From the NCBI RefSeq assembly GCF_900111485.1, contig NZ_FOIC01000001.1, forward strand, positions 1 to 64,000: DNA of 64,000 bases, written 5' to 3'. The translations under genes and the position numbers were made by a program. The notes below the pieces were generated by a model. That model did not search any database, was not told the DNA's origin, and worked only from the letters and a program-made list of their open reading frames with translations. Origin of the DNA: Natrinema hispanicum. GTDB taxonomy: Archaea; Halobacteriota; Halobacteria; Halobacteriales; Natrialbaceae. Shown here one piece after another: positions 1 through 64,000 of the stretch (its first letter is position 1; each line of letters opens with the position of its first letter).

Positions 1-328
1 CAGTTCCCGAGAGCCCCGCCTGCTCCGCTGATCGGCGGAGCAGGCGGCGCAACTCTTTCATCGGGAATTCTCCGTCCCATACGCTGAAAGACGTGTAATC
101 AGGTGAGTTCTCAAGGCCGAACACAGCAAGGATTCCCGGCATCTCGTTCAGATAGTCCTCGAACTGCCGGAGCGGCTTGTTGACTTCCTCTTTGAGCAGG
201 AGCAACGCGATCTTCGTGGATTTGTCGTACCCGTCGTCGCCGTCGGCGACGACGGGTACATCTGGCTCTTCTACGTGGGTCGTGGCAAACTCATAAAACG
301 TCTGTGCGAGGTTCCTGAGACGTCCCAT
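1..328 (-). CDS. Transposase, N-terminal part (IS5-like, runs off window)
   Basis: An open frame on the minus strand starts at ATG 328 and is still open at base 1, giving 109 residues of the N-terminus. The protein begins MGRLRNLAQTFYEFATTHVE, and residues about 85-105 read WDGEFPMKELRRLLRRSAEQ. This layout (short N-terminal helical part, then an aromatic segment followed by RRLLRRSA) is what I know from haloarchaeal IS5-group transposases. The catalytic DDE residues would lie outside the window. Codon use is more AT-tolerant than in neighbouring genes. The family name is from memory. I could not identify the terminal inverted repeat upstream. Confidence 0.6.
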   Translation of the reverse strand, partial: MGRLRNLAQTFYEFATTHVEEPDVPVVADGDDGYDKSTKIALLLLKEEVNKPLRQFEDYLNEMPGILAVFGLENSPDYTSFSVWDGEFPMKELRRLLRRSAEQAGLSGT

Positions 329-442
329 ATCGCCAGACGGCGTCCAAATCCCCTGAAATCAGCGATACAATCCGCAGAGGGCGTCGGCGTTCAACGGAGC
401 AACACAGAACGAAACAACGGCGACGGGATCGAAAGCGACGGA
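329..442. other. Gap between transposase gene and acidic protein gene
   Basis: This 114-bp stretch must contain the left boundary of the insertion sequence and the 3' flank of the 443-2887 gene. I see no clear terminal inverted repeat or target duplication, because the other end of the element lies outside the window. Confidence 0.4.
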
Positions 443-2887
443 CTACAGCTCCGGCACGTTCATATGGAACCCTTCCGAGCGCGACTCGACGAGACAGAGG
501 TGGTAGCCGGATTTCCGCGAGAGATTGACGTAACTCAGCTTCGAGCTGCGGCTGAGGAAGCCGCTGCTCGTCGCCTGTTCAGCCACTTCGAGCGCGCCGG
601 GCTCGAAGTAACTCGAGGTGACGGCGATCGCGGCCGCAAGGTCCGGATAGTTGGCTTTGACGGCGGAGGCGGCTTCCTCAAGTTCTGCGAGGAGGTCTTT
701 CGTCGCGGGCTCGCGCGAGTCGTTGAGCGTGACCAGCAGTAACGGGTTCCCCATCTTGTCGAACGCGACGATATCGAACGTCAACTCCTCGGGGACGTCG
801 TCGGTGTCGTCGTCGGCAAGCGAGATGGTTGCGCCGAGTTCGGCCCGGTCGATTCGCGGGATCGCATCGTAGAGGTCGCCCAGTCCGTCGGCGTTCCCGG
901 TATCGCGGATCTCATACAGGAGCATCTCGGTGAGCCAGTCGACGAACCGATACTCCATCGTCGTCTCGAGAAAGTCGTCGTACGGTTGTCCGTCGACGGC
1001 CGCGTCGTTCGAGTCGAAGCCGGTGTGATGTTCCAGTCGCAGGTTCGATGCGACCTCATTGCGATCGGCGTCGCCGTCATGGGCCGTCTCGAGGGTCGGC
1101 TGGCTCTTCGAGGCGTATCTGACGAAGAGGTTCGTCTGCGAAAGCGCCTGCTGGGGCGATAGCTGCGTCCCGGCGCTGACGTCGGCCGCCGCGCCACCGG
1201 CGTCGTGCGTTTGCGCGTGTTCGAGTTCCGTCTCGAGGTCGTCGATCCGGGACTGAAGCCGGTCGACTGTCGCGGATAGGTCGTCGTTCTCAGCGCGCAG
1301 CCGATCGCGTTCGGCCTCGAGTTCCTCGGCTTTCGTCGCGAGTGAGTCGCGTTGTTCCTGCAGTGTCTCGACTTTCTCGGTCAGCGCCGCAACTCGGTCA
1401 CTGTGTGCGTCGGTCGCGGCAGCAGCACCCTGTGTTCGGCTGCCAGCCTGTGTGCGTGATTGGTCCGCACGGGAGCCGGACGTGCTGGCCGACGCCGCGG
1501 CTCGATCCGACGACTGAGTCGGTGACTGTGCAGCGGACGAGGAGGCGTCCGTGTTCGTCTCGGACGCCGTCGACGGTTGGTCCATGCGCAGTTCGCGGCC
1601 ATCCGTGCTCGAACTCGAGTCAGCATCTGAGTCGCTGTTGTCAGGATCGATCGAGGGAATACGCCGCGTCTCGCGCCACTCCTCTTCACGTTCGAACTCC
1701 TCTTCGAGTCCGTCACCCGTCGTCTCGGACTCGGTGTCAGGGCCGTCACTGGCCGAGCCAGTCGCTGGCTCGTCATCATCGTCAACCCAGGAGATGCCGT
1801 TGCGATCGAGTTCCTCCGCGGCTGCTTCGATTTCTGCAAGTTCGGGGTCCGTCGTGACGTCGACGTCCACTGTCGACGACTCGTCAACCGAGTCTAACTC
1901 TGACTCCGACTCGGCATCAACCGGTTCAGCCTCCGTCTCGGCGTCTTGTGTCGCGGTCTGAGATGGGTCATCGACAGCGGCCGTCTCGGCTGCGGACGCC
2001 GGTTCAGTGTCACCGACGGACGGCGACTCGGTAATCCCGGCCGACGGTGGCTCAGGTTCGACCTCGCTGGTATCGGTCGCGGTAATACCCGTCGGATCGT
2101 CCGTGAGGTCCGTTTCCGACGACAGCGGCGACTCGTCATCGCTGACGTCTTCGGTCGACTCCGTCTCAGCCGCAGGGGCAGCGTCAACGGTTTCAGTACT
2201 CGAGATGTCGATCGGCTCGAGCGACGACGATCCCATGGGGTCGGACTCTGACGCGTCATCGGTCGGCGCATCGGAAGCGCTGGTATCGGTCGTGGCGTCA
2301 GGGGTCCCAGACTCGGTCGCCGAGTCCGTCTCCGACGCCGAATCAGCTGTCCCCGGGACGTCGATGACATTGATTTCGACGTCGATGACTTCGTAGATGC
2401 CGACTTCGTCGGCCGCGCGTTCGAACGCTTCCTCGCCTGTGAGCAGCCGTTCGGCGTTCCCGATGTACGCCGCAGCCATGCGACGACCGCCGTAGTAGAC
2501 AGCGTAGTAGTCGCCGCTGAGAACGTTCTCGCTCAGTTCGATGTACCCGGTAAACGATCCGCTCTGGAGCGTCTCGTCGACTTCTCGAAGCGGCGTCTCG
2601 TTCGTATAGTACTTCGCCCGTGTCTCGCCGCCCTGTTCTTCCATCGTACAGAGCAAGGGCAGCGACGGATCGGGTGCCTCATAACACGTTCCCGAGGCGG
2701 TTTCGAAGTCGTCGATATCGCCATCGATGACGCCGACAACGCGGCCGTTGAGCATACAAAGCCACGTGCCAGCCGCCGATACAGCACCGGAGAAATCAGC
2801 GTGGGCGAGATCGGAGAGACCGTCGAACCCCCCGTTAAACGGGCGGGAGTCCCACTCCTCGACGCGCTCTTGCGTGCGCGGATCCAT
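443..2887 (-). CDS. Large acidic coiled-coil protein with nuclease-like C-terminal fold
   Basis: The 814-residue product has four parts. Residues 1-178 form a folded N-terminal domain (WLCMLNGRVVGVIDGDIDDF, YYAVYYGGRRMAAAYIGNAE), which I associate with the haloarchaeal DUF7527 family. Residues 180-510 are a low-complexity Ser/Thr/Asp/Glu linker, presumably disordered. Residues about 515-585 form a heptad-rich coiled coil (LTEKVETLQEQRDSLATKAE). Residues 610-814 form a second domain containing FDIVAFDKMGNPLLLVTLND and later IAVTSSYFEPGALEVAEQA, which resembles the core of restriction-endonuclease-like folds. The usual E/Q-x-K pair is T-L-N here, so nuclease activity is doubtful. No signal peptide is visible, so it is probably cytoplasmic. 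Function unknown. Confidence 0.8.
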   Translation of the reverse strand: MDPRTQERVEEWDSRPFNGGFDGLSDLAHADFSGAVSAAGTWLCMLNGRVVGVIDGDIDDFETASGTCYEAPDPSLPLLCTMEEQGGETRAKYYTNETPLREVDETLQSGSFTGYIELSENVLSGDYYAVYYGGRRMAAAYIGNAERLLTGEEAFERAADEVGIYEVIDVEINVIDVPGTADSASETDSATESGTPDATTDTSASDAPTDDASESDPMGSSSLEPIDISSTETVDAAPAAETESTEDVSDDESPLSSETDLTDDPTGITATDTSEVEPEPPSAGITESPSVGDTEPASAAETAAVDDPSQTATQDAETEAEPVDAESESELDSVDESSTVDVDVTTDPELAEIEAAAEELDRNGISWVDDDDEPATGSASDGPDTESETTGDGLEEEFEREEEWRETRRIPSIDPDNSDSDADSSSSTDGRELRMDQPSTASETNTDASSSAAQSPTQSSDRAAASASTSGSRADQSRTQAGSRTQGAAAATDAHSDRVAALTEKVETLQEQRDSLATKAEELEAERDRLRAENDDLSATVDRLQSRIDDLETELEHAQTHDAGGAAADVSAGTQLSPQQALSQTNLFVRYASKSQPTLETAHDGDADRNEVASNLRLEHHTGFDSNDAAVDGQPYDDFLETTMEYRFVDWLTEMLLYEIRDTGNADGLGDLYDAIPRIDRAELGATISLADDDTDDVPEELTFDIVAFDKMGNPLLLVTLNDSREPATKDLLAELEEAASAVKANYPDLAAAIAVTSSYFEPGALEVAEQATSSGFLSRSSKLSYVNLSRKSGYHLCLVESRSEGFHMNVPEL

Positions 2888-2935
2888 ACGTCAACAAGCG
2901 GGAACCGCACCAAATACGTTTCGTCTAGACTGTCA

Positions 2936-3214
2936 CTAGATCTTGGATTCTGCGTCCTCGGCGAGTTCTTTCATCCGCTTGCCGATCCGGCCGGCGCTCG
3001 AGAACTCATCGTCGCTCATCGCATTGGCGAGTGCGTTCCCGAGAACGAAGACCGCGTGTTTGTGTTCGCTTTTCGACTTGTGGACGTGCGAGGGGTCGAC
3101 GTCGAGCTGGCGGTAGGGGTCGAACAGCGTTTCATCGACCTCCTCACGCTCCGAAAAGTACTCCATGATGACGACGAGTTCTTCGTGGAGCTCGAGGAGT
3201 TCGTCCTTATGCAT
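2936..3214 (-). CDS. UPF0058 family protein
   Basis: This 92-residue all-helical protein (MHKDELLELHEELVVIMEYF, with VHKSKSEHKHAVFVLGNALA in the middle) matches the archaeal UPF0058 family in length and sequence. The His/Lys-rich HKSKSEHKHA segment is the family hallmark. Function is not known. The gene is monocistronic: a TATA box lies 28 nt before the start and the next gene upstream is 136 bp away. The start is supported by that spacing, which implies a leaderless mRNA. Confidence 0.85.
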   Translation of the reverse strand: MHKDELLELHEELVVIMEYFSEREEVDETLFDPYRQLDVDPSHVHKSKSEHKHAVFVLGNALANAMSDDEFSSAGRIGKRMKELAEDAESKI

Positions 3215-3237
3215 ACGCGCTGTTAGGAAGGGTTTCG

Positions 3238-3246
3238 ATTTAAGCG
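3238..3246 (-). promoter_or_regulatory. TATA box of the UPF0058 gene
   Basis: The minus strand reads GCTTAAATC, centred 28 nt upstream of ATG 3214. This is the normal haloarchaeal distance for a transcript starting at or next to the start codon. Confidence 0.55.
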
Positions 3247-3350
3247 TTGTGTGGCCCCGTGTCGCAAAATCGAACGCGACCGCTCAGCGGGGGGATGACG
3301 GAGTCCTGTCAAGAACGGAGCAACCACCGGGACGTGGAGTCGTGGCGTGA

Positions 3351-4520
3351 TCAGTCGGCGCTGGCAGACGTAATGTCTGCATCCGCGGCCTCCTCACGGT
3401 GGTCTGCAGGGAACCACGCGAGTTTGTGATCGGCGGTGACGCGAACGGCGACGCGCTCGTCTAAGTCGATATGATCGGAGTGGTTGTGCATACACTCGAT
3501 CGTTTCGCCACCATCGAGTTCGACACGATAGAGGACGGTCGGGCCGAGATAGCGCCGATAGACGACGTGGCCGTCGGCCTCCGCGCCGTCGGCAGGGTAG
3601 GCCGTGACGTCGTCGGGTCGAATAAGGAGGTCGACAGTCGAGCCGTCGTATTGGTGGGCCAGCCCATGAACGTCATCGCGGAGGACGCGACCGAGTGCAG
3701 TGTCGACGCTGTCGCCGTGGACCTCTCCCGGGAGGAAACTGGCGTGGCCCAGAAAGCCAGCGACAAATCGCGATTCGGGCTGCTGGAAGACTTCTTGGGG
3801 GGTATCGATCTGTTCGATGTCGCCGTCATTCATCACGGCGACGCGGTCTGAAATGGACAGCGCCTCCTCCTGGTCGTGGGTCACGGAGATCGCGGTGACG
3901 CCAGTCTGCTTGATGATCCGGCGAACCTCTTCGCGCATCTCGACGCGTAGATCCACGTCCAGACTCGAGAAGGGTTCGTCGAGCAACAGCATCTCGGGTT
4001 CGGGAGCCAGCGAGCGGGCAAGCGCGATGCGCTGTTGTTGGCCGCCGGAGAGTTCGTTCGGATAGTGGTCGCCGTGGGCCTCGAGGCCGACGAGCTCGAG
4101 CAGTTCGTCGACGCGGCTCGCGCGCTCGCTCTCGGATCGATCCTGCAAGCCGAAGGCGACGTTCTCGCGGGCGGTCAGGTGTGGAAAGAGCGCGAAGTCC
4201 TGAAAAACAACGCCGACATCGCGGTCTTCAGGCGGGACGAACCGGCCGTCACCCGAGACCGTTTCGCCTTGCAATTGGATCCGGCCATCGTTGGGTTTCT
4301 CGAGGCCGGCGATCAGCCGAAGCGTCGTGGTCTTTCCGCAGCCGGATGGGCCGAGCAGGGTCAGGATTTCACCGTCACGGACGGCAATCGAGAGGTCGCC
4401 GATGACCTCCTGAGTCCCGTAGCGTTTCGCGATACCGTCGAGTTCGAGAACCGTCTCGCTCGTCGTCGGCTCGTTGGATCGGTTCTCGACCGCCGTCGTA
4501 AGCAGTTCTCCTTTGGCCAT
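3351..4520 (-). CDS. ABC transporter ATP-binding protein, iron/polyamine (FbpC/PotA) type
   Basis: The nucleotide-binding subunit has 389 residues. It shows Walker A GPSGCGKTT (about residue 57), the signature LSGGQQQRIALARSL, Walker B LLLDEPFSSLD, the H-loop VTHDQEEA, and a C-terminal TOBE-like region that senses or binds substrate (about 290-380). This plan is that of ATPases for Fe3+, polyamines, molybdate or thiamine. An iron-type operator just upstream makes Fe3+ the best guess. I chose ATG 4520 because GGAGG lies 8 nt before it. An in-frame ATG at 4550 falls about at the predicted transcription start. No permease or binding protein gene lies next to it, so its partners are elsewhere. 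Confidence 0.85.
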   Translation of the reverse strand: MAKGELLTTAVENRSNEPTTSETVLELDGIAKRYGTQEVIGDLSIAVRDGEILTLLGPSGCGKTTTLRLIAGLEKPNDGRIQLQGETVSGDGRFVPPEDRDVGVVFQDFALFPHLTARENVAFGLQDRSESERASRVDELLELVGLEAHGDHYPNELSGGQQQRIALARSLAPEPEMLLLDEPFSSLDVDLRVEMREEVRRIIKQTGVTAISVTHDQEEALSISDRVAVMNDGDIEQIDTPQEVFQQPESRFVAGFLGHASFLPGEVHGDSVDTALGRVLRDDVHGLAHQYDGSTVDLLIRPDDVTAYPADGAEADGHVVYRRYLGPTVLYRVELDGGETIECMHNHSDHIDLDERVAVRVTADHKLAWFPADHREEAADADITSASAD

Positions 4521-4528
4521 ATCTCGAC

Positions 4529-4533
4529 CCTCC
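4529..4533 (-). promoter_or_regulatory. Shine-Dalgarno site fixing the ABC ATPase start
   Basis: The minus strand has GGAGG, 8 nt before ATG 4520. It supports the internal start over the in-frame ATG at 4550. Confidence 0.6.
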
Positions 4534-4556
4534 GGCAGCTGCCGGCACACATTCCC

Positions 4557-4572
4557 TTTAGGCGTGCCTAAA
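4557..4572. promoter_or_regulatory. Iron-box-like palindromic operator
   Basis: TTTAGGCGTGCCTAAA is a palindrome apart from its two central bases. TTAGG-N4-CCTAA is the core recognised by DtxR/IdeR-type iron repressors, and haloarchaeal Idr/SirR sites look similar. It lies between a TATA-like box (4573-4580) and the ABC ATPase start codon, so a bound repressor would cover the transcription start. A DtxR-family gene lies at 12849-13277. Confidence 0.65.
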
Positions 4573-4582
4573 TCACTTATAA
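4573..4582 (-). promoter_or_regulatory. TATA box of the ABC ATPase gene
   Basis: The minus strand carries an AT-rich TTATAAGTG next to the palindrome. Transcription from it would start near 4550, giving a leader of about 30 nt that contains the GGAGG site. Confidence 0.5.
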
Positions 4583-4652
4583 TTGCCGGTTCGGCTCCAG
4601 ACAGCGGAGATAACGGCTCACTCGGGAGAAAAGCGGGCGAGCCCGCCGTTGC

Positions 4653-5120
4653 TCAGAGTTCGACGCCGCTTGGGATCAGGCTATGCTGTCGAAGCAAACT
4701 CCCCTCGTCGTCGTAGACCAGAAACGTTCGCTTATCGTAGCTGACGAACGGCTCGCCATCGAGCGTGATCTCGACGCGATACTGGCCCTCGTCGCCCGCG
4801 GTCTCGCCGTAGCGCCGTGCAGCGCGGATGAACTGCAAGACGTCGGTGGCGTCTTCGTTGAGTTCGAGGATGAACTCGCCGGTGATGCGGTTGGTCACGC
4901 TCACTACCCCCGCAGTATCGTCCTCGAGCGGTCCCTGTAGCCGGAGGGCTGTGTCCGTCTCGCTCGCCTCGAGAACGTCGCCGTCGGGACCAGTCAGGCG
5001 CTCGCGAAGCATCGCTTCCGGGCCGGTGAAGTCGATCGCTACCGAGGGTTTTTTCGGCTCGCCGTCGGTTTCGGCCCAGTCGATATTGGTGACATCTAAC
5101 GTGAAGTGCTCGCGCCTCAT
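4653..5120 (-). CDS. DUF5793-like haloarchaeal protein
   Basis: The product has 155 residues starting MRREHFTLDVTNIDWAETDG and is acidic and beta-rich, with no membrane segment or cofactor motif. It matches from memory the haloarchaeal DUF5793 family, whose members start MRRDYFTL and have this length. The open frame extends upstream to 5468, but that extension is basic and unlike the family, so I reject it. An ATG at 5129 (MYG) is an alternative start. The gene is divergent from rps15, with a 341-bp gap. Function unknown. Confidence 0.75.
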   Translation of the reverse strand: MRREHFTLDVTNIDWAETDGEPKKPSVAIDFTGPEAMLRERLTGPDGDVLEASETDTALRLQGPLEDDTAGVVSVTNRITGEFILELNEDATDVLQFIRAARRYGETAGDEGQYRVEITLDGEPFVSYDKRTFLVYDDEGSLLRQHSLIPSGVEL

Positions 5121-5257
5121 TCCGTACATGACCTTTCGGCCTCGTGCAGTATGAACGTAACGCACGGAGAACACGTCTCCGGTGACACATCGAGGTCGTC
5201 GGCGCGGCCGAGCTACTGGCAAGCACGTGCCCGACCGTATCGGCGTCGCAGCGAGTA

Positions 5258-5270
5258 GAAACCCTTTAGT
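5258..5270 (+). promoter_or_regulatory. Candidate promoter of the rps15 operon
   Basis: An A-rich BRE-like stretch followed by CCTTTAG lies about 200 nt before rps15. If used, it gives a leader of about 170 nt that carries the hairpin at 5300-5361. No closer convincing TATA box was seen. Confidence 0.35.
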
Positions 5271-5299
5271 CTGCGACGACGATATCGACGGTGGGAAGC

Positions 5300-5361
5300 G
5301 CACGGCCGCAAATCCGACTGTGTCACCCCCTTTTCCGGGTGGCTTGGGATTGCGGAAGTGC
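5300..5361 (+). other. Imperfect hairpin in the rps15 leader
   Basis: Three nested stems can be drawn. GCAC 5300-5303 pairs with GTGC 5358-5361. CCGCAAATCC 5306-5315 pairs with GGGATTGCGG 5346-5355 with one mismatch. CACCC 5324-5328 pairs with GGGTG 5337-5341. This may be a structured 5' leader for the ribosomal protein operon or a separate small RNA. I see no box that assigns it to a known class. Confidence 0.35.
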
Positions 5362-5461
5362 ACGGCGAGAGCCGGCTGCTGTCGGCAGACACGCCGCCGT
5401 CGAGGCGCGTGCGCGCTCGACAGCGAACACGAGCGGTCAGTGCGATTCCTATCCTCAAACA

Positions 5462-5932
5462 ATGGCACGAATGCACACCCGCCGTCGCGGCTCGTCCGGT
5501 TCGGACAAGCCGTCGGCAGACGAACCGCCGGAGTGGAGCGACGTCGACCCCGAAGATATCGAATCTCGGGTCGTCGAACTGGCAGAGCAGGGCTACGATC
5601 CCAGTCAGATCGGGATGAAGCTGCGTGACGAAGGCGTCACCGGCACGCCCGTCCCGGACGTCAAGCTGGCGACCGGGAAGAAAGTCACCGAGATCCTCGA
5701 GGAGAACGACGCCACGTCCGACATTCCCGAGGACCTTCGGAACCTGATGGAGCGCGCCGTGCGCCTGCGCGAGCACGTCCAGGCCAACCCCCAGGACTAC
5801 CAGAACAAACGCGCCCTGCAGAACACCGAGTCGAAGGTGCGCCGTCTGGTTGATTACTACCGCGGCGACGAACTCGAGGCTGACTTCACGTACTCCTACG
5901 ACGTCGCAGTCGAGCTCCTCGAGAACGAGTAA
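5462..5932 (+). CDS. rps15: 30S ribosomal protein S15 (uS15)
   Basis: This 156-residue protein has the archaeal N-terminal extension (MARMHTRRRGSSGSDKP) before the conserved helical core ending SKVRRLVDYYRGDELEADF. The start ATG 5462 gives the canonical MARMHT N-terminus. It leads an operon with a RecJ-like protein 6 nt downstream, then Pcc1 and eS1, an arrangement conserved in haloarchaea. It binds the 16S rRNA central domain in the small subunit. Confidence 0.95.
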   Translation: MARMHTRRRGSSGSDKPSADEPPEWSDVDPEDIESRVVELAEQGYDPSQIGMKLRDEGVTGTPVPDVKLATGKKVTEILEENDATSDIPEDLRNLMERAVRLREHVQANPQDYQNKRALQNTESKVRRLVDYYRGDELEADFTYSYDVAVELLENE

Positions 5933-5938
5933 CACCGT

Positions 5939-7132
5939 ATGTCCACCGAGGGTCGATCCGCCGAGTCGGCGTCTGCCACGAACACCCTCGAGAGCGCCGG
6001 CTTCGTTCGGCTGCTCACCCGCGCCGATGGCGATGCCCTCGCCGCGAGCGGACTGCTCGCGAGCGCGCTCGACGACAGCGAGACGCCGTTTCAGGTGACC
6101 GTCGCACCCACAGTTGCGGCACGATCCAAGCGGGTTCATAGGCCGGCAAGCGAGGGCGACGTGACCGTCGTCGTCGGCACCGCTGACGCAGCCGACGCGG
6201 CCGACGTCATCCAGCTTGCGGCACCCGATCGACCGGCGACACTCGAAGCAGTCGATCTCGTCCGTGACCTCGACGTGACGCCGGATCCGGTCGTCGCACT
6301 CGCCGGCATCGTCGCAAGCGGCGGCGAACCCGGCGCAGGCGAAAGCGAATGGCTCGAAACAGCTGCACGCGAGCAGGGCCTGCTCGAGCAGCGCCCGGGC
6401 GTTGCGATTCCGACCGTCGATCCGGTCGACGGGCTCGCTCACTCGACACGGCTGCATGCGCCGTGGTCGGGCGACCGGGACGCGACCCGCGAGGCGCTCG
6501 CTGACGTTGTCGATGGCGATCACACCGATTTCGACCCGGAGGACCACCGAGCAATCGCCTCGCTGGTCGCACTCGACGTCGTCGGTGCCGACGGGGCGAC
6601 TGACGCTGCCGCAAAGACGATCGGCCAAGCGTTACAGCCGTCCGTGACGCCCGACGGCCCCTTCGAGACGCTCGGCGGCTTCGCCGACGTACTCGAGGCG
6701 ACGGCCAGCGCAGCCCCCGGAACGGGCGTCGCGCTGGCGATGGGCCACGACGTCCGCGAGCGAGCACTCGAGGGCTGGCGCGAGTATGGACGCCGAGCCC
6801 AGGTGGCGCTCAGGGACGGCTCGACTGGCCGCTACGACGGGCTGTTCGTCGTCGGCATCGATGACGGCCCCGTCGACGCCATCGCACGGCTCGCGGTTGC
6901 CTACCGGTCGCCCGAGCCAACCGTCCTCGCCGTCGGAGACGGTGAGGCGGCAATCGCGACCCGCGAGGCAGACTCTCTTGGCGCGACCGTCGAGGCAGTC
7001 GCCCGCGAGCTCGCACAGCGAGCGCCCGAGGCTGACGTCGACTACGATGGCGGCCAGCGGCGTGGCTACCTACAGTTCGACCCCGACGTGGACGAGACGA
7101 CAATCATCGCAGCAGTGAGGGAACGCCTATGA
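5939..7132 (+). CDS. recJ: RecJ-like DHH/DHHA1 protein, degenerate motifs
   Basis: The 397-residue protein lies between rps15 and pcc1, where haloarchaea carry a RecJ paralog. Motif I survives as ADGDALAA (about residue 29). The region where the family has a DHH triad has no such motif (VVVGTADAADAAD, then QLAAPDRPATLEA). AGIVASGGEPGAGE matches the conserved AGIV segment, and the C-terminal DHHA1 part ends DYDGGQRRGYLQFDPD. The gene starts 6 nt after rps15 and its stop overlaps the pcc1 start by 4 bp. Haloferax RecJ paralogs of this kind act in nuclease complexes. Here catalytic competence is uncertain, and a structural role is possible. Confidence 0.75.
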   Translation: MSTEGRSAESASATNTLESAGFVRLLTRADGDALAASGLLASALDDSETPFQVTVAPTVAARSKRVHRPASEGDVTVVVGTADAADAADVIQLAAPDRPATLEAVDLVRDLDVTPDPVVALAGIVASGGEPGAGESEWLETAAREQGLLEQRPGVAIPTVDPVDGLAHSTRLHAPWSGDRDATREALADVVDGDHTDFDPEDHRAIASLVALDVVGADGATDAAAKTIGQALQPSVTPDGPFETLGGFADVLEATASAAPGTGVALAMGHDVRERALEGWREYGRRAQVALRDGSTGRYDGLFVVGIDDGPVDAIARLAVAYRSPEPTVLAVGDGEAAIATREADSLGATVEAVARELAQRAPEADVDYDGGQRRGYLQFDPDVDETTIIAAVRERL

Positions 7133-7434
7133 GTCGGCACGCAACGATTCGGACGGCCCACGACGACGCGACGCTTGTCGCACGGGCGCTTCGCCCGGAC
7201 AACACCGACGAGATGGAGACGACCGTCGACCGCGACGGTGAGACCGCGACGGTCGTCACGCACATCGAACGCGAGACGACCAGCGGCCTGCAGTCGACGG
7301 TCGACGACTACGTCGTCAACCTCGAGGTTGCGATCGACATCGTTTCACAGGCACGAACCGAACAGCACGCAGAACCGACGGACACGGGAGCTGTGTCCGA
7401 CCGCGATAGCGACTCAACACACGATACACAATGA
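7129..7434 (+). CDS. pcc1: KEOPS subunit Pcc1 family protein (first of two)
   Basis: The product is 101 residues. Residues 1-75 carry the Pcc1 fold with two helices after a beta hairpin (ATVVTHIERETTSGLQSTVD, DYVVNLEVAIDIVSQA). The C-terminal 25 residues are an acidic tail. Pcc1 dimerises and links Kae1 in the complex that makes t6A on tRNA. It overlaps recJ and rps3ae by 4 bp each, so translation is probably coupled. A second family member lies at 37739-38008; one may be the Pcc2-type paralog described in archaea. Confidence 0.8.
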   Translation: MSRHATIRTAHDDATLVARALRPDNTDEMETTVDRDGETATVVTHIERETTSGLQSTVDDYVVNLEVAIDIVSQARTEQHAEPTDTGAVSDRDSDSTHDTQ

Positions 7435-8072
7435 GTGAACGATCAGTTTCACGCGCGAAACAGGAGAAGCGGTGGTACACCGTCCTGGCACCAGAGCAGT
7501 TCGACCGCCAGGAACTCGGCGAGACCCCCGCTGACGAGCCGGAGAAAGTCTACGACCGAACCATCGAAACGACGCTCGGCGAACTCACGAACAACGCCAG
7601 CGAGAACAACACGAAGCTGACCTTCCAGGTCACCGATGTCGGCAGCGACAGCGCATACACGGAGTTCAAGGAACACTCCCTGACCCGTGACTACCTGCGT
7701 TCGCTGGTCCGTCGCGGTGCCTCGAAGATCGAGGCCTACGTCACCGTCCTCACGACGGACGACTACCGCGTCCAGATCCAGCCCGTCGCCTTCACGACCA
7801 AGAAGGCCGACGCAAGCCAGGAGAAGGCCATCCGCGAGCAGATGGTCCAGATGATCGAAGAGGCTGCCGAGGAGCGCTCCTTCGAGGAGCTTATCGACAG
7901 CGTCGTCGAAGGCCGCCTCTCCTCTGCCATCTACGGCGAGGCCAAAACGATCTACCCGCTGCGCCGCGTCGAGATCCAGAAGACCACCCTCGAGGCCCAC
8001 CCCGAGGAAGTCGCCGAAGAAGAAGCGGCCGCCGTCGACGTCGACGAAGACGACGTCGCCACGGACGACTAA
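7431..8072 (+). CDS. rps3ae: 30S ribosomal protein S3Ae (eS1)
   Basis: The 213-residue protein begins MSERSVSRAKQEKRWYTVLA and contains the conserved FQVTDVGSDSAYTEFKEHSL and YLRSLVRRGASKIEAYV segments of eS1. It ends in an acidic tail typical of halophiles. It is the last gene of the rps15 operon, overlapping pcc1 by 4 bp. A T-tract and an 8-bp hairpin follow. Confidence 0.95.
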   Translation: MSERSVSRAKQEKRWYTVLAPEQFDRQELGETPADEPEKVYDRTIETTLGELTNNASENNTKLTFQVTDVGSDSAYTEFKEHSLTRDYLRSLVRRGASKIEAYVTVLTTDDYRVQIQPVAFTTKKADASQEKAIREQMVQMIEEAAEERSFEELIDSVVEGRLSSAIYGEAKTIYPLRRVEIQKTTLEAHPEEVAEEEAAAVDVDEDDVATDD

Positions 8073-8100
8073 GCCGGTCGCTCCTCGATTTCACTGCCAC

Positions 8101-8141
8101 TTTTTGATGCTGCCTCTCGAGCCGGTAGCTGACGGCTCGAG
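8101..8141. terminator. T-tract plus hairpin between convergent genes
   Basis: TTTTT at 8101-8105 follows rps3ae. CTCGAGCC 8116-8123 pairs perfectly with GGCTCGAG 8134-8141 across a 10-nt loop. A run of A at 8168-8172 serves as a T-tract for the opposite strand. This fits a bidirectional terminator between rps3ae and the halocyanin gene. Confidence 0.5.
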
Positions 8142-8197
8142 CGGAGCTGACAATGAGAGCATCGATAGAAAAAGCGAACTGACGCGGCTCGCAGTCG

Positions 8198-8635
8198 TCA
8201 CTCGGAGACGACGATCTTCCCGTCCATCTCCGCGCGTTCGTGTGGGATACAGAAGTACTCGTAGGTGCCCGGCACCTCGAAGGTGTGTTCGAACGTCTCG
8301 CGTGGACCGAGGCGACCGGCTTGTTCGAGCTGCCAAGCGTTGCGTGCCGACTCCTGATTCTCGAAGCCACCGGTCGCGAAAAAGGAAGCCCCGTCCGGGA
8401 TCCCGTTGTCGTAGGCGGTGACGGTGTGGTAGGCCTCGCTCGTGTTCTTCCAGACGACGGTCTCGCCGACGGAAATCTCGTAGACATCAGGGAGGAACGT
8501 AGTTCGATTCATACCGATGTGACAGTCCTCGCCGGAACAGGGATCGCTCGCGCCGGTACTGATCGCGGACGAACACCCTGCCAGGCCAGCCGAAACGGCA
8601 GTCCCGACAGCAGCGAGATAGACACGCCGGTGCAT
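8198..8635 (-). CDS. Halocyanin-type blue copper lipoprotein
   Basis: The product has 145 residues. The N-terminus MHRRVYLAAVGTAVSAGLAG is followed by Cys in a lipobox (LAGC), indicating a lipid-anchored exported protein. The plastocyanin-like domain shows the ligand set of type-1 copper proteins: His in SEAYHTVTAYD, then FCIPHERAEM supplying Cys, His and Met. It would act as a mobile electron carrier on the outer face of the membrane. It is divergent from the CDP-alcohol transferase gene and convergent with rps3ae. Confidence 0.9.
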   Translation of the reverse strand: MHRRVYLAAVGTAVSAGLAGCSSAISTGASDPCSGEDCHIGMNRTTFLPDVYEISVGETVVWKNTSEAYHTVTAYDNGIPDGASFFATGGFENQESARNAWQLEQAGRLGPRETFEHTFEVPGTYEYFCIPHERAEMDGKIVVSE

Positions 8636-8741
8636 GCCCTTCCGTTAGGACAGTTGCCGTATAACGGCCCCGGTTCAGTTGTCGAAATCGGCCCCGTGGA
8701 AACGAAAACACGTAAGGTATCTCCCCGTCGAATCGGGCTAT

Positions 8742-9473
8742 ATGCTCCCCCGGTTCGTCGGTCGACTGGGCGTCGCTGACGCGGTGACGATCGCCAACGC
8801 CGCGCTGGGGTTCGTCGCAGTCGTCATCGCGAGCGTCAACATCGACCTGGCCGCCCGACTGATCCTGCTGGCGGCGATCGCGGACGGCCTCGACGGCATC
8901 CTCGCACGCCGCTATGGTGGCACCGACGCTGGCCCCTATCTCGACTCGCTTGCCGATGTCGCCTCCTTCGCCGTCGCCCCTGCCGTCCTCTCGTTTACCG
9001 TCGTCACCGACGGCCTCGAGATCGCGTTCGACGCGATCACCGCCGAACTCCTGGCTGTGACCGGCGTCTGTGCGCTGTTCGTCGCGATGGCTGTCACGCG
9101 ACTGGGGATGTACACCGCCTACGACGTCACCGGCAGTCACACCGAAGGCGTCCAGACGACACTGGCCGCGACGATCCTCGGCGCAGCCATTCTCGCGGGC
9201 GAAACCCAGCCCGAACTCGTTCTCGCTGTCACCGCCGCATTCTCTTATCTGATGGTCTCGCGGATCGAATATCCCGATCTGCTGGCTCGAGACGCGGCGA
9301 TTATGGGCGTCGTCCACGCGCTCGCGATTCTCGTGCCGACCGTTGCCGGGCGGACGTTTCCGTACGCGCTTCTCACACTCGGACTGGCGTACATGACGCT
9401 CAGTCCCTGGTTCTACTGGGGCGAGACGGAGCGAGCGGCGGAGACGGATGTCGATGTGCATGGAAACGCTTAG
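8742..9473 (+). CDS. pssA: CDP-alcohol phosphatidyltransferase, archaetidylserine synthase (PssA-like)
   Basis: The 243-residue integral membrane enzyme carries the full CDP-alcohol transferase signature in DGLDGILARRYGGTDAGPYL followed by DSLAD (D-x2-DG-x2-AR-x8-G-x3-D-x3-D). Several hydrophobic segments follow. The family joins serine to CDP-archaeol. In haloarchaea this branch works with archaeosortase-dependent lipid anchoring of surface proteins. I chose ATG 8742 because MLPRFVGRLGVADAVTIANA is the family N-terminus; the open frame reaches back to 8679. Monocistronic. Confidence 0.85.
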   Translation: MLPRFVGRLGVADAVTIANAALGFVAVVIASVNIDLAARLILLAAIADGLDGILARRYGGTDAGPYLDSLADVASFAVAPAVLSFTVVTDGLEIAFDAITAELLAVTGVCALFVAMAVTRLGMYTAYDVTGSHTEGVQTTLAATILGAAILAGETQPELVLAVTAAFSYLMVSRIEYPDLLARDAAIMGVVHALAILVPTVAGRTFPYALLTLGLAYMTLSPWFYWGETERAAETDVDVHGNA

Positions 9474-9539
9474 GACCGTGCTGACACGACAGTAAGGTAT
9501 GCACACTGTCACGCGTCGGCGTCGTCCCCGGGTGGTACG

Positions 9540-10883
9540 ATGAGTGAGGACGAGGCAAACGGTGACGACGCGGCCGCCGAAGCCGAACCGGACGAGGAGG
9601 AGTCGGTCGATCCCGAGGCCATCGACGAGCGACTTACGACGCTCGCCGCCGAGCTCGAGGAGCTCGATGCGGACCTCGAGGCGGCCGAGACCGAAGACGA
9701 CCTCGACGTCGTCGAAGCGGATCTCGACTCGTTTCGTGAGGACCTCGAGAGCGTCGAGGTTCCGGAGCCACCGGAACCCGACGAGGACGAGGAGGAAGAC
9801 GAAGAGCCCGCGCCCGAAGAGGAACTGCAAGACGAGTACGATGAGATCGAAAGCGATCTCTCCGATCTCGAGTCCGATCTCGAGGACCAGCGCGGCCCCT
9901 ACGGCGAAGACGTCGTCAGTGAAATCAACAGTGCCAGCGGTACGATCACGAGCACCCGCTGGACCGAGGAAGGCAACGCCGAACTGATCGAGGCGATCGA
10001 GAACTTCCTCGACGAATTCAACGGCCTGCTCGACAGTTCGGTCACGCTGGTCGACGAGGGCGACGACGTGTCAGCCCAACTCGACGCGACCCTCGACGAC
10101 GCCGTCGACGCCGTCGAGGCCGCAGCCCTCGACGCCGACGACGACGCGGAGACGATCGCCGGCCTGCTCGAGACCGCCGACGACCTCCAGAGCGATATCG
10201 ACGATGCGACCGAGTGGGCGGATCTCGAGGTCCGCGAACAGCTCCGTCGGGAGGGCTACTACGACGTGCTCGAGCACGTCAAAGACTACCCGCCGGAGTG
10301 GCACGCGCTCAAGGTCCACGAGAAACGCGGCAACGTCGACATGATCCTCCTTGCACTGGATACCTTCGACTCCGATTACATGGAGGAACACTGCATGGAG
10401 GCCTTAGAGCGGATGGGACCCGAGGAGGCCATCGAGCCGATGCTCCAGAAGGCAAACCGCCGCGACCAGGCCGCAATGGCCGTCCTCGGCAAAATCGGCG
10501 TCGCCGACGAGAAGGTCGTCGACAAGCTCCTCGATTACGTCGACTCCAACCCGAACCTCCAGCAGCCCGCGTTCCGCGCGCTCGGCGAGATCGGCACCGA
10601 AGACGCCGTCGAGCCGATCGCCCAGCAACTCGTCGCCGACGAGGCCGACGTCCGAAGCTGGGCCGCTCGCGCGCTCGGCCTGATCGGTGACACCCGCGCC
10701 ATCGAACCGCTCGCGGACGTCCTCGCAGACGACGATTCCGACCGCGTCCGCGCCAGCGCGGCGTGGGCACTTCGCCAGATCGGCACCACGGAAGCCCTCG
10801 AGGTCGTCGCCGGATACGACGACGACCGTGCCTACCTCGTCCAGGCCGAAGCCGAGAGCGTCGACCTCGAGCCAGCAGCCTGA
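9540..10883 (+). CDS. HEAT-repeat protein with acidic coiled-coil N-terminus
   Basis: The product has 447 residues. Residues 1-230 are very acidic and heptad-like (TTLAAELEELDADLEAAETE). Residues about 235-440 contain HEAT/PBS-lyase-type repeats, for example RALGEIGTEDAVEPIAQQLV, RALGLIGDTRAIEPLADVLA and WALRQIGTTEALEVV. This indicates a protein-binding scaffold rather than an enzyme. No signal peptide or membrane segment is seen. Similar proteins are widespread in haloarchaea with no assigned role. It starts at ATG 9540. Confidence 0.8.
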   Translation: MSEDEANGDDAAAEAEPDEEESVDPEAIDERLTTLAAELEELDADLEAAETEDDLDVVEADLDSFREDLESVEVPEPPEPDEDEEEDEEPAPEEELQDEYDEIESDLSDLESDLEDQRGPYGEDVVSEINSASGTITSTRWTEEGNAELIEAIENFLDEFNGLLDSSVTLVDEGDDVSAQLDATLDDAVDAVEAAALDADDDAETIAGLLETADDLQSDIDDATEWADLEVREQLRREGYYDVLEHVKDYPPEWHALKVHEKRGNVDMILLALDTFDSDYMEEHCMEALERMGPEEAIEPMLQKANRRDQAAMAVLGKIGVADEKVVDKLLDYVDSNPNLQQPAFRALGEIGTEDAVEPIAQQLVADEADVRSWAARALGLIGDTRAIEPLADVLADDDSDRVRASAAWALRQIGTTEALEVVAGYDDDRAYLVQAEAESVDLEPAA

Positions 10884-10950
10884 CGACGCGACACGGCTTT
10901 TTCGATCCGCGTTCGACGCACACAGCGGTGATTGGGGCTACGCTCCGAGC

Positions 10951-10958
10951 GTTTAAGT
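10951..10958 (+). promoter_or_regulatory. TATA box of the phospholipase-D-like gene
   Basis: GTTTAAGT is centred 28 nt before ATG 10983, implying a leaderless mRNA and supporting that start over the in-frame ATG at 10932. Confidence 0.6.
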
Positions 10959-10982
10959 ACGGAGACGCGCCCAAACCGGGCG

Positions 10983-12755
10983 ATGACCTCCCGACGGGCC
11001 GCCCTCGTCGCTGTGTTCGGCTGTTGTTTGATCGCCAGCACCACGATACTCTCCGGGTTCGCCTTTGCCACTGAACCGGCAGCGAGCGAGCGACACGTCG
11101 CTCGAGCACCGTCGGGTTTGGGTGGCAGCGACAGCGCGACTGCTCGTGCCTGTCCCGCTCGAGCGTCCACTACTCACCCCTCCACTGAGCCGCCACCAAG
11201 CCCGCAGATCGTTGGCCTCTCCCCGAACCCCACGACCGACGACGACGCCGGCGAGTTCGTCGTCCTCGAAACGCCACCTGACACTCGGCTCGCGGAGCTG
11301 ACGCTCACTGATGGCCACACGACGGCCGCACTCCCGAACGAAACGGTCTCCGGGCGCGTCGCCCTCAGTACGGCTCCGAACGTCACCGAGACGCTGACCG
11401 ACACCCCTGTCCTCGCACTCGAGGGACACCTCCAACTCGCCAACGGCGGTGATCGGCTCCGCCTTCGAAACGCAACGACGACGATCGACGCAGTGTCATA
11501 CGACAGCGCGCCGGCGGCCGAACGGTGGTATCGAACAGCGGCCCCTAACGAGGCGACCCCCGTTACCGACGGCCGGTGGTGGCCACGAGACGCGACCTGT
11601 CTGCCTGTCTCGAGCGCCGCAGTCGAAGAGGCGACGGCGTTCGTCCTTCCCGACGCGCCAGGCGTCCCACGGAAGACGATCCGATCTGCCGACGAACGGC
11701 TGTTCCTCGCCGGCTACACCGTCACCTCAGAGGCGGTCGCCGCCGACCTTGTCGACGCGGCCGAACGCGGCGTCGAGGTCCAAGTCCTCCTCGAGGCAAG
11801 CCCCGTCGGCGGGACACCGGCACCGACCGCAGACGTCCTCGAGACGCTCGAGGAAGGCGGCGTCGCGGTGCGAGTCATCGGCGGCGACGGTGCACGCTAC
11901 CGGTATCACCATCCCAAATACGCCGTCGCCGACGACCGCGTGCTAGTCACCACGGAAAACTGGAAGCCCGCAGGCGTCGGCGGCGAGAGCAGCCGCGGCT
12001 GGGGCGTCCGCCTCGAGGACGAGGCCCTCGCGGCCGATCTCGCGGGTGTCTTCCGAGCCGATTTCGAGGGATGGGATACGACCGCTAGCGCGGCCTATCG
12101 CGCGAACACCTCGTTCGTCGACGACGATGATCCGGTCGTCACCGCGCGTGATACTTCGTTTCCGACGGTCCACGAACCCGCAACGGTGCCTGTCGAGTCG
12201 GCCGAGCTGTTAGTCGCACCGGATAACGCCGAGTACCGGCTTCAGGACCTGCTCCGTGGGGCCGACGACGAGATTCTCGTCGTCCAACCCAGTATCGCAA
12301 CCGACGTTTCGCTACTCGAGGCGACGCTCGAGGCGGCCCGCCGCGGTGTCGACGTTCGCATCCTGCTCGGATCGACGTGGTACAACGCCGAAGAAAACAA
12401 GCGACTCGCAGCCGACCTTGAGCGCCTCGCTACCAGCGACGATCTCCCGCTCGAGGTGCAACTCGTTTCGGATACCGATCGCTTCGAAAAGATCCACGCG
12501 AAAGGCATCGTCATCGACCGGGAGATGGCGATCGTCGGCAGCGCCAATTGGAACGAAAACTCGCTCGAGAACAATCGCGAGGTGCTCGTCGTCCTCCATG
12601 GCGCGGAGATCGCGACCTACTACGCGGACGTATTCGAGACGGACTGGTCCGGCGATACCTGGCGGTTCCCGATCGGACTCAGCGCCACCGTCGTCGCTGC
12701 CATCGTCGGCCGACGCTATGTGCGCTTCGGGGGCCCACCGTCCGAATACACCTGA
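10983..12755 (+). CDS. Secreted phospholipase-D-superfamily protein with lamin-tail-like domain
   Basis: The 590-residue protein has a signal-type N-terminus (MTSRRAALVAVFGCCLIAST). Residues 60-165 resemble a lamin-tail/LTD beta domain (GEFVVLETPPDTRLAELTLT, GGDRLRLRNATTTIDAVSYD). Two HKD-type modules follow: YHHPKYAVADDRVLVTTENW around residue 310, and IHAKGIVIDREMAIVGSANW around residue 505. A hydrophobic segment near the C-terminus (GLSATVVAAIVG) could anchor it. The active site faces outside, so nucleic acid or phospholipid hydrolysis at the cell surface is likely. The first HKD keeps H-x-K, while the distal part is TTENWKPAG. Confidence 0.8.
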   Translation: MTSRRAALVAVFGCCLIASTTILSGFAFATEPAASERHVARAPSGLGGSDSATARACPARASTTHPSTEPPPSPQIVGLSPNPTTDDDAGEFVVLETPPDTRLAELTLTDGHTTAALPNETVSGRVALSTAPNVTETLTDTPVLALEGHLQLANGGDRLRLRNATTTIDAVSYDSAPAAERWYRTAAPNEATPVTDGRWWPRDATCLPVSSAAVEEATAFVLPDAPGVPRKTIRSADERLFLAGYTVTSEAVAADLVDAAERGVEVQVLLEASPVGGTPAPTADVLETLEEGGVAVRVIGGDGARYRYHHPKYAVADDRVLVTTENWKPAGVGGESSRGWGVRLEDEALAADLAGVFRADFEGWDTTASAAYRANTSFVDDDDPVVTARDTSFPTVHEPATVPVESAELLVAPDNAEYRLQDLLRGADDEILVVQPSIATDVSLLEATLEAARRGVDVRILLGSTWYNAEENKRLAADLERLATSDDLPLEVQLVSDTDRFEKIHAKGIVIDREMAIVGSANWNENSLENNREVLVVLHGAEIATYYADVFETDWSGDTWRFPIGLSATVVAAIVGRRYVRFGGPPSEYT

Positions 12756-12836
12756 GACGGGCTGTTGTCACTGTGGGACGGCGTACCACCTACCCGTCAT
12801 ACGGGTGTGCCGGAACTGACTGACAAGAGTCCGTAT
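12756..12836 (+). repeat. Dispersed ~80-bp palindromic element, copy A
   Basis: It starts directly after the TGA stop of the phospholipase-D gene (GACGGGCTGTTGTCACTGTG) and ends AGAGTCCGTAT. The central stem is CGGCGTACC 12779-12787 against GGTGTGCCG 12804-12812, fully paired if two G-U wobbles are allowed. It shares the terminal motifs and ACTGACTGACA segment with copies B-D. Confidence 0.75.
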
Positions 12837-12848
12837 GGAATATGAAAA

Positions 12849-13277
12849 TCAGTCCGCGCGGCCGCTGATTTCGAGGAGTTCGCAGTGATCGGCCTCGGGG
12901 TCGAAACAGTCGGGACACTGCTCGGGCCGGTCGATGATCGTATCCAGACGCTCTGCGACGGTATCGTCGATGACGCTCTCGAGCGCGCGTGCTTCCTCGC
13001 GGAACTCCTCGACTTCGAGGACGTTCGCGAGGAAGCGTTCGATGATGCAGTAGGTCTGAAGGGCGTCATGTGCACGCTCGAGGCCCTCGTCGGTCAGGCT
13101 CGCGCCCTTGTACTTTTCGTGTTCGACGAGTTCGCGATCCTGGAGTTTGCCGACCATTTCGTTGACACTCGCAGGGCTCACGTCGAGCAGATCCGCGAGT
13201 GTGCCGGTCGATGCGGGGCCATCTTCGATGCGCTGAGCCAGATAGATCGCCTTGAGATATTGATCTGCAGTGTTCAT
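12849..13277 (-). CDS. DtxR-family iron-dependent transcriptional regulator
   Basis: The product has 142 residues. The N-terminal winged helix (LKAIYLAQRIEDGPASTGTL, LLDVSPASVNEMVGKLQDRE) is followed by the helical dimerisation and metal-binding region (CIIERFLANVLEVEEFREEA). It ends in a Cys/His-rich part, EQCPDCFDPEADHCELLE. It has no SH3 domain, as in short SirR/Idr/MntR-type members. It would repress or activate metal genes when loaded with Fe2+ or Mn2+. Its stop lies 12 bp from repeat copy A. Its ATG overlaps the TGA of a 44-residue ORF preceded by GGAGGG. It is a natural candidate to bind the iron box at 4557-4572. Confidence 0.9.
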   Translation of the reverse strand: MNTADQYLKAIYLAQRIEDGPASTGTLADLLDVSPASVNEMVGKLQDRELVEHEKYKGASLTDEGLERAHDALQTYCIIERFLANVLEVEEFREEARALESVIDDTVAERLDTIIDRPEQCPDCFDPEADHCELLEISGRAD

Positions 13278-13408
13278 GCCATCCCTCCGTCGGTGCCGGT
13301 GTCTGCTACGGCCGTGTTGCGCCGGTGTAACCGCGTCCGGGTCCCAATACAGGCGTCGAACGGCGTTTCGCTGATGGTGGTCGACGCGGGTTCCCGTCTC
13401 TCGCTCAT
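13274..13408 (-). CDS. 44-residue ORF coupled between ferritin-like and DtxR genes
   Basis: ATG 13408 overlaps the TGA of the upstream ferritin-like gene, and its own TGA overlaps the ATG of the DtxR gene. The frame therefore exactly bridges both neighbours with ATGA junctions. The product begins MSERREPASTTISETPFDAC; it has one Cys, is polar, and has no membrane segment. I know no family for it. It could be a real small protein or a translated coupler that carries ribosomes to the regulator gene. Confidence 0.45.
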   Translation of the reverse strand: MSERREPASTTISETPFDACIGTRTRLHRRNTAVADTGTDGGMA

Positions 13409-13899
13409 GCTCTGTGCTCCATGATTTCGGTCACTTCTTGAACGCCCTCTTTTTCCTCCTCGCGGATCTCGGAGAGCGTCTCGAGCAGTCGATCGCGATC
13501 GACTGCGAACTCGGTATCGGAGGCCTCGATTGCTGTTATCAGGTCGTCGTAGAACTTGTACGCCGTCTCTTCGTTGGCCAACTGATCGTAGAGGACGCCG
13601 TCAGTGTCTTCCGGCGGCCCATACTGGGCGTCGACCAGTGCGTTGATTTCCTCGTATTCGACCGTTTCAGCCTCGAGATCGTCGATCAGCGCCTCGAGTC
13701 GCTCGCGGTGGTCGGCCGACTCAGCAGCCGCTTCCACGAGTAACTCCTCCACTTCCGCGTCGAATTCCGCTCGCTCTTCCGGCGGGAGCGAGTCGATATG
13801 GAGGGCGGCGCGTGACTCGACGACTTCTTCCAGCACGACTCCGATTTGTAGCAATCGGGTCAGCTGATTGTCGCTCGAGACACGCTGTCCCAGACTCAT
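13405..13899 (-). CDS. Ferritin/rubrerythrin-like helical protein
   Basis: The 164-residue all-helical protein has Glu-rich helices resembling a ferritin-like four-helix bundle (LQIGVVLEEVVESRAALHID, LANEETAYKFYDDLITAIEA, LSEIREEEKEGVQEVTEIME). The E-x-x-Y/E-x-x-E spacings are compatible with a di-iron site, but I cannot assign every ligand. Co-transcription with a DtxR-type regulator supports a role in iron handling or oxidative stress. It is the first gene of a three-ORF operon with 4-bp overlaps. The assignment as iron-binding is inference. Confidence 0.65.
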   Translation of the reverse strand: MSLGQRVSSDNQLTRLLQIGVVLEEVVESRAALHIDSLPPEERAEFDAEVEELLVEAAAESADHRERLEALIDDLEAETVEYEEINALVDAQYGPPEDTDGVLYDQLANEETAYKFYDDLITAIEASDTEFAVDRDRLLETLSEIREEEKEGVQEVTEIMEHRA

Positions 13900-14050
13900 A
13901 TCTCGACAAGCGGGCCGCTGTTACTTAGTCGTCTCGGAGCACGAATCGAGAAAAACGGCAGAACGGAAACCTGCGATTCGAACGCGCGGTGTGCGCAGTT
14001 AGTCGCGCTGATGGAGTCGCCGTGGAATCTTCGATCCCACGAGTCGTTCA

Positions 14051-14080
14051 CTCGCTCGTATAAACGAAACTCGGAGCGAG
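14051..14080 (-). terminator. Hairpin downstream of sufD
   Basis: CTCGCTC at 14051-14057 pairs perfectly with GAGCGAG at 14074-14080. It lies 9 bp beyond the sufD stop on the strand of the suf operon and may terminate or protect its mRNA. No strong T-tract follows. Confidence 0.35.
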
Positions 14081-14088
14081 AGGGTCGT

Positions 14089-15303
14089 TTACTCTCGCTT
14101 GCGAAGACGCGCGCCAATCAGGTCTTCGAGGTCGTCGCGGAGTTCGTCGACGTCTACCTCCTCGAGGACGGGCACGAAGAAGCCATCGACGAGCATGTTG
14201 CGGGCCGACCGCGGGTCGACACCACGGGAGGTCATATAGAGGAGATCCTCTTGATCGATCTGACCGACCGTCGCAGAGTGGCTGGCCTCGGTGTCGTGGT
14301 TGTTGATGATCAGCTTCGGCGAGGCGTCGGCCTCGCTCTCGTCGGAGAGCATCAGCGTGTTCTCACGCTGGTAGGAGCTGGTGTCCCAGGCATCCTGCCC
14401 AACGTCCTGAACACCCTCGTAGACCGAGCGGGCGACGTCGTCGGTGACGCCGCGGGTCACGAGATCTGCGGTCGTGTGCTCGGCACGGTGCCAGACCTTC
14501 GCATCGAGATCGAAGTGCTGGTCGTTGTGGCCGTAGAATGCACCGACGATCTGCGTTTCGGAGCTATCGCCGCTGAGTTCCGTCGAGACCTCCGTCTTGG
14601 TTAGCTGCGTGCCGAGGTTGCCCTCGATCCAGTCGATCGTGGCGTAGGTGTCGGCGACGCCGCGCTTGACGGTGAAGTTGTAGGCGTCCTCAGAGAGGTT
14701 CTGGAGGCTGCCGTATTGGACGTAGCTGTTCTCGCCGGCAGCGACTTCGACGACGCCGCTGTAGTACTGCTCATCGGCCTCCTGGCCGGTGGACTGACGC
14801 TCGAGGATCGTGACCGAGGACGATTCCTCGGTCACGACGAGCGTGTAGTTGAACAGCGAGCGGGAGTTTTGCTCGGTGCGGACGGTGACGTCTTCGGCGT
14901 CGACGCCCTCGGGGACGTAGATGACCGTCCCGGTGCTAAAGAGGGCAGTCGAGAGCGCCGTCAGGTAGTTCTCCTGTGGGTCGACGATGGAGCCGAAGTG
15001 CTCTTTCAGGAGGTCCTCGTGTTCGTCGACGGCGTCAGCCCACGACAGCACGTCGACCTCGTCGGGGCCGACCTGGTCTTTATTCTCCGCTGCGTTGAGC
15101 GGATCCACGAGCGACTCGAAGTCGAGTTCGTGGAGGTTCGTCCAGTCCCGACCCGGCGTCCGGATGACATCGGGCATGTCGAGCTCCTCGAGCGCGTCGA
15201 GAGCCTCGAGACGTGTCTCTACGAGCCATTCGGGCTCGTCTAAGTCGCCCGAAATTTGGCGTACCTGTTCTTCCGTCAGATTGGCGTGTACCTGCGTGCT
15301 CAT
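14089..15303 (-). CDS. sufD: Fe-S cluster assembly protein SufD
   Basis: The 404-residue beta-helix scaffold protein shows NNHDTEASHSATVGQIDQED followed by YMTSRGVDPRSARNMLVDGF, the conserved C-terminal SufD/SufB signature, with the His used at the SufB-SufD interface. SufD partners SufB on the SufC ATPase dimer to build Fe-S clusters in the cytoplasm. It is the last gene of sufC-sufB-sufD, 1 bp after sufB, so translation is probably coupled. Confidence 0.95.
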   Translation of the reverse strand: MSTQVHANLTEEQVRQISGDLDEPEWLVETRLEALDALEELDMPDVIRTPGRDWTNLHELDFESLVDPLNAAENKDQVGPDEVDVLSWADAVDEHEDLLKEHFGSIVDPQENYLTALSTALFSTGTVIYVPEGVDAEDVTVRTEQNSRSLFNYTLVVTEESSSVTILERQSTGQEADEQYYSGVVEVAAGENSYVQYGSLQNLSEDAYNFTVKRGVADTYATIDWIEGNLGTQLTKTEVSTELSGDSSETQIVGAFYGHNDQHFDLDAKVWHRAEHTTADLVTRGVTDDVARSVYEGVQDVGQDAWDTSSYQRENTLMLSDESEADASPKLIINNHDTEASHSATVGQIDQEDLLYMTSRGVDPRSARNMLVDGFFVPVLEEVDVDELRDDLEDLIGARLRKRE

Positions 15304-15304
15304 A

Positions 15305-16735
15305 TTATCCGAGGCTCCCCTCCATCTCGAGTTCGATCAAGCGATTCAGTTCGACCGCGTACTCGATCGGCAGTTCTTCCGTAATCGGCTCGATGAAGCC
15401 GGCGACGATCATCTTCTTGGCGTCGTCGTCGTCCAGACCGCGGCTCTGGAGGTAGAAGATGTCCTCGTCGCCGATCTTGCCGACGGTCGCTTCGTGTGCG
15501 ACGTCGACTTTCGATTCCTCGATCTCCATGTACGGCATGGTGTCCGAGGTCGACTCGTTGTCGAACATCAGCGCGTCACACTCGACGGCGGTGCTCGAGT
15601 TCTCGGCACCGTCGGCGATGTGGACGAGGCCGCGGTAGTTGGTGCGGCCGCCGTCTTTGGAGATCGACTTAGACTCGATGGTCGAACTCGTGTCGGGCGC
15701 GTTGTGGTAGACCTTCGCGCCGGTGTCGATGTCCTGGCCCTCGCCGGCGAAGGCGATGGTGATGTGGGTGTCGGTCGCGCCGCGACCCTTGAGGATCGAA
15801 CACGGGTAGAGCATGGTGGCTTTCGAGCCCATGCTGCCCGAGACCCACTCCATCGTGCCGTTTGCTTCGACGATGGCACGCTTGGTGTTGAGATTGAAGG
15901 TGTTTTTCGACCAGTTCTGAACCGTCGAGTACTGGACGTGAGCGTCTTCGCCGACGAAGACTTCGACGCCACCCGAGTGCAGGTTGTGGGTGCCGTACTT
16001 CGGTGCGGAACAGCCCTCGATGTAGTGGACTTCAGCTCCTTCCTCGGCGATAATGAGCGTGTGCTCGAACTGGCCCATCCCTTCCGAGTTCATGCGGAAG
16101 TAGGCCTGCACGGGCATCTCGACGGTGACGCCTTCGGGGACGTAGACGAACGAGCCGCCGGACCAGACGGCCCCGTGCAGCGCCGCGAACTTGTTGTCGC
16201 TTGGCGGCACACAGGAGGTCATGAAGTGCTCTTTGACGAGCTCGGGGTGTTCCTGGACCGCGCGGTCCATGTTCATGAAGATGACACCCTTCTCCTCCCA
16301 CTGCTCTTGCATGTTCTGGTAGACGACCTCCGACTCGTACTGGGCACCGACGCCCGAGAGGGCGTTCTTCTCGGCTTCCGGAATGCCTAGCTTGTCGAAG
16401 GTGTCTTTGATCTCGTCGGGGAGCTCCGTCCAGTCGTCGACGCCTTCACGCTTGTCGACGTCCGGGCGGATGTAGGGGACGATCTCTTCGATGTCCAGTT
16501 CGGAGAGGTCCGGCTGGCCGGGCCAATCCGTCGGCATCGGCATGTTCTGATACTGCTTGAGCGCACGCAGGCGGCGCTCGAGCATCCAGTCGGGCTCGTC
16601 TTTGTCCTCGGAGATCATGCGGATGACCTCCTCGGTCAGGCCCTTGTCGGATTTGACCGCGGCGTTCTGTTCTTTCTTGAACTCGAACCGGGCCTCGGTG
16701 TCTGTCTCTTGTAGGTGGTCTTGATCGGAACTCAT
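15305..16735 (-). CDS. sufB: Fe-S cluster assembly protein SufB
   Basis: The product has 476 residues, the usual SufB length. It contains CSILKGRGATDTHITIAFAG, then AVECDALMFDNESTSDTMPY with the conserved Cys for cluster assembly, then VAHEATVGKIGDEDIFYLQS. It accepts sulfur and hosts the nascent cluster in the SufBC2D complex. It lies 61 bp after sufC and 1 bp before sufD on the same strand. Confidence 0.97.
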   Translation of the reverse strand: MSSDQDHLQETDTEARFEFKKEQNAAVKSDKGLTEEVIRMISEDKDEPDWMLERRLRALKQYQNMPMPTDWPGQPDLSELDIEEIVPYIRPDVDKREGVDDWTELPDEIKDTFDKLGIPEAEKNALSGVGAQYESEVVYQNMQEQWEEKGVIFMNMDRAVQEHPELVKEHFMTSCVPPSDNKFAALHGAVWSGGSFVYVPEGVTVEMPVQAYFRMNSEGMGQFEHTLIIAEEGAEVHYIEGCSAPKYGTHNLHSGGVEVFVGEDAHVQYSTVQNWSKNTFNLNTKRAIVEANGTMEWVSGSMGSKATMLYPCSILKGRGATDTHITIAFAGEGQDIDTGAKVYHNAPDTSSTIESKSISKDGGRTNYRGLVHIADGAENSSTAVECDALMFDNESTSDTMPYMEIEESKVDVAHEATVGKIGDEDIFYLQSRGLDDDDAKKMIVAGFIEPITEELPIEYAVELNRLIELEMEGSLG

Positions 16736-16796
16736 TGGTTGATCGGTATTATGGTTACGGCTGTAGGGGTATTACGCTTGTTCTAGCTGAATCTGG

Positions 16797-17702
16797 TTAC
16801 GCAGTGCCGTAGACGTCCTCGCGGACCCAGTCGTACCCCTTGTCCTCGAGCTTCTCGGCGAGCTCTGGCCCGCCGCTTTTGGCGATCTGGCCGTCGAGCA
16901 TTACGTGGACGTGATCGGGCTCGACGTAATCGAGGATGCGCTGGTAGTGGGTGATCTGGAGAACGCCGGTGCCCTGCTCGTCGCGCAAGGCGTTGATTCC
17001 GGCGGAAACGTCCTGCAGCCGGTCGATGTCGAGCCCGGAGTCGATCTCGTCGAGTACGGCGACCGATGGCTCGAGGATGGCGGCCTGCAGCACTTCGTTC
17101 TGCTTTTTCTCCCCGCCGGAGAAGCCGGCGTTGAGATAGCGCTGGGCGAACTTCTCGTCCATGTCCAGCTGTTCCATCTTCTCCTGGAGGATCTCCTGGA
17201 ACTCGGCGACGCCGACTTCGCCCTCGTCGGCGGGGCCTTCCATCGGCGAGGTCTCGAAGCCGTCGTCTTCTTCTTCGTCGTCGCCGTCCTCGCCCTCGAA
17301 GAGCTCCTCGCGCTCTTCGATCTTGGCGTTGAGTGCCGTCCGGAGGAAGTTGGTCATCGTGACGCCCTCGATCTCGGCGGGGTACTGGAAGCCGAGGAAG
17401 ATACCGAGCGCGGCACGCTCGTTGGGCTCGAGGTCGAGCAGGTCCCAGGTGCGCTGGTCTTCATCGATTTCGATGTCCTCGCCGAACTCGTCGTCTTCGA
17501 GGTGAAGCAGAACCTCACCGTCAGTGACCTCGTAGGCAGGGTGGCCGGCAATGACCTTCGCGGTCGTCGACTTCCCGGAGCCGTTCGGCCCCATCAGTGC
17601 GTGGATCTCGCCGGACTCGACCTCGAGATCAACGCCCTCGAGAATTTTCTCGTCGCCCTCCGCTACTTCCGCGTGCAGGTTGCGTAGTTCGAGACGTGCC
17701 AT
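16797..17702 (-). CDS. sufC: Fe-S cluster assembly ATPase SufC
   Basis: The 301-residue ABC-type ATPase has Walker A GPNGSGKSTT, a signature variant FSGGEKKQNEVLQ typical of SufC, and Walker B VAVLDEIDSGLD. Residues about 135-165 form a very acidic insertion (FEGEDGDDEEEDDGFETS) absent from bacterial SufC, a common halophilic loop. It is the first gene of sufCBD. A perfect 16-bp palindrome lies about 48 bp before its start. Confidence 0.97.
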   Translation of the reverse strand: MARLELRNLHAEVAEGDEKILEGVDLEVESGEIHALMGPNGSGKSTTAKVIAGHPAYEVTDGEVLLHLEDDEFGEDIEIDEDQRTWDLLDLEPNERAALGIFLGFQYPAEIEGVTMTNFLRTALNAKIEEREELFEGEDGDDEEEDDGFETSPMEGPADEGEVGVAEFQEILQEKMEQLDMDEKFAQRYLNAGFSGGEKKQNEVLQAAILEPSVAVLDEIDSGLDIDRLQDVSAGINALRDEQGTGVLQITHYQRILDYVEPDHVHVMLDGQIAKSGGPELAEKLEDKGYDWVREDVYGTA

Positions 17703-17749
17703 AGTATTCTGTCGTCTAATGGATGGGCCGTATGACCCATAACGGTTTC

Positions 17750-17765
17750 GTATCCAATTGGATAC
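17750..17765. promoter_or_regulatory. Perfect 16-bp palindrome before sufC
   Basis: GTATCCAATTGGATAC is a perfect inverted repeat. An AT-rich TATA-like box (minus ACTTATTTTGC, about 17782-17792) places the transcription start inside it. A dimeric repressor of the suf operon binding here is the simplest reading. It does not match the DtxR box at 4557. Confidence 0.6.
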
Positions 17766-17924
17766 AATCTCGTATTAGCAAAATAAGTTCTCCATTCGGA
17801 AACCACTATTCGATTAGTCCGTGAACGACCGTCATACGAACCAATCGCCGCGATGACGGCCACTGTGCCTCGAGAGACGAATATACGCCAGTTCGCGGGG
17901 CCTGAATCGGTACCGCCGGCCGTC

Positions 17925-20654
17925 TCACATGAACGAATCGAGCCCTTTCTGTTCCTGGCCGCTTTTCACTTCCTCCCACGAGACACCGAGTGCCTCGAGA
18001 ATTCGCTCGATCGGCCCCTGAAGTGTCTTCTCGAGCATCGTGTCGTAGTCGACCTCGAAGGCGTCCGGAATCTGATCTTCGTACTCGAAACAGATCACGT
18101 CGGGATCGCGTTTGAACGCACCGTAGAGGGGGTCAGTTCGGGCATCGAATCCGTCGTCTTCTTCGAGGCGCTGGAAAAATGACGGATCGACGCGATCGAG
18201 GTAGAGGCGCTTTGGCTTGCTCCCGCGCTGGAAGTTGGTCCCCAACAGGAGGTTGGCGTACTTCGCGCCGCGGACCTGCGCCGTGTCGGTGTCGTAGTTG
18301 TCGAGGCGCTTGCCGATGCCGCCGGGAATCGCGAGGTCCTCGAGCGAGACCTCGCCGGCGAGGACGTCCTCGATGACGCCGTTGACGTACTCCTTTGCGC
18401 CCTCGATGTCGCCGTCTTTGACGATCATCTCGATGACCTCGTGTTGGACCTCTTTGGTGATCGGCGCGATGTCGGAGCGCTGGTATTCGAAGCCGACGAT
18501 GTCGATATTGTCGACATCTTTACCCTCTTTCCACGTGATGTGACCGGCGTAGCGTTTCTTCTTGCCCGCCTGGAAGAACCGTCGGTAGAGTTTTTCGAAC
18601 TCGATCTGGAACCGATGTTCCTCGGCGTTCAGGTCCTCGCGTGCGAAGTCGTCATACCGGCCGTTGATGTACTCCTCGATTTCGAAGGACTGCTCGAGCG
18701 CGTCGTCTTTGGGAACGTCAGGGCCGAGCTCGAGCATGACCGAGTCGGTGTCCCCATACGTAACCTGATAGTCCAGTTCGTTTGCCGCTTCGTCCGTGAA
18801 TTCGATGACGTCGCGGCCAGTCGCGGTAATTGCGGCTGCTGCCTCTTTGTCATAGAGACGGAATTTATCCCACCCCGACACGCCGTACAGCGAATTCATA
18901 ATAACCTTGACAGCTCCTTGCTGTCGGTCGTACTGCTCGTACTCGGGCGTCCCGGGTTCGTGTTGATCTCGAAGTGCCTTTTTTTCCTCGCGCTCGTCGA
19001 GCAGTTCCGTGATCATCTCACGGTTCACGCCGTCCGGTTCCTTTTGGAAGTGGGTGCCCGTGGGCGCTTCGTAGGTCTCGCCGTCGTACTCGTCGGGGTC
19101 GACTTTCGTCTCTGGCGATGCGTTGATCGTCGTCATACACATCGGATACAGCGACTTGAGGTCGAGCACGGTGACGTTCTCTTTGACACCCGTGATCGGC
19201 TCGAAGACCGCACCGCCCTCGTACTCATCGCCGGCCTCCTGTTGGCCCTTCGAGGGCAACGCGAAACGACCGTGGGCCTCGTGGAGGACGTACATGTCGA
19301 CCGCGTCGCCGGGGGTAGGTGCGTCCTCTAACTTACAGCCGACAAAGGAGCGCACCTCGCCCCAGAAGGGAATGATCTCCTGCTGGCGGTCGAGTTCGAC
19401 ACAGAGCTCGACGTCCCGGAGGTTGTACTCGAGCAAGCGGGTCGGGTCGTCCTCCCAGAGGTCACCGATGTCGCCGGCGTAGCGTTCTTTGCCGACGCCG
19501 AGTTCGACTTCGCCGACGGCATCGAGTCGATAGGAGTCGAGTTCGGAGAAAACCATCCGCTGGTAGCCATAGAGCAGGTCGAAGACGATCCGGCCTTTGA
19601 TGTCGGGGCCGCCCCAGTTGCTACGCCAGACTTCGTCGACCCGAGAGAGGCGGTCGATCGAGAGATCGTAGTCGTGGTGTGGGCCGTCGAGTTCCTCGAG
19701 CCGGTCGAGGAAATAGGGTGCGTCGAAATCCTCGAAGTTCCACCCGGTCAGGAGGTCCGGATCGGTGTCTTCGATGTACTCGATAAAGGCCTCGAGCATC
19801 GCTTCTTCCTCCTCGAAGACGCGGACCTCGTGGTCGATCGCGCCTTCGATCGGGTCGTAGTCGTCGATCTCGTCGGGAATCTCGCCGTCGCCGACCGGTG
19901 CCTCGTAGAGCCACATGACGTACTCGTCGCGGTAGGAATCGTGGCTGGTGAGACAGACGATCGGTTCTTCACCGTCCTCGGGAAAGCCCGAGCGGTCGTC
20001 GACCTCGATGTCGAAGGTGTTGACGCGCGGATCGGCGTTGACGTCTGCGGCTTCGACCTCGTCGTGGGGGACGACCAGCGAGTCGTCGTCAGCGCGCCGT
20101 TCGGGCACCCGAACCCCGCTGCGGATGTCCTTGTCGATCAGGAATCGGTTCGGAAACAGGATGTCAGCCTCGTAGTGCTCGAAGTCGTCACGAACCTGCC
20201 CGACGTCCCGTGGCGTCTGGCCGAAGATCTTGGTCAGCTTCTCGCCACGGATGCTCTCGTAGGGCTCGCCGTCGTGATCGTACTCCCGACTCCCAGTCAG
20301 CCGGTCGTACTGTTCTTCGGGTGGCCGCTCGAGCGTGTCCGTCGGCGCATAGAAATACGGCTTGAAGCCGACCACCTGAACGTGCTCTAACTCGCCGTCG
20401 GGCGTGCGCCCGAAGACGTGCATGATCGGTCGCTCCTCGTCGCCGTAGCCGGCGATGGTGTAGTCGACCTGCATCACTGCGAGTTCGAGCTCGCCCTCGG
20501 GTTCGGGGAGGGTCTCCTCGAGGACGTCGATCACCGCCGTAGCGTCGGTCCCGCCGTTGCCGGCGACGGCGACCGCCTCTTCTGCCGGCCGGTCGTCAGC
20601 GTCGCCGGACTCGCCGCCGAAATCCGTAAGTCCGGTCTGGCCCGCCTCAGTCAT
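17925..20654 (-). CDS. polB: DNA polymerase, family B (replicative PolB)
   Basis: The 909-residue enzyme has all exonuclease motifs (FDIEVDDRSG; NFEDFDAPYF; YNLRDVELCVELD) and all polymerase motifs (DLKSLYPMCM; KVIMNSLYGVSG; YGDTDSVM), so both proofreading and synthesis should work. No intein interrupts these motifs, although inteins are frequent in haloarchaeal polB. I chose ATG 20654 (MTEAGQTGLTDFGGES); the open frame extends to 20798 with a Cys/Arg/Pro-rich stretch that does not look like protein. Monocistronic; divergent from a small gene at 20838. Confidence 0.97.
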   Translation of the reverse strand: MTEAGQTGLTDFGGESGDADDRPAEEAVAVAGNGGTDATAVIDVLEETLPEPEGELELAVMQVDYTIAGYGDEERPIMHVFGRTPDGELEHVQVVGFKPYFYAPTDTLERPPEEQYDRLTGSREYDHDGEPYESIRGEKLTKIFGQTPRDVGQVRDDFEHYEADILFPNRFLIDKDIRSGVRVPERRADDDSLVVPHDEVEAADVNADPRVNTFDIEVDDRSGFPEDGEEPIVCLTSHDSYRDEYVMWLYEAPVGDGEIPDEIDDYDPIEGAIDHEVRVFEEEEAMLEAFIEYIEDTDPDLLTGWNFEDFDAPYFLDRLEELDGPHHDYDLSIDRLSRVDEVWRSNWGGPDIKGRIVFDLLYGYQRMVFSELDSYRLDAVGEVELGVGKERYAGDIGDLWEDDPTRLLEYNLRDVELCVELDRQQEIIPFWGEVRSFVGCKLEDAPTPGDAVDMYVLHEAHGRFALPSKGQQEAGDEYEGGAVFEPITGVKENVTVLDLKSLYPMCMTTINASPETKVDPDEYDGETYEAPTGTHFQKEPDGVNREMITELLDEREEKKALRDQHEPGTPEYEQYDRQQGAVKVIMNSLYGVSGWDKFRLYDKEAAAAITATGRDVIEFTDEAANELDYQVTYGDTDSVMLELGPDVPKDDALEQSFEIEEYINGRYDDFAREDLNAEEHRFQIEFEKLYRRFFQAGKKKRYAGHITWKEGKDVDNIDIVGFEYQRSDIAPITKEVQHEVIEMIVKDGDIEGAKEYVNGVIEDVLAGEVSLEDLAIPGGIGKRLDNYDTDTAQVRGAKYANLLLGTNFQRGSKPKRLYLDRVDPSFFQRLEEDDGFDARTDPLYGAFKRDPDVICFEYEDQIPDAFEVDYDTMLEKTLQGPIERILEALGVSWEEVKSGQEQKGLDSFM

Positions 20655-20795
20655 AGTGCTGGGATTGGCAGGCGGCGGGTAAAAACCCCCAGATTCACTG
20701 CTCGCCGAGACCATCTTCGGAACCGGACTCGAGGCCGGGACGCGACGTGGGCGGCGAGGAACCCGCCGCTGACAAGCCTTGCAGCAGCAAGAAGA

Positions 20796-20803
20796 CATTT
20801 AAC
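20796..20803 (+). promoter_or_regulatory. TATA-like box before the DUF7331-like gene
   Basis: CATTTAAC is centred about 38 nt before ATG 20838, which would give a leader of roughly 10 nt. A second AT-rich box at 20817-20824 is too close to the start. Confidence 0.4.
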
Positions 20804-20837
20804 GTGGTAACACATAGCATATAATCGGGTGATCGAT

Positions 20838-21014
20838 ATGTCTTCCCATCTAAACGACGACGCGGCAGATCGGAGCGAGCTGAGTAGTATCCCCGAAGGC
20901 ACTGCGACGATCGAATCCTACGAGACTGACGACGGCGTCGTCTTCTACGACGCGGAGAACCCTCTCGCGTGGGTAGAGACCTCCCGGACGCTCACGCTCG
21001 AGGATCTGGCCTGA
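20838..21014 (+). CDS. Small DUF7331-like protein
   Basis: The 58-residue acidic protein ends YETDDGVVFYDAENPLAWVE TSRTLTLEDLA. I associate this with haloarchaeal DUF7331. A 45-residue protein at 31920-32057 has the same core (ETDDG-x-V, AW-[IV]-E, TLSL), so the family occurs twice here. An in-frame ATG at 20829 is possible. No membrane segment or metal motif. Function unknown. Confidence 0.7.
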   Translation: MSSHLNDDAADRSELSSIPEGTATIESYETDDGVVFYDAENPLAWVETSRTLTLEDLA

Positions 21015-21140
21015 GACGGGCTGCGGTCCCAGTCTCCGCGCAATTGCGACCGACGTGGACGTCGGGACGCAGCTTCGACCGATTCGCTGAAACCGATCGC
21101 GAAGCGAACGCTTTTCCGCCCGCTTATCATCGACTTCGGT

Positions 21141-21629
21141 GTGGTATTCGACCGGACCGAGAACGAACCCGAGGAGTGGGATCCCGAGGAGGAGTTCTAC
21201 GACCCCGACGGCGACGGGTTGACGATTCCGCAGGTGACGACCGACGACGACTCGGATGCCGACGCCGAGTCCACGGCTGCGATCGATATACCGAGCGTGT
21301 CCACCGACGAGACGGACGTTCCAAGCGACGTCCTGGAGGCGTTCTGGGCGCTGGTGTTGGTCGTCAACGCCGCCCTCTTTGCCGTCTCGCTCGGAGCCTT
21401 ACTGCTCGTGTTCGAAGGCGACGTAACTCGCGGCAGCGCTCTCATCGCAGCCGGCACCGTCCTGTTCGGGCTCGCCGGGCGACGATACCGTGCGTTTCGC
21501 GCCGACAACGACGACGGTACAGCCGATGACGACCCCACTGGCGAGGATCGGTCCGCTGACGATGCAATCGAAACGGCTTCGGGTGACGGTGTCCAACAAC
21601 AGTCACCAACCCGTTCCGATCGCAAATGA
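21141..21629 (+). CDS. Small two-helix membrane protein (DUF7322-like)
   Basis: The product has 162 residues. The acidic N-terminal 65 residues (EPEEWDPEEEFYDPDGDGLT) are followed by two hydrophobic helices (LEAFWALVLVVNAALFAVSLGA split by a short acidic loop, then AGTVLFGLAGRRY) and an acidic C-terminal tail. Its last 4 bp overlap the next gene's ATG, so the two are co-translated. I associate it with DUF7322 from memory. Function unknown. Confidence 0.75.
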   Translation: MVFDRTENEPEEWDPEEEFYDPDGDGLTIPQVTTDDDSDADAESTAAIDIPSVSTDETDVPSDVLEAFWALVLVVNAALFAVSLGALLLVFEGDVTRGSALIAAGTVLFGLAGRRYRAFRADNDDGTADDDPTGEDRSADDAIETASGDGVQQQSPTRSDRK

Positions 21630-22084
21630 ATACCGTCAAGGATGACACCGGAAAACGATACCTGCTTCTCAAACACTCCGACAGCGCGAGTCTCGTTCGC
21701 GATCCCGAAACCGGCAACGAGTGCTACGTCCAGAACGACCGCTTAGAGCGCGTTGACGGAGACTCACCTCTCGAGACGGCCGCTCGCAGCGTCGGCGATC
21801 CCGTGTTGACGCTGCTTACGACCGTTCACGACGAGGAAACGTTCGGGCTGTTGATCGAACTCGCCGACAGAGGACCGCTCGGCGTTCGCACGCTGCTCGA
21901 TGCCTACGACTTGTGCGAGAGTGACCTACACGGCCGGCTGACGGTCCTCGCAGCCGCCGGACTGCTCGAGGAAACCGAGGCCGCCGGCGAACGCGGCTAT
22001 CAGGTTACGGACACCTGTGAGACGGCACTCGAGGCAGTTCGACCAGCAGTTGCATCGACGGATGAAAACACGGGTTCTGACTGA
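21626..22084 (+). CDS. Winged-helix-like protein (DUF7346-like)
   Basis: The 152-residue product has residues about 60-140 that look like a winged helix (TTVHDEETFGLLIELADRGP, LLDAYDLCESDLHGRLTVLA, AGLLEETEAAGERGYQVTD). The N-terminal part carries a small beta domain. A transcription regulator or adaptor working with the membrane protein encoded just upstream is plausible, since the two overlap by ATGA. The TGA stop is shared with the first base of repeat copy B. Confidence 0.7.
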   Translation: MNTVKDDTGKRYLLLKHSDSASLVRDPETGNECYVQNDRLERVDGDSPLETAARSVGDPVLTLLTTVHDEETFGLLIELADRGPLGVRTLLDAYDLCESDLHGRLTVLAAAGLLEETEAAGERGYQVTDTCETALEAVRPAVASTDENTGSD

Positions 22085-22163
22085 TACGGACTTCTGGACG
22101 TCAGTGCCGGCACACCCGCGACCCGTCAGCGGGTGCGCCGGGACAGCGGGACAGCAGACCGTC
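22084..22163 (-). repeat. Dispersed ~80-bp palindromic element, copy B
   Basis: It begins ATACGGACTTCTGGACGTCA, whose first A is the last base of the TGA stop of the upstream gene, and ends CAGCAGACCGTCT. The central stem is CCGGCACACCC against GGGTGCGCCGG with one wobble-type change. It sits in the 102-bp gap between the convergent DUF7346-like and rad50 genes, in the opposite orientation to copies A, C and D. Confidence 0.75.
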
Positions 22164-22186
22164 TGACGCGACGAGACGATCACGCC

Positions 22187-24877
22187 TCACGTGTCCGACG
22201 CGAGTAGTTCCGCCTCTGGTGGCTCGCCCCGCTCGAGCCGCGAGCGGTTCGACGTGGCGTCTTTCTCGACGCGGACGAGCGAATCGGCCGCCCCGACGAG
22301 TTCTTGATCGTGGCTGACGACGATGATCTGCTCGACACCGAACTCGTTGCGCATCGATTCGATCAGCGAGGCGAGTTGGGTGACGTGACCTGAATCGAGG
22401 AAGACCGTCGGCTCGTCGAGGATCAGCGGCGGCATCGGCGCGGTTCCGTCGACGCCTTCGGCCAGCAGCCGATAGATCGCACACCGCAAGCTGAGATTAA
22501 AGAGCGCCCGCTCACCACCCGAAAGCTGCTCTGGCTCTAAGGCTTCGCCGTCTTTCTGGTAGACCGTCAGTTGGTAGTCGCCATCAAGATCGATCGCCGC
22601 GTAGGAGTCGTTCTGATAGACCAGATCGAACGTCTCGTTGAGCAGCCGTTCCAAGGTCTCGACGTTGTGCTGGCGCAACTCTGCCCGCAACTCCCCGTAG
22701 GTCGTCTGGAGTGTCTCGGCTTCGCCATACAGCGACTCGAGGTGTTCACACTGTGTCTCGACGCTCTCTAAGCGCTCGCGAAGCCGCTCGAGTTCCTCGA
22801 GTTTCTCCTCGACGCCGCCGATCTTCCCCTGTACCCCGGCACGGTCGGCCTCGAGTTCCGTGAGTTTCTCCTCGACTTGTTCGATGTACTGCTCGGCGTT
22901 GCGTTTGTCTTCGCGGGCGGTTTCGACCCGTTCGCCGTCGAATTCGGACTCGAGGTCGCGCTTGCGCTCTCGTTTTGCCGAAAGGGTCTCGCGGCGCTCC
23001 TCGTTGATCTCCGCCCAGTCGGCCATGCGCTCGCGACGCCGTTCGATCTCGCTTTCGAGGGTCGCCCACTCGTCAGCGATCTCGGAGAGGCGCTCGAGCG
23101 TCTGGATCGTCTCCGTAAGCTCCCCGCGCTCGGTATTGATCTCACCGAGGGCGGCCCGCGCGTCGGCCACTTCGGCTTCGCGTTCGTCGGCCGCGGCCCG
23201 CTTCGTGTCGGCCTCAGACTCGTACTCGTCGGCGTCCGCTCGCAACTGATCGCGCTGGTCGCGCCGGTCCGCGATGGCCTCGCGTTTCTCAGCGAGTAAC
23301 TGTTCGACGTTCTGGCGGTTGTCCTCGAGCCGGTCGACTCGCTGCTCGGCCTCGAGCAACGCCTCGGCGCGGTCGATCCGGTCATCTAGCTCGGTGCGTT
23401 CGGCTTCGAGTTCCTCGCGTTCGGCCACTAACTCGTCACGCTCCGCGCGACGATCGTCCAGCACGTCGACGTGTGGCGAGTTCTCGACCGGCTGGCCGCA
23501 CTCGGGGCACTTCCCTTCCTCGAGCAGCCGTTCACCCTCCTCGATGGCGTTCTCGGCGGCCCGGATGTCTGCAGTGACGTCGTTGAGTTCCGCGGTCAGC
23601 TCCTCGCGGTCGGCTTTGAGAGACTCGAGGTGCGATTCGGCCGCGCCGAAGTCGACGGGTGCGTCGTCGAAAGACGCCCGCGCGTCCGCGATCTCCGCCT
23701 CGAGCTCCTCGAGTTTCGTTTCGCGCTCTGCGATCGTCTCCTCGTCGTCCTCGATTCGCGCTGTAAGGTCGTCGGCTTCGTCTCGGGCAGCTTCGGCCTG
23801 TGCCTCGAGCTCGTCGGCTTCCTCGCGGAGCCGTTCGATCTCTTCGGTGCCGGTTTCGATCGTTACCGTGACGTCCTGTAACTCGTCGGCAAGTTCCTCG
23901 GCGCGGGCCTCGAGGTCGTCGATTCGGGCCTGAATCGTCTCCTCATCGGGGTCGGCAGTCTCGAGGTCGACGTCTTCGAGCAGTCCGGTCCGCTCGTCGG
24001 CGAGGGTCTCACGTTGCGCTCTGATCTGGCTGATCTCGTCGCTCGCATCCTCGCGCTCCCGTTCGGTGTCTTCGATTTTCGACTGCAGCGCCGCGATTTC
24101 GTCCTCGAGCGTGTCGATCTCTGCGCGAGTTTCCTCGTGGCGCTCGAGGACGTCTTGGGCGGTCTCGAGGGTCTCACGGGCCTGCTCGCGCTGTGCTTCG
24201 TAGTGGTCGATCTCCTCGGTGAGATCGGCGCGGCGGGACTCGAGGTCGTTGAGTTGTGCGTGGAGGTTCTGTGCTTCCTTTTCGTCGACCTGTTTCCGGA
24301 GCGTGTCGAGTACCTCGCGCTGCCCATCGAGGACCGTTTTGACACCGAGTCGGGCGTCGCTGGCGCGTTCGCGGTAGTCCTCGAGCGCGCCAAGCTGCAG
24401 GAGATCGTCGATCATGTCCTGGCGGTCGCTCGGCGAGGCGTGGATGAGCTTGTTGACCTCGCCCTGACGGACGTACGCGCAGTTGACGAACGCCTCGGCG
24501 TCCATCCGCAGGAGGTCGGTCACTTCGCGGCGCACGTCGCGGGCCCCCTCGATCGTCTCGCTCAGTGTCTCGAGGATGCATTTCGTCGTGGTCGCGCGAT
24601 CACCGCGCAGTTTGAGCCGGCGCTCGATGTGGTACTCGTGGCCGTCGTGGGTGAACCAGAGTTCGACCTCGGCTTCCTCCTCGCCGGTCGTGATGACGTC
24701 GTCTAACGTGCGATCATCGAGTGCCTTCGAGCCGTAGAGTGCGAAGAAGACGGCCTCGAGCAGCGTCGACTTCCCGCTGCCGTTGACGCCGTGAACGACG
24801 GTGACGCCGCGCTCGAGGGCGAGGTCGGCGTCGCCGTAGCACTTGAAGTTCAGCAGGCGGACGCGGTCGACCCTCAT
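22187..24877 (-). CDS. rad50: DNA double-strand break repair ATPase Rad50
   Basis: This 896-residue SMC-like protein has Walker A VNGSGKSTLLEA near residue 35, a long coiled coil, the zinc hook CPECGQP near residue 457, then the returning coiled coil, the signature LSGGERALFNLSLR and Walker B LILDEPTVFLDSGH. The pairs of ATPase heads bind Mre11 to tether and process broken ends. It overlaps mre11 by 4 bp (ATGA). The tail after the ATPase (ERGEPPEAELLASDT) is short. Confidence 0.97.
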   Translation of the reverse strand: MRVDRVRLLNFKCYGDADLALERGVTVVHGVNGSGKSTLLEAVFFALYGSKALDDRTLDDVITTGEEEAEVELWFTHDGHEYHIERRLKLRGDRATTTKCILETLSETIEGARDVRREVTDLLRMDAEAFVNCAYVRQGEVNKLIHASPSDRQDMIDDLLQLGALEDYRERASDARLGVKTVLDGQREVLDTLRKQVDEKEAQNLHAQLNDLESRRADLTEEIDHYEAQREQARETLETAQDVLERHEETRAEIDTLEDEIAALQSKIEDTEREREDASDEISQIRAQRETLADERTGLLEDVDLETADPDEETIQARIDDLEARAEELADELQDVTVTIETGTEEIERLREEADELEAQAEAARDEADDLTARIEDDEETIAERETKLEELEAEIADARASFDDAPVDFGAAESHLESLKADREELTAELNDVTADIRAAENAIEEGERLLEEGKCPECGQPVENSPHVDVLDDRRAERDELVAEREELEAERTELDDRIDRAEALLEAEQRVDRLEDNRQNVEQLLAEKREAIADRRDQRDQLRADADEYESEADTKRAAADEREAEVADARAALGEINTERGELTETIQTLERLSEIADEWATLESEIERRRERMADWAEINEERRETLSAKRERKRDLESEFDGERVETAREDKRNAEQYIEQVEEKLTELEADRAGVQGKIGGVEEKLEELERLRERLESVETQCEHLESLYGEAETLQTTYGELRAELRQHNVETLERLLNETFDLVYQNDSYAAIDLDGDYQLTVYQKDGEALEPEQLSGGERALFNLSLRCAIYRLLAEGVDGTAPMPPLILDEPTVFLDSGHVTQLASLIESMRNEFGVEQIIVVSHDQELVGAADSLVRVEKDATSNRSRLERGEPPEAELLASDT

Positions 24878-26211
24878 GCGAAGTCACCCAGGGAGGCGGT
24901 ATCAGCATCAGCAGAGTCCTCGGTTTCACCGGCCTCGTCGGTCGGTTGCTCGGCTGGGTCGGCTGCCGCCTCGGTGCGGTCGTCTGTACCGGCGGCGCTG
25001 GTGTCAGTCGAATCGGCTGGGGAATCGGGTTCATCGGCGAGGTGGTCAGCAACCGTCGTTACGTCCTCGTCGCTCGGCTCGCGTTCCGGCGCGGGCTCGA
25101 AGGCCGATCGGTCCTCATCGAGCAACTCGCGAACCCGTCGCTCGACGGTCTCGCGAACGTTCGCGTCGGCGAGATCGCCGCTCCGGACGGTCTCGTCGAT
25201 CTCGAGGGCGGCGTCGCTGAGCCCCAGTTCGCGGACTCGCTCCCGGACGGCGTCGTCCGGGTTGGCGAAGCTGACCGAGACTTCGTCGTCCTCATCTGGG
25301 AGTTCTCGGCGGTCGTTGACGCGGGCGACGAGCGCCCCGCGGTCGATCGCGAGTTCCTCGATCGCCGCGGGCGTGATCGGGCGGCCTTCGCCCTCGATCG
25401 TGACGATGACGACGGCGTCGGCGAGGTCGTGCTGGCGGACGCGTTCCTGCACGCGGTCGATCCCCTCGCCTTCCTCAAGATCGACGTCGACGAAGACGAA
25501 CTCGCGGGTATCAGTGAGCCCGCGGCGGCTGATCGCGATTGACTCGTCGAAGTCGACGATGTTGTAGCCCCGGTCCTCGCGCTCGCTGGCGCTTGCCCGT
25601 TCGGTCGAGCCACAGTAGGTGACCCAGGTGTCACGTACCTCTGCGGTGTCCGGTGTGTGGTTGTCACCCAGCAGGACGGCGTCGAAGTCGACCGTCGACT
25701 GCTCGAGGACGGTCTCGGTGTCCCAGTCGGCGTGGGCGAAGGGTTCGAAGAGGCCGTGGCTCACGAGGGCGGTGTGGTCGGCCGTCTCGGGAACCGGATC
25801 GAACGCGTACTCGAGGTCATCACGGCGCGATCGAGGGACGAAGTCAAGGCCGTAGAAGGCAGCATCACCGACGACGACCGGCTCGGCACCGAGTCGGGTC
25901 GCCAGGCCGAGATCGGCGAAGAGATCGAGCCACTGGGCGTCGCGTTTCGACTCGTGGTTGCCGACGACGGCAAGAAAGGGGATGTCGGCGTCGGAGAGCG
26001 TCCGGAGCACGTCGATCGTTCCCTGCAGATCGACCAGACTCGGCCGGCGGTCGTGAAAGAGGTCGCCGGCGTGGACCACCGCATCGACGTCGTCGGCGAC
26101 AGCGTCCTCGACGACCGATCGGAACGCCTCGAGGAAGTCCCGTCGTCGCTCGGGCGAGTTGTACTGCTGGTACCCGATGTGGGTATCGCCCGTGTGGATA
26201 ACCCGCGTCAT
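24874..26211 (-). CDS. mre11: DNA double-strand break repair nuclease Mre11
   Basis: The 445-residue protein has the metallophosphoesterase motifs in order: GDTHIGY (start), HAGDLFHDRRPS, VVGNHESKRD, SHGLFE and LLGDNHTPDT. These supply the two-metal site of the nuclease. The last 90 residues are an acidic low-complexity tail (ADTSAAGTDDRTEAAADPAE). It is the first gene of mre11-rad50. The 277-bp gap upstream holds its promoter and nothing else I recognise. Confidence 0.96.
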   Translation of the reverse strand: MTRVIHTGDTHIGYQQYNSPERRRDFLEAFRSVVEDAVADDVDAVVHAGDLFHDRRPSLVDLQGTIDVLRTLSDADIPFLAVVGNHESKRDAQWLDLFADLGLATRLGAEPVVVGDAAFYGLDFVPRSRRDDLEYAFDPVPETADHTALVSHGLFEPFAHADWDTETVLEQSTVDFDAVLLGDNHTPDTAEVRDTWVTYCGSTERASASEREDRGYNIVDFDESIAISRRGLTDTREFVFVDVDLEEGEGIDRVQERVRQHDLADAVVIVTIEGEGRPITPAAIEELAIDRGALVARVNDRRELPDEDDEVSVSFANPDDAVRERVRELGLSDAALEIDETVRSGDLADANVRETVERRVRELLDEDRSAFEPAPEREPSDEDVTTVADHLADEPDSPADSTDTSAAGTDDRTEAAADPAEQPTDEAGETEDSADADTASLGDFA

Positions 26212-26488
26212 TGGCCAGTGGTTGGCAAGCCTGCACTAAAGGAATTCCGTGACCGGAGTGAAAGTGAAACTATAACGGAATCCCGATTGATCTGTCTCGT
26301 CACCGGTCCCGGCCGGGACGCGCCGCGAGGCGATTCGGCCAATCGGAACCGCGATATGCGCGGAGATGGCGACAAAACGCATTCAGATCGCATCGCAGTA
26401 CCGATCAGACGATATCGGTCAGCAATACCACTCTATCGACTCGAGCCAAAAGCGAGTAAAACAGTCGAGAGAACCCACGACTGTCCGA

Positions 26489-26758
26489 TCAGGCGTCGAT
26501 GTCGAGACTGTAGAGACGCTTGCGTGCGTCCGAGAACGAAAAGCGCGAATCGACGACGTTCTTCTCGTCGAGTCGGTTGAGCGCGTACCGAACCGTCCGG
26601 GACGGCAGCAGCGTCTCGTCGGCGATCTGCTGTTGGGTCATCGTATCGTTGTATTCGAGAACTTTCGCGACGAGTTTCGCGCTCGGCGGGAGCTCGCGGA
26701 CGTCGTCCCACGTTCCCCGCTCGCTGGTCTCCTGTTGGAGGGGCTCTGAAGCACTCAT
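26489..26758 (-). CDS. Small winged-helix DNA-binding protein
   Basis: The 89-residue protein has an MarR/ArsR-like winged helix: PPSAKLVAKVLEYNDTMTQQ QIADETLLPSRTVRYALNRL, followed by a wing with RFSFSDARKRLYSLDIDA. The N-terminal 20 residues are polar. Such short HTH proteins are common in haloarchaea as local or general regulators. The gene is divergent from PAN (126 bp between starts), so it might regulate itself or PAN; that is inference. Confidence 0.8.
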   Translation of the reverse strand: MSASEPLQQETSERGTWDDVRELPPSAKLVAKVLEYNDTMTQQQIADETLLPSRTVRYALNRLDEKNVVDSRFSFSDARKRLYSLDIDA

Positions 26759-26853
26759 CTTACTCCACCATTCCGAATACGGGGTAATAATATTTTCTAT
26801 TCCATATAATGCTCAGCAGTAATACAACGTAGTTAAGTGAACCTACCCGAAGC

Positions 26854-26861
26854 CTCTTAAG
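26854..26861 (+). promoter_or_regulatory. TATA box of PAN
   Basis: CTCTTAAG is centred about 27 nt before ATG 26885, implying a leaderless transcript and supporting this ATG over the in-frame GTG at 26882. Confidence 0.5.
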
Positions 26862-26884
26862 AACCAACACCCAAAGGACGGGTG

Positions 26885-28102
26885 ATGAGCGACACTGTGG
26901 ACGACGTCGACCTCCCATATGATGAGGACGAGGCGTCCCAACAGGAGAAAATCCAGGCGCTCGAGGAACGGCTGGAGATCCTCGAGGCGCAAAACGAGGA
27001 GATGCGCGACAAACTCCTCGATGCCAACGCCGAGAACAACAAGTACCAGCAGAAACTCGAGCGGCTCACGCACGAGAACAAGAAACTCAAGCAGTCCCCG
27101 CTGTTCGTCGCCACCGTCCAGGAGATCACGGACGAAGGCGTCATCATCAAACAACACGGGAACAACCAGGAGGCGCTGACCGAAGTCACCGACGAGATGC
27201 GCGCCGATCTCGAGCCCGACGCTCGAGTGGCGGTCAACAACTCGCTGTCTATCGTCAAGCCACTCTCGAGCGAGACCGACGTGCGCGCTCGCGTGATGGA
27301 AGTCACCGAGAGTCCCGACGTCAGCTACGAGGACATCGGCGGCTTAGAAGAGCAGATGCAAGAGGTCCGCGAGACCGTCGAGATGCCCCTCGAAAAGCCC
27401 GAGATGTTCGACGATGTCGGGATCGACCCGCCAAGCGGCGTCCTGCTCTATGGACCACCGGGCACCGGGAAGACGATGCTCGCCAAAGCCGTGGCCAACC
27501 AGACCGATGCCACCTTCATCAAGATGGCTGGCTCGGAGCTGGTCCACAAGTTCATCGGTGAGGGTGCCAAGCTCGTCCGCGACCTCTTCGATGTCGCCCG
27601 CGAGCACGAGCCCGCCGTCATCTTCATCGACGAGATCGACGCCATCGCCGCCAAACGGACGGAGTCGAAGACCTCCGGCGACGCCGAGGTCCAGCGGACG
27701 ATGATGCAACTGCTCTCCGAGATGGACGGCTTCGAGGAACGCGGCGAGATCCGCATCATCGCCGCCACCAACCGCTTCGACATGCTCGATCGGGCTATCC
27801 TCCGTCCCGGCCGCTTTGACCGCCTCATCGAAGTGCCAAAGCCCAACCAGGAGGGTCGCGAGATCATCTTCGAGATCCACACGCGCGGGATGAACGTCGC
27901 CGACGACGTCGACTTCGCCGAACTGGCCGAAGAGGCCGAGGAAGCTTCCGGTGCTGACATCAAGGCCGTTTGTACCGAAGCCGGCATGTTCGCCATCCGT
28001 GACGACCGCACCGAGATCCGGATGGAGGACTTCCGCAGCGCCTGGGACAAGGTCCAAGCCGAATCCGAGGACACCGAGGACGTCTCGAAGACCTTCGCCT
28101 GA
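26885..28102 (+). CDS. pan: Proteasome-activating nucleotidase PAN
   Basis: The 405-residue AAA ATPase has an N-terminal coiled coil (EERLEILEAQNEEMRDKLLD), an OB domain, Walker A GPPGTGKTMLAKA, Walker B AVIFIDEIDAIAAKR and the second region of homology ATNRFDMLDRAILRPGRFDR. It unfolds substrates and feeds them to the 20S proteasome. The C-terminus is SKTFA; the penultimate residue is Phe, where the gate-opening HbYX motif has Tyr. A T-rich tract follows the stop. Monocistronic. Confidence 0.95.
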   Translation: MSDTVDDVDLPYDEDEASQQEKIQALEERLEILEAQNEEMRDKLLDANAENNKYQQKLERLTHENKKLKQSPLFVATVQEITDEGVIIKQHGNNQEALTEVTDEMRADLEPDARVAVNNSLSIVKPLSSETDVRARVMEVTESPDVSYEDIGGLEEQMQEVRETVEMPLEKPEMFDDVGIDPPSGVLLYGPPGTGKTMLAKAVANQTDATFIKMAGSELVHKFIGEGAKLVRDLFDVAREHEPAVIFIDEIDAIAAKRTESKTSGDAEVQRTMMQLLSEMDGFEERGEIRIIAATNRFDMLDRAILRPGRFDRLIEVPKPNQEGREIIFEIHTRGMNVADDVDFAELAEEAEEASGADIKAVCTEAGMFAIRDDRTEIRMEDFRSAWDKVQAESEDTEDVSKTFA

Positions 28103-28125
28103 CGCTCTCGAGGGCGACGGCGATC

Positions 28126-28140
28126 TCTCTCTTCGTTTTT
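28126..28140 (+). terminator. T-rich terminator after PAN
   Basis: A pyrimidine tract ending in TTTTT at 28136-28140 lies 34 bp after the PAN stop, the usual form of archaeal intrinsic termination. Confidence 0.4.
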
Positions 28141-28274
28141 CACTCGCTCGAGCCGAGCAACGGCACTCGAAACGCCGTGCGTGCAGTGACACTCCGATCG
28201 GCGAGTGGTCCAGTATCGAAAGCCGCAGCTACGCTCGAGGTCGTGGAAAATCGGTCAACAATGGGACGAGATGC

Positions 28275-28415
28275 CTATACGAGCGCCGAGAAGACGAGCC
28301 ACGGCACGACGAACATCGCCACAGTCAGCACTGCGAGAATCAGCACATACCCGATACCCATCCCCGCCGCGGTACGCCACGCTGGATGCTCGAAGTCGCT
28401 GAGATCGACTGCCAT
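28275..28415 (-). CDS. 46-residue single-helix membrane protein
   Basis: ATG 28415 gives MAVDLSDFEHPAWRTAAGMG followed by a long hydrophobic segment (YVLILAVLTVAMFVVPWLVF) and a short tail. I have seen small haloarchaeal membrane proteins of this shape (polar start, HPAxR, one helix). An upstream in-frame ATG at 28442 would add nine residues and overlap the preceding ORF by 20 bp. ATG 28415 lies 7 bp after the stop of the 28423-28602 ORF, suggesting an operon. Function unknown. Confidence 0.6.
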   Translation of the reverse strand: MAVDLSDFEHPAWRTAAGMGIGYVLILAVLTVAMFVVPWLVFSALV

Positions 28416-28422
28416 GTCACGT

Positions 28423-28602
28423 TCATCCGGTGACGACTGCATAAGCGTACCGGAACGCTGGCTCGAGAACTGCCGTGTCTCCGACGGAGAGCCCGCTCAC
28501 GACAGTCGTTGTGATATCGGTCGCAGTGTTCTCTGCGGATGAGTCGTTCCCTGCGATGCGAAGTGAACCCGAACCCGAAGCTGACGGCATCGCAGTTTTC
28601 AT
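28423..28602 (-). CDS. 59-residue ORF, function unknown
   Basis: ATG 28602 is preceded by GAGAGGTG, a good ribosome site 8 nt upstream, and a TATA-like TTTTTATG lies near 28675. The product starts MKTAMPSASGSGSLRIAGND and ends VSGLSVGDTAVLEPAFRYAY AVVTG. The end is reminiscent of the last strands of a TRAM-like beta barrel, but I would not assign it. It appears to form a two-gene unit with the membrane protein that follows 7 bp later. Confidence 0.45.
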   Translation of the reverse strand: MKTAMPSASGSGSLRIAGNDSSAENTATDITTTVVSGLSVGDTAVLEPAFRYAYAVVTG

Positions 28603-28762
28603 TGTCGGACACCTCTCACCTGCGTCCATACTCGGACAGGGCAGACGACCTGACACTGGCGGTGAGGTGAGCACATAAAAACCGACACCTCGACAGGTTG
28701 CGCCTTTAAGTAGAGGCAATCGAAGCCGAGACACTCTCGCGCTCGTTCGAGTGCGGTGGCGG

Positions 28763-29026
28763 CTATGCTGGGCGAATCCAGGCGAGCCGATGGCCCCGCT
28801 CGAACTCCTCGTCTTCACCGACCGCGATCTCCTCGAGCGTGCCGGTGGCCGGTGCTGGCACGTCGACGCTTACTTTTTCGACCTGAAACTCACAGATCGC
28901 GTCCCCCTCTGCGACGTGGCCGCCCTCGGCTGCGAACCAGTTGACGACGACGCCGACGGTCTCGTCTGCGTCGTCAGGCCAGCGATCGCTCGTCTCGACG
29001 GCGACGCGGTCGTCGGTCCCGCTCAT
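28763..29026 (-). CDS. Stand-alone lipoyl (biotinyl/lipoyl) domain protein
   Basis: The 87-residue protein is a single lipoyl domain: DETVGVVVNWFAAEGGHVAE GDAICEFQVEKVSVDVPAPA. The Lys of VEKVSVDV is the attachment site. It lacks the E3-binding and acyltransferase domains of a normal E2, so in this operon it can only carry the acyl or reducing group. It overlaps the E1beta gene by 4 bp and is last in the operon. An E2 catalytic subunit and E3 must come from elsewhere, if used. Confidence 0.85.
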   Translation of the reverse strand: MSGTDDRVAVETSDRWPDDADETVGVVVNWFAAEGGHVAEGDAICEFQVEKVSVDVPAPATGTLEEIAVGEDEEFERGHRLAWIRPA

Positions 29027-30063
29027 TCGTCCCCTCGAGCAGTGCGAACGGCCTCGGTGATGTCGTCCGTCCCCGGAATGACCTCGTCTTCCATCGGCCG
29101 CGCGTATGGGATCGGCACGTCCGGGAGGGCGACCCGCTCGACAGCTTCGAGGTCGTCGAGTGCGGCCTCGGCGACGCTCGCGATGATCTCGCCGGTGACG
29201 CCGTACGACCGGTAGTCCTCGTCGACGACGACCAGATGACCGGTCTTGGCGACGGAATCGAGGATGGTCTCGGTGTCGAGGGGGACGAGCGTCCGGAGAT
29301 CGACGACCTCGACATCGATATCGTCGGCGAGGTCCGCGGCAGCCTCGAGCGCGCGATGGACGTGCAACCCGAGAGTGACGATGGTCACATCCGCGCCCTC
29401 GCGTTTGACGTCGGCACTGCCGAATGGAATCGTGTAGTCGTCCTCCGGAACGCCGGTTTTCGGTCCGTCCGGTGCCGGCAGCCAGCCGATCCCCATCAGC
29501 CGCTTGTGGAACATGTAGACGACCGGATCGTCGTCGCGGATGGCGTTGTGCATCAATCCCTTCGCGTCGTAGGCAGTCGAGGGAACGACGACCTTCATCC
29601 CGGGGAGGTGCGCGAACGTCCCGTAGAGGGTCTGGGAGTGCTGGGCGGCGTCGTTGTACGTCCCACCCACGGCGGCGGTAAGCACCATCGGGACGTTCAC
29701 CGAGCCGCCGCTCATGTAGGTGTTTTTGGCCATCTGGTTGTAGATCTGGTCCATCGCGACGCCGAAGAAGTCGACGAACATCAGCTCGGCGATGGGACGC
29801 ATCCCTTCCTGGGCTGCACCGACGGCGGCACCGAGGTACGCCGTCTCGCTGATCGGCACGTCCATGATGCGGTCGCGACCGAACTCCTCGAGCAAGCCTT
29901 GGGTACTGTCGAAGATACCGCCGTAGTCGGCGACGTCCTCGCCCATGTAGAAGACCTCGTCGTTTGCGCGCATCTCGTGGGCGATCGCCTCGACCATCGC
30001 TCGACTCATCGTCAGCGACCGGTCTGCCTGCTGGTCGCTTGCGTTGTCCTCTTGTTGTGCCAT
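29023..30063 (-). CDS. 2-oxoacid/acetoin dehydrogenase E1 component, beta subunit
   Basis: The product has 346 residues with MVEAIAHEMRANDEVFYMGE DVADYGGIFDSTQGLLEEFG, the transketolase-like pyrimidine domain, and a C-terminal transketolase domain containing KTGHLVVVDEDYRSYGVTGE. Together with the alpha subunit it binds thiamine diphosphate and decarboxylates a 2-oxoacid or cleaves acetoin. It overlaps E1alpha by one base (TAATG) and the lipoyl gene by 4 bp. Confidence 0.92.
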   Translation of the reverse strand: MAQQEDNASDQQADRSLTMSRAMVEAIAHEMRANDEVFYMGEDVADYGGIFDSTQGLLEEFGRDRIMDVPISETAYLGAAVGAAQEGMRPIAELMFVDFFGVAMDQIYNQMAKNTYMSGGSVNVPMVLTAAVGGTYNDAAQHSQTLYGTFAHLPGMKVVVPSTAYDAKGLMHNAIRDDDPVVYMFHKRLMGIGWLPAPDGPKTGVPEDDYTIPFGSADVKREGADVTIVTLGLHVHRALEAAADLADDIDVEVVDLRTLVPLDTETILDSVAKTGHLVVVDEDYRSYGVTGEIIASVAEAALDDLEAVERVALPDVPIPYARPMEDEVIPGTDDITEAVRTARGDE

Positions 30064-31103
30064 TAGTCGTCACCCCCTGTGTCCGCGGTTGACGGCTCGC
30101 TGTCTGTCACGCCGGACGGCGGATTCACGAACACATCCTCGTAGGCGTCATCCGGGTCGGGTTCGGGCTGGTCTTTCGCCCACTCGATGGCCTCCTCGAC
30201 GCGGTCGTGGGCCCGCGAGCGCAGGTCATCGATCGTCTCGTCGTCGACGCCATTGGCCCGGAGGTCTGCCTCGAGTCGCTCGATCGAATCCCGCTGCTGG
30301 GCGGCGTCTTTGTCCTCGTCGGGGCGATAGGCTTCGGGATCGCCCATGAAATGGCCCATGCGCCGATGGACCTGGACCTCGAGCAGCGACGGCCCGTTCC
30401 CGTCACGAGCACGGCCAACGGCGTCTCTGGCGGCGTCGTAGACGGCGACGGCGTCGTCAGCGTCCACGCGAGCGCCGTGAAGGCCGAACCCATCGGCGCG
30501 TTGAGCACCGTTCTCGACGTCGGTGACGCGCTCTTTTGGCATGCTGATGGCCCAGTCGTTGTCCTCGACGACGAAGACGACGGGGAGATCCTGGACGCTC
30601 GCGAGGTTGAGCGACTCGAGGAACGCGCCCTGATCGATCGCACCCTCGCCGAGGAACGCAACGGCGACGCTGTCGGTGTTCCGTTGTTTCGCCGCCAGAC
30701 CGGCACCGACTGCAGGCGGACAGCCTTCGGCGATGATGCCGCTACACGCAAACTTGACGTTGGGGTCGAACAGGTGCATGTGGCCGCCTTTGCCACCGCT
30801 CAGCCCGCTTTCGCGGCCGAAGATTTCGGCGGTCATTCGCTTGAGATCGACGCCCTTCGCGATGGCGACGTGGTGGGGACGGTGCGGTGCCGTAACCGTA
30901 TCGTCGTCCCGGAGGTGCTGGCAGACGCCTGCGCCGGCGGCCTCGTGGCCCGCAGCGAGGTGCAGTTCACCCGGGATGGGACCGGCAGAGATATCGAACG
31001 CGGGCTGTTTGCCCTCGAGGTATTCCTCCTGTAATCGTTCTTCATACTGGCGCGCCGTTACCATGTTCTCGTACATTTCCTGTAACTCGTTAACAGCCAC
31101 CAT
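30063..31103 (-). CDS. 2-oxoacid/acetoin dehydrogenase E1 component, alpha subunit
   Basis: The 346-residue protein carries the thiamine diphosphate motif from FLGEGAIDQGAFLESLNLAS to VFVVEDNDWAIS, and GGKGGHMHLFDPNVKFACSG, typical of E1alpha. The substrate could be acetoin, pyruvate or a branched-chain 2-oxoacid. The lack of a full E2 in the operon favours the acetoin-type arrangement only weakly. First gene of the operon, divergent from GMP synthase subunit A. Confidence 0.92.
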   Translation of the reverse strand: MVAVNELQEMYENMVTARQYEERLQEEYLEGKQPAFDISAGPIPGELHLAAGHEAAGAGVCQHLRDDDTVTAPHRPHHVAIAKGVDLKRMTAEIFGRESGLSGGKGGHMHLFDPNVKFACSGIIAEGCPPAVGAGLAAKQRNTDSVAVAFLGEGAIDQGAFLESLNLASVQDLPVVFVVEDNDWAISMPKERVTDVENGAQRADGFGLHGARVDADDAVAVYDAARDAVGRARDGNGPSLLEVQVHRRMGHFMGDPEAYRPDEDKDAAQQRDSIERLEADLRANGVDDETIDDLRSRAHDRVEEAIEWAKDQPEPDPDDAYEDVFVNPPSGVTDSEPSTADTGGDD

Positions 31104-31225
31104 GGTCTCCAGATACGTACCAGACCTGTCGACAAATAGCTATGCAAGCCACCAGACAGAGTCCGGTCCGAGCCAACGGGTCGAGTCACAGCGAACCAGC
31201 CATCGTGAGCGTACGTTTCGGACCG

Positions 31226-31233
31226 TTTTTACC
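31226..31233 (+). promoter_or_regulatory. TATA box of guaAA
   Basis: The TTTTTACC box is centred about 28 nt before ATG 31257, consistent with a leaderless mRNA and with rejecting the in-frame ATG at 31236. Confidence 0.5.
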
Positions 31234-31256
31234 GGGTGGCCCGCTACGGGCACCCA

Positions 31257-31811
31257 ATGACGAAAATCGTCGTGGTGGACAATCACGGACAGTTCACCCA
31301 CCTCGAGCGCCGGGCGCTTCGCGACCTCGGCGTCGACACGGAACTGATCGACAACGAAACCCCACCCGAGGAGGTCGACGCCGACGGCGTCGTCCTCTCC
31401 GGCGGCCCTGACATGGACCGGATCGGGAAATCGGCCGAGTACCTCGAAGCGGACATGCCAGTGCTCGGTATCTGTCTGGGCATGCAACTGATCGCCGAGG
31501 AATTAGGCGGGCAGGTCGGCAGCGGTGAGTACGGTGGCTACGCCGACGTGTCAGTCGATATCGTCGACGATGACGATCCCCTCACCGGTTCACTGCATCC
31601 CGAAACGCGCGTCTGGGCGAGCCACGCCGACGAGGTCAAAGAACTTCCCGAGGGGTTCGAACTGACAGCGAAAAGTGACGTCTGTGACGTCGAGGCGATG
31701 AGTGATACCGATCGGGACCTCTACGGTGTGCAGTGGCACCCCGAGGTCGCTCATACCGAGGAAGGTGACGAAATCTTCGAGAACTTCCTGTCGATCTGCG
31801 AATCCCAGTAG
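31257..31811 (+). CDS. guaAA: GMP synthase, glutamine amidotransferase subunit
   Basis: The 184-residue class-I glutaminase begins MTKIVVVDNHGQFTHLERRA. The nucleophile Cys is in GICLGMQ (about residue 76) and the His/Glu pair in YGVQWHPEVAH. As in archaea generally, it is separate from the ATP-pyrophosphatase subunit, which is not in this window. It supplies ammonia for converting XMP to GMP. Confidence 0.93.
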   Translation: MTKIVVVDNHGQFTHLERRALRDLGVDTELIDNETPPEEVDADGVVLSGGPDMDRIGKSAEYLEADMPVLGICLGMQLIAEELGGQVGSGEYGGYADVSVDIVDDDDPLTGSLHPETRVWASHADEVKELPEGFELTAKSDVCDVEAMSDTDRDLYGVQWHPEVAHTEEGDEIFENFLSICESQ

Positions 31812-31919
31812 TCTCGCGGCCGATCCTGCTCGCCTGCTCTCGTGGCTGTGGATAGATCTCGGATGAAAACTGCGTTCATATCGCGATCCAATCGTCTTTG
31901 AACGGTCAGTAAGAGCGCA

Positions 31920-32057
31920 TCAGGTCTGCCACGCAAGCGAGAGTGTTGTGTCGGATTCGATCCAAGCCGCATCGTTCGTTGTGTCGAAGATACGAACAGT
32001 ACCGTCGTCCGTCTCTTTTGCGGCACATCGGGCAGGTTCAGACGGTGCTTCCGTCAT
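31920..32057 (-). CDS. 45-residue DUF7331-like small protein
   Basis: ATG 32057 starts MTEAPSEPARCAAKETDDGT, and the protein ends FDTTNDAAWIESDTTLSLAW QT. The core ETDDG-x-V, FD, AW-I-E-S, TLSL aligns with the 58-residue protein at 20838-21014, which supports it as a real gene despite its size. Unlike its paralog it lacks the LEDLA ending. Function unknown. Confidence 0.65.
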   Translation of the reverse strand: MTEAPSEPARCAAKETDDGTVRIFDTTNDAAWIESDTTLSLAWQT

Positions 32058-32238
32058 AGTTTGTTGACGTTGGATGAGAACTAGCCACATACAGTATAGG
32101 TCTTGTGTCTTGCCGGCGTATCACGAGCAGAGAATATAATAGTAGACTGACTGAGACAGATACCGGACGAAAACTGACTGCAACCCCGCCGGGGTCGGCC
32201 GAAAGCGCCTCGACCGGCGATCAGCAGCGATTCGATGA

Positions 32239-33204
32239 CTACTCGGCCGGTTTCTCGCGCGCAGGACCCCGCTGGTGAAGTTCGATCCCGACGTCGTCCG
32301 GCTCGAGGACGTCTGGCAGTTCCTCATCTCGGTCACCGGTGATATCGGCGAGAATCTCCCGAATGTAGGCGTTGAACAGTTCGGGATGCTCGCTCATCGG
32401 GAAGTGGCCGATCTCGGCGAGTTCGATCGCGGTCGCGCCTTCGCCGATTCCCGCGGCGGTCTGGCGGCCATCTTCCGGCGTCGTCAGGTAGTCGTACTCG
32501 CCGTTGGCGATATAGAGGGGACACTCGTCGGCGTTGACCTGATCGAGTTTGTCACGGTAGTCGTGATCGACGGAGTAGTAGTAGAGATCACCCTTGAACA
32601 CCCCCGTCGCGCCCTGTTCGTAGAGGTACATCGTCTCGCGCTTGGTTTGTTCGGGGCTCTGGGGAGCCATCAGTCCCCAACACGAGTAGGCGTTGACTTC
32701 CGTCGTGTTCACCTCGGGGTGGTCGAGCCAGTCGATGTAGAACCCTGGACTGTGCGCACCGCACTCGAGGCCGATCAGCGCCCGGAATCGCTCGGGATAC
32801 CAGTCGGCTAACTCGAGCGCGATGTTGCCGCCCATACTCGAGCCCATGTAGATGGGGTCCTCGAGCTCGAGGGCGTCCGCGAGGTTGACGAGCGTCTCAG
32901 TGAACTTCTCGGCGGTCATCGTGTAGTCGTCGGTCCACCATTTCTGGGTCGTCGGCGGCACTGACTTCCCGTGATAGGGGAGATCGTGGGCGATGACGCG
33001 GAACTCCTCAGTGATCTGCTCGTCGGTCAGGAGGTGACGCCACTCCTGACAGTTGTTGCCGGCCGTGTGCTGGCAGAGCAACGGAATACCGTCTTCGGGG
33101 CCGTTCTCCTCGAAATAGATCCGGTGGTTGACGCCCTCGACCTCGGTGTGGACGTATGACCCACTGATCGGTTCGACATCACCTGGCTGGTAGGTCGTCG
33201 ACAT
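32239..33204 (-). CDS. Alpha/beta hydrolase
   Basis: The 321-residue product has the oxyanion region LLCQHTAGNNCQEWR, the nucleophile elbow GSSMGGN near residue 130, an acid in ANGEYDYLTTPEDG and the His in IGHFPMSEHP, a full catalytic triad. The substrate is not evident; the lid region is Tyr-rich (LYYYSVDHDY). It starts 2 bp downstream of the SCP2-like gene, so the pair are co-transcribed and may share a lipid-like or aromatic ester substrate (inference). Confidence 0.85.
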   Translation of the reverse strand: MSTTYQPGDVEPISGSYVHTEVEGVNHRIYFEENGPEDGIPLLCQHTAGNNCQEWRHLLTDEQITEEFRVIAHDLPYHGKSVPPTTQKWWTDDYTMTAEKFTETLVNLADALELEDPIYMGSSMGGNIALELADWYPERFRALIGLECGAHSPGFYIDWLDHPEVNTTEVNAYSCWGLMAPQSPEQTKRETMYLYEQGATGVFKGDLYYYSVDHDYRDKLDQVNADECPLYIANGEYDYLTTPEDGRQTAAGIGEGATAIELAEIGHFPMSEHPELFNAYIREILADITGDRDEELPDVLEPDDVGIELHQRGPAREKPAE

Positions 33205-33205
33205 G

Positions 33206-33634
33206 TTAGCTCCCTCCGTCGTTGTGTGCGACCCGCATTAGATCGAGCGTTCGCTGGAACGCGCGGAGATGCTGGAAGATTTTCTTGTTGTTACCGGTCA
33301 ACTGGAGATGGCCGTCCTCGTTGCGAACCGCGGTCCGATAGTGCGACGCGATGATTTCGTGGTTGAACGCGGGTGGTGTCTCCTGAACGAACTCCTCCCA
33401 GGCTTCGCGGTCGCCCTCGACGCCGAACGACCACTGGTTGTTCATCGTCGGATTCGGGACGAGCTGTTTGATCTCGCCGCCGTCCATCTCGAGGAGGACA
33501 CGCTCGTCACCGATCTCGACGTAGAAGTTTTCGGAGAACTTGTCGTGGCCTCGCACTTTCATTTCCGGGTCGCTGTTGACGGTCTCTTTGTACGACTCCC
33601 ACCACTCGTGGGTGCCGAGTTCTGTATCGTTCAT
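33206..33634 (-). CDS. SCP2-like small protein
   Basis: The 142-residue protein starts MNDTELGTHEWWESYKETVN. The centre, ENFYVEIGDERVLLEMDGGE, followed by WSFGVEGDREAWEEFVQ, resembles the strand-strand-helix order of sterol-carrier-protein-2 folds. The end is a long amphipathic helix (IFQHLRAFQRTLDLMRVAHN). It is likely a carrier or helper for the adjoining hydrolase. The family assignment is by pattern only. ATG 33634 was chosen because the upstream extension to 33712 is Arg-rich and unlike the rest. Confidence 0.65.
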   Translation of the reverse strand: MNDTELGTHEWWESYKETVNSDPEMKVRGHDKFSENFYVEIGDERVLLEMDGGEIKQLVPNPTMNNQWSFGVEGDREAWEEFVQETPPAFNHEIIASHYRTAVRNEDGHLQLTGNNKKIFQHLRAFQRTLDLMRVAHNDGGS

Positions 33635-33721
33635 CGAAACCACATGGCACGTTCGCCGAACGAGTCGAAGTAGCTCACACAATAATACCCGATACCTTCG
33701 GCCTGAATACAACCGCAGATC

Positions 33722-33740
33722 TCGATAGACGGCCTATCGA
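33722..33740. promoter_or_regulatory. Inverted repeat between the SCP2-like and lutC genes
   Basis: TCGATAG (33722-33728) and CTATCGA (33734-33740) form a perfect 7-bp inverted repeat around ACGGC. It lies roughly midway between the two divergent starts (33634 and 33838), as expected for an operator. Confidence 0.45.
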
Positions 33741-33837
33741 ACTCCATTACACGGCTATGTTCGTCGCGGTCGACAGCCCGATCGCCATCCCAAATCGACC
33801 GTCAGTGTCTTCACCGTCCGCTTAGATATGAGTACTG

Positions 33838-34344
33838 ATGACAGTCGACACTGTCGGCCGGTTCGAACGCGCACTCGAGGGACTCGAGGTAGGATTCGAG
33901 CGCGTTCCGGCCGCCGATGCGAGCGAGCGAATCGCAACGATCGTCGAGGAGCCAGCCGTCGGCGCGCCGCTGCCGTTCGAGGGCGTCACACTCCCCGAGT
34001 CAGTGACGACGGAGCCGACGAGTGCCGACCTCGAGGCCGCCCGGACGGGTGTGACGCCGGCCGGCTTTGCGATCGCAGAGTATGGTACCGTCGCCGTCGA
34101 GTCGACCGCCGACGGCGCAGAAGCGATCAGCCTCTATTCGGATCGCCACGTCGCGGTCGTCGCAGAAAGCGACGTGGTCCCGGATCTGAGCGCCGGCTTC
34201 GACCGTCTCGCCGACGGCTTCGCGGCGGGTCAGGACAGCGTCGTCTTCGCGACCGGTCGGAGCGCGACCGCCGATATGGGCGATCTCGTCCACGGCGTCC
34301 ACGGCCCCGGTGACGTCGACGTGATCGTCGTGGAGGACCGCTAA
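33838..34344 (+). CDS. LUD-domain protein, LutC-like
   Basis: The 168-residue LUD-domain protein has GVTPAGFAIAEYGTVAVEST and LVHGVHGPGDVDVIVVEDR, the typical LutC pattern. LutC works with LutA and LutB to oxidise L-lactate to pyruvate. Here it lies 1 bp before a LutB-LutA fusion. No lactate dehydrogenase of the FAD type is near. Confidence 0.85.
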   Translation: MTVDTVGRFERALEGLEVGFERVPAADASERIATIVEEPAVGAPLPFEGVTLPESVTTEPTSADLEAARTGVTPAGFAIAEYGTVAVESTADGAEAISLYSDRHVAVVAESDVVPDLSAGFDRLADGFAAGQDSVVFATGRSATADMGDLVHGVHGPGDVDVIVVEDR

Positions 34345-34345
34345 G

Positions 34346-36637
34346 ATGGCCCAGCGAACCCACTCACAGCAGGCCGACCACATCCGGCACCTGCTCGAGA
34401 CCGAAGGCGACGCCGTCCACGCGAAAGCGAGTTCGTTCCACGCACAGCGGGGCGAGGCGTACGATGCGGCTGACGACCTCGAGGCGCTGCGAACCGAGGC
34501 CCGATCGATCAAGGAAGACGCCATCGACCGGCTACCCGATCTGATCGACACGGTCAGGGACGCGGTCGAGGCAAACGGCGGCACCGTCTACGTTGCCGAC
34601 GACGCGGCGGATGCGAACGCGTACGTTGCCGATGTCGTCGACACCCAGACCGAGGAACACGGGATCACCGGAGACGGTGACACGCCGTCGGTCGTCAAAT
34701 CGAAGTCCATGACGACCGAGGAGATCGATCTCAACGACGCGCTCGAGGCCGCAGGGATCGAGGTCACCGAGACCGACCTCGGCGAGTGGGTCCTCCAGGT
34801 TGCGGACGATACGCCCTCGCACATCGTCGGCCCGGCGATGCACCTCGAGCGCGCGGAGATCGCCGAGTTGTTCAACGAGCGATTCGATCCCGACGAGCCA
34901 TTGGAAACAGCCGAAGAGCTCACCCAGTTCGCCCGCGACTATCTCGCCGATCACATCCAGGAGGCCGACGTGGGAATCACCGGCGCGAACTTCGTCGTCG
35001 CAGACAGTGGGACGATCACCCTCGTCACGAACGAGGGCAACGCGCGCAAGTGTGCGGTCACGCCCGACACTCATGTCGCGATCGCAGGCGTCGAGAAGCT
35101 GATTCCAAGGCTGTCGGACCTCGAGCCGTTCGTCGATCTCATCGCCAAGAGCGCGACGGGCCAGTCGATCGCACAGTACGTGACGATGCTCTCCCCGCCG
35201 ACCGACTCGCCGACGCTGGAGTTCGATCGGCCGGACGAGCCGATCACGGCTGGGGATGACGGGGCAGCCAACACGGAGCCGGCTGATCGTGACTTCCACC
35301 TCGTCTTGCTGGACAACGGCCGCATGGACATGCGCGAGGACGACCAGCTCCGGGAGACGCTCTATTGCATTCGGTGTGGGGCCTGTTCGAATTCGTGTGT
35401 GAACTTCCAGTCCGTTGGCGGCCACGGCTTCGGCGGCGAGACTTACTCCGGTGGGATCGCGACTGGCTGGGAGGCTGGTGTCCACGGTCAGGACTCGGCC
35501 GCTGAGTTCAACGACCTCTGTACCGGCTGTTCGCGCTGTGTCGACGCCTGTCCGGTCAAGATCGACATCCCATGGATAAACACCGTCGTCCGGGATCGGA
35601 TCAACCGCAACGAGGACCCGGCGGCCACTGACTTCCTCGTCGATGGCCTCACACCTGACATGGAAGACGGCGGAATCGACCTCGGCAAGCGCTTCTTCGG
35701 CAACATCGGGACGGTCGCAAAAGCCGCCAGCGCGACTGCGCCCGTTTCGAACTGGCTGGCCGATGCCGATCCCATCCGCGGGCTGCTCGAGCGCACCCTC
35801 GGGATCGACCGGCGGCGCGATCTGCCCGCGTTCCAGCGCGAATCGCTCGTCGACTGGTTCGAGAAGCGAGGTGGCAAAGCCGCCTCGAGTCGACGGGCGG
35901 CTCGAGCCGACGACGCGGACATCGATCGCGAGGTCGTCCTCTATCCCGACGTCTACACGAACTACGTCGACACCGAGCGCGGAAAAGCCGCCGTCCGCAC
36001 GCTCGAGGCGCTGGGCATCCCGGTGCGCGTTCCGGACCTGCCCGAAAGCGGGCGCGCCGCGCTCTCACAGGGGATGGTCGCGACTGCAGACCGGCAGGCC
36101 AGCCGACTCTACGCCGCACTGGCTGAGGACCTCGACGCCGGCCGAGATGTCGTCGTCGTCGAGCCCTCCGATCTGGCAGCCATGCACCGCGAGTACGAAC
36201 AGCTGCTCCCCGAGCGGTCGTTCGAGCGCCTACGCGACAATAGCTACGAGATCTGTGAGTACGTCTACGGACTGCTCGAGAACGGGGCCAATCCGTCGGC
36301 GCTGTCGACCGGCGATGGCGCGGAGCCGATTGCCTATCACTCGCACTGCCAGCAGCGCACGCTCGATCTCGAGGCACCGACGGTCGCCGTCCTCGAGCGC
36401 TGTGGCTACACACCCGACACCTCGAGTGCCGAGTGCTGTGGGATGGCGGGCTCTTTCGGCTACAAACGCGAGTACTACGAACTCAGTGTGGATGTCGGCG
36501 AGCGACTGGCCGAACAGGTCGCCGGTGCCAAAACGGTCGTCGCGTCGGGCACGTCGTGTGGCGACCAACTCGAGGGCCTGCTCGAGCGGGACGTGCCACA
36601 TCCGATCGAGTTGCTCGAACCCAGCTCCCGGCTGTAG
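34346..36637 (+). CDS. LutB-LutA fusion: LUD domain, two 4Fe-4S clusters, CCG domain
   Basis: The product has 763 residues. Residues 1-310 are a LutB-type LUD domain (SKSMTTEEIDLNDALEAAGI, GITGANFVVADSGTITLVTN). The two ferredoxin clusters are CIRCGACSNSC and CTGCSRCVDACP. The C-terminal part resembles LutA: ECCGMAGSFGYK and ASGTSCGDQ keep one Cys-rich (CCG) site. The first CCG site is lost: the family has CCGRP, but here it reads ESGRAALSQGM. It is probably an electron-transferring lactate or glycolate oxidation subunit working with the LutC-like protein 1 bp upstream. Confidence 0.85.
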   Translation: MAQRTHSQQADHIRHLLETEGDAVHAKASSFHAQRGEAYDAADDLEALRTEARSIKEDAIDRLPDLIDTVRDAVEANGGTVYVADDAADANAYVADVVDTQTEEHGITGDGDTPSVVKSKSMTTEEIDLNDALEAAGIEVTETDLGEWVLQVADDTPSHIVGPAMHLERAEIAELFNERFDPDEPLETAEELTQFARDYLADHIQEADVGITGANFVVADSGTITLVTNEGNARKCAVTPDTHVAIAGVEKLIPRLSDLEPFVDLIAKSATGQSIAQYVTMLSPPTDSPTLEFDRPDEPITAGDDGAANTEPADRDFHLVLLDNGRMDMREDDQLRETLYCIRCGACSNSCVNFQSVGGHGFGGETYSGGIATGWEAGVHGQDSAAEFNDLCTGCSRCVDACPVKIDIPWINTVVRDRINRNEDPAATDFLVDGLTPDMEDGGIDLGKRFFGNIGTVAKAASATAPVSNWLADADPIRGLLERTLGIDRRRDLPAFQRESLVDWFEKRGGKAASSRRAARADDADIDREVVLYPDVYTNYVDTERGKAAVRTLEALGIPVRVPDLPESGRAALSQGMVATADRQASRLYAALAEDLDAGRDVVVVEPSDLAAMHREYEQLLPERSFERLRDNSYEICEYVYGLLENGANPSALSTGDGAEPIAYHSHCQQRTLDLEAPTVAVLERCGYTPDTSSAECCGMAGSFGYKREYYELSVDVGERLAEQVAGAKTVVASGTSCGDQLEGLLERDVPHPIELLEPSSRL

Positions 36638-36802
36638 CGGTCGTCGGTACTTCGCTGGGCTGCTCGTGACACTCCGTGCCGTCTCGTCGTTTCGCTTCGC
36701 CGTTCACTGGACGACAGTCACCACTACCACGGAACAACCGGCTGCGCGCTGGCTAGCCACGTGAAAAAGACCGAAAGAGAGTGGTCGGAACGGGAGCGTC
36801 CG
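36638..36802. other. Gap between convergent lut fusion and DUF3194 genes
   Basis: These 165 bp carry the 3' ends of two convergent genes. I see no ORF, repeat copy or strong terminator hairpin in it. Confidence 0.5.
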
Positions 36803-37057
36803 TTACTCCTCAAACAGTTCGTCGACTGCTTGTCGGGCCGCGAGCGCGGCATCGTCGGCGACCTGTTCGGGATCGGCCTCGGCGTCGTCCTCGGGCACGT
36901 TGAGATAGACGTCGACCTCGAGGACGCCGTCTTCGAACGTCACGGTGACGTCGAGATCGCGAACGGCCGACTGTTTGTACTGCGAGAAGACGTAGCCTTC
37001 CGCAGCGTCCGACGCCGTCTGGACGACGTCGTCGGCCGTCGGCTCGTCAGTCGGCAT
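36803..37057 (-). CDS. DUF3194 family protein
   Basis: The 84-residue protein is of the archaeal DUF3194 type (VVQTASDAAEGYVFSQYKQS, DLDVTVTFEDGVLEVDVYLN). The family is routinely encoded next to prefoldin beta and the RpoP/Pcc1 cluster, as here: it starts directly at the end of pfdB. No catalytic motif is seen. Function unknown. Confidence 0.85.
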   Translation of the reverse strand: MPTDEPTADDVVQTASDAAEGYVFSQYKQSAVRDLDVTVTFEDGVLEVDVYLNVPEDDAEADPEQVADDAALAARQAVDELFEE

Positions 37058-37453
37058 TTATGCGCCGCCAGCGCCGGGACCGCCAGCAGGGCTCGGACCG
37101 CCGCCCATGCCGCCGCCGAGCAGCTCTTCGAGCTCGTCCTGCAGGCTCTCGAACTGGTCCTGTACGCGGTCTTCCTGTTTCTCGAGGGTCTCGAGGCGGA
37201 GCTCGAGCGAGTCGACCTTGTCCGCGAGGTCTTCTTCTGCCTGGTCGTAGTCAGTCTCGACGAGCAGTTCGCCGACGCTGCGGTACATCGTCGTCTCCTC
37301 GTCGATGTTCTCGAGTTCGTCGAGGGCGTTCTGGGCCTCGGTGAGACCGGTTTCCGCTTCCTGTTTCTGGACGGCGACTTGCTGTGCCGTCTCCTGCAGG
37401 TCCTGTAGCTGTTCGATTTTCTCCTGTGCTTCCGGCGGCAGGTTTCCTTGCAT
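37058..37453 (-). CDS. pfdB: Prefoldin subunit beta
   Basis: The 131-residue protein has two long helices joined by a beta hairpin ([40 protein letters not shown]) and a Gly/Pro-rich tail. Four beta and two alpha subunits form the hexameric chaperone that hands unfolded proteins to the thermosome. ATG 37453 ([16 protein letters not shown]) is the family start; the open frame extends to 37573 without homology. A TATA box lies 28 nt upstream. Confidence 0.95.
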
Positions 37454-37477
37454 ACCTCGACCCTCGCCCTCCGGACT

Positions 37478-37485
37478 GATAAAGC
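37478..37485 (-). promoter_or_regulatory. TATA box of pfdB
   Basis: The minus strand reads GCTTTATC, centred 28 nt before ATG 37453. The pfdB-DUF3194 pair therefore has its own promoter, separate from the eL43-rpoP-pcc1 genes. Confidence 0.55.
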
Positions 37486-37590
37486 CAAGCTTTGTGCTTC
37501 GCCCGGATCGACGTCCGCCCCGTTTTTGATTTTCGACCGGACTCACTCCGTTCACCAGTCCGAGCCACGTCACGGTCTGAACCGCTATTC

Positions 37591-37672
37591 ATACGGTCTG
37601 CTGTGACGCTGTCCCGGTGGGGCCGCGACCCGCACTGCGATCCCACCGGCACTGACTGACAGGAATCCGTAT
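37591..37672 (+). repeat. Dispersed ~80-bp palindromic element, copy C
   Basis: It starts ATACGGTCTGCTGTGACGCT and ends CAGGAATCCGTAT, so the termini are perfect ATACGG/CCGTAT inverted repeats. The central stem is CCGGTGGG against CCCACCGG. This differs in sequence from the CCGGCACACCC/GGGTGTGCCGG stem of copies B and D but remains paired. It separates pcc1 from pfdB, which are adjacent in many archaea. Confidence 0.75.
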
Positions 37673-37738
37673 CAAGTGGGCTGAAAGTGACGAGAAAGCC
37701 TATAGGTCTGCCAGTATCGATCGCGAGCGAGTCGCTGT

Positions 37739-38008
37739 CTACTGATCGGACTCGAGCACTCCTAACCCAGCGTCGGCAGTCCGTTCGGCGACATCGATCA
37801 GCGAAAACCAGGTGTTCAACGCGGCGCGCAGGGCGATCACATCGTCGGCATCGATCTCGATGCAAACGCGATCGCCGTCCCGCTCGAGGGTCGTCCGCGA
37901 GCGGTCGTCGTCGATCTCGCCGATTTCGCGGGCGACGCTTGCGGCGACGAGTTCGGCACGCGCGGTGCTCTCGTAGTCGAACTCGAGGGTCGAGTCGTGA
38001 GAAGACAC
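37739..38008 (-). CDS. Pcc1-family protein in the eL43-rpoP-prefoldin cluster (second of two)
   Basis: The 89-residue product has the Pcc1 pattern: RVCIEIDADDVIALRAALNT WFSLIDVAERTAD follows two beta strands. It starts 9 bp after rpoP, and rpl43e-rpoP-pcc1-pfdB is a widely conserved archaeal order, which makes this the more canonical Pcc1 locus. With the paralog at 7129-7434 the window encodes two family members, fitting the idea of a Pcc1-Pcc2 heterodimer in archaeal KEOPS. Confidence 0.8.
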   Translation of the reverse strand: MSSHDSTLEFDYESTARAELVAASVAREIGEIDDDRSRTTLERDGDRVCIEIDADDVIALRAALNTWFSLIDVAERTADAGLGVLESDQ

Positions 38009-38017
38009 GCTGGCGCG

Positions 38018-38152
38018 TTACTGGGCGTCGACTTCTTTGACGTCGCGGCTGCGTTCTTTCAGGAGCACGCGGTGGCCGCAGTAGGGACAGCGGACGCCAC
38101 CGTACTCGTCGAGCTGGACGTCGCGTTTACAGCGAGAGCATTTGTAACTCAT
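38018..38152 (-). CDS. rpoP: DNA-directed RNA polymerase subunit P (Rpo12)
   Basis: The 44-residue zinc-ribbon protein is [44 protein letters not shown] when read in pieces. The CxxC pairs CSRC and CPYC bind zinc. It is the archaeal counterpart of eukaryotic RPB12. It lies 19 bp after rpl43e and 9 bp before the pcc1 paralog. Confidence 0.96.
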
Positions 38153-38171
38153 ACGGGACCTAAAGGGGATG

Positions 38172-38435
38172 TTAGTCGTCGTCCTCGGAGAGGGCAGCGC
38201 GGATGGAGCGCTGAACGGTGCGGCCGGCGGGGGTCTCCGGGCGGTAGGCACCGCCGGTGAAGACCTCGCCAGTTTCCTCGTTCTTCCAGATACCAGTGCC
38301 GACGCGGGTGACGTCGTCGCCGTCGACCTCGGCGTTTTGCATGTCGTCTTCGATCTCGCTGACGCGACGTCGTGCGACGCGGCCGTAGCGGGCACCGAAG
38401 CGGCCAGCGCTACCGACCTGTCCTTTCTTGGCCAT
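38172..38435 (-). CDS. rpl43e: 50S ribosomal protein L37Ae (eL43), zinc-free form
   Basis: The 87-residue protein starts [20 protein letters not shown] and ends [20 protein letters not shown], both conserved. The middle, where this family normally has a CxxC...CxxC zinc ribbon, reads [21 protein letters not shown] and contains no Cys at all. A 50S subunit protein. ATG 38435 is chosen because MAKKG is the family start. Confidence 0.93.
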
Positions 38436-38509
38436 AGTAGTGCTCTCTATCGCCAGCGGATTCTTAAACCTGTTGAGTCGCGTCGATTCGCGAACGCGAT
38501 CGACGCCAA

Positions 38510-38716
38510 TCACGACCCACTGAGCCGCTGGGCGACTGGCCACGCCAGCAGTTCCGCCAGAATGAGCGCGAGTGCAGCGAGATAGCCGGCTGCCGCAAGC
38601 GGCGCGGTGAACAGTCCCGATCCAATACCCGGTACAGCAAGCAGTGTCCGAACGGCGAGGCCGCTGACCGCCAGCAGCGGGATTAGTGTGAGGACGGCGT
38701 CCGGTCGCTCGACCAT
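38510..38716 (-). CDS. Small two-helix membrane protein
   Basis: The 68-residue product is mostly hydrophobic: [20 protein letters not shown] and [20 protein letters not shown] form two membrane helices joined by a short Gly/Pro turn. Haloarchaea have many such proteins without known function. It lies 74 bp before rpl43e on the same strand. Its ATG is followed by VERPDAV, a start I have seen in similar proteins. Confidence 0.6.
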
Positions 38717-38854
38717 GACTAATTATATCTAATTACACCAGCCCTCATTAAGGCAGGGAGAACCAGCAGCACCTGTCACTTCCATCGGATAGCAACAGAG
38801 TGTCAGTGAAAACATCTGAATCCAAGCCAGCCGATCGGACTCGGAGCCAGACAA

Positions 38855-39610
38855 TTACTGAAATTCGGCTTCCGCGAGCACGTCGTTTAAATCGGCCCGG
38901 ATCCGCTCACCCATCTCCCGATCTCGAGCGGTCGTCACAACGCGGTTTTCCTGGACGCTCGAGCCGTCCCGGAGCAACATCCGTACGTTGCCACCGTCGT
39001 CGGCGCGGGTGACCTTCGCGCGCATTCCCGACTGGGAACCCTTGCCGCCAGCGTCGATGGGGCCCGGAATGACCTTCTTGACGTGGGGATGACCCGCAAC
39101 GGCGTGGATCGCCTCCATGCCCGTCCGCCCCCCGATGAGCGTCGTGTGGCTGCCGCCGATCTTCTCGGCCGGCGGCGTCTCGACGACGTCGAGTGCGCGA
39201 TTGCCGCGGCGCTCGAGGACGGCTTCGACGGGATCGGCGTCGTCGACACGGTAGAACGGATAGTGGATGGTCTCGCGAACGGCCCGGATAACGTCCCGTG
39301 TGCCTCCGGCGTAGACCTCCTCGGGGCGTTTCCGGCGGATCTCGTCGCCGATCAGGCCCGCAAAGTTTCGGAGTTCGGTCGGCTCGTTCTCGCCGTCTTC
39401 TGGCGTCGTGGTGATCGTCGTCTCGCCGAGGATCTGCTCGTCGGGGTCCGCCGGCTCATCTCCGTGTGTCTCGTCGTCGCCCGCGAGCATCGTGATGGTC
39501 GCCCGGTCGCGTGCCGCCTCGAGGACGATCGCCTCGGTGTTGGCGTCCCGGCAGACCAGACAGTAGTCGCCAGGTTTCTCGAGCGGCGACGCACAGTGAC
39601 GACACTCCAT
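38855..39610 (-). CDS. DUF2103 family protein (predicted metal-binding)
   Basis: The product has 251 residues. It begins with a zinc-ribbon-like CRHCASPLEKPGDYCLVC. The C-terminal 130 residues carry GGSHTTLIGGRTGMEAIHAV and PHVKKVIPGPIDAGGKGSQS, the DUF2103 core with conserved His and Gly residues. No pathway is known for this family. It is the same strand as surE, 60 bp after it. Confidence 0.85.
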   Translation of the reverse strand: MECRHCASPLEKPGDYCLVCRDANTEAIVLEAARDRATITMLAGDDETHGDEPADPDEQILGETTITTTPEDGENEPTELRNFAGLIGDEIRRKRPEEVYAGGTRDVIRAVRETIHYPFYRVDDADPVEAVLERRGNRALDVVETPPAEKIGGSHTTLIGGRTGMEAIHAVAGHPHVKKVIPGPIDAGGKGSQSGMRAKVTRADDGGNVRMLLRDGSSVQENRVVTTARDREMGERIRADLNDVLAEAEFQ

Positions 39611-39670
39611 AGTCGTCTCTTGACACTGATCGTGTAAAACAGCCGTGTTTCCTCGCCGGCGGTCGCGGCG

Positions 39671-40507
39671 CTACAGGATGTGTTCAAAGATCGTCCGGAC
39701 GGCCTCGGTATCGATGACGTCGTAGGGGATACGAAGCGGCGAGATCGAGACCTGCTCGGCGAGTACGGCGTGGCGGTCGGTGTCTTCGGGATCGGGAATG
39801 TCTCGATTGGACATCTGCTGCCAGAGTTTGTTCGTGAGCTGGAAGCTGCCATCCTCGACTGTCGCGTCCATCTCGTAGACCCGAGTCGGGCGTGTAATCG
39901 CATAGCCGTTCGGCTTGAGACCCGGACGGGGAACGTTGACGTTCAGATAGTCGACGCGGTCGAACAGGCCGGTTCCGGGTGCACCGTCGACGATCGTGGC
40001 GGTGATCGCGGCGGCCCGCTCGAAATCGGCCGGCTCGAGCTCTCCGTCGTGGCCCAGCGTATCCATCGAGACAGCGATCGACGGCGTCTCGAGAAACGCC
40101 GCCTCCATCGCGGCGCTGACCGTCCCCGATCGGGAGAAGACGTAGGCACCCAGGTTCGCCCCGGAGTTACAGCCCGAGACGACGATGTCTGGTTCGGGCT
40201 CTACGGCGTTGACGCCGACGATAGCACAGTCACAGGGGGTGCCGTCGACTGCGTAGCCGAGTTCGTGGTCGGTGTGCGGAACTGGCGATGTAAACGAATC
40301 CGATTCCAGGTCTAATGAGAGGTCATCGGGTGAGGATCGCGTCCGGCCATACGAGAGCGACCGGCCGACAGCGCTGCGGTTCCGGTCGGGCGCGACGACG
40401 GTGACCGTGCCGACCGTCTGGAGTGCGTCGTACAGCGCCCGGATCCCGGGTGCGTCGATCCCGTCGTCGTTCGTCAGGAGAATGTGGGGGTCAGAATCCA
40501 GTTCCAT
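39671..40507 (-). CDS. surE: 5'/3'-nucleotidase SurE
   Basis: The 278-residue metallophosphatase has LLTNDDGIDAPGI at the N-terminus (the Asp pair binds the metal), a Ser in RSAVGRSLSYGR and Asn in SGCNSGANLG. It dephosphorylates nucleoside monophosphates. I prefer ATG 40507 (MELDSDPHILLTNDDG) over the in-frame ATG at 40519. Confidence 0.93.
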   Translation of the reverse strand: MELDSDPHILLTNDDGIDAPGIRALYDALQTVGTVTVVAPDRNRSAVGRSLSYGRTRSSPDDLSLDLESDSFTSPVPHTDHELGYAVDGTPCDCAIVGVNAVEPEPDIVVSGCNSGANLGAYVFSRSGTVSAAMEAAFLETPSIAVSMDTLGHDGELEPADFERAAAITATIVDGAPGTGLFDRVDYLNVNVPRPGLKPNGYAITRPTRVYEMDATVEDGSFQLTNKLWQQMSNRDIPDPEDTDRHAVLAEQVSISPLRIPYDVIDTEAVRTIFEHIL

Positions 40508-40569
40508 TGCCGTATACACCGTCTAGCGGTCGACGTACCTATCAGTTCGGTTCGGCGGTATGCCATCCG

Positions 40570-41001
40570 CTACGAGGCCGTATCGAGCGCGCTCGAGAGC
40601 GTTGCCCCGCAGGCCGGACAGTACCGCGAGCCGTCGGTGACGACCGCTGCACAGTCGGGACAGGTGATCGCACCGGTCGGGTCGACGCCACGCTCGAGGG
40701 CTTCGCCACAGGACGGGCAGTAATCTGCGGTCGCCGGCACGGCCGCGCCACATCCGGGACAGGCGTCACCGTCGTCCCAGAGGACGCGACGCTGGGAGTT
40801 CGCGACGTAGTTGTACGCGGCCCAGACGACGTTTCCAACACCCAGCGAGAACCAGAACGTCAGCAGGGCGACCAAGATGTGCGAGCCGACCGACCCGTAC
40901 TTCCGGTCGACCATTACGACGCGGTCGGGGGTCTCCTCCTCGATCCGCCAGCCTTGCGCGACGAGGTCATCAATTTCTCGCTGTATACGCTTGCTCCACA
41001 T
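40570..41001 (-). CDS. Zinc-ribbon membrane-associated protein
   Basis: The 143-residue protein starts MWSKRIQREIDDLVAQGWRI and has a hydrophobic helix (SHILVALLTFWFSLGVGNVV) and two C-terminal zinc ribbons (CPGCGAAVPATADYCPSC and CPDCAAVVTDGSRYCPAC). The ribbons should be on the cytoplasmic side. The combination is common in haloarchaea; its role is unknown. ATG 41001 gives the standard MWSK start. Confidence 0.8.
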   Translation of the reverse strand: MWSKRIQREIDDLVAQGWRIEEETPDRVVMVDRKYGSVGSHILVALLTFWFSLGVGNVVWAAYNYVANSQRRVLWDDGDACPGCGAAVPATADYCPSCGEALERGVDPTGAITCPDCAAVVTDGSRYCPACGATLSSALDTAS

Positions 41002-41070
41002 AGGTAGCCGTTGAACCCGGGCGGGCAAAAGGCTGTCAGCGGCCCTGCATGCGCTCGACGACAGTCGATC

Positions 41071-41367
41071 TTACCATGGCAGGTATCGCCGGAGACGAGC
41101 CAGCGTCGACGGCTCGTGGCGGACGCGTAGCGTGGTCCCGTCGGCCTCGCAGGCTGCCTCCGTCGCGGGAATTCGCTCGCCGTCCGGCAGCAGAAACGAC
41201 TGTTCACCGGCCGGTACCGTCCCGCCGCTGCTCGCGCCGAAGAGCGGCTTCGATCGTCCCGTCGGCTCCGGAACCGGCTCGCTGTACTCGATTTCGTACA
41301 CCGGTTGCCCGTCTTCGGTCGTCTTCTGCCAATCGACGATCTCGCGGGTCTCGTCCGTGCCGATCAT
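41071..41367 (-). CDS. Conserved haloarchaeal hypothetical protein
   Basis: The 98-residue product starts MIGTDETREIVDWQKTTEDG and ends LRVRHEPSTLARLRRYLPW, with a small beta-rich core and no membrane segment, cofactor site or Cys pair. The start at 41367 is chosen because the seven extra residues in the longer frame are not typical. I do not recognise a family. Confidence 0.6.
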   Translation of the reverse strand: MIGTDETREIVDWQKTTEDGQPVYEIEYSEPVPEPTGRSKPLFGASSGGTVPAGEQSFLLPDGERIPATEAACEADGTTLRVRHEPSTLARLRRYLPW

Positions 41368-41443
41368 GTGCGAGCCTACTCGTACCACCGTCTAAACGCT
41401 TCGGCGACCGTCTCGAGATGCGTCGCTGCCGGGTACAACAGCG

Positions 41444-42796
41444 TTAGCCGAGGTCGACCGGATCGACTTTCAGGTACTCCCGGGAGACGACCGTCGCATA
41501 CGACCCCTTCGGGAGCGCAAACGAGAGCGTCAGCGGGTCGGTCTCGAGGGTCAGATCCGTCCGCAGGAGGATTGCCCGCCGGGTGCCGGTCGAATGGAAT
41601 TCGCTGGGGAGGTCGAAATCAGATGGCTCGAGGCCCAGATCGTCAAGGACGGCGCGTTCGATCTCGCCTTGTTCACCGTCGGCCAGCTCCGTCTCGGTGC
41701 CGACCAGCGGCGCGGTGACGAACGCTCGGCCACGCTCGCAGTGGCGTGTCACCGAGTCGACCCGGCGCTCGTCGACGCGCTGGAGCCGGTCGGGGTCGGG
41801 AAGTTCGAGTCCATCAGGCGCGTCGGTGTCAGCAAAGCAGGCCACGTCGCCCGCAACGGGGCGATCGAACGGCAGGCCGCGCTCGAGCCGTTCGGACAGC
41901 ATCAGGTTGAATGCATACGACTGGGCTGCGTGGACGAACAGCCGCTGGAGGTTCGACGGCACGCGCTCGAGGGCGGCTCGGAACTCGTCGGGACCGGGCT
42001 CGCCATCGTACTCGGCGAGCGCGTGGATCATCGACCGTTCGTACCGGAGACGATTCGGAACTCGCTCGAGGGCTTCCTGCCAGTCGCGCGTTTCCTCGAT
42101 GAAGGCTCTGGCCTCCTGGGTCGACTCCGGTTCCGCATCCGTCGGATTCCCGAGGTAGGCCATCACGGCTCCTTCCCAGTCGTCGCGGACGATCGCGAGG
42201 CCGACCTCGTGGGTAACCGGTCGGCGGCTACCAAAGCGCTGCTGGCCGAAGAAATTCGGAACGCCGATCGAGATCGCGTCGTCGTTCCCCTGATCTTCGA
42301 GGCCGCCGAATTCGTGCAACTCGTCGGTAATTGGCGCAGCGTTGTCGGGCCACTCGGGCTCGCTAACGACGAGTTCGAAGGCGTTGCCCGCGAGGTCGCC
42401 GAACTCGAGGTTTCGGCCCGCCCGGCCCAGCACCTCGATCTCGGCCCCATTGATATCGGGGATGTCCTCGGGGTCTGCCCCGTAGACCGAAAACAGCTGC
42501 GTGGTCACGGCGTACTTGTCTTTCGTTCCGGCCCAGTTGACGCGCTCGCGGGAGATCCCGAGCGCATCGGAGACCCGCGACGCGAAGTCGTTGGTATCCC
42601 AGCCCTGCAGCGTCGCCCGGAAGACGAGATGTGGGTAGGCGTCTGTCGAGACATCGATCGGTTCGGTGTCGAAGCGCTCGAGTTCGCGTACCCGAAAGTG
42701 CTCGTCGTCCTCGCGCAGGCGGCCGCCGACGCCGTCGGTATCGCTAACGTAGTGGTCCATGCCGACGGCCTGCTCGGTGGGATGGGCTGGGCGCAT
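41444..42796 (-). CDS. truD: tRNA pseudouridine(13) synthase TruD
   Basis: The 450-residue enzyme is of the TruD family. The catalytic Asp lies in [13 protein letters not shown] near residue 105, followed by [19 protein letters not shown] and the C-terminal [11 protein letters not shown]-like [17 protein letters not shown]. It converts U13 of tRNA to pseudouridine. ATG 42796 is the first sensible start, with a TATA box about 30 nt upstream. The longer open frame (to 42925) is Arg/Ser-rich and overlaps the permease gene. Confidence 0.94.
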
Positions 42797-42823
42797 GCTG
42801 GTTGCCGGGGCTTGGTGTGCGGA

Positions 42824-42832
42824 GCCTAAATC
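42824..42832 (-). promoter_or_regulatory. TATA box of truD
   Basis: The minus strand reads GATTTAGGC, centred about 32 nt before ATG 42796. It resembles half of the iron box but has no inverted partner. Confidence 0.45.
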
Positions 42833-42854
42833 GGTTCGTTCTCGCGGCGGACGC

Positions 42855-43628
42855 TTAGTCCGTCCGCGGGATCGATCGCGCGCCGAGCGCGAAGGCGATG
42901 ACGGCGAGCGCGGTGAGGATTCCAAGGTTCGCGAGTGCCGGATCGATGCCGGCGACCGTGGAGACCTCTGCGCCCGCGTACGTCGCGGCCCGCACGCCGC
43001 GTGCGAAGTAGGTCAGCGGCGAGAGATTGACGAGCGGGCCGAACCAGCTGGGAAGTTGCGACAGCGAGATGAACGTCTCCGAGAGGAAGAGTAGCGGCAG
43101 TCCAATCGCGTTGCTGGCCGCGACCGCGCCGTCTTGGGAGTCGGTGTAGCTGCCAAGCATCGCGCCGACGCCACAGAAACAGACGACGCCGATCAGGATG
43201 TACGGTATCAAAAGCGGTGAGAACGCGATCTGGGCACCCGTCAGCAGGATCACCAGTCCGAGAATGAGCAGGCTCGCCAGTCCGATGATCGCGGCGTTGA
43301 CTGCAGTCTGGGCGAGCAACCATTCTCCTCGAGTCAGCGGTGTCGTCGCGAGTTTCTCGAACCGACTGCCCTCGCGGTGACGTGCGACCTCGCTGCCCAT
43401 CCGCGACAGCGGTGTAAAGAGGACGACGACGGCGAGATAGCCCGGCACGTAGTAGGCTGCCGGCTCCGTGAACAGCCCCTCTCCCGTCGGATCGGTGCGG
43501 ATCAGCGCGCCGAAGATAACGATCAGGATCACCGGGAAGAAGAACGTGAAGAAGACCGCCGTCCGCCGGCGGACAAAGGATCGCCAGCCCGCACTCGTCT
43601 CGGCCCTGACGCGTCCCATCCGGCTCAT
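42855..43628 (-). CDS. ABC-2 type transporter permease
   Basis: The 257-residue protein has six hydrophobic segments, starting with [19 protein letters not shown] and including [20 protein letters not shown]. The ABC-2 hallmark region is [20 protein letters not shown]. It overlaps the ATPase gene by 4 bp and forms an exporter with it. Substrate unknown; drugs, lipids or polysaccharides are typical. Confidence 0.88.
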
Positions 43629-44605
43629 GCGGTCTCACCCGCCTGTGCGAGGTCTGCGTCTCCACTCTCGCTCTCGAGTCGATCCGTTCGCTCGCGTTCG
43701 GTCGCGTCGGCCAGCGCGAGATAGACGTCCTCGAGATCCGGTTCGGCCCACGAGAGTTCGGTGTACGCGATGTCGTGCGTCTCGAGATAGTCGACGACGG
43801 TCCCGATCGCGGCGGGATCGATGTCGCGGACGACGACCGCGCCGTCTGGCGTTCGGCCCCGAGTGCGTTCCGGTCGGTCGACCGGATACGCGAGGTCGGC
43901 GAAAGCGTCCGGGTCGGCTTCTGTCTCGACGGTGAGCCGACTCGAGCCGCCGTGGTCCTGGACGAGGTCAGTAGGTGTCCCTTGAGCGACGAGCGAGCCG
44001 TCGGCGAGCAGACCGACGCGGTCGGCGAGTCGCTCGGCTTCGGCCATGTCGTGTGTCGTGAGGACGACCGTCGTTCCGGCGTCGGCGAGATCCTCGATCA
44101 GTCGCCAGACGGTGCGCCGACCGGCGGGGTCGATGCCAGTCGTCGGCTCGTCGAGAAAGAGCAGATCGGGGTCGTTGACCAGCGCGGAGCCGACGCAGGC
44201 CCGACGCTGCTGGCCGCCCGAGAGGTCCTCGTACCAGGTGTCGCCGGCGTCGACGAGGCCGACGTCCGCGAGGACGTCCTCGGGATCGCGCGCGTCGTCG
44301 TAGAGGCCGGCGTAGTACGCGAGCAGTTCGCGAGCACTGAGCCGGCCCGGCGGCGAGAACTCCTGTGGGAGGACGCCGAGCCGGTCGCGATCGACGGCTG
44401 CTGGCGATGCGCCGAGGATTCGTGCGCTACCGCCGTCGGGTTCGGTCGTCCCCGTCAGCGCACGGACGAGCGTCGTCTTCCCGGCCCCGTTCGGCCCGAT
44501 CAGTGCGAAGACCTCGCCGCGTGCGACCGACAGCGAGGCCCGAGACAGGGCGACGGTCTCGCCGTAGGTCTTCTCGAGATCCGTTGCTTCGACTACGGCT
44601 TCCAT
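43625..44605 (-). CDS. ABC-2 exporter ATP-binding protein
   Basis: The 326-residue product has Walker A GPNGAGKTTLVRA, the signature LSGGQQRRACVGSAL, Walker B LLFLDEPTTGIDP and H-loop TTHDMAEA. The extra 80 residues at the C-terminus resemble the extension of DrrA/NatA-type exporters. ATG 44605 (MEAVVEATDLEKTYG) is preferred; the longer frame to 45061 overlaps the divergent oxidoreductase gene and is not credible. Confidence 0.9.
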   Translation of the reverse strand: MEAVVEATDLEKTYGETVALSRASLSVARGEVFALIGPNGAGKTTLVRALTGTTEPDGGSARILGASPAAVDRDRLGVLPQEFSPPGRLSARELLAYYAGLYDDARDPEDVLADVGLVDAGDTWYEDLSGGQQRRACVGSALVNDPDLLFLDEPTTGIDPAGRRTVWRLIEDLADAGTTVVLTTHDMAEAERLADRVGLLADGSLVAQGTPTDLVQDHGGSSRLTVETEADPDAFADLAYPVDRPERTRGRTPDGAVVVRDIDPAAIGTVVDYLETHDIAYTELSWAEPDLEDVYLALADATERERTDRLESESGDADLAQAGETA

Positions 44606-44712
44606 AGGGGTCGGTTCCCACGCATCGCGGGTAAGGGGTTCGATTCGGCCGGCCGCGGGGGTCGGCTCAATAACACTCCATGTTTGCTCACGGCGCTTCG
44701 CACCGTTCGCAT

Positions 44713-44748
44713 CGCGGTTCTCACTCACTTCGCTCGTTCCGAACCGCG
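44713..44748. repeat. Hairpin between divergent ABC and F420-oxidoreductase genes
   Basis: CGCGGTTC (44713-44720) pairs perfectly with GAACCGCG (44741-44748) over a loop TCACTCACTTCGCTCGTTCC. Similar CTCACTTCGCTCGTTC loops occur between genes of haloarchaea, so this may be an intergenic hairpin or a regulatory element. I cannot tell which. Confidence 0.4.
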
Positions 44749-44803
44749 CTCTTGCCGTCGCAGGCTCAACCGTTACCGGCCGGACTGTGGTACTGCCTCG
44801 AGA

Positions 44804-45757
44804 ATGCCCCAGCTCGGATACACCCTCTCGAGCGAAGAGTTCGGCCCGACGGAACTGGTCGACATCGCCCGACGTGCCGAGAACGCCGGCTTCGACTTCC
44901 TCTCGATCTCGGATCACTTCCACCCGTGGGTCGCTGCCCAGGGGGAGTCGCCGTTCGTCTGGTCGACACTCGGCGGGATTGCGACGGTGACCGACGAGAT
45001 CGAGGTCGGCGTCGGCGTCACCTGTCCGACGACTCGCATCCATCCGGTCAACGTCGCCCACGCCGTTGCGACCATCGACGAGATGCTCGGCGACCGCTTT
45101 ACGTTCGGCGTCGGCACCGGCGAGAACCTAAACGAGCACGTCACCGGCGAGCGCTGGCCCGAACACGACGTCCGCCTTGCAAAGCTCGATGAGGCGATGG
45201 ACGTCATGCGCAACCTCTGGACCGGCGAGACGACGAGCCATCACGGCACTCACTACACGGTCGAGAACGCGCGACTCTACACCGTCCCCGACGACCAGCC
45301 GACGGTGATTGGGAGCGCGTTCGGGTCGCAGACGGCCCGGTGGGTCGCCGACAACACGGACGGACTCTGGTGTTCCGGCCCGAAATCGGAGCCGGTCGAG
45401 GCCTACGAGGATGCAGGCGGCGACGGGCCAAAATACACCCAGCTACACGGCTGCTACGCTGATAGCGAAAACGAGGCGATCGACACGATCTACGAGGGGT
45501 GGCCCAACGGCTCGATTCCGGGCGAACTCGGCCAGGAGCTATCGACGCCGGCCCACTTCGAGCAGGCAGCGCAGTTGGTCGAGCGGGAGGACATCGCCGA
45601 AAGCGGGACCACAACCGAACCGGACCCACAGGCCCATATCGACAGCATCGAGGCGGCGATCGACGCCGGTTACGACCACGTCTACTACCATCAGATCGGC
45701 CCGGAGCAAGGGAAGGCACTCGAGTTCTACGAGGCGGAGGTGTTGCCGTCGTTCTAG
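44804..45757 (+). CDS. F420-dependent LLM-class oxidoreductase
   Basis: The 317-residue TIM-barrel protein has MPQLGYTLSSEEFGPTELVD and GFDFLSISDHFHPWVAAQGE, the family signature. The C-terminal half contains PTVIGSAFGSQTARWVADNT, typical of the TIGR03557-like group. F420 (or FMN) is the likely cofactor. Substrate unknown. It is convergent with the K+ channel gene: the stop codons share CTAG. Confidence 0.85.
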   Translation: MPQLGYTLSSEEFGPTELVDIARRAENAGFDFLSISDHFHPWVAAQGESPFVWSTLGGIATVTDEIEVGVGVTCPTTRIHPVNVAHAVATIDEMLGDRFTFGVGTGENLNEHVTGERWPEHDVRLAKLDEAMDVMRNLWTGETTSHHGTHYTVENARLYTVPDDQPTVIGSAFGSQTARWVADNTDGLWCSGPKSEPVEAYEDAGGDGPKYTQLHGCYADSENEAIDTIYEGWPNGSIPGELGQELSTPAHFEQAAQLVEREDIAESGTTTEPDPQAHIDSIEAAIDAGYDHVYYHQIGPEQGKALEFYEAEVLPSF

Positions 45758-47385
45758 GTTGCAACCGCGACGAACTGGTTGATCGCCTCGTCGCTTCCCG
45801 CGACGATCAGCGTATCGTCCGCTCGGACGACAAACCCCGGCCCAAGATCGGTCAGCAATTCGTCGCCGCGTTCGACTGCGACAACGGTACACCCCGTTCG
45901 CGCCCGAAGGTCAACGTCTCCGAGGCTCCGACCGACGAGCTCCGGCGCGGCCGTCCGGACGAGCTCGAACTGCGTCTCCGGCGTGAGGACCTCTTCGTCT
46001 TCGATCAGCACCGACGCGAGCATCCGGCCGGTCACCGTCGACAGCGAGAGGACGTACTCCGCACCGGCCCGGTAGAACTTCGGAATGTTCTCGGTTTCGT
46101 TCGCTCGGACGATGATCTCGATGCTGGGCGCGATCTGTTTGATGACCAGCGTCGCATAGATCGACGCTGCATCGTCGTCGAGGGTCAACACGACCGAGCG
46201 GCCATCGGTGACACCTGCCGTCTCGAGGACCGATTCGTCGGTGACGCTGCCAACGATATCGACCCCGTCGGCGTCGACGGTATCGATCGTGAACGTGGTG
46301 ATGCCCTCATCGGCTAGCGTTTCCACCGCGGCTTGGCCGACGACGCCGTAGCCGCCGACGACCACGCGTTCCGGGCGGCGCTGCAGGGTCGACACCGTTC
46401 GCGATTTCAGCTCCGTGAGGTCGTCACGACGGCCCGCGACGAGCAAGATCGTGTTGTCGTCGATTACGTCGTCGGGGCCGGGAACGGGGACGAACTCGCC
46501 GTTGAACCACGCGCCGATGACGGTAATTCCCATGCGATCACGAATTCCCGACTCGGGAATCGTCTGGCCGACGAGGTCACTGTGTGCCTGGACGAGCAGT
46601 TCGGTCACGGTAAAGTCCTCGCTGAGTTCGATCGTGTCTCGAAGTTCGGTCGAGACTGCCGTCGTCGCCTTCGTCGCAAGGCTCTGGCCGAGCACCCGCC
46701 GCGGGCGGACGATCTCGTCGGCCCCGGCGTAGCGGTGGTAGCTCGCGACGTCCGCGTCCTCGACGACGCTGACGATCCGCAGCTCACTCGAGAGTTCCCG
46801 GGCGGTGAGGATCACCATCGCGTTGGTCTCGTCGTCGATGTCGGTGACGAGCGCCCGGGCGTCGGTGGCGTTTGCGGCACGAAGCGTCTCTGCCTGGTCG
46901 AGTTCGCCGTAGATGGCGTCGATGCCGTCGCGATCGAGTTCGACGACGAGTTCCGGGTCGTCGTCGATGAACACGTAGGGCACGTTCGCCGCCTCGAGTT
47001 CCTCCGCGAGCACGTCCGATCGCGGCGTGTACGAGCAGATGACGACGTGATCGGTGAGGTTGGTCGACTCTGGCGGCCGATCCTCGAGGGCCTGCTGGAA
47101 CAGCGGGACGACGAGCAGCGGCAGCGCGAGGAAGACGAGCAAGACGCCGGTGAGGTTCATCCCGATCACCATCAGGTTCGTCGGGACGCTCTGCCAGTCG
47201 GCTGAATCGCCGCCGAAGCCAGCGGTCGTCAGCGCTTCGATCACGAACTGGAGTGCCTCGAAGTACGACATGTCGACCCCCTCGAAGGCGGCCATTCCGG
47301 CCTGATAGATGCCGGCATAGACGAACACGAGGACGAAAACGGCCACCAGTGAGAGCGCGATCCGACGCCACCAGTAATTCATCAT
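45754..47385 (-). CDS. Potassium channel with two RCK (TrkA) modules
   Basis: The 543-residue product begins with a two-helix pore domain (IALSLVAVFVLVFVYAGIYQ, VIEALTTAGFGGDSADW, where TAGFG is the selectivity filter). Two RCK units follow, each with a Rossmann domain (HVVICSYTPRSDVLAEELEA; ERVVVGGYGVVGQAAVETLA) and a TrkA-C domain (TVTELLVQAHSDLVGQTIPE; FELVRTAAPELVGRSLGDVD). It should conduct K+, gated by a ligand bound to the RCKs. The first two Met codons are adjacent; the start is one or the other. Confidence 0.9.
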   Translation of the reverse strand: MMNYWWRRIALSLVAVFVLVFVYAGIYQAGMAAFEGVDMSYFEALQFVIEALTTAGFGGDSADWQSVPTNLMVIGMNLTGVLLVFLALPLLVVPLFQQALEDRPPESTNLTDHVVICSYTPRSDVLAEELEAANVPYVFIDDDPELVVELDRDGIDAIYGELDQAETLRAANATDARALVTDIDDETNAMVILTARELSSELRIVSVVEDADVASYHRYAGADEIVRPRRVLGQSLATKATTAVSTELRDTIELSEDFTVTELLVQAHSDLVGQTIPESGIRDRMGITVIGAWFNGEFVPVPGPDDVIDDNTILLVAGRRDDLTELKSRTVSTLQRRPERVVVGGYGVVGQAAVETLADEGITTFTIDTVDADGVDIVGSVTDESVLETAGVTDGRSVVLTLDDDAASIYATLVIKQIAPSIEIIVRANETENIPKFYRAGAEYVLSLSTVTGRMLASVLIEDEEVLTPETQFELVRTAAPELVGRSLGDVDLRARTGCTVVAVERGDELLTDLGPGFVVRADDTLIVAGSDEAINQFVAVAT

Positions 47386-47511
47386 CGATTAGGTGTCCGT
47401 CGAGCAGTTTGTAGCTTCGGAAACACCGCCCTCGAGTGTCCCACAATGGCCCGCCAGCGCGCGATCACCGCTTCCAAACCCGTTTTGGCAGTTGCCACCG
47501 AATCCGCTTCC

Positions 47512-48522
47512 ATGGAGTATACCACGCTCGGCAACACGGGGACGACTGTCTCGAAACTCTGTTTCGGCACCTGGCGCTTCGGTCGCGAGACCGGTGGCGT
47601 CGTCGAAACGGACCGCGAGGAGGCCCACGACCTCCTCGACGCCGCCTGGGACCACGGGATCAATTTCATCGATACGGCCAACGTCTACGGCGACCCCGAC
47701 GGAACCAGCGAGAAGTGGATCGGCGAGTGGCTCGACGACCACGACCGTGAGGACTTCGTCATCGCCTCGAAGGTCTACTTCCCCTTCGACGGCTGGGGCG
47801 AACCCGGGCCGAACGACTCCGGACTCGGACGCAAGCACATCCGCGCCCAGATCGAGGGCACCTTAGAGCGACTGGGGACTGACTACCTCGATCTGTACTA
47901 CATCCACCGCTGGGACGAGAACACGCCGATCCGGGAGACGCTCCGGACGCTCACCGACCTCGTCCGTGAGGGGAAAGTCAACTACCTGGGAGCCTCGAGC
48001 ATGGCCGCCTGGAAGCTCACCAAGGCGCTGTGGGAAAGCGACGTAGAGGGCCTCGAGCGGTTCGACGTGACCCAGCCGATGTTCAACGCCGCCGATACGG
48101 ACGACGTCGGTGACTACCTCGACGTCTGTGCGGATCAAGACATCGCGATCTGTCCGTACTCGCCGCTTGCCGGCGGATTTTTGACCGGGAAATACGAGCG
48201 CGCCGAGGACGGCACCGTCGTCGCGCCGGACGGCTCGCGAGCCAGCCTCACCGACCTGTTCGAGGATCGCTATACGAGCGACACTGCCTGGGAGGTCCTC
48301 GAGGCCGTCGAATCAGTTGCGGACGAACTCGACGCCACGCCCGCACAGGTCTCACTGCGATGGCTGATGGCGCAGGACCGCTTTACCTGCGTGCCGATCG
48401 TCGGCGCACGCACCCCGGCCCAACTCGAAGAAAACGTCGGCGCGGTCGACCTCGAGTTGAGCGACGACCAGTTCGCCCGGATCGACGACGCGCGTGGTGT
48501 GGACGACGACGGCTATCGCTAA
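47512..48522 (+). CDS. Aldo/keto reductase
   Basis: The 336-residue protein begins MEYTTLGNTGTTVSKLCFGT. The catalytic set is present: Asp and Tyr in FIDTANVYGDPDG, Lys in FVIASKVYFP and His in YLDLYYIHRWDENTP. The C-terminal part carries the NADP-binding VPIVGARTPAQLEENVGAVD. Substrate unknown. It is divergent from the K+ channel gene (about 126 bp) and convergent with the M24 peptidase, the stops overlapping as CTAA. Confidence 0.92.
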   Translation: MEYTTLGNTGTTVSKLCFGTWRFGRETGGVVETDREEAHDLLDAAWDHGINFIDTANVYGDPDGTSEKWIGEWLDDHDREDFVIASKVYFPFDGWGEPGPNDSGLGRKHIRAQIEGTLERLGTDYLDLYYIHRWDENTPIRETLRTLTDLVREGKVNYLGASSMAAWKLTKALWESDVEGLERFDVTQPMFNAADTDDVGDYLDVCADQDIAICPYSPLAGGFLTGKYERAEDGTVVAPDGSRASLTDLFEDRYTSDTAWEVLEAVESVADELDATPAQVSLRWLMAQDRFTCVPIVGARTPAQLEENVGAVDLELSDDQFARIDDARGVDDDGYR

Positions 48523-49712
48523 ACTGAGTTCGCGGTGGGCTCGAGCCCGACGCGATACGCCGTCAGGTTCTCGTAGCCGTCCTCGGTGACGACGACCAGG
48601 TCTTCGATACGGATGCCGCCGACTGCGGGATCGTAGATACCGGGCTCGATCGAGATCACATGGCCCGGCTGCAACTCGCCGCCGGCCGGTGAGACGCTTG
48701 GCTGTTCGTGGACGTCGAGGCCAACGCCGTGGCCGGTGCTATGGATGAAGCCCGTCTCGGTGGTTGGATCGCTCCGCAGCGTCGCGTAGCCTGCGTCCTC
48801 GATCACATCGCAGGCCGCACCGTGGACATCTGCGCCGGTGACGCCAGCTTCGACGGCCTCGAGGGCGGCCTCGTAGGCTTCGCGCGTGACCTCGTAGCGC
48901 CGGCGGGCCTCCGCGCCGGGATCGCCGCGGGCGAACGTGCGGGTCATGTCGGCGTGGTAGCCCGTCTCCTTATCGCGGGGGAAGATGTCGATCACGATCA
49001 ACTCGTCGGCTGCGAGCGGCCCGCTGCCCCGATCGTGCGGGTCCGCGGCGTCGGCCCCGCAGGCGACGATCGTATCGTCCAACGAACAGCCGTGGCGCAA
49101 CAGTGTAATTTCGATTTCCTGTTTGACGCGTTCGCTGGTGAGTGGGTCGCCGTCGTAAACGAGGGTCCCGTCCTCGACGGTCGCGGTGGCGAGCAGCTCC
49201 TCGGCCCGTGCCATCGCGGCCTCGTTTGCGTGCTGGCTCGCTCGGATCTGCTCGAGTTCCCAGTCGGTTTTTGTCGCGCGGATGTCGGTCACGATCCCCT
49301 CGGGCTCGAACGTCACCGTGAAGCCGTGTTCGCGGAGGCCGTCGGCGGTTCCGGTCGGAAACGTCTGTGGCACGGCGATCGAGTCGACGTCGTGATCCGC
49401 GAGAAAGGCCGCGATCGTTCGAATCCGTCCCTCGTACTGGCCGTGCTCGGCGACCAGTTCCTGGTAGTCGTAGGCGGCCCGTCGAGTGACCGCGTCCGCG
49501 TTCGCGTCGGCGGTCGCGCGACCGTACTCGAGTCCGGAGACGAGCAGAGAGACACCGTCCTGCGTGACGAGCGTCTGATAGGGATCCGGCGCGGTAAAGC
49601 CCGAGACGTACCGCTGGTCGGCGTCCGCGGCGTCGTCGTCGATCAGGTAGCCATCCAACCCGTTGGCTGTGAGAAACTCTCGAAGTGCGGCGAGATCAGC
49701 ATCGACGTTCAT
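48519..49712 (-). CDS. M24-family metallopeptidase (Xaa-Pro dipeptidase-like)
   Basis: The 397-residue product has a creatinase-type N-terminal domain and the pita-bread catalytic domain. Metal ligands are visible as Asp in IDIFPRDKETGYHADMTRTF, His in HSTGHGVGLDVHEQ and Glu in ISIEPGIYDPAVGGIRIEDL. It removes N-terminal residues in front of proline. Start ATG 49712 (MNVDADLAALREFLTANG). Confidence 0.92.
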   Translation of the reverse strand: MNVDADLAALREFLTANGLDGYLIDDDAADADQRYVSGFTAPDPYQTLVTQDGVSLLVSGLEYGRATADANADAVTRRAAYDYQELVAEHGQYEGRIRTIAAFLADHDVDSIAVPQTFPTGTADGLREHGFTVTFEPEGIVTDIRATKTDWELEQIRASQHANEAAMARAEELLATATVEDGTLVYDGDPLTSERVKQEIEITLLRHGCSLDDTIVACGADAADPHDRGSGPLAADELIVIDIFPRDKETGYHADMTRTFARGDPGAEARRRYEVTREAYEAALEAVEAGVTGADVHGAACDVIEDAGYATLRSDPTTETGFIHSTGHGVGLDVHEQPSVSPAGGELQPGHVISIEPGIYDPAVGGIRIEDLVVVTEDGYENLTAYRVGLEPTANSV

Positions 49713-49813
49713 GACTGAACGTGGGAGAGCCGCGCACAAAACACCGGGGGTCACGGGCATCATCGACTGATCGAACCCACAGACTTATCATTAGAGATGG
49801 TAATCTCCCGCGT

Positions 49814-50971
49814 ATGAATCGTCGGCGGCTCCTCGCTGTGGGGGTCACGGCTGCACTTGCCGGCTGTGTGAGCTATCCGGGTGACGACGAGCCGCCCGAA
49901 ACTGAGCCCCCTGAAAGCGAGACCCTCGTTCGCGACGCCATCGAGACGCGCCGCCACATGACCGACCTGCAGGCCCGTCGGACCATGACGGTCGAAACGC
50001 CCGACGAGACCGTCGAGCGAACGGAACGCATCGCACGCAACCCGCCGGCCAAACAGCGCATCGAGGTCCTCGAGTCGACCGATCCAGATATCCCAGCCGG
50101 CGCTGTGACCGTAACCAACCGAGCCACGACGTGGGAGTACAACCCGTCGACGGCGGTCGTCGACAAACAGTACCATCCGAACAAGGTCGATACCGATCGG
50201 ACACGGCTCGTTCTCGAGAGCCTCCTCGAGAAGTCCCGCCTCGGCTACGAAGGGGTCGAAACTGTCGATGGCCGCGAGGCACACGTTATCGAGACGAAGC
50301 CGCCGGTCGACGACATCGGGCCGACGATCAACCTCGTCGTCGGGGAGACGACCTTCGTCGTCCCACTCCGGATGACCGGCGATCCCGATGCGATGGATCT
50401 CTCGCGGACCGTCTGGATCGACGACGAGTACCGGTATCCGATCAAGGAGCGAAACGCAGTCAGCATCGACGGCGAGACGCGCCACGAACTGACCGTCACG
50501 TACGAGGATCTAGTGATCGACGCAGGACTCGAGCCGGGGACGTTTACGTACCACCCACCGACCGACGCGACCGTCGTCACCGACGGGCGCAAGCCGTTAG
50601 GCGTCTTCGAGTCGCGAGCGGCTGCCGAAGCAGTCGCTCCGTATCACCTGCCGGAGCCAGCAGTCCCAGGGTCGTATCTCCTCGATCGGGTCACTGTCGT
50701 CGAGAAGGCCGAACGGTTCGGGACGACGACGACGCTGTGGTACAACGATCCGAACGTGGTCGCACGCGAACTCTACGTGGCCGTCCGGGAAGTCCAGCGG
50801 TTCAGCCCCGACGTCCTCGAGGAGATCGAAGTCGACGGTCACACGGCCTACCGTCGCGATGGGCGGATTCAGAGCGTGTTCTGGACCTGTGATGATGTGA
50901 GCTACGAGGTCTCGAGTCTCACCGACGACGCGCCGCTGCTCGAGATCGCGTCGTCGATCGGCTGTCCCTGA
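49814..50971 (+). CDS. Lipoprotein, LolA-like with extra C-terminal domain
   Basis: The 385-residue protein starts MNRRRLLAVGVTAALAGCVS, a signal peptide with lipobox LAGC. The linker is Pro/Glu-rich. The next 200 residues resemble LolA/outer-membrane lipoprotein carrier-like folds (WEYNPSTAVVDKQYHPNKVD), and the last 110 residues (YLLDRVTVVEKAERFGTTTT) look like a DUF4367-type domain. It is probably anchored on the outside of the membrane. Function unknown. Confidence 0.8.
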   Translation: MNRRRLLAVGVTAALAGCVSYPGDDEPPETEPPESETLVRDAIETRRHMTDLQARRTMTVETPDETVERTERIARNPPAKQRIEVLESTDPDIPAGAVTVTNRATTWEYNPSTAVVDKQYHPNKVDTDRTRLVLESLLEKSRLGYEGVETVDGREAHVIETKPPVDDIGPTINLVVGETTFVVPLRMTGDPDAMDLSRTVWIDDEYRYPIKERNAVSIDGETRHELTVTYEDLVIDAGLEPGTFTYHPPTDATVVTDGRKPLGVFESRAAAEAVAPYHLPEPAVPGSYLLDRVTVVEKAERFGTTTTLWYNDPNVVARELYVAVREVQRFSPDVLEEIEVDGHTAYRRDGRIQSVFWTCDDVSYEVSSLTDDAPLLEIASSIGCP

Positions 50972-51028
50972 TTGAGTGACGGGATCGGCCCGTACTAATA
51001 TGTGAACGAGAATACAAATGGTCGTGGT

Positions 51029-51505
51029 ATGGAGAAGACGAACGAATCGGACGTCGACTGGCAAGAATACGACCGTGACGAGACCACGTTTCATCGGAAG
51101 GAGCTCTCGAGCGCCGTCGATGCAGCCGCGCTCGGCTGTAGCCTGTATGAACTCCCGCCGGGAATGCGCTCGTGGCCCTATCACTACCACACAGCCAACG
51201 AGGAGGCGCTCTACGTCCTGTCAGGTGACGGGAAGCTCAAAACCGAAGCTGGCCTCGAGGCGCTGACAGCCGGTGACTACGTCACGCTCCCGGCGAACGA
51301 AAGCGGTGGCCACAGAGTCGTCAACGACAGCGAGAAACCACTTCGATATCTCGCGATGTCGACGATGAACGAGCCGGACGTCACCGTCTATCCGGAGATG
51401 GACAAGTTCGGCGTCTTCGTCGGCTCGCCGCCGGGCGGCCGCGGAGAACGGACGCTCGAGGGCTACTACCACATCGACGATGAGACTGAGTACTGGGAGG
51501 AGTGA
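51029..51505 (+). CDS. Cupin-domain protein (first of two)
   Basis: The 158-residue cupin has the metal-site motif YHYHTANEEALYVLSGDGKL and then GGHRVVND, giving His, His, Glu and His ligands. The rest (GVFVGSPPGGRGERTLEGYY) is a family-typical tail. The product could be an isomerase, dioxygenase or sensor. I chose ATG 51029; a GTG at 51002 would add nine residues. A second cupin lies 53 bp downstream. Confidence 0.8.
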   Translation: MEKTNESDVDWQEYDRDETTFHRKELSSAVDAAALGCSLYELPPGMRSWPYHYHTANEEALYVLSGDGKLKTEAGLEALTAGDYVTLPANESGGHRVVNDSEKPLRYLAMSTMNEPDVTVYPEMDKFGVFVGSPPGGRGERTLEGYYHIDDETEYWEE

Positions 51506-51558
51506 CGATGATGTCGGTTCTCCAAAGAATTATATCCTACACATGACTTTGTGTTTTC

Positions 51559-51924
51559 ATGAAAGTAGTGAACAAATCTGATGCACCGGCACTCACTCGC
51601 AACGACGGGCTGGTCTCTCACATCCTCCACTCACAGCACGAGGTCTCGGAGACTGACCTGACGATCACCTGGGTCGATGTCGAACCGGGGGCACGGCAAG
51701 TGAGACACGAACACGACCCGGAACAGGTCTACGTCATCCTTTCCGGCACTGGTGTTATGGCCGTCGGCGACGACGAACGCACAGTTGCAGCTGGCGATCT
51801 CGTGCATATTCCGTCGAACACCGAACACAGCCTCGAGAACACCGGTGACCGACCGCTCGAGTACGTCTCCGCCGCAACGCCGGCGTTTCCAGCCGCCGAA
51901 GTCGACGAGTTCTACGACCAGTAG
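51559..51924 (+). CDS. Cupin-domain protein (second of two)
   Basis: The 121-residue single-domain cupin has RHEHDPEQVYVILSGTGVMA followed by VHIPSNTEHSLENTG. The residue after the HxH pair is Gln (EQVYV) where the first cupin has Glu (EEALYV), so metal binding may differ. No substrate clue is visible. It is separated from the first cupin by 53 bp; they share little identity and are not a recent duplication. Confidence 0.8.
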   Translation: MKVVNKSDAPALTRNDGLVSHILHSQHEVSETDLTITWVDVEPGARQVRHEHDPEQVYVILSGTGVMAVGDDERTVAAGDLVHIPSNTEHSLENTGDRPLEYVSAATPAFPAAEVDEFYDQ

Positions 51925-51984
51925 CCGGGTACACTCGTGAGACGTCGATAGGCTTTTTCCGGGGCCCTGCGAAACAGTCGCACA

Positions 51985-52020
51985 ATGGACAACAGTACGA
52001 GCCGGGTGATGGGTCGATGA
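51985..52020 (+). other. 11-codon leader ORF before a small membrane protein
   Basis: ATG 51985 starts MDNSTSRVMGR and its TGA overlaps the ATG at 52017 of the next gene (ATGA). A T-rich TATA-like box at 51951-51958 is centred about 30 nt before ATG 51985, so a leaderless mRNA would begin at this mini-ORF. It could let ribosomes reach the real gene by coupling. Confidence 0.35.
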
Positions 52021-52232
52021 CAGGCGTTCGCGAGTGGATTCAAACGGCCCGCGAGGAGCGGTGGGGAATGATGACTGATCTGGTATTTGCAATCCTCTGG
52101 GTGACGGGGGTTGATCTCATCGTCCGTCTCCTTGATGGACCGGACTGGGCCCGCTATATGTTCATGGCCGCAGGGATCGTCGCGTACTTCGGACTCGTCT
52201 GGAGTTTCGAAGCCGCGAAACAAACGCAGTAG
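52017..52232 (+). CDS. Small two-helix membrane protein (DUF8119-like)
   Basis: The 71-residue protein has a basic start (MTGVREWIQTAREERWGMMT) and two hydrophobic helices (LVFAILWVTGVDLIVRLL; YMFMAAGIVAYFGLVWSF). I associate it with a haloarchaeal family of this length, possibly DUF8119. No motif suggests a function. The ATG is coupled to a short upstream ORF. Confidence 0.7.
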   Translation: MTGVREWIQTAREERWGMMTDLVFAILWVTGVDLIVRLLDGPDWARYMFMAAGIVAYFGLVWSFEAAKQTQ

Positions 52233-52455
52233 TACAGTAGCGACCGCTGTCGGTTGCAGTCGGAAGCGACACCAGACGAGGTTTTGTCAGCGAGTGGTGC
52301 CGCCGAATACGGTTTTCTGGTTGGCTATAGTAATACGGTTTCTTTATCCAGTGCAGCTCGTGAAACCCGCGTTCAGTAGAGTGGATGCACAGATCGCTTA
52401 GACCATCTCAGTTTGACCCACAAGGCATACGTAATGTAAGACAAGACAAATTTAT
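52233..52455. other. Intergenic stretch, AT-richer toward the right
   Basis: 223 bp without an ORF or repeat copy that I recognise. A TTTATA box overlaps the next start codon and is too close to be its promoter. Confidence 0.4.
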
Positions 52456-52839
52456 ATGTTCTTGAAGAAGCGAACAAGTGAGATTTTAGTGGCCACTGCC
52501 GCATTTCTCTTTGTTCTTGGGACGTTGACTGGCTTGCGGGTCTGGGACTTGGAACCCGCGACTTCAGTACAATCGGCAATTGTCAATGGTGCTGCGCTCT
52601 TTATTACTGTTATCGTTGTCCTGCGGGCGTTTCAGGGTACAGACCTCGTTGGGAATTGGATACTCACATTCGGCCCAAGTTTTGGTTTCACACTCAATCT
52701 GTTCATCCCAGTCATGGCGAATCCGGCCGCTTTCATATATCCACTTGTCACCGGAGCAATCGTATCTGGCGTGATTACACTGGTTGGATACTCGATCGGA
52801 CGAGGTTTCAGCGTGGTTTGGAATAGACAGGACGCGTAA
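52456..52839 (+). CDS. Four-helix membrane protein, unknown
   Basis: The 127-residue product is almost all membrane: EILVATAAFLFVLGTLTGLR, IVNGAALFITVIVVLRAF, ILTFGPSFGFTLNLFIPVMA and FIYPLVTGAIVSGVITLVGY. Base and codon use are clearly AT-richer than in surrounding genes, a sign of recent transfer or relaxed selection. I do not recognise a family. Confidence 0.6.
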   Translation: MFLKKRTSEILVATAAFLFVLGTLTGLRVWDLEPATSVQSAIVNGAALFITVIVVLRAFQGTDLVGNWILTFGPSFGFTLNLFIPVMANPAAFIYPLVTGAIVSGVITLVGYSIGRGFSVVWNRQDA

Positions 52840-53129
52840 CCAGATTCAATAAGCACATGTAGTGACCGAACTGGCCGGTTTGGTTTCGGACTTACTTTCA
52901 AGAATAATTCTGGATAACGAAGTCGCGCTATTATCTACTGAGAAGCAAAAGCCGTCGTAACTGATTGCCGAGGGGAGCCGGGTCAGACGACTGGACAGCA
53001 CAGGTTCCACATCAGCAGTAACCAGACTTCCTGCCGCGCAGTTCGATCGGGTCCGAATTAACAGCTACAAATTATTTCAGTCGTAACTAGACGTATTGTG
53101 GCCGAATAAAACCGTGAAAAACGCTGCGT
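52840..53129. other. AT-richer stretch without a gene
   Basis: These 290 bp carry no credible ORF, repeat copy or RNA gene. Composition resembles the preceding membrane protein gene, so the AT-rich patch extends from about 52400 to 53110. Confidence 0.5.
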
Positions 53130-53591
53130 CTATGCCGAGTCGCGGCTATCGACGACCATCACTGGTGACGTCACGCTACGAAGCGTTCGTTCGGCGACGC
53201 TGCCGAGCAATGCACGCTTGATGCCTGAACGGCCGTGCGAGCCCATGACGACGAGGTCGATGTCGTTGTCCTCGACGTAGTCCTCGATCAGCGAGTGAGG
53301 TCTGCCCGCCGAGACGTGCTCGACGGTCTCGAGGCCGTGTTCGGCGGCGCGGTCGGCGACGAAGCCGGTGGCGCTGTCGGCACGGTCTTTGATCTCGGTC
53401 ATCTCGCCGAAGTGACCCTGTTCGATACGATCGAGCTGTTCAGCCCCGAGACTGAGACTCATCGAGTCGGTATCGACCACGTACAGGGCGTGTACTTCGG
53501 CCCCATACTTTTCGGCGAGGCCGATCGCGTGCTCGACCGCCGCTTCGGACGTTTCGCTGCCGTCTGTCGGAACGAGTATTTTCTCGTACAT
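53130..53591 (-). CDS. Universal stress protein (UspA family)
   Basis: The 153-residue protein begins MYEKILVPTDGSETSEAAVE and ends with VVMGSHGRSGIKRALLGSVA ERTLRSVTSPVMVVD. The G-x2-G-x9-G-S/T ATP-binding pattern is present. It starts 4 bp after the ActP symporter gene and is probably co-expressed with it, perhaps as a regulator of transport. Confidence 0.92.
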   Translation of the reverse strand: MYEKILVPTDGSETSEAAVEHAIGLAEKYGAEVHALYVVDTDSMSLSLGAEQLDRIEQGHFGEMTEIKDRADSATGFVADRAAEHGLETVEHVSAGRPHSLIEDYVEDNDIDLVVMGSHGRSGIKRALLGSVAERTLRSVTSPVMVVDSRDSA

Positions 53592-53595
53592 TGTC

Positions 53596-55281
53596 TTAGT
53601 CGTCGAGGGGTTCGCCGCCGTCGGTCACGACGTCTTCTGCAGACTGCTGCTGGCCCATCGGTTCGGGGCTGTGACACTGTCGGACCATCTTCTTGGTCTT
53701 GAGCGACGGTTCGTCGGTCATCACGGAGACGATGATCGTGACGGCGAACACGACTGGAACGCCGACGAGTGCCGAGCCGATTGCCGGCAGCCACTGTGCA
53801 AGTGCGGCGACGTATGGCTCACCGTTGCTGATGTACGTGGGCAAGACCTCGTTGATCATCGGGATGAACCAAATGGTCAGGCCAGTGAGCATCCCGGCGA
53901 GTGCGCCCTGACGGTTCGTGTTCTCCCACCAGAGACCGAGGAAGAACATCGGGAACAGCACCGACCCGGCCAGCGAGAACGCGTAGGACACCAGTGCGCC
54001 GATCGGTGCCGCGGGGTCGAGTGCAGCCAGCGTGGTCAGGACGCCCAGGGCAACGATGCCCAGCCGACCGACGAGAATCTGCTGGCGCTGCGTCGCGTCT
54101 TCGTTGATGAGGTTGACGTAGATGTCGTGGGAGACTGCCGAGGAGCCAGTAATGAACAGCCCGGCAGTCGTTGCAATCGCGGCGGCGATCCCGCCGGCAG
54201 CCACGAAGCCGACGAACCACTGTGGGAGGTTCGCGAACTGCGCGGCGACCACGACGAGAACGTCGGCAGTTGCTGCGGACATGCCGCCCTCTGCAGCGTA
54301 CGTCGTGGCGGTGTTGGGGTTCACGTCGAACAGCCGCACACCGAAGGCCGTGTACGCCGGCGCACCGAGGTACAGCAGGAGGATGAAGAACAGCCCGGTC
54401 ACGGTCGACCAGCGGGCAGTTCGTTCGTTTTCAACCGTGTAGAACCGGACCAGGACGTGAGGGAGCCCGCAGGTCCCGACGACCAGCGAGAAACACGTCG
54501 CGATCCAGAGGTACGGGCTGGCGGTTGCGAACGGTTCGCTGAACTCGGAGCCGAGCTCACTGATCAGCATCCCGTATTCGATCTGCGGGAGCACCGTCGA
54601 GTAGCCCTGCGTCCAGCCGACCACGTACATGCCGGCCAGGAAGGCACCGATGAGGATGACGTACTGGACGGCCATGTTCTTGGTCGCACCCATCATGCCC
54701 GAGAGGGTGAGGTAGAGGACCGTAATGGCCATCATGACGATGACCATCGCCTGGTAGCCGCTGAGCCCGGCGAAGCCGATGTCGCCGAAGATGTACAGGC
54801 CGACAAGGGCCATCCCGCGGGCCTGACCGATCGCGTAGACGAAGGCGATCAGGAACGCCGTGACTGCTGCGATGCCACGTGCAGTATCAGAGTTGAATCG
54901 GTCGCCGACGAAGTCCGGTGCGGTGTACTTTCCGAACCGGCGCATCTGTGCGGCCATGAAGATAAGCAGGATGAAGTATCCCGTCGTCCAGCCGACGACG
55001 AAGGCCAGTCCGTAAAAGCCCGAGAGGGCGATCAGCGCTGCCATCCCGAGGTAGGATGCGGCCGACATCCAGTTGGCCCCAATCGCCATCCCGTTCTCGA
55101 TGTTCCCGATCGACCGGCCCGCGACCCACATGTCCTCCGTGTCGGCCACGCGGAACACGAAGCCGATCAGGAGGAAGATCGCAAGCATCCCCAAAACGAG
55201 GACAGCCGGTGCAAGCTTGAACGAGACGTCCATTCCCTGCGGTAGCAGGCCCGACTGCAGGAGGGTTCCCGTGCCCGTCAT
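53596..55281 (-). CDS. actP: Sodium:solute symporter, acetate permease type
   Basis: The 561-residue SSS-family transporter has about 13 hydrophobic segments. MWVAGRSIGNIENGMAIGAN WMSAASYLGM and FITGSSAVSHDIYVNLINED are characteristic of ActP-like members. It overlaps the DUF4212 gene by 4 bp, which encodes the small subunit of such symporters. Acetate is the likely substrate because acetyl-CoA synthetase lies next to it. C-terminal tail is polar. Confidence 0.9.
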   Translation of the reverse strand: MTGTGTLLQSGLLPQGMDVSFKLAPAVLVLGMLAIFLLIGFVFRVADTEDMWVAGRSIGNIENGMAIGANWMSAASYLGMAALIALSGFYGLAFVVGWTTGYFILLIFMAAQMRRFGKYTAPDFVGDRFNSDTARGIAAVTAFLIAFVYAIGQARGMALVGLYIFGDIGFAGLSGYQAMVIVMMAITVLYLTLSGMMGATKNMAVQYVILIGAFLAGMYVVGWTQGYSTVLPQIEYGMLISELGSEFSEPFATASPYLWIATCFSLVVGTCGLPHVLVRFYTVENERTARWSTVTGLFFILLLYLGAPAYTAFGVRLFDVNPNTATTYAAEGGMSAATADVLVVVAAQFANLPQWFVGFVAAGGIAAAIATTAGLFITGSSAVSHDIYVNLINEDATQRQQILVGRLGIVALGVLTTLAALDPAAPIGALVSYAFSLAGSVLFPMFFLGLWWENTNRQGALAGMLTGLTIWFIPMINEVLPTYISNGEPYVAALAQWLPAIGSALVGVPVVFAVTIIVSVMTDEPSLKTKKMVRQCHSPEPMGQQQSAEDVVTDGGEPLDD

Positions 55282-55724
55282 TGGTCGACACCTCCGTCAG
55301 TTGCCGTGGCGTCTTCGGCGCTGCCGGCCGTTCCCGTCGGCTCCGAGTGGTCGATGCCGTACTTCGCGTCCAGCTGGTCACGCTTGCGGGCGTACCACGC
55401 CGAGAGGATCAGCGCACCGGATGGCGCACAGAAGGCCACCAGGAAGTAGTGCAGTGGGAACTCGATGACTGGTATCTGCGAGGTCATCGTCTCCGGTGCC
55501 GCGATCGTCGCGAACACAGGGCCGAACACGAGGATCGCCCAGGCGATAAAGCCGGTCCAGATCACACGCAGGTGATCGCGCATGAACGGCGTACTCGGGT
55601 TCAGCAAGTTGATCTCCGCACTGAGGTAGTCGGTATTTCGGTGGGACTGGCCTGGTTGTCCGGCCACCCCCCCGTCCGTTTCGATCTGTTTGTCAGTCGA
55701 ATTGTGGCTGTTATTATCTGGCAT
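55278..55724 (-). CDS. DUF4212 small subunit of sodium/solute symporter
   Basis: The 148-residue product has two membrane helices (VIWTGFIAWAILVFGPVFAT; FPLHYFLVAFCAPSGALILS) and the ending AWYARKRDQLDAKYGIDHSE, the DUF4212 pattern. The family pairs with ActP-like transporters. It is first in DUF4212-actP-usp, with a TATA box at 55761-55768. Confidence 0.9.
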   Translation of the reverse strand: MPDNNSHNSTDKQIETDGGVAGQPGQSHRNTDYLSAEINLLNPSTPFMRDHLRVIWTGFIAWAILVFGPVFATIAAPETMTSQIPVIEFPLHYFLVAFCAPSGALILSAWYARKRDQLDAKYGIDHSEPTGTAGSAEDATATDGGVDQ

Positions 55725-55760
55725 ATTGTGACGAATCGTGTTATTGACTTGTTTGTTATC

Positions 55761-55768
55761 TTAAAAAG
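55761..55768 (-). promoter_or_regulatory. TATA box of DUF4212-actP, also T-tract after acs1
   Basis: The minus strand has CTTTTTAAG 12 bp beyond the acs1 stop. It can serve as a T-tract terminator for acs1 and as the TATA box of the following operon, whose ATG is 38 nt further on. Confidence 0.45.
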
Positions 55769-55779
55769 ATATGGGTTGG

Positions 55780-57756
<1,977 letters not shown>

Positions 57757-58093
57757 GGTACACCCAGTCAATTATCGACTACCATAGTAAAGGCGGCCTC
57801 TAGTTGTGCAAAATCGATCCGATACTCACAGGGTAACAGAGGGAATATTGACTATATTAGGGGAAAAGCGGCAGCCTCACACGCGAAAAACGGGGTGAAA
57901 TCGGTGGTGCGACGAGCCACTCGATGGCAAGCCGTCAGCTCGTGCGTGCCAGTCGATATCAGATCAAGCGTCAGTGACACTAAATCGAACGACGGATCTA
58001 GAGACTTAGTCTCAAATCGACCAGTAAGCGCCACCCCCTCACACCACAGTCGCGCGATCCCGAACTGCCGGCAGTGGCTCGTGAACAGGCGGT
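57757..58093. other. 337-bp gap: acs1 promoter and 3' flank of the HTH-10 gene
   Basis: A TATA-like TTTACTA (minus strand, about 57785-57791) lies 30 nt before acs1. Elsewhere a 13-bp palindrome GAGACTTAGTCTC occurs at 58001-58013 with an AAATCGA direct repeat on each side. No ORF is credible in this stretch. Confidence 0.45.
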
Positions 58094-60310
58094 CTAACCG
58101 TCCGGATCGTCCAAGAACGTTCGAAGCAACTCGTGTTGGCCCTTTCGCAGGTGATTGTGCAGCGTCGGTGAGGAGACACCCATCGCGTCCGCGACCTCCT
58201 CGGCCGTGCTCTCTCTGGGCCAGTCGTAGTACCCGCCGAAATACGCCGCGCGAAGCGCTGCCTCCTGGCGATCTGTCAAGCGGTCCTCGAGGCCTTCCCG
58301 GAACTCGCGGGCAGTCTGGACGGTGCGTTCGGTCTCACGTTTTCCGACCAGTTCGGAGTCCGGAAACACGGATCGCAGGCCGTCGAGGATGGTCCGAATA
58401 TCCGCATCGACTGCACAGTCGCCGGTGATCGTCCCCGTGCCGTCCTCGAAGACCGCCTCGCGGACGGTGACGCCGTACTCCGTCAGCGTGACGATCGGAC
58501 AGGAACCGTCGATAACGAACTCGATACGCCAGCCGTCTTCGTCGGTCTCGACAAGCCGACAGTCCTCGATTCCAGGGTCGTCTTCGGCGAGTTCGAAGAC
58601 GTCGGCCGGTGACGCTCCCTCGAGACGGACGTAGTAGAGCTGGGTCGACTCGTCGATCGGGACCAGCGAGTCGAGTTCGAAGCGACAATCGAGTCGTTGT
58701 GATGCGTCGACGAAAAACGAGCGTTCGTCGCGACAGGCGACCTCGAGTTCCGTCACGCGGTCGGACAACAGGAGGTTTCGCCGGCGGATGGCGGCGATCG
58801 CGTAACCGACGTGCCGACCGATCGTCGAGAGCCACGCGCGCTCGTCATCGTCGAACGCACCTGGGCGCTCGGTCGCGACCGAGAGGAGCCCGTAGACGGT
58901 ATCGCCGTAGGCAAGCGGGACTCGCGCGACGGCCCCCTCGAACGTGTCGTCCTCGAGCGATGCCGTCACGTCGGTTGCGACGAGGACCGTCCGGTCCCCG
59001 GCCTGGGCTGCCGTCGCCGAATCCGCGCCGTCGGGACCGGTGGCTGGCTCGTTGTCCCATTTCTCAGGGAGGACGCGCTCGACCGCATCAGGCTCGAGCC
59101 CGCTGGATGCACGCCACTCCCGACGGTGGTCCGACATCGTTGCGCGGTCGATCCACGCGAACTCGTAGGCTGTGCCGTCGGTGAGGGCGGTACAGGTCGA
59201 CGTTTCGATCTCTTCGTGATCCGTTGAATCTAGTAACGCGTGCGTAACGTCTCGGTGACGGCGTGCGACCGCGTACAGTCGATCGAGTTCCTCGCGCTTT
59301 TCGCGGGCGGTCGCGAGTTCCTCGTGGGCGACCGTGACGTCGCGGACGAAGACGGCAAACCCCCGGTGTCGGCCCTGATCGTCCCGCAGCGGCGAGATGA
59401 CTTCGGTCGCGCGAAACTGTGAGCCGTCCTTGTGGACACGCCACCCCTCGGTCTCGGTGCCCGATTCCTCGATGGCCGTCGACAGCGCTCGTTCGGGCGC
59501 GCCGTCCTCGACGGCGGCGTCGGGATAGAACGTCGAAACGTGCGTGCCGACGATCTCACCGGCTCGGTACCCGAACATGGCCGCTGCACTGCGATTCCAG
59601 CGCTCGACGTAGCCGTCCGAATCGAGCCGAAGCAATGCGTATCGATCGCTTGCCGCTAGTAAGAGGCGAATGACGCTGTCGTCGCCGATCACTGGGCCCG
59701 ACTGGCCGCCGGATCGGTCGTGTCCAGGGCCCGACGGCCGCTCGACGGCGTCGAAGGCGTCGACGATTTCGGTATCGGTCGGCTCGGGTAAATAGGACTC
59801 GAGGGCCTCGAAACTGCGCCAGCCGCCCGCTGTTTTGACGACGCGGGGATTGACGTCGTGTTCGACCAAGGCAGTGTGGGCGAAGTACTGTCGGAGATCG
59901 CTCGTCGAAAGGTCGGCAAGCCCAGGGTCGTTAAACAGTTCGCTTGCCCGCTCGGCGACGTCAGAGACCAACATCTGTAGCCGGCGAGTCGTCACCGAGA
60001 ACACCCGCTCATTGGTCGAGAGCCCGTTACTCCGTGCGTATCGCCGGAGTTCGCGTTCGACGCGAGTCGGCAGATACGCGGTTCGATCCCGCCCACCGTC
60101 GTCGGACGGAACCCGGACGAGATACCGCGGTGGATCGATTCGTACCTGCTCGATGTCGTCGATCGTGAGCCGCGTGAGCTCCGCCGGCCGGAGGCCGACG
60201 TCGGCACAGAGGCGAATCACCAGCGCCTCGCGGTAGGTTTCGGCAGCGTCGAGAAGCGACTCGTACTCCTGGCTCCTGAGTACCGCCCCCATCCCCTGCT
60301 CGAGGCTCAT
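58094..60310 (-). CDS. Recombinase-fold/PAS/GAF/bacterio-opsin-activator HTH-10 regulator
   Basis: The product has 738 residues. Residues 1-185 resemble a tyrosine recombinase catalytic domain: ADVGLRPAELTRLT gives the first Arg, STSDLRQYFAHTALVEHDVN gives the second Arg, AGGWRSFEALESYL gives Trp and Tyr, but the usual His of the HxLR box is Ser. A PAS domain follows at 220-340 (YVERWNRSAAAMFGYRAGEI), then GAF at 345-505, a BAT domain, and HTH-10 at 675-730 (LTDRQEAALRAAYFGGYYDW, HNHLRKGQHELLRTF). It is a sensor-type transcription regulator. Sitting between two acs genes, it may control them. Confidence 0.85.
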   Translation of the reverse strand: MSLEQGMGAVLRSQEYESLLDAAETYREALVIRLCADVGLRPAELTRLTIDDIEQVRIDPPRYLVRVPSDDGGRDRTAYLPTRVERELRRYARSNGLSTNERVFSVTTRRLQMLVSDVAERASELFNDPGLADLSTSDLRQYFAHTALVEHDVNPRVVKTAGGWRSFEALESYLPEPTDTEIVDAFDAVERPSGPGHDRSGGQSGPVIGDDSVIRLLLAASDRYALLRLDSDGYVERWNRSAAAMFGYRAGEIVGTHVSTFYPDAAVEDGAPERALSTAIEESGTETEGWRVHKDGSQFRATEVISPLRDDQGRHRGFAVFVRDVTVAHEELATAREKREELDRLYAVARRHRDVTHALLDSTDHEEIETSTCTALTDGTAYEFAWIDRATMSDHRREWRASSGLEPDAVERVLPEKWDNEPATGPDGADSATAAQAGDRTVLVATDVTASLEDDTFEGAVARVPLAYGDTVYGLLSVATERPGAFDDDERAWLSTIGRHVGYAIAAIRRRNLLLSDRVTELEVACRDERSFFVDASQRLDCRFELDSLVPIDESTQLYYVRLEGASPADVFELAEDDPGIEDCRLVETDEDGWRIEFVIDGSCPIVTLTEYGVTVREAVFEDGTGTITGDCAVDADIRTILDGLRSVFPDSELVGKRETERTVQTAREFREGLEDRLTDRQEAALRAAYFGGYYDWPRESTAEEVADAMGVSSPTLHNHLRKGQHELLRTFLDDPDG

Positions 60311-60311
60311 A

Positions 60312-60336
60312 GTTCGCTCCTTTTGGTTTCGCGAAC
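60312..60336 (-). promoter_or_regulatory. Inverted repeat over the ribosome site of the HTH-10 gene
   Basis: GTTCGC and GCGAAC arms (60312-60317 and 60331-60336) enclose 13 nt. On the mRNA the second arm includes part of GGAG (60317-60320), and the ATG follows one base after the repeat. A TATA-like ACAATTATG lies at 60337-60345, so the site could be an operator or an mRNA hairpin blocking translation. Confidence 0.5.
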
Positions 60337-60435
60337 ATAATTGTATCGCCTCTTCCCGGCGTTCGTAAGGGGTAATCGAGATCGGTCAGAAACTCCAACC
60401 CGGATTGATTTCGGACTATCTGAGTTTACGAAACG

Positions 60436-62427
60436 TTACTGGCCGGAGTGGCTGCCGTCCCCGACCTCGGCCTGAATCTCACCGACGATCTCGGGATTCC
60501 GGAGTGCGCTCGTGTCCCCGAGCTCCTCGCCGTTGGCGACGTCCTCGAGCAGGCGGCGCATGATCTTGCCCGAGCGGGTCTTGGGTAGTTCCGGCGTGAA
60601 GATCACCTCGGCGGGGCGGGCGATCGGGCCGATCGCTGCCTCGATGCTCTCGAGGATGGCAGAACGGATGCTTGCATCCGGCTCGCGCTCGCGTTCGGTG
60701 CTGACATAGGCGTAGATCTCGGTGTTGCCGGTCTCGTTCGAGCGACCGACGACGGCGGCCTCGGCGACGCCATCGACGTCGGCGATCGCGCCCTCGATCT
60801 CCATCGTGCCGAGCCGATGGCCGGAGACGTTGATGACGTCGTCGACGCGGCCGAGGACAGTGATGTAGCCGTCCTCGTCGATCCGGGCCGTGTCGCCACT
60901 GAAGTAGCGCCACTCGTCGGCATCGGGATCGGAAAAGCGCTGCCAGTACTCGGTGACGAACCGCTCGTCGCCGTCATACAGTGTCCGGGCCATTCCCGGC
61001 CACGGACGAGCGATCGTGAGATAGCCAGTCTCGCCGGGTTTAACCGCCTCTCCTTGGGAGTCGATCACGTGAGCGTCGATTCCTGGCAGCGGCGGGCCGG
61101 CCGAGCCGGGTTTCATCTCGTCGACGCCCGGCAGCGTCGAGATCGCCACTGCGCCGGTCTCGGTCTGCCACCACGTATCGACGACGGGACAATTGCCGCC
61201 GCCGATATGCTCGCGGTACCAGTTCCAGGGGCGGGGACTGATCGGCTCGCCAACGGTGCCGAGCAACCGCAGCGAGGAGAGATCGTGTCGGCCAGGATAA
61301 TCAGGCCCCCACTTCATGAACGCGCGGATCGCCGTCGGGGCAGTGTAGAAGACGTCGACGGCGTTTCGGTCGACGATCTCCCAGAGTCGATCCCGGTCGG
61401 GATAGTCGGGCGTCCCTTCGTACATGACCGTCGTCGTCCCAAGCGCAAGCGGCCCGTAGACGATGTAGGAGTGGCCCGTAATCCAGCCGATGTCGGCCGC
61501 ACACCAGTAGGTGTCCTCGGGCTTGATATCGAGGACTGCATGGCTCGTCCACGCGACATGGGCAAGATAGCCGCCCGTCGAGTGGACGACGCCTTTCGGC
61601 TGGCCAGTCGTCCCCGAGGTATACATCAAGAACAGCATGTCCTCGGCGTTACGCGAGACCGGCTCGACCGTCTCGCCGGCGAACTCGGCACACAGCTCGT
61701 GATAGTCCCACTCGTCGTCGCCGAGAACGTGTGGCATATCGTCGCCAAGCCGGTCGACGACGACCGTCCGGACGTCCTGCTCGAGGCCGATGCGGGCATT
61801 ATCGGCTTTGCTCTTCTGGTTGAAGGCGTCGCCACGCCGGTAGTACCCGTCGCAGGTGATCAGGAACTCGCTGTTTGCGGCGTCCATCCGTGTCGCGAGC
61901 GCGTCCGCAGAGAGGCCAGCGAAAACGACACTGTGGGGTGCACCGATCCGGGCACACGCCAACATCGCGATCGGCAGTTCGGGGATCATCGGCAGATAGA
62001 TCGTGACGACGTCGTCCTCTTCGACACCGAGGTCGCGCAGCGCTGCCGCGAACTCGTTGACTTCGACGTAGAGGTCCTGATAGGTGTAGGTCCGGCGCTC
62101 GCCTTGCTTGCCCTCCCAGCGGATCGCGGCGTGATTTTTCCGCCCCGACTCGAGATGGCGATCCAGACAGTTGTAGGCGGCGTTCAATCGGCCATCGGAA
62201 AACCAGCGGTAGAAGGGGGCGTCGTCGTCCTCGAGGACGGTGTCGTAGGGGTCGTCCCATGAGAGGAGGTCGGCCGCACGCGTCCAGCAATCCGGCCAGT
62301 TCGTCTCGAAGCGCTCGTGAATCGCCGGATCCGCGACGTTCGCCTGCTCGACGAACGAGTCGGGAGGACTGAGGGTGGAGCCTGACGGTGTCGAGGTCTC
62401 GTGGCTCCGCCCGTTTCGTTCGACCAT
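60436..62427 (-). CDS. acs: Acetyl-CoA synthetase, second of two
   Basis: The 663-residue enzyme is closely related to the first copy along its whole length: SFVEQANVADPAIHERFETN, YTSGTTGQPKGVVHSTGGYL and PKTRSGKIMRRLLEDVANGE. The N-terminal 25 residues differ. ATG 62427 is preferred over the in-frame ATG at 62478, because a TATA box at 62456-62463 fits it. The two genes are ancient tandem duplicates separated by the HTH-10 gene. Both keep all catalytic motifs, so neither is a pseudogene. Confidence 0.96.
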   Translation of the reverse strand: MVERNGRSHETSTPSGSTLSPPDSFVEQANVADPAIHERFETNWPDCWTRAADLLSWDDPYDTVLEDDDAPFYRWFSDGRLNAAYNCLDRHLESGRKNHAAIRWEGKQGERRTYTYQDLYVEVNEFAAALRDLGVEEDDVVTIYLPMIPELPIAMLACARIGAPHSVVFAGLSADALATRMDAANSEFLITCDGYYRRGDAFNQKSKADNARIGLEQDVRTVVVDRLGDDMPHVLGDDEWDYHELCAEFAGETVEPVSRNAEDMLFLMYTSGTTGQPKGVVHSTGGYLAHVAWTSHAVLDIKPEDTYWCAADIGWITGHSYIVYGPLALGTTTVMYEGTPDYPDRDRLWEIVDRNAVDVFYTAPTAIRAFMKWGPDYPGRHDLSSLRLLGTVGEPISPRPWNWYREHIGGGNCPVVDTWWQTETGAVAISTLPGVDEMKPGSAGPPLPGIDAHVIDSQGEAVKPGETGYLTIARPWPGMARTLYDGDERFVTEYWQRFSDPDADEWRYFSGDTARIDEDGYITVLGRVDDVINVSGHRLGTMEIEGAIADVDGVAEAAVVGRSNETGNTEIYAYVSTEREREPDASIRSAILESIEAAIGPIARPAEVIFTPELPKTRSGKIMRRLLEDVANGEELGDTSALRNPEIVGEIQAEVGDGSHSGQ

Positions 62428-62455
62428 GTATCGTTCGAAACGTGGTCGGTCAGAT

Positions 62456-62463
62456 GAATAAAC
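62456..62463 (-). promoter_or_regulatory. TATA box of the second acs
   Basis: The minus strand has GTTTATTC, centred about 32 nt before ATG 62427. An imperfect palindrome around 62512-62528 (ACGGT and ACCGT arms) lies further upstream and might be an operator. Confidence 0.45.
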
Positions 62464-62568
62464 GTTCCTCTGGACCACCGCGCAGTGAGACGCGCCGTTG
62501 CAATCAATGAAACGGTCGGTTGAACCGTATTTCGGCCCACAGCAGGGCGATTCGAGCGTCGTTGGGGC

Positions 62569-63069
62569 TCAGAATCCGTCCTGGGTGGAATCGAGATCCG
62601 AGCGGTCGTCTGAATCGTCCTCGTCGCCGGGTTCGCGGACGACGTAGACGTCGTACCGCTGATCATTTGCGACCGGGCTGCCAACGCTCGACTGGGGAGC
62701 GATGACCGAGCCCGCGTTCTCGGAACCGATGAAGACGACCGACGCCTCGAGGTCGCCGGCGACCCGTCGGATCTCGCGGACGACGTTCGTCGTCGATGTC
62801 GCGGTCGGCTCGTCGGAACTGACCCGCTCGGAGCGGACGGTCGCTTCCGGTGCGACCTCTTTGGCGCGGGTCTGCATGCCCGCGGCGATCGTCTCCGGCT
62901 CGAACGGTTCGCCCTGCGTGATCCAGCCGCGATCCCGTGCGTACTCCTCGTCGTCCGGAATAACCGTCAGAACGACGACTTCCTCGTCGAGGAGATCACC
63001 GAACGTGGAGGCGCGCTCGAGTGCGTTCATGGCCAACTCCGACCCGTCGAAGGGAACGAGCAATGACAT
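62569..63069 (-). CDS. Universal stress protein (UspA family), long form
   Basis: The 166-residue protein begins MSLLVPFDGSELAMNALERA and has VVFIGSENAGSVIAPQSSVG SPVANDQRYDVYVVRE where the ATP motif G-x2-G-x9-G-S should be. The motif is altered (GSENAGSVIAPQ), so ATP binding is uncertain. An acidic tail follows. It belongs to a different subgroup from the USP at 63231. Confidence 0.85.
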   Translation of the reverse strand: MSLLVPFDGSELAMNALERASTFGDLLDEEVVVLTVIPDDEEYARDRGWITQGEPFEPETIAAGMQTRAKEVAPEATVRSERVSSDEPTATSTTNVVREIRRVAGDLEASVVFIGSENAGSVIAPQSSVGSPVANDQRYDVYVVREPGDEDDSDDRSDLDSTQDGF

Positions 63070-63150
63070 AGGGGTATGTCATACGACAGCGGACGTAAAT
63101 GTTCTCCCTCCAGCAAACGGGGACTCGGGTTCGAGTACTGTTTGACACTC

Positions 63151-63231
63151 ATCCGGGCTGCTATCACTGTGTCCCGGCACACCCACACCCGTCATGCGGG
63201 TGTGCCGGAACTGACGTCCAGTCGTTCGTAT
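63151..63231 (+). repeat. Dispersed ~80-bp palindromic element, copy D
   Basis: It starts ATCCGGGCTGCTATCACTGT and ends GTCGTTCGTAT. The last base belongs to the TGA stop of the USP gene on the minus strand. The central stem CCGGCACACCC (63174-63184) pairs perfectly with GGGTGTGCCGG (63198-63208). It lies in the gap between the two USP genes. Confidence 0.75.
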
Positions 63232-63674
63232 CACTGGTCCCGGGCATCGTCGTCACCGACGACCAGTACCGTCCGATCGGCGACCCTGACGACCCTATCG
63301 ATGGTGCTGCCGAGCAGTGCCCCCTTGAGCGACGAGCGGCCCCGGGCACCGACGACGATCACGTCGATGTCGTTCTCGCTTGCGTACGCGAGAATCTCTT
63401 CGTGGGGGACGCCGGTCCGAACCGCCGTCTCGACGGCCACGTCGGCGTCAGCCGCTTTCGATTCGACCGTCTCGAGCCAGCCTGCGGCCCGCTTGCGAAG
63501 GTGTTGCAGAGCCTCATCGGGATCGACGATCCCCGTGTCGTACTCGGTCCGGTCGTCGGCGACGGCGATGCCGTACAGTGGCGAGTCGAACTGCGCTGCG
63601 AGCGCGAGCGCGTAGTCGACCGCAGTCGTCGCCGTCTCGCTGCCGTCAGTTGCGACCAGAATCGAATCGTACAT
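63231..63674 (-). CDS. Universal stress protein (UspA family)
   Basis: The 147-residue protein begins MYDSILVATDGSETATTAVD and ends VVGARGRSSLKGALLGSTID RVVRVADRTVLVVGDDDARD Q. The ATP-binding pattern G-x2-G-R-S-x8-G-S is complete. Its stop codon abuts repeat copy D. It is the third USP of the acetate block. Confidence 0.92.
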   Translation of the reverse strand: MYDSILVATDGSETATTAVDYALALAAQFDSPLYGIAVADDRTEYDTGIVDPDEALQHLRKRAAGWLETVESKAADADVAVETAVRTGVPHEEILAYASENDIDVIVVGARGRSSLKGALLGSTIDRVVRVADRTVLVVGDDDARDQ

Positions 63675-63774
63675 ACGTAATGCTAGGTGCCCCCGCGAGA
63701 AAGGGCTGTGGCTCTGACCGGGTATCGCACGACTGCTCGAGTCGATATCGAACCCACCGGTCCCGACAGGCCGA

Positions 63775-64000
63775 TCAGTTTGCGTCGGTCGAAACGGCGT
63801 CCAACTCGTCCTGTGCGATCCCCCGCGCCGCCGTTGCCTTCACCGAGGCGACGATCGAGCGGCCAGGCTCGAGTCCGAGCGTCTCGACGCTTTTGCGGGT
63901 GACAAGCGCCACGAGTTCGGGCGAGTCGGCTCCATCGCCGTTTGTGTCACGCTCGAGTTCGATTCCCACCCGCACGACGGCATCACCGGTATCGAGCCAC
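63775..64000 (-). CDS. TOBE-domain protein, 3' part (runs off window)
   Basis: The frame is open at base 64000. About 75 residues are visible: WLDTGDAVVRVGIELERDTN, then PELVALVTRKSVETLGLEPG RSIVASVKATAARGIAQDEL. This is a TOBE domain, the small oxyanion-binding unit at the end of molybdate regulators (ModE-like) and some ABC ATPases. In haloarchaea it is often the C-terminus of a LysR-like HTH plus TOBE regulator, but the N-terminus is not in the window. Confidence 0.7.
   Translation of the reverse strand, partial: WLDTGDAVVRVGIELERDTNGDGADSPELVALVTRKSVETLGLEPGRSIVASVKATAARGIAQDELDAVSTDAN

Follow-up and report, generated by a model that had tools for sequence, protein, structure and literature searches.

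The nearest described repeats to the family analysed here are the MITEs, PATEs and SMRs of Haloquadratum walsbyi (PMC3119063). Like the present family, the MITEs described there are short and non-coding, have inverted terminal repeats and a target duplication, and are presumed to be mobilized in trans. They differ in having ends in common with a named transposon, whereas none was found for the present family, and the 3-bp TNA duplication and the siting at stop codons that mark the present family are not reported for them in the text consulted (PMC3119063).

The window, by which we mean the whole 64,000-nucleotide stretch of DNA that was analysed, contains four copies of an ~80-bp palindromic element. 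The original prediction located all four within 1–3 bases of the limits obtained by direct reading and alignment, and it correctly gave the second copy (22082–22166, minus strand) as inverted relative to the other three, which lie on the plus strand. A covariance model made from the four copies matches only those four places in the window and finds no fifth copy; its E values there (~1e-32 to 1e-35) come from a model built from the same four copies, and the rest of the genome is the fair test. The copies have no match in Rfam. Elsewhere in the window, positions 5291–5361 hold an S15-Halobacteria ribosomal protein leader (Rfam RF03143, 73 bits).

Copy 1 (12753–12838, plus strand) consists of an element at 12756–12835 preceded by TGA at 12753–12755, where a PLD-like gene (10983–12755, plus strand) stops, and followed by a degenerate right triplet, TGG. 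The element of copy 2 (22085–22163) lies within a TGA duplication (22082–22084 and 22164–22166) whose first triplet terminates a DUF7346 gene (21626–22084, plus strand), and it sits between this gene and a convergent Rad50/SMC-like gene (22187–24877, minus strand). TCA is duplicated at both ends of copy 3 (37589–37674, plus strand; element at 37592–37671), which is not at a called stop codon and has compensated changes in its inner stem (CCGGTGGG / CCCACCGG). Copy 4 (63149–63233, plus strand; element at 63152–63230) likewise has a TCA duplication, and its right TCA (63231–63233), which reads TGA on the minus strand, terminates a universal stress protein gene (63231–63674, minus strand). At 55771–62478 lies a duplicated large gene with two long stretches ~4.67 kb apart that are 73–76 per cent identical (for example, 56062–56361 and 60733–61032). 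None of the four copies holds a gene, as had been claimed. All four were also described as intergenic, which must be qualified: the flanking triplet is a neighbouring gene's stop codon in three of the four; neither the target duplication nor the stop-codon siting was among the original claims.

In an oriented alignment of 30 copies, the element is a near-palindrome of 79–81 bp. Its terminal inverted repeats are ~13–15 bp long and of the TACGGTCTGCTGT type, and the outer stem that they form (TACGGTCTGCTGT / ACAGGAGTCCGTA) is paired in 90 per cent of cells. The shared ends had been recognized, but their conserved form is TACGG(T/A)CT(G/C)CTGT...ACAG(G/C)AG(A/T)CCGTA, with a direct T(G/C)A repeat outside it, rather than ATACGG...CCGTAT; the CTGYTGTNAC segment assigned to all copies is not strict, as copy 2 has CTGCTGTCCC. 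Between the outer and inner stems are two spacers that are conserved, unlike each other and non-complementary. The inner stem (CCGGTGCACCCGC / GCGGGTGCACCGG, with a short loop) is the anticipated central GC stem: it is GC-rich, and its two sides change together in 43 cells versus 15 expected by shuffling, far above every slid control, although part of this count reflects inheritance within subfamilies, because cells count copies and not events. Mean identity among copies in the source genome is 75 per cent, and the closest pair is 96 per cent identical.

The copies are flanked by a 3-bp direct repeat, which is T(G/C)A or, rarely, TAA or TTA. The triplet differs between copies but agrees at the two ends of any one copy (TGA..TGA or TCA..TCA in 25 of 30), and therefore it is not part of the inverted repeat. 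The same two repeats flank 85 of the 149 copies in the larger set listed, and the duplication is exact in 53 of the 60 best-scoring copies. Sites with and without the element decide the matter. The copy 2 site is filled in the source genome and in N. hispanicum but empty in N. limicola, which reads ..GTG TCA GTCAGAACCCG.. with a single TCA. An empty target site in the window itself is the single TGA stop codon at 21012–21014 (plus strand) of a small gene (20829–21014, plus strand): the source genome has GGCC TGA GACGGGCTGCGG, whereas the same flanks enclose TGA-element-TGA in N. limicola, and the orthologous site is occupied in both N. hispanicum and N. limicola. Two further filled and empty pairs (locus L151 versus L178/L179, a nested insertion, and L073 versus L072) differ by exactly one element and 3 bp; L171 differs by the same amount from the source genome near 8072, with TAA as the orthologous stop codon. 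Among relatives, filled and empty states alternate at the orthologues of the 21012 stop codon, which suggests several independent insertions. Copy 2 and its N. hispanicum counterpart (L063, 14073–14158) have many differences within identical immediate flanks; this is a hint of gene conversion, with another copy replacing the earlier one, or of a repeat insertion at the same stop codon.

The original prediction had left the family as either a non-autonomous MITE or REP-like, and the evidence favours the first: the copies have terminal inverted repeats and a target duplication of fixed length, occur in patchily distributed hundreds without a transposase gene and, because a filled site exceeds its empty counterpart by precisely one element and 3 bp, are of the MITE rather than the REP type. 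Movement of a REP/BIME-like family via single-stranded hairpins, with a Y1 (RAYT-type) transposase as the enzyme, would account for the ~80-bp hairpins, the high copy number, the intergenic siting, the compensated stem changes and the lack of a parent IS, but not for direct repeats of 3 bp and for empty sites that are clean; REP/RAYT-type elements are not known to make a target duplication. Single-strand insertion also predicts a bias of orientation relative to the target, which is absent here (38 copies in one orientation relative to TGA versus 47 in the other). The genome yields three Y1 matches only, and the single Y1 transposase near a copy belongs to an ordinary IS200/IS605-type gene pair ~1 kb away. 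We therefore regard the REP/BIME explanation as highly improbable.

The four window copies fold better than their shuffles (z of -2.6 to -3.3), and such stable folds, together with the covariation of the inner stem and the siting just after stop codons, are what functional elements under selection, such as RNA hairpin terminators or stabilizers of mRNA 3' ends, would be expected to have. Selected hairpins that are not mobile DNA would, however, fit poorly with presence and absence between close relatives, with whole genomes of the same genus that have no copies, with duplications that show recent insertion and with the evolution of copies into genome-specific types. There is accordingly very little chance that the family consists of immobile functional elements; the elements may have a secondary effect on transcripts.

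With gene calls from a simple codon-usage gene caller, later refined, a called gene stops at the duplicated triplet in 49 of the 85 copies with an intact duplication, against a background of ~7.8 per cent stop codons among intergenic T(G/C)A triplets. The pattern recurs under independent annotation of PLSDB plasmids, where a CDS ends exactly in the triplet for five of the eight copies examined; on pLC1Hm-01 this holds for two of three elements, one of them with TAA. Outside the host family, 19 of 31 duplications close a reading frame that is open for 80 codons or more, versus 22 per cent of control TGA/TAA positions. The target preference is wider than the triplet, with C at -1, A at -2 and CG at +3/+4. 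An excess at stop codons could thus arise from this local motif and purifying selection alone, if insertion were blind to genes and copies elsewhere were lost. The motif is also found at copies that are not at stop codons, weighting by it lifts the expected stop fraction from 8 per cent to 18–30 per cent overall, and few copies lie in divergent, promoter-bearing regions, all of which agrees with such an origin. In convergent regions, however, where a promoter would be unharmed either way, 22 of 29 copies are on a stop codon versus 20–36 per cent expected with motif weighting, the upper values of both ranges being conservative because the motif was trained on all copies; moreover, several lineages carry an element at the orthologue of the 21012 stop codon and their sister lineages do not. 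We consider motif and selection alone a serious possibility, though one with somewhat less than an even chance of being the full explanation. The motif explains only part of the excess, and the residue is left to true targeting or selection.

The family extends far beyond the window. The source genome is that of a haloarchaeon, as had been proposed, and belongs to a Natrinema/Haloterrigena relative; sequence from it was taken as two contigs and selected stretches. A genome-wide profile search found more than 100 additional places (best independent E value, 6e-26), and the family occupies at least ~130 places in the source genome among the matches listed, after removal of double matches on both strands. 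A 19-bp end pattern has 117 matches in the genome, compared to 0 for the same pattern read backwards as a mirror control, and contigs C53 and C54 (672 kb) carry 34 copies at E<=0.01, which extrapolates to ~200 per genome. At strict thresholds, the covariance model matches 95 of 125 genomes and 23 of 29 genera of the host family, and 81 of 293 genomes sampled from the order, 37 of those 81 being outside the host family. The distribution is patchy: within the host genus alone, the copy number ranges from more than 100 to 0. Elements outside the host family are 78–81 bp long, mostly 79–80 bp, and have the same TNA duplication, but each genome has terminal repeats of its own, with little or no difference between the two ends (genome G221, TACGGTCGGTTGTAA; G334, TAGTGGTTGCTGTAA; G333, TACGGATTATTGTAA). 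Hence the terminal repeats vary between genomes, yet both ends change together. The G221 copies are nearly identical, so activity in that genome was recent. No match to the element occurred in a phage collection, and exact scans of IMG/VR for its ends gave unpaired matches of the chance type, besides one single hit in a further scan.

An IS with matching ends, which the original prediction had led us to look for, was not found in scans of the genome, contigs, a plasmid and DDE_Tnp_1 loci. The end-pattern scan of the source genome and follow-up stretches returned truncated copies only and no autonomous partner, and none was recovered by terminal-repeat pair scans of 2.6 and 2.98 Mb, among the genes between neighbouring copies, on one element-bearing plasmid of 224 kb or with all 57 ends (15-bp) in the recently active G221. 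DDE_Tnp_1 loci fetched from the source genome and eight others had no TACGG... ends and no IS5-type transposase between matching ends. The partner may be a stand-alone gene or may have been lost; it may also match over shorter ends or come from a different transposase family. Three zero-copy genomes (G003, G006 and G010) have few DDE_Tnp_1 genes (1–4), and five copy-rich genomes (G020, G002, G016, G019 and G024) have 6–56 each; across these eight genomes, the relation of DDE_Tnp_1 gene number to copy number is a hint at most. Because a single genus contains genomes with more than 100 copies and genomes with none, the missing enzyme should be findable by comparative genomics.

We conclude that the family very probably comprises MITE-type non-autonomous elements that are mobilized in trans, with a TNA cut that leaves a 3-bp duplication, often at stop codons. 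TNA is the duplication made by IS1031-type IS5 elements, and the duplications observed here, mostly TGA or TCA, are of this type. From the 3-bp TNA duplication, the unbiased orientation and the paired change of the ends, we infer that the mobilizer is a DDE-type enzyme acting in trans with an IS5/IS1031-like TNA preference. Such a transposase would recognize the ~13–15 bp terminal repeats, make cuts staggered by three bases in a TNA target (overwhelmingly T(G/C)A, ideally in the context ACTGAnnCG) and insert the element in either orientation, so that the triplet is duplicated. No stop codon is used more often here than TGA, and gene ends commonly offer the preferred context, so that a stop codon would often be struck. 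The duplication would regenerate the stop, and the insertion would therefore be nearly harmless and persist; it is presumably through this neutrality, with the stop codon duplicated and not destroyed, that copies are retained and that gene-dense genomes tolerate insertions by the hundred. Two points count against this account: the searches above yielded no autonomous element with matching ends, and the length is near-constant across an order, which would be unusual for internal-deletion derivatives of different parents. A more speculative proposal, which we consider rather unlikely, is that archaea across the order have a dedicated transposase, encoded elsewhere than between the element's own ends, that spreads palindromes of constant length preferentially into stop codons; such a system would be a counterpart of REP/RAYT with a staggered TNA cut, in which the ends co-evolve with the enzyme in each lineage and the targeting of stops spares the host.

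Other small elements resemble the family. Two G221 copies (L310, 1498–1663, and L336, 1498–1663) contain a second, 78-bp element with a TAA duplication and TACTG... ends (TACTGCCGGCTGTAA or TACTGGTGGCTATAA), and similar sequences are found on Haloarcula and Halomicrobium plasmids. A third family of 107–108-bp palindromes has TACTGTCGGACAGAA-type ends, TACTG(T/C)CGG..., and TCA, TTA or TAA duplications; it is present in G002 as well as the source genome, and several Natrialbaceae, N. magadii among them, carry it on plasmids (loci L246, 371–483; L228, 1468–1581; L191, 5965–6078; and L134, 12272–12385). The three families likely belong to a superfamily of small TNA elements.

The open-access papers searched contain no description of the present family, and the genome papers on Natrinema and Natrialba do not mention the repeat; an earlier description elsewhere is possible. 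The family thus appears to be an undescribed and very widespread mobile repeat of haloarchaea. Many genes owe an altered 3' end to its elements, a point that bears on annotation and on transcript studies in Natrinema, Haloterrigena and their relatives.

Among known systems, REP/RAYT repeats are likewise short, palindromic, extragenic and present in high copy number, but they are not known to make the clean 3-bp duplication of the present family. The IS1031 subgroup of the IS5 family has the 3-bp TNA duplication in common with it, although no transposase has been linked to the present element. In RUP of Streptococcus pneumoniae, the duplication is TA and the partner IS is known. Similar to the present element, RUP is a non-autonomous repeat (~100 bp) that is presumed to be mobilized in trans, but it is bacterial and unrelated in sequence (PMC3049150, which gives the link to IS630-Spn1). 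SMR-A and SMR-B of H. walsbyi, as described, resemble the present family in length (~80–110 bp), in their prominent inverted terminal repeats, in lacking a transposon of similar ends and in their strong target preference, and they reach up to 54 copies (PMC3119063). By the same description, however, SMRs make no target duplication and target PATE/IS605 palindromes, whereas the present family duplicates TNA and is sited at stop codons (PMC3119063).
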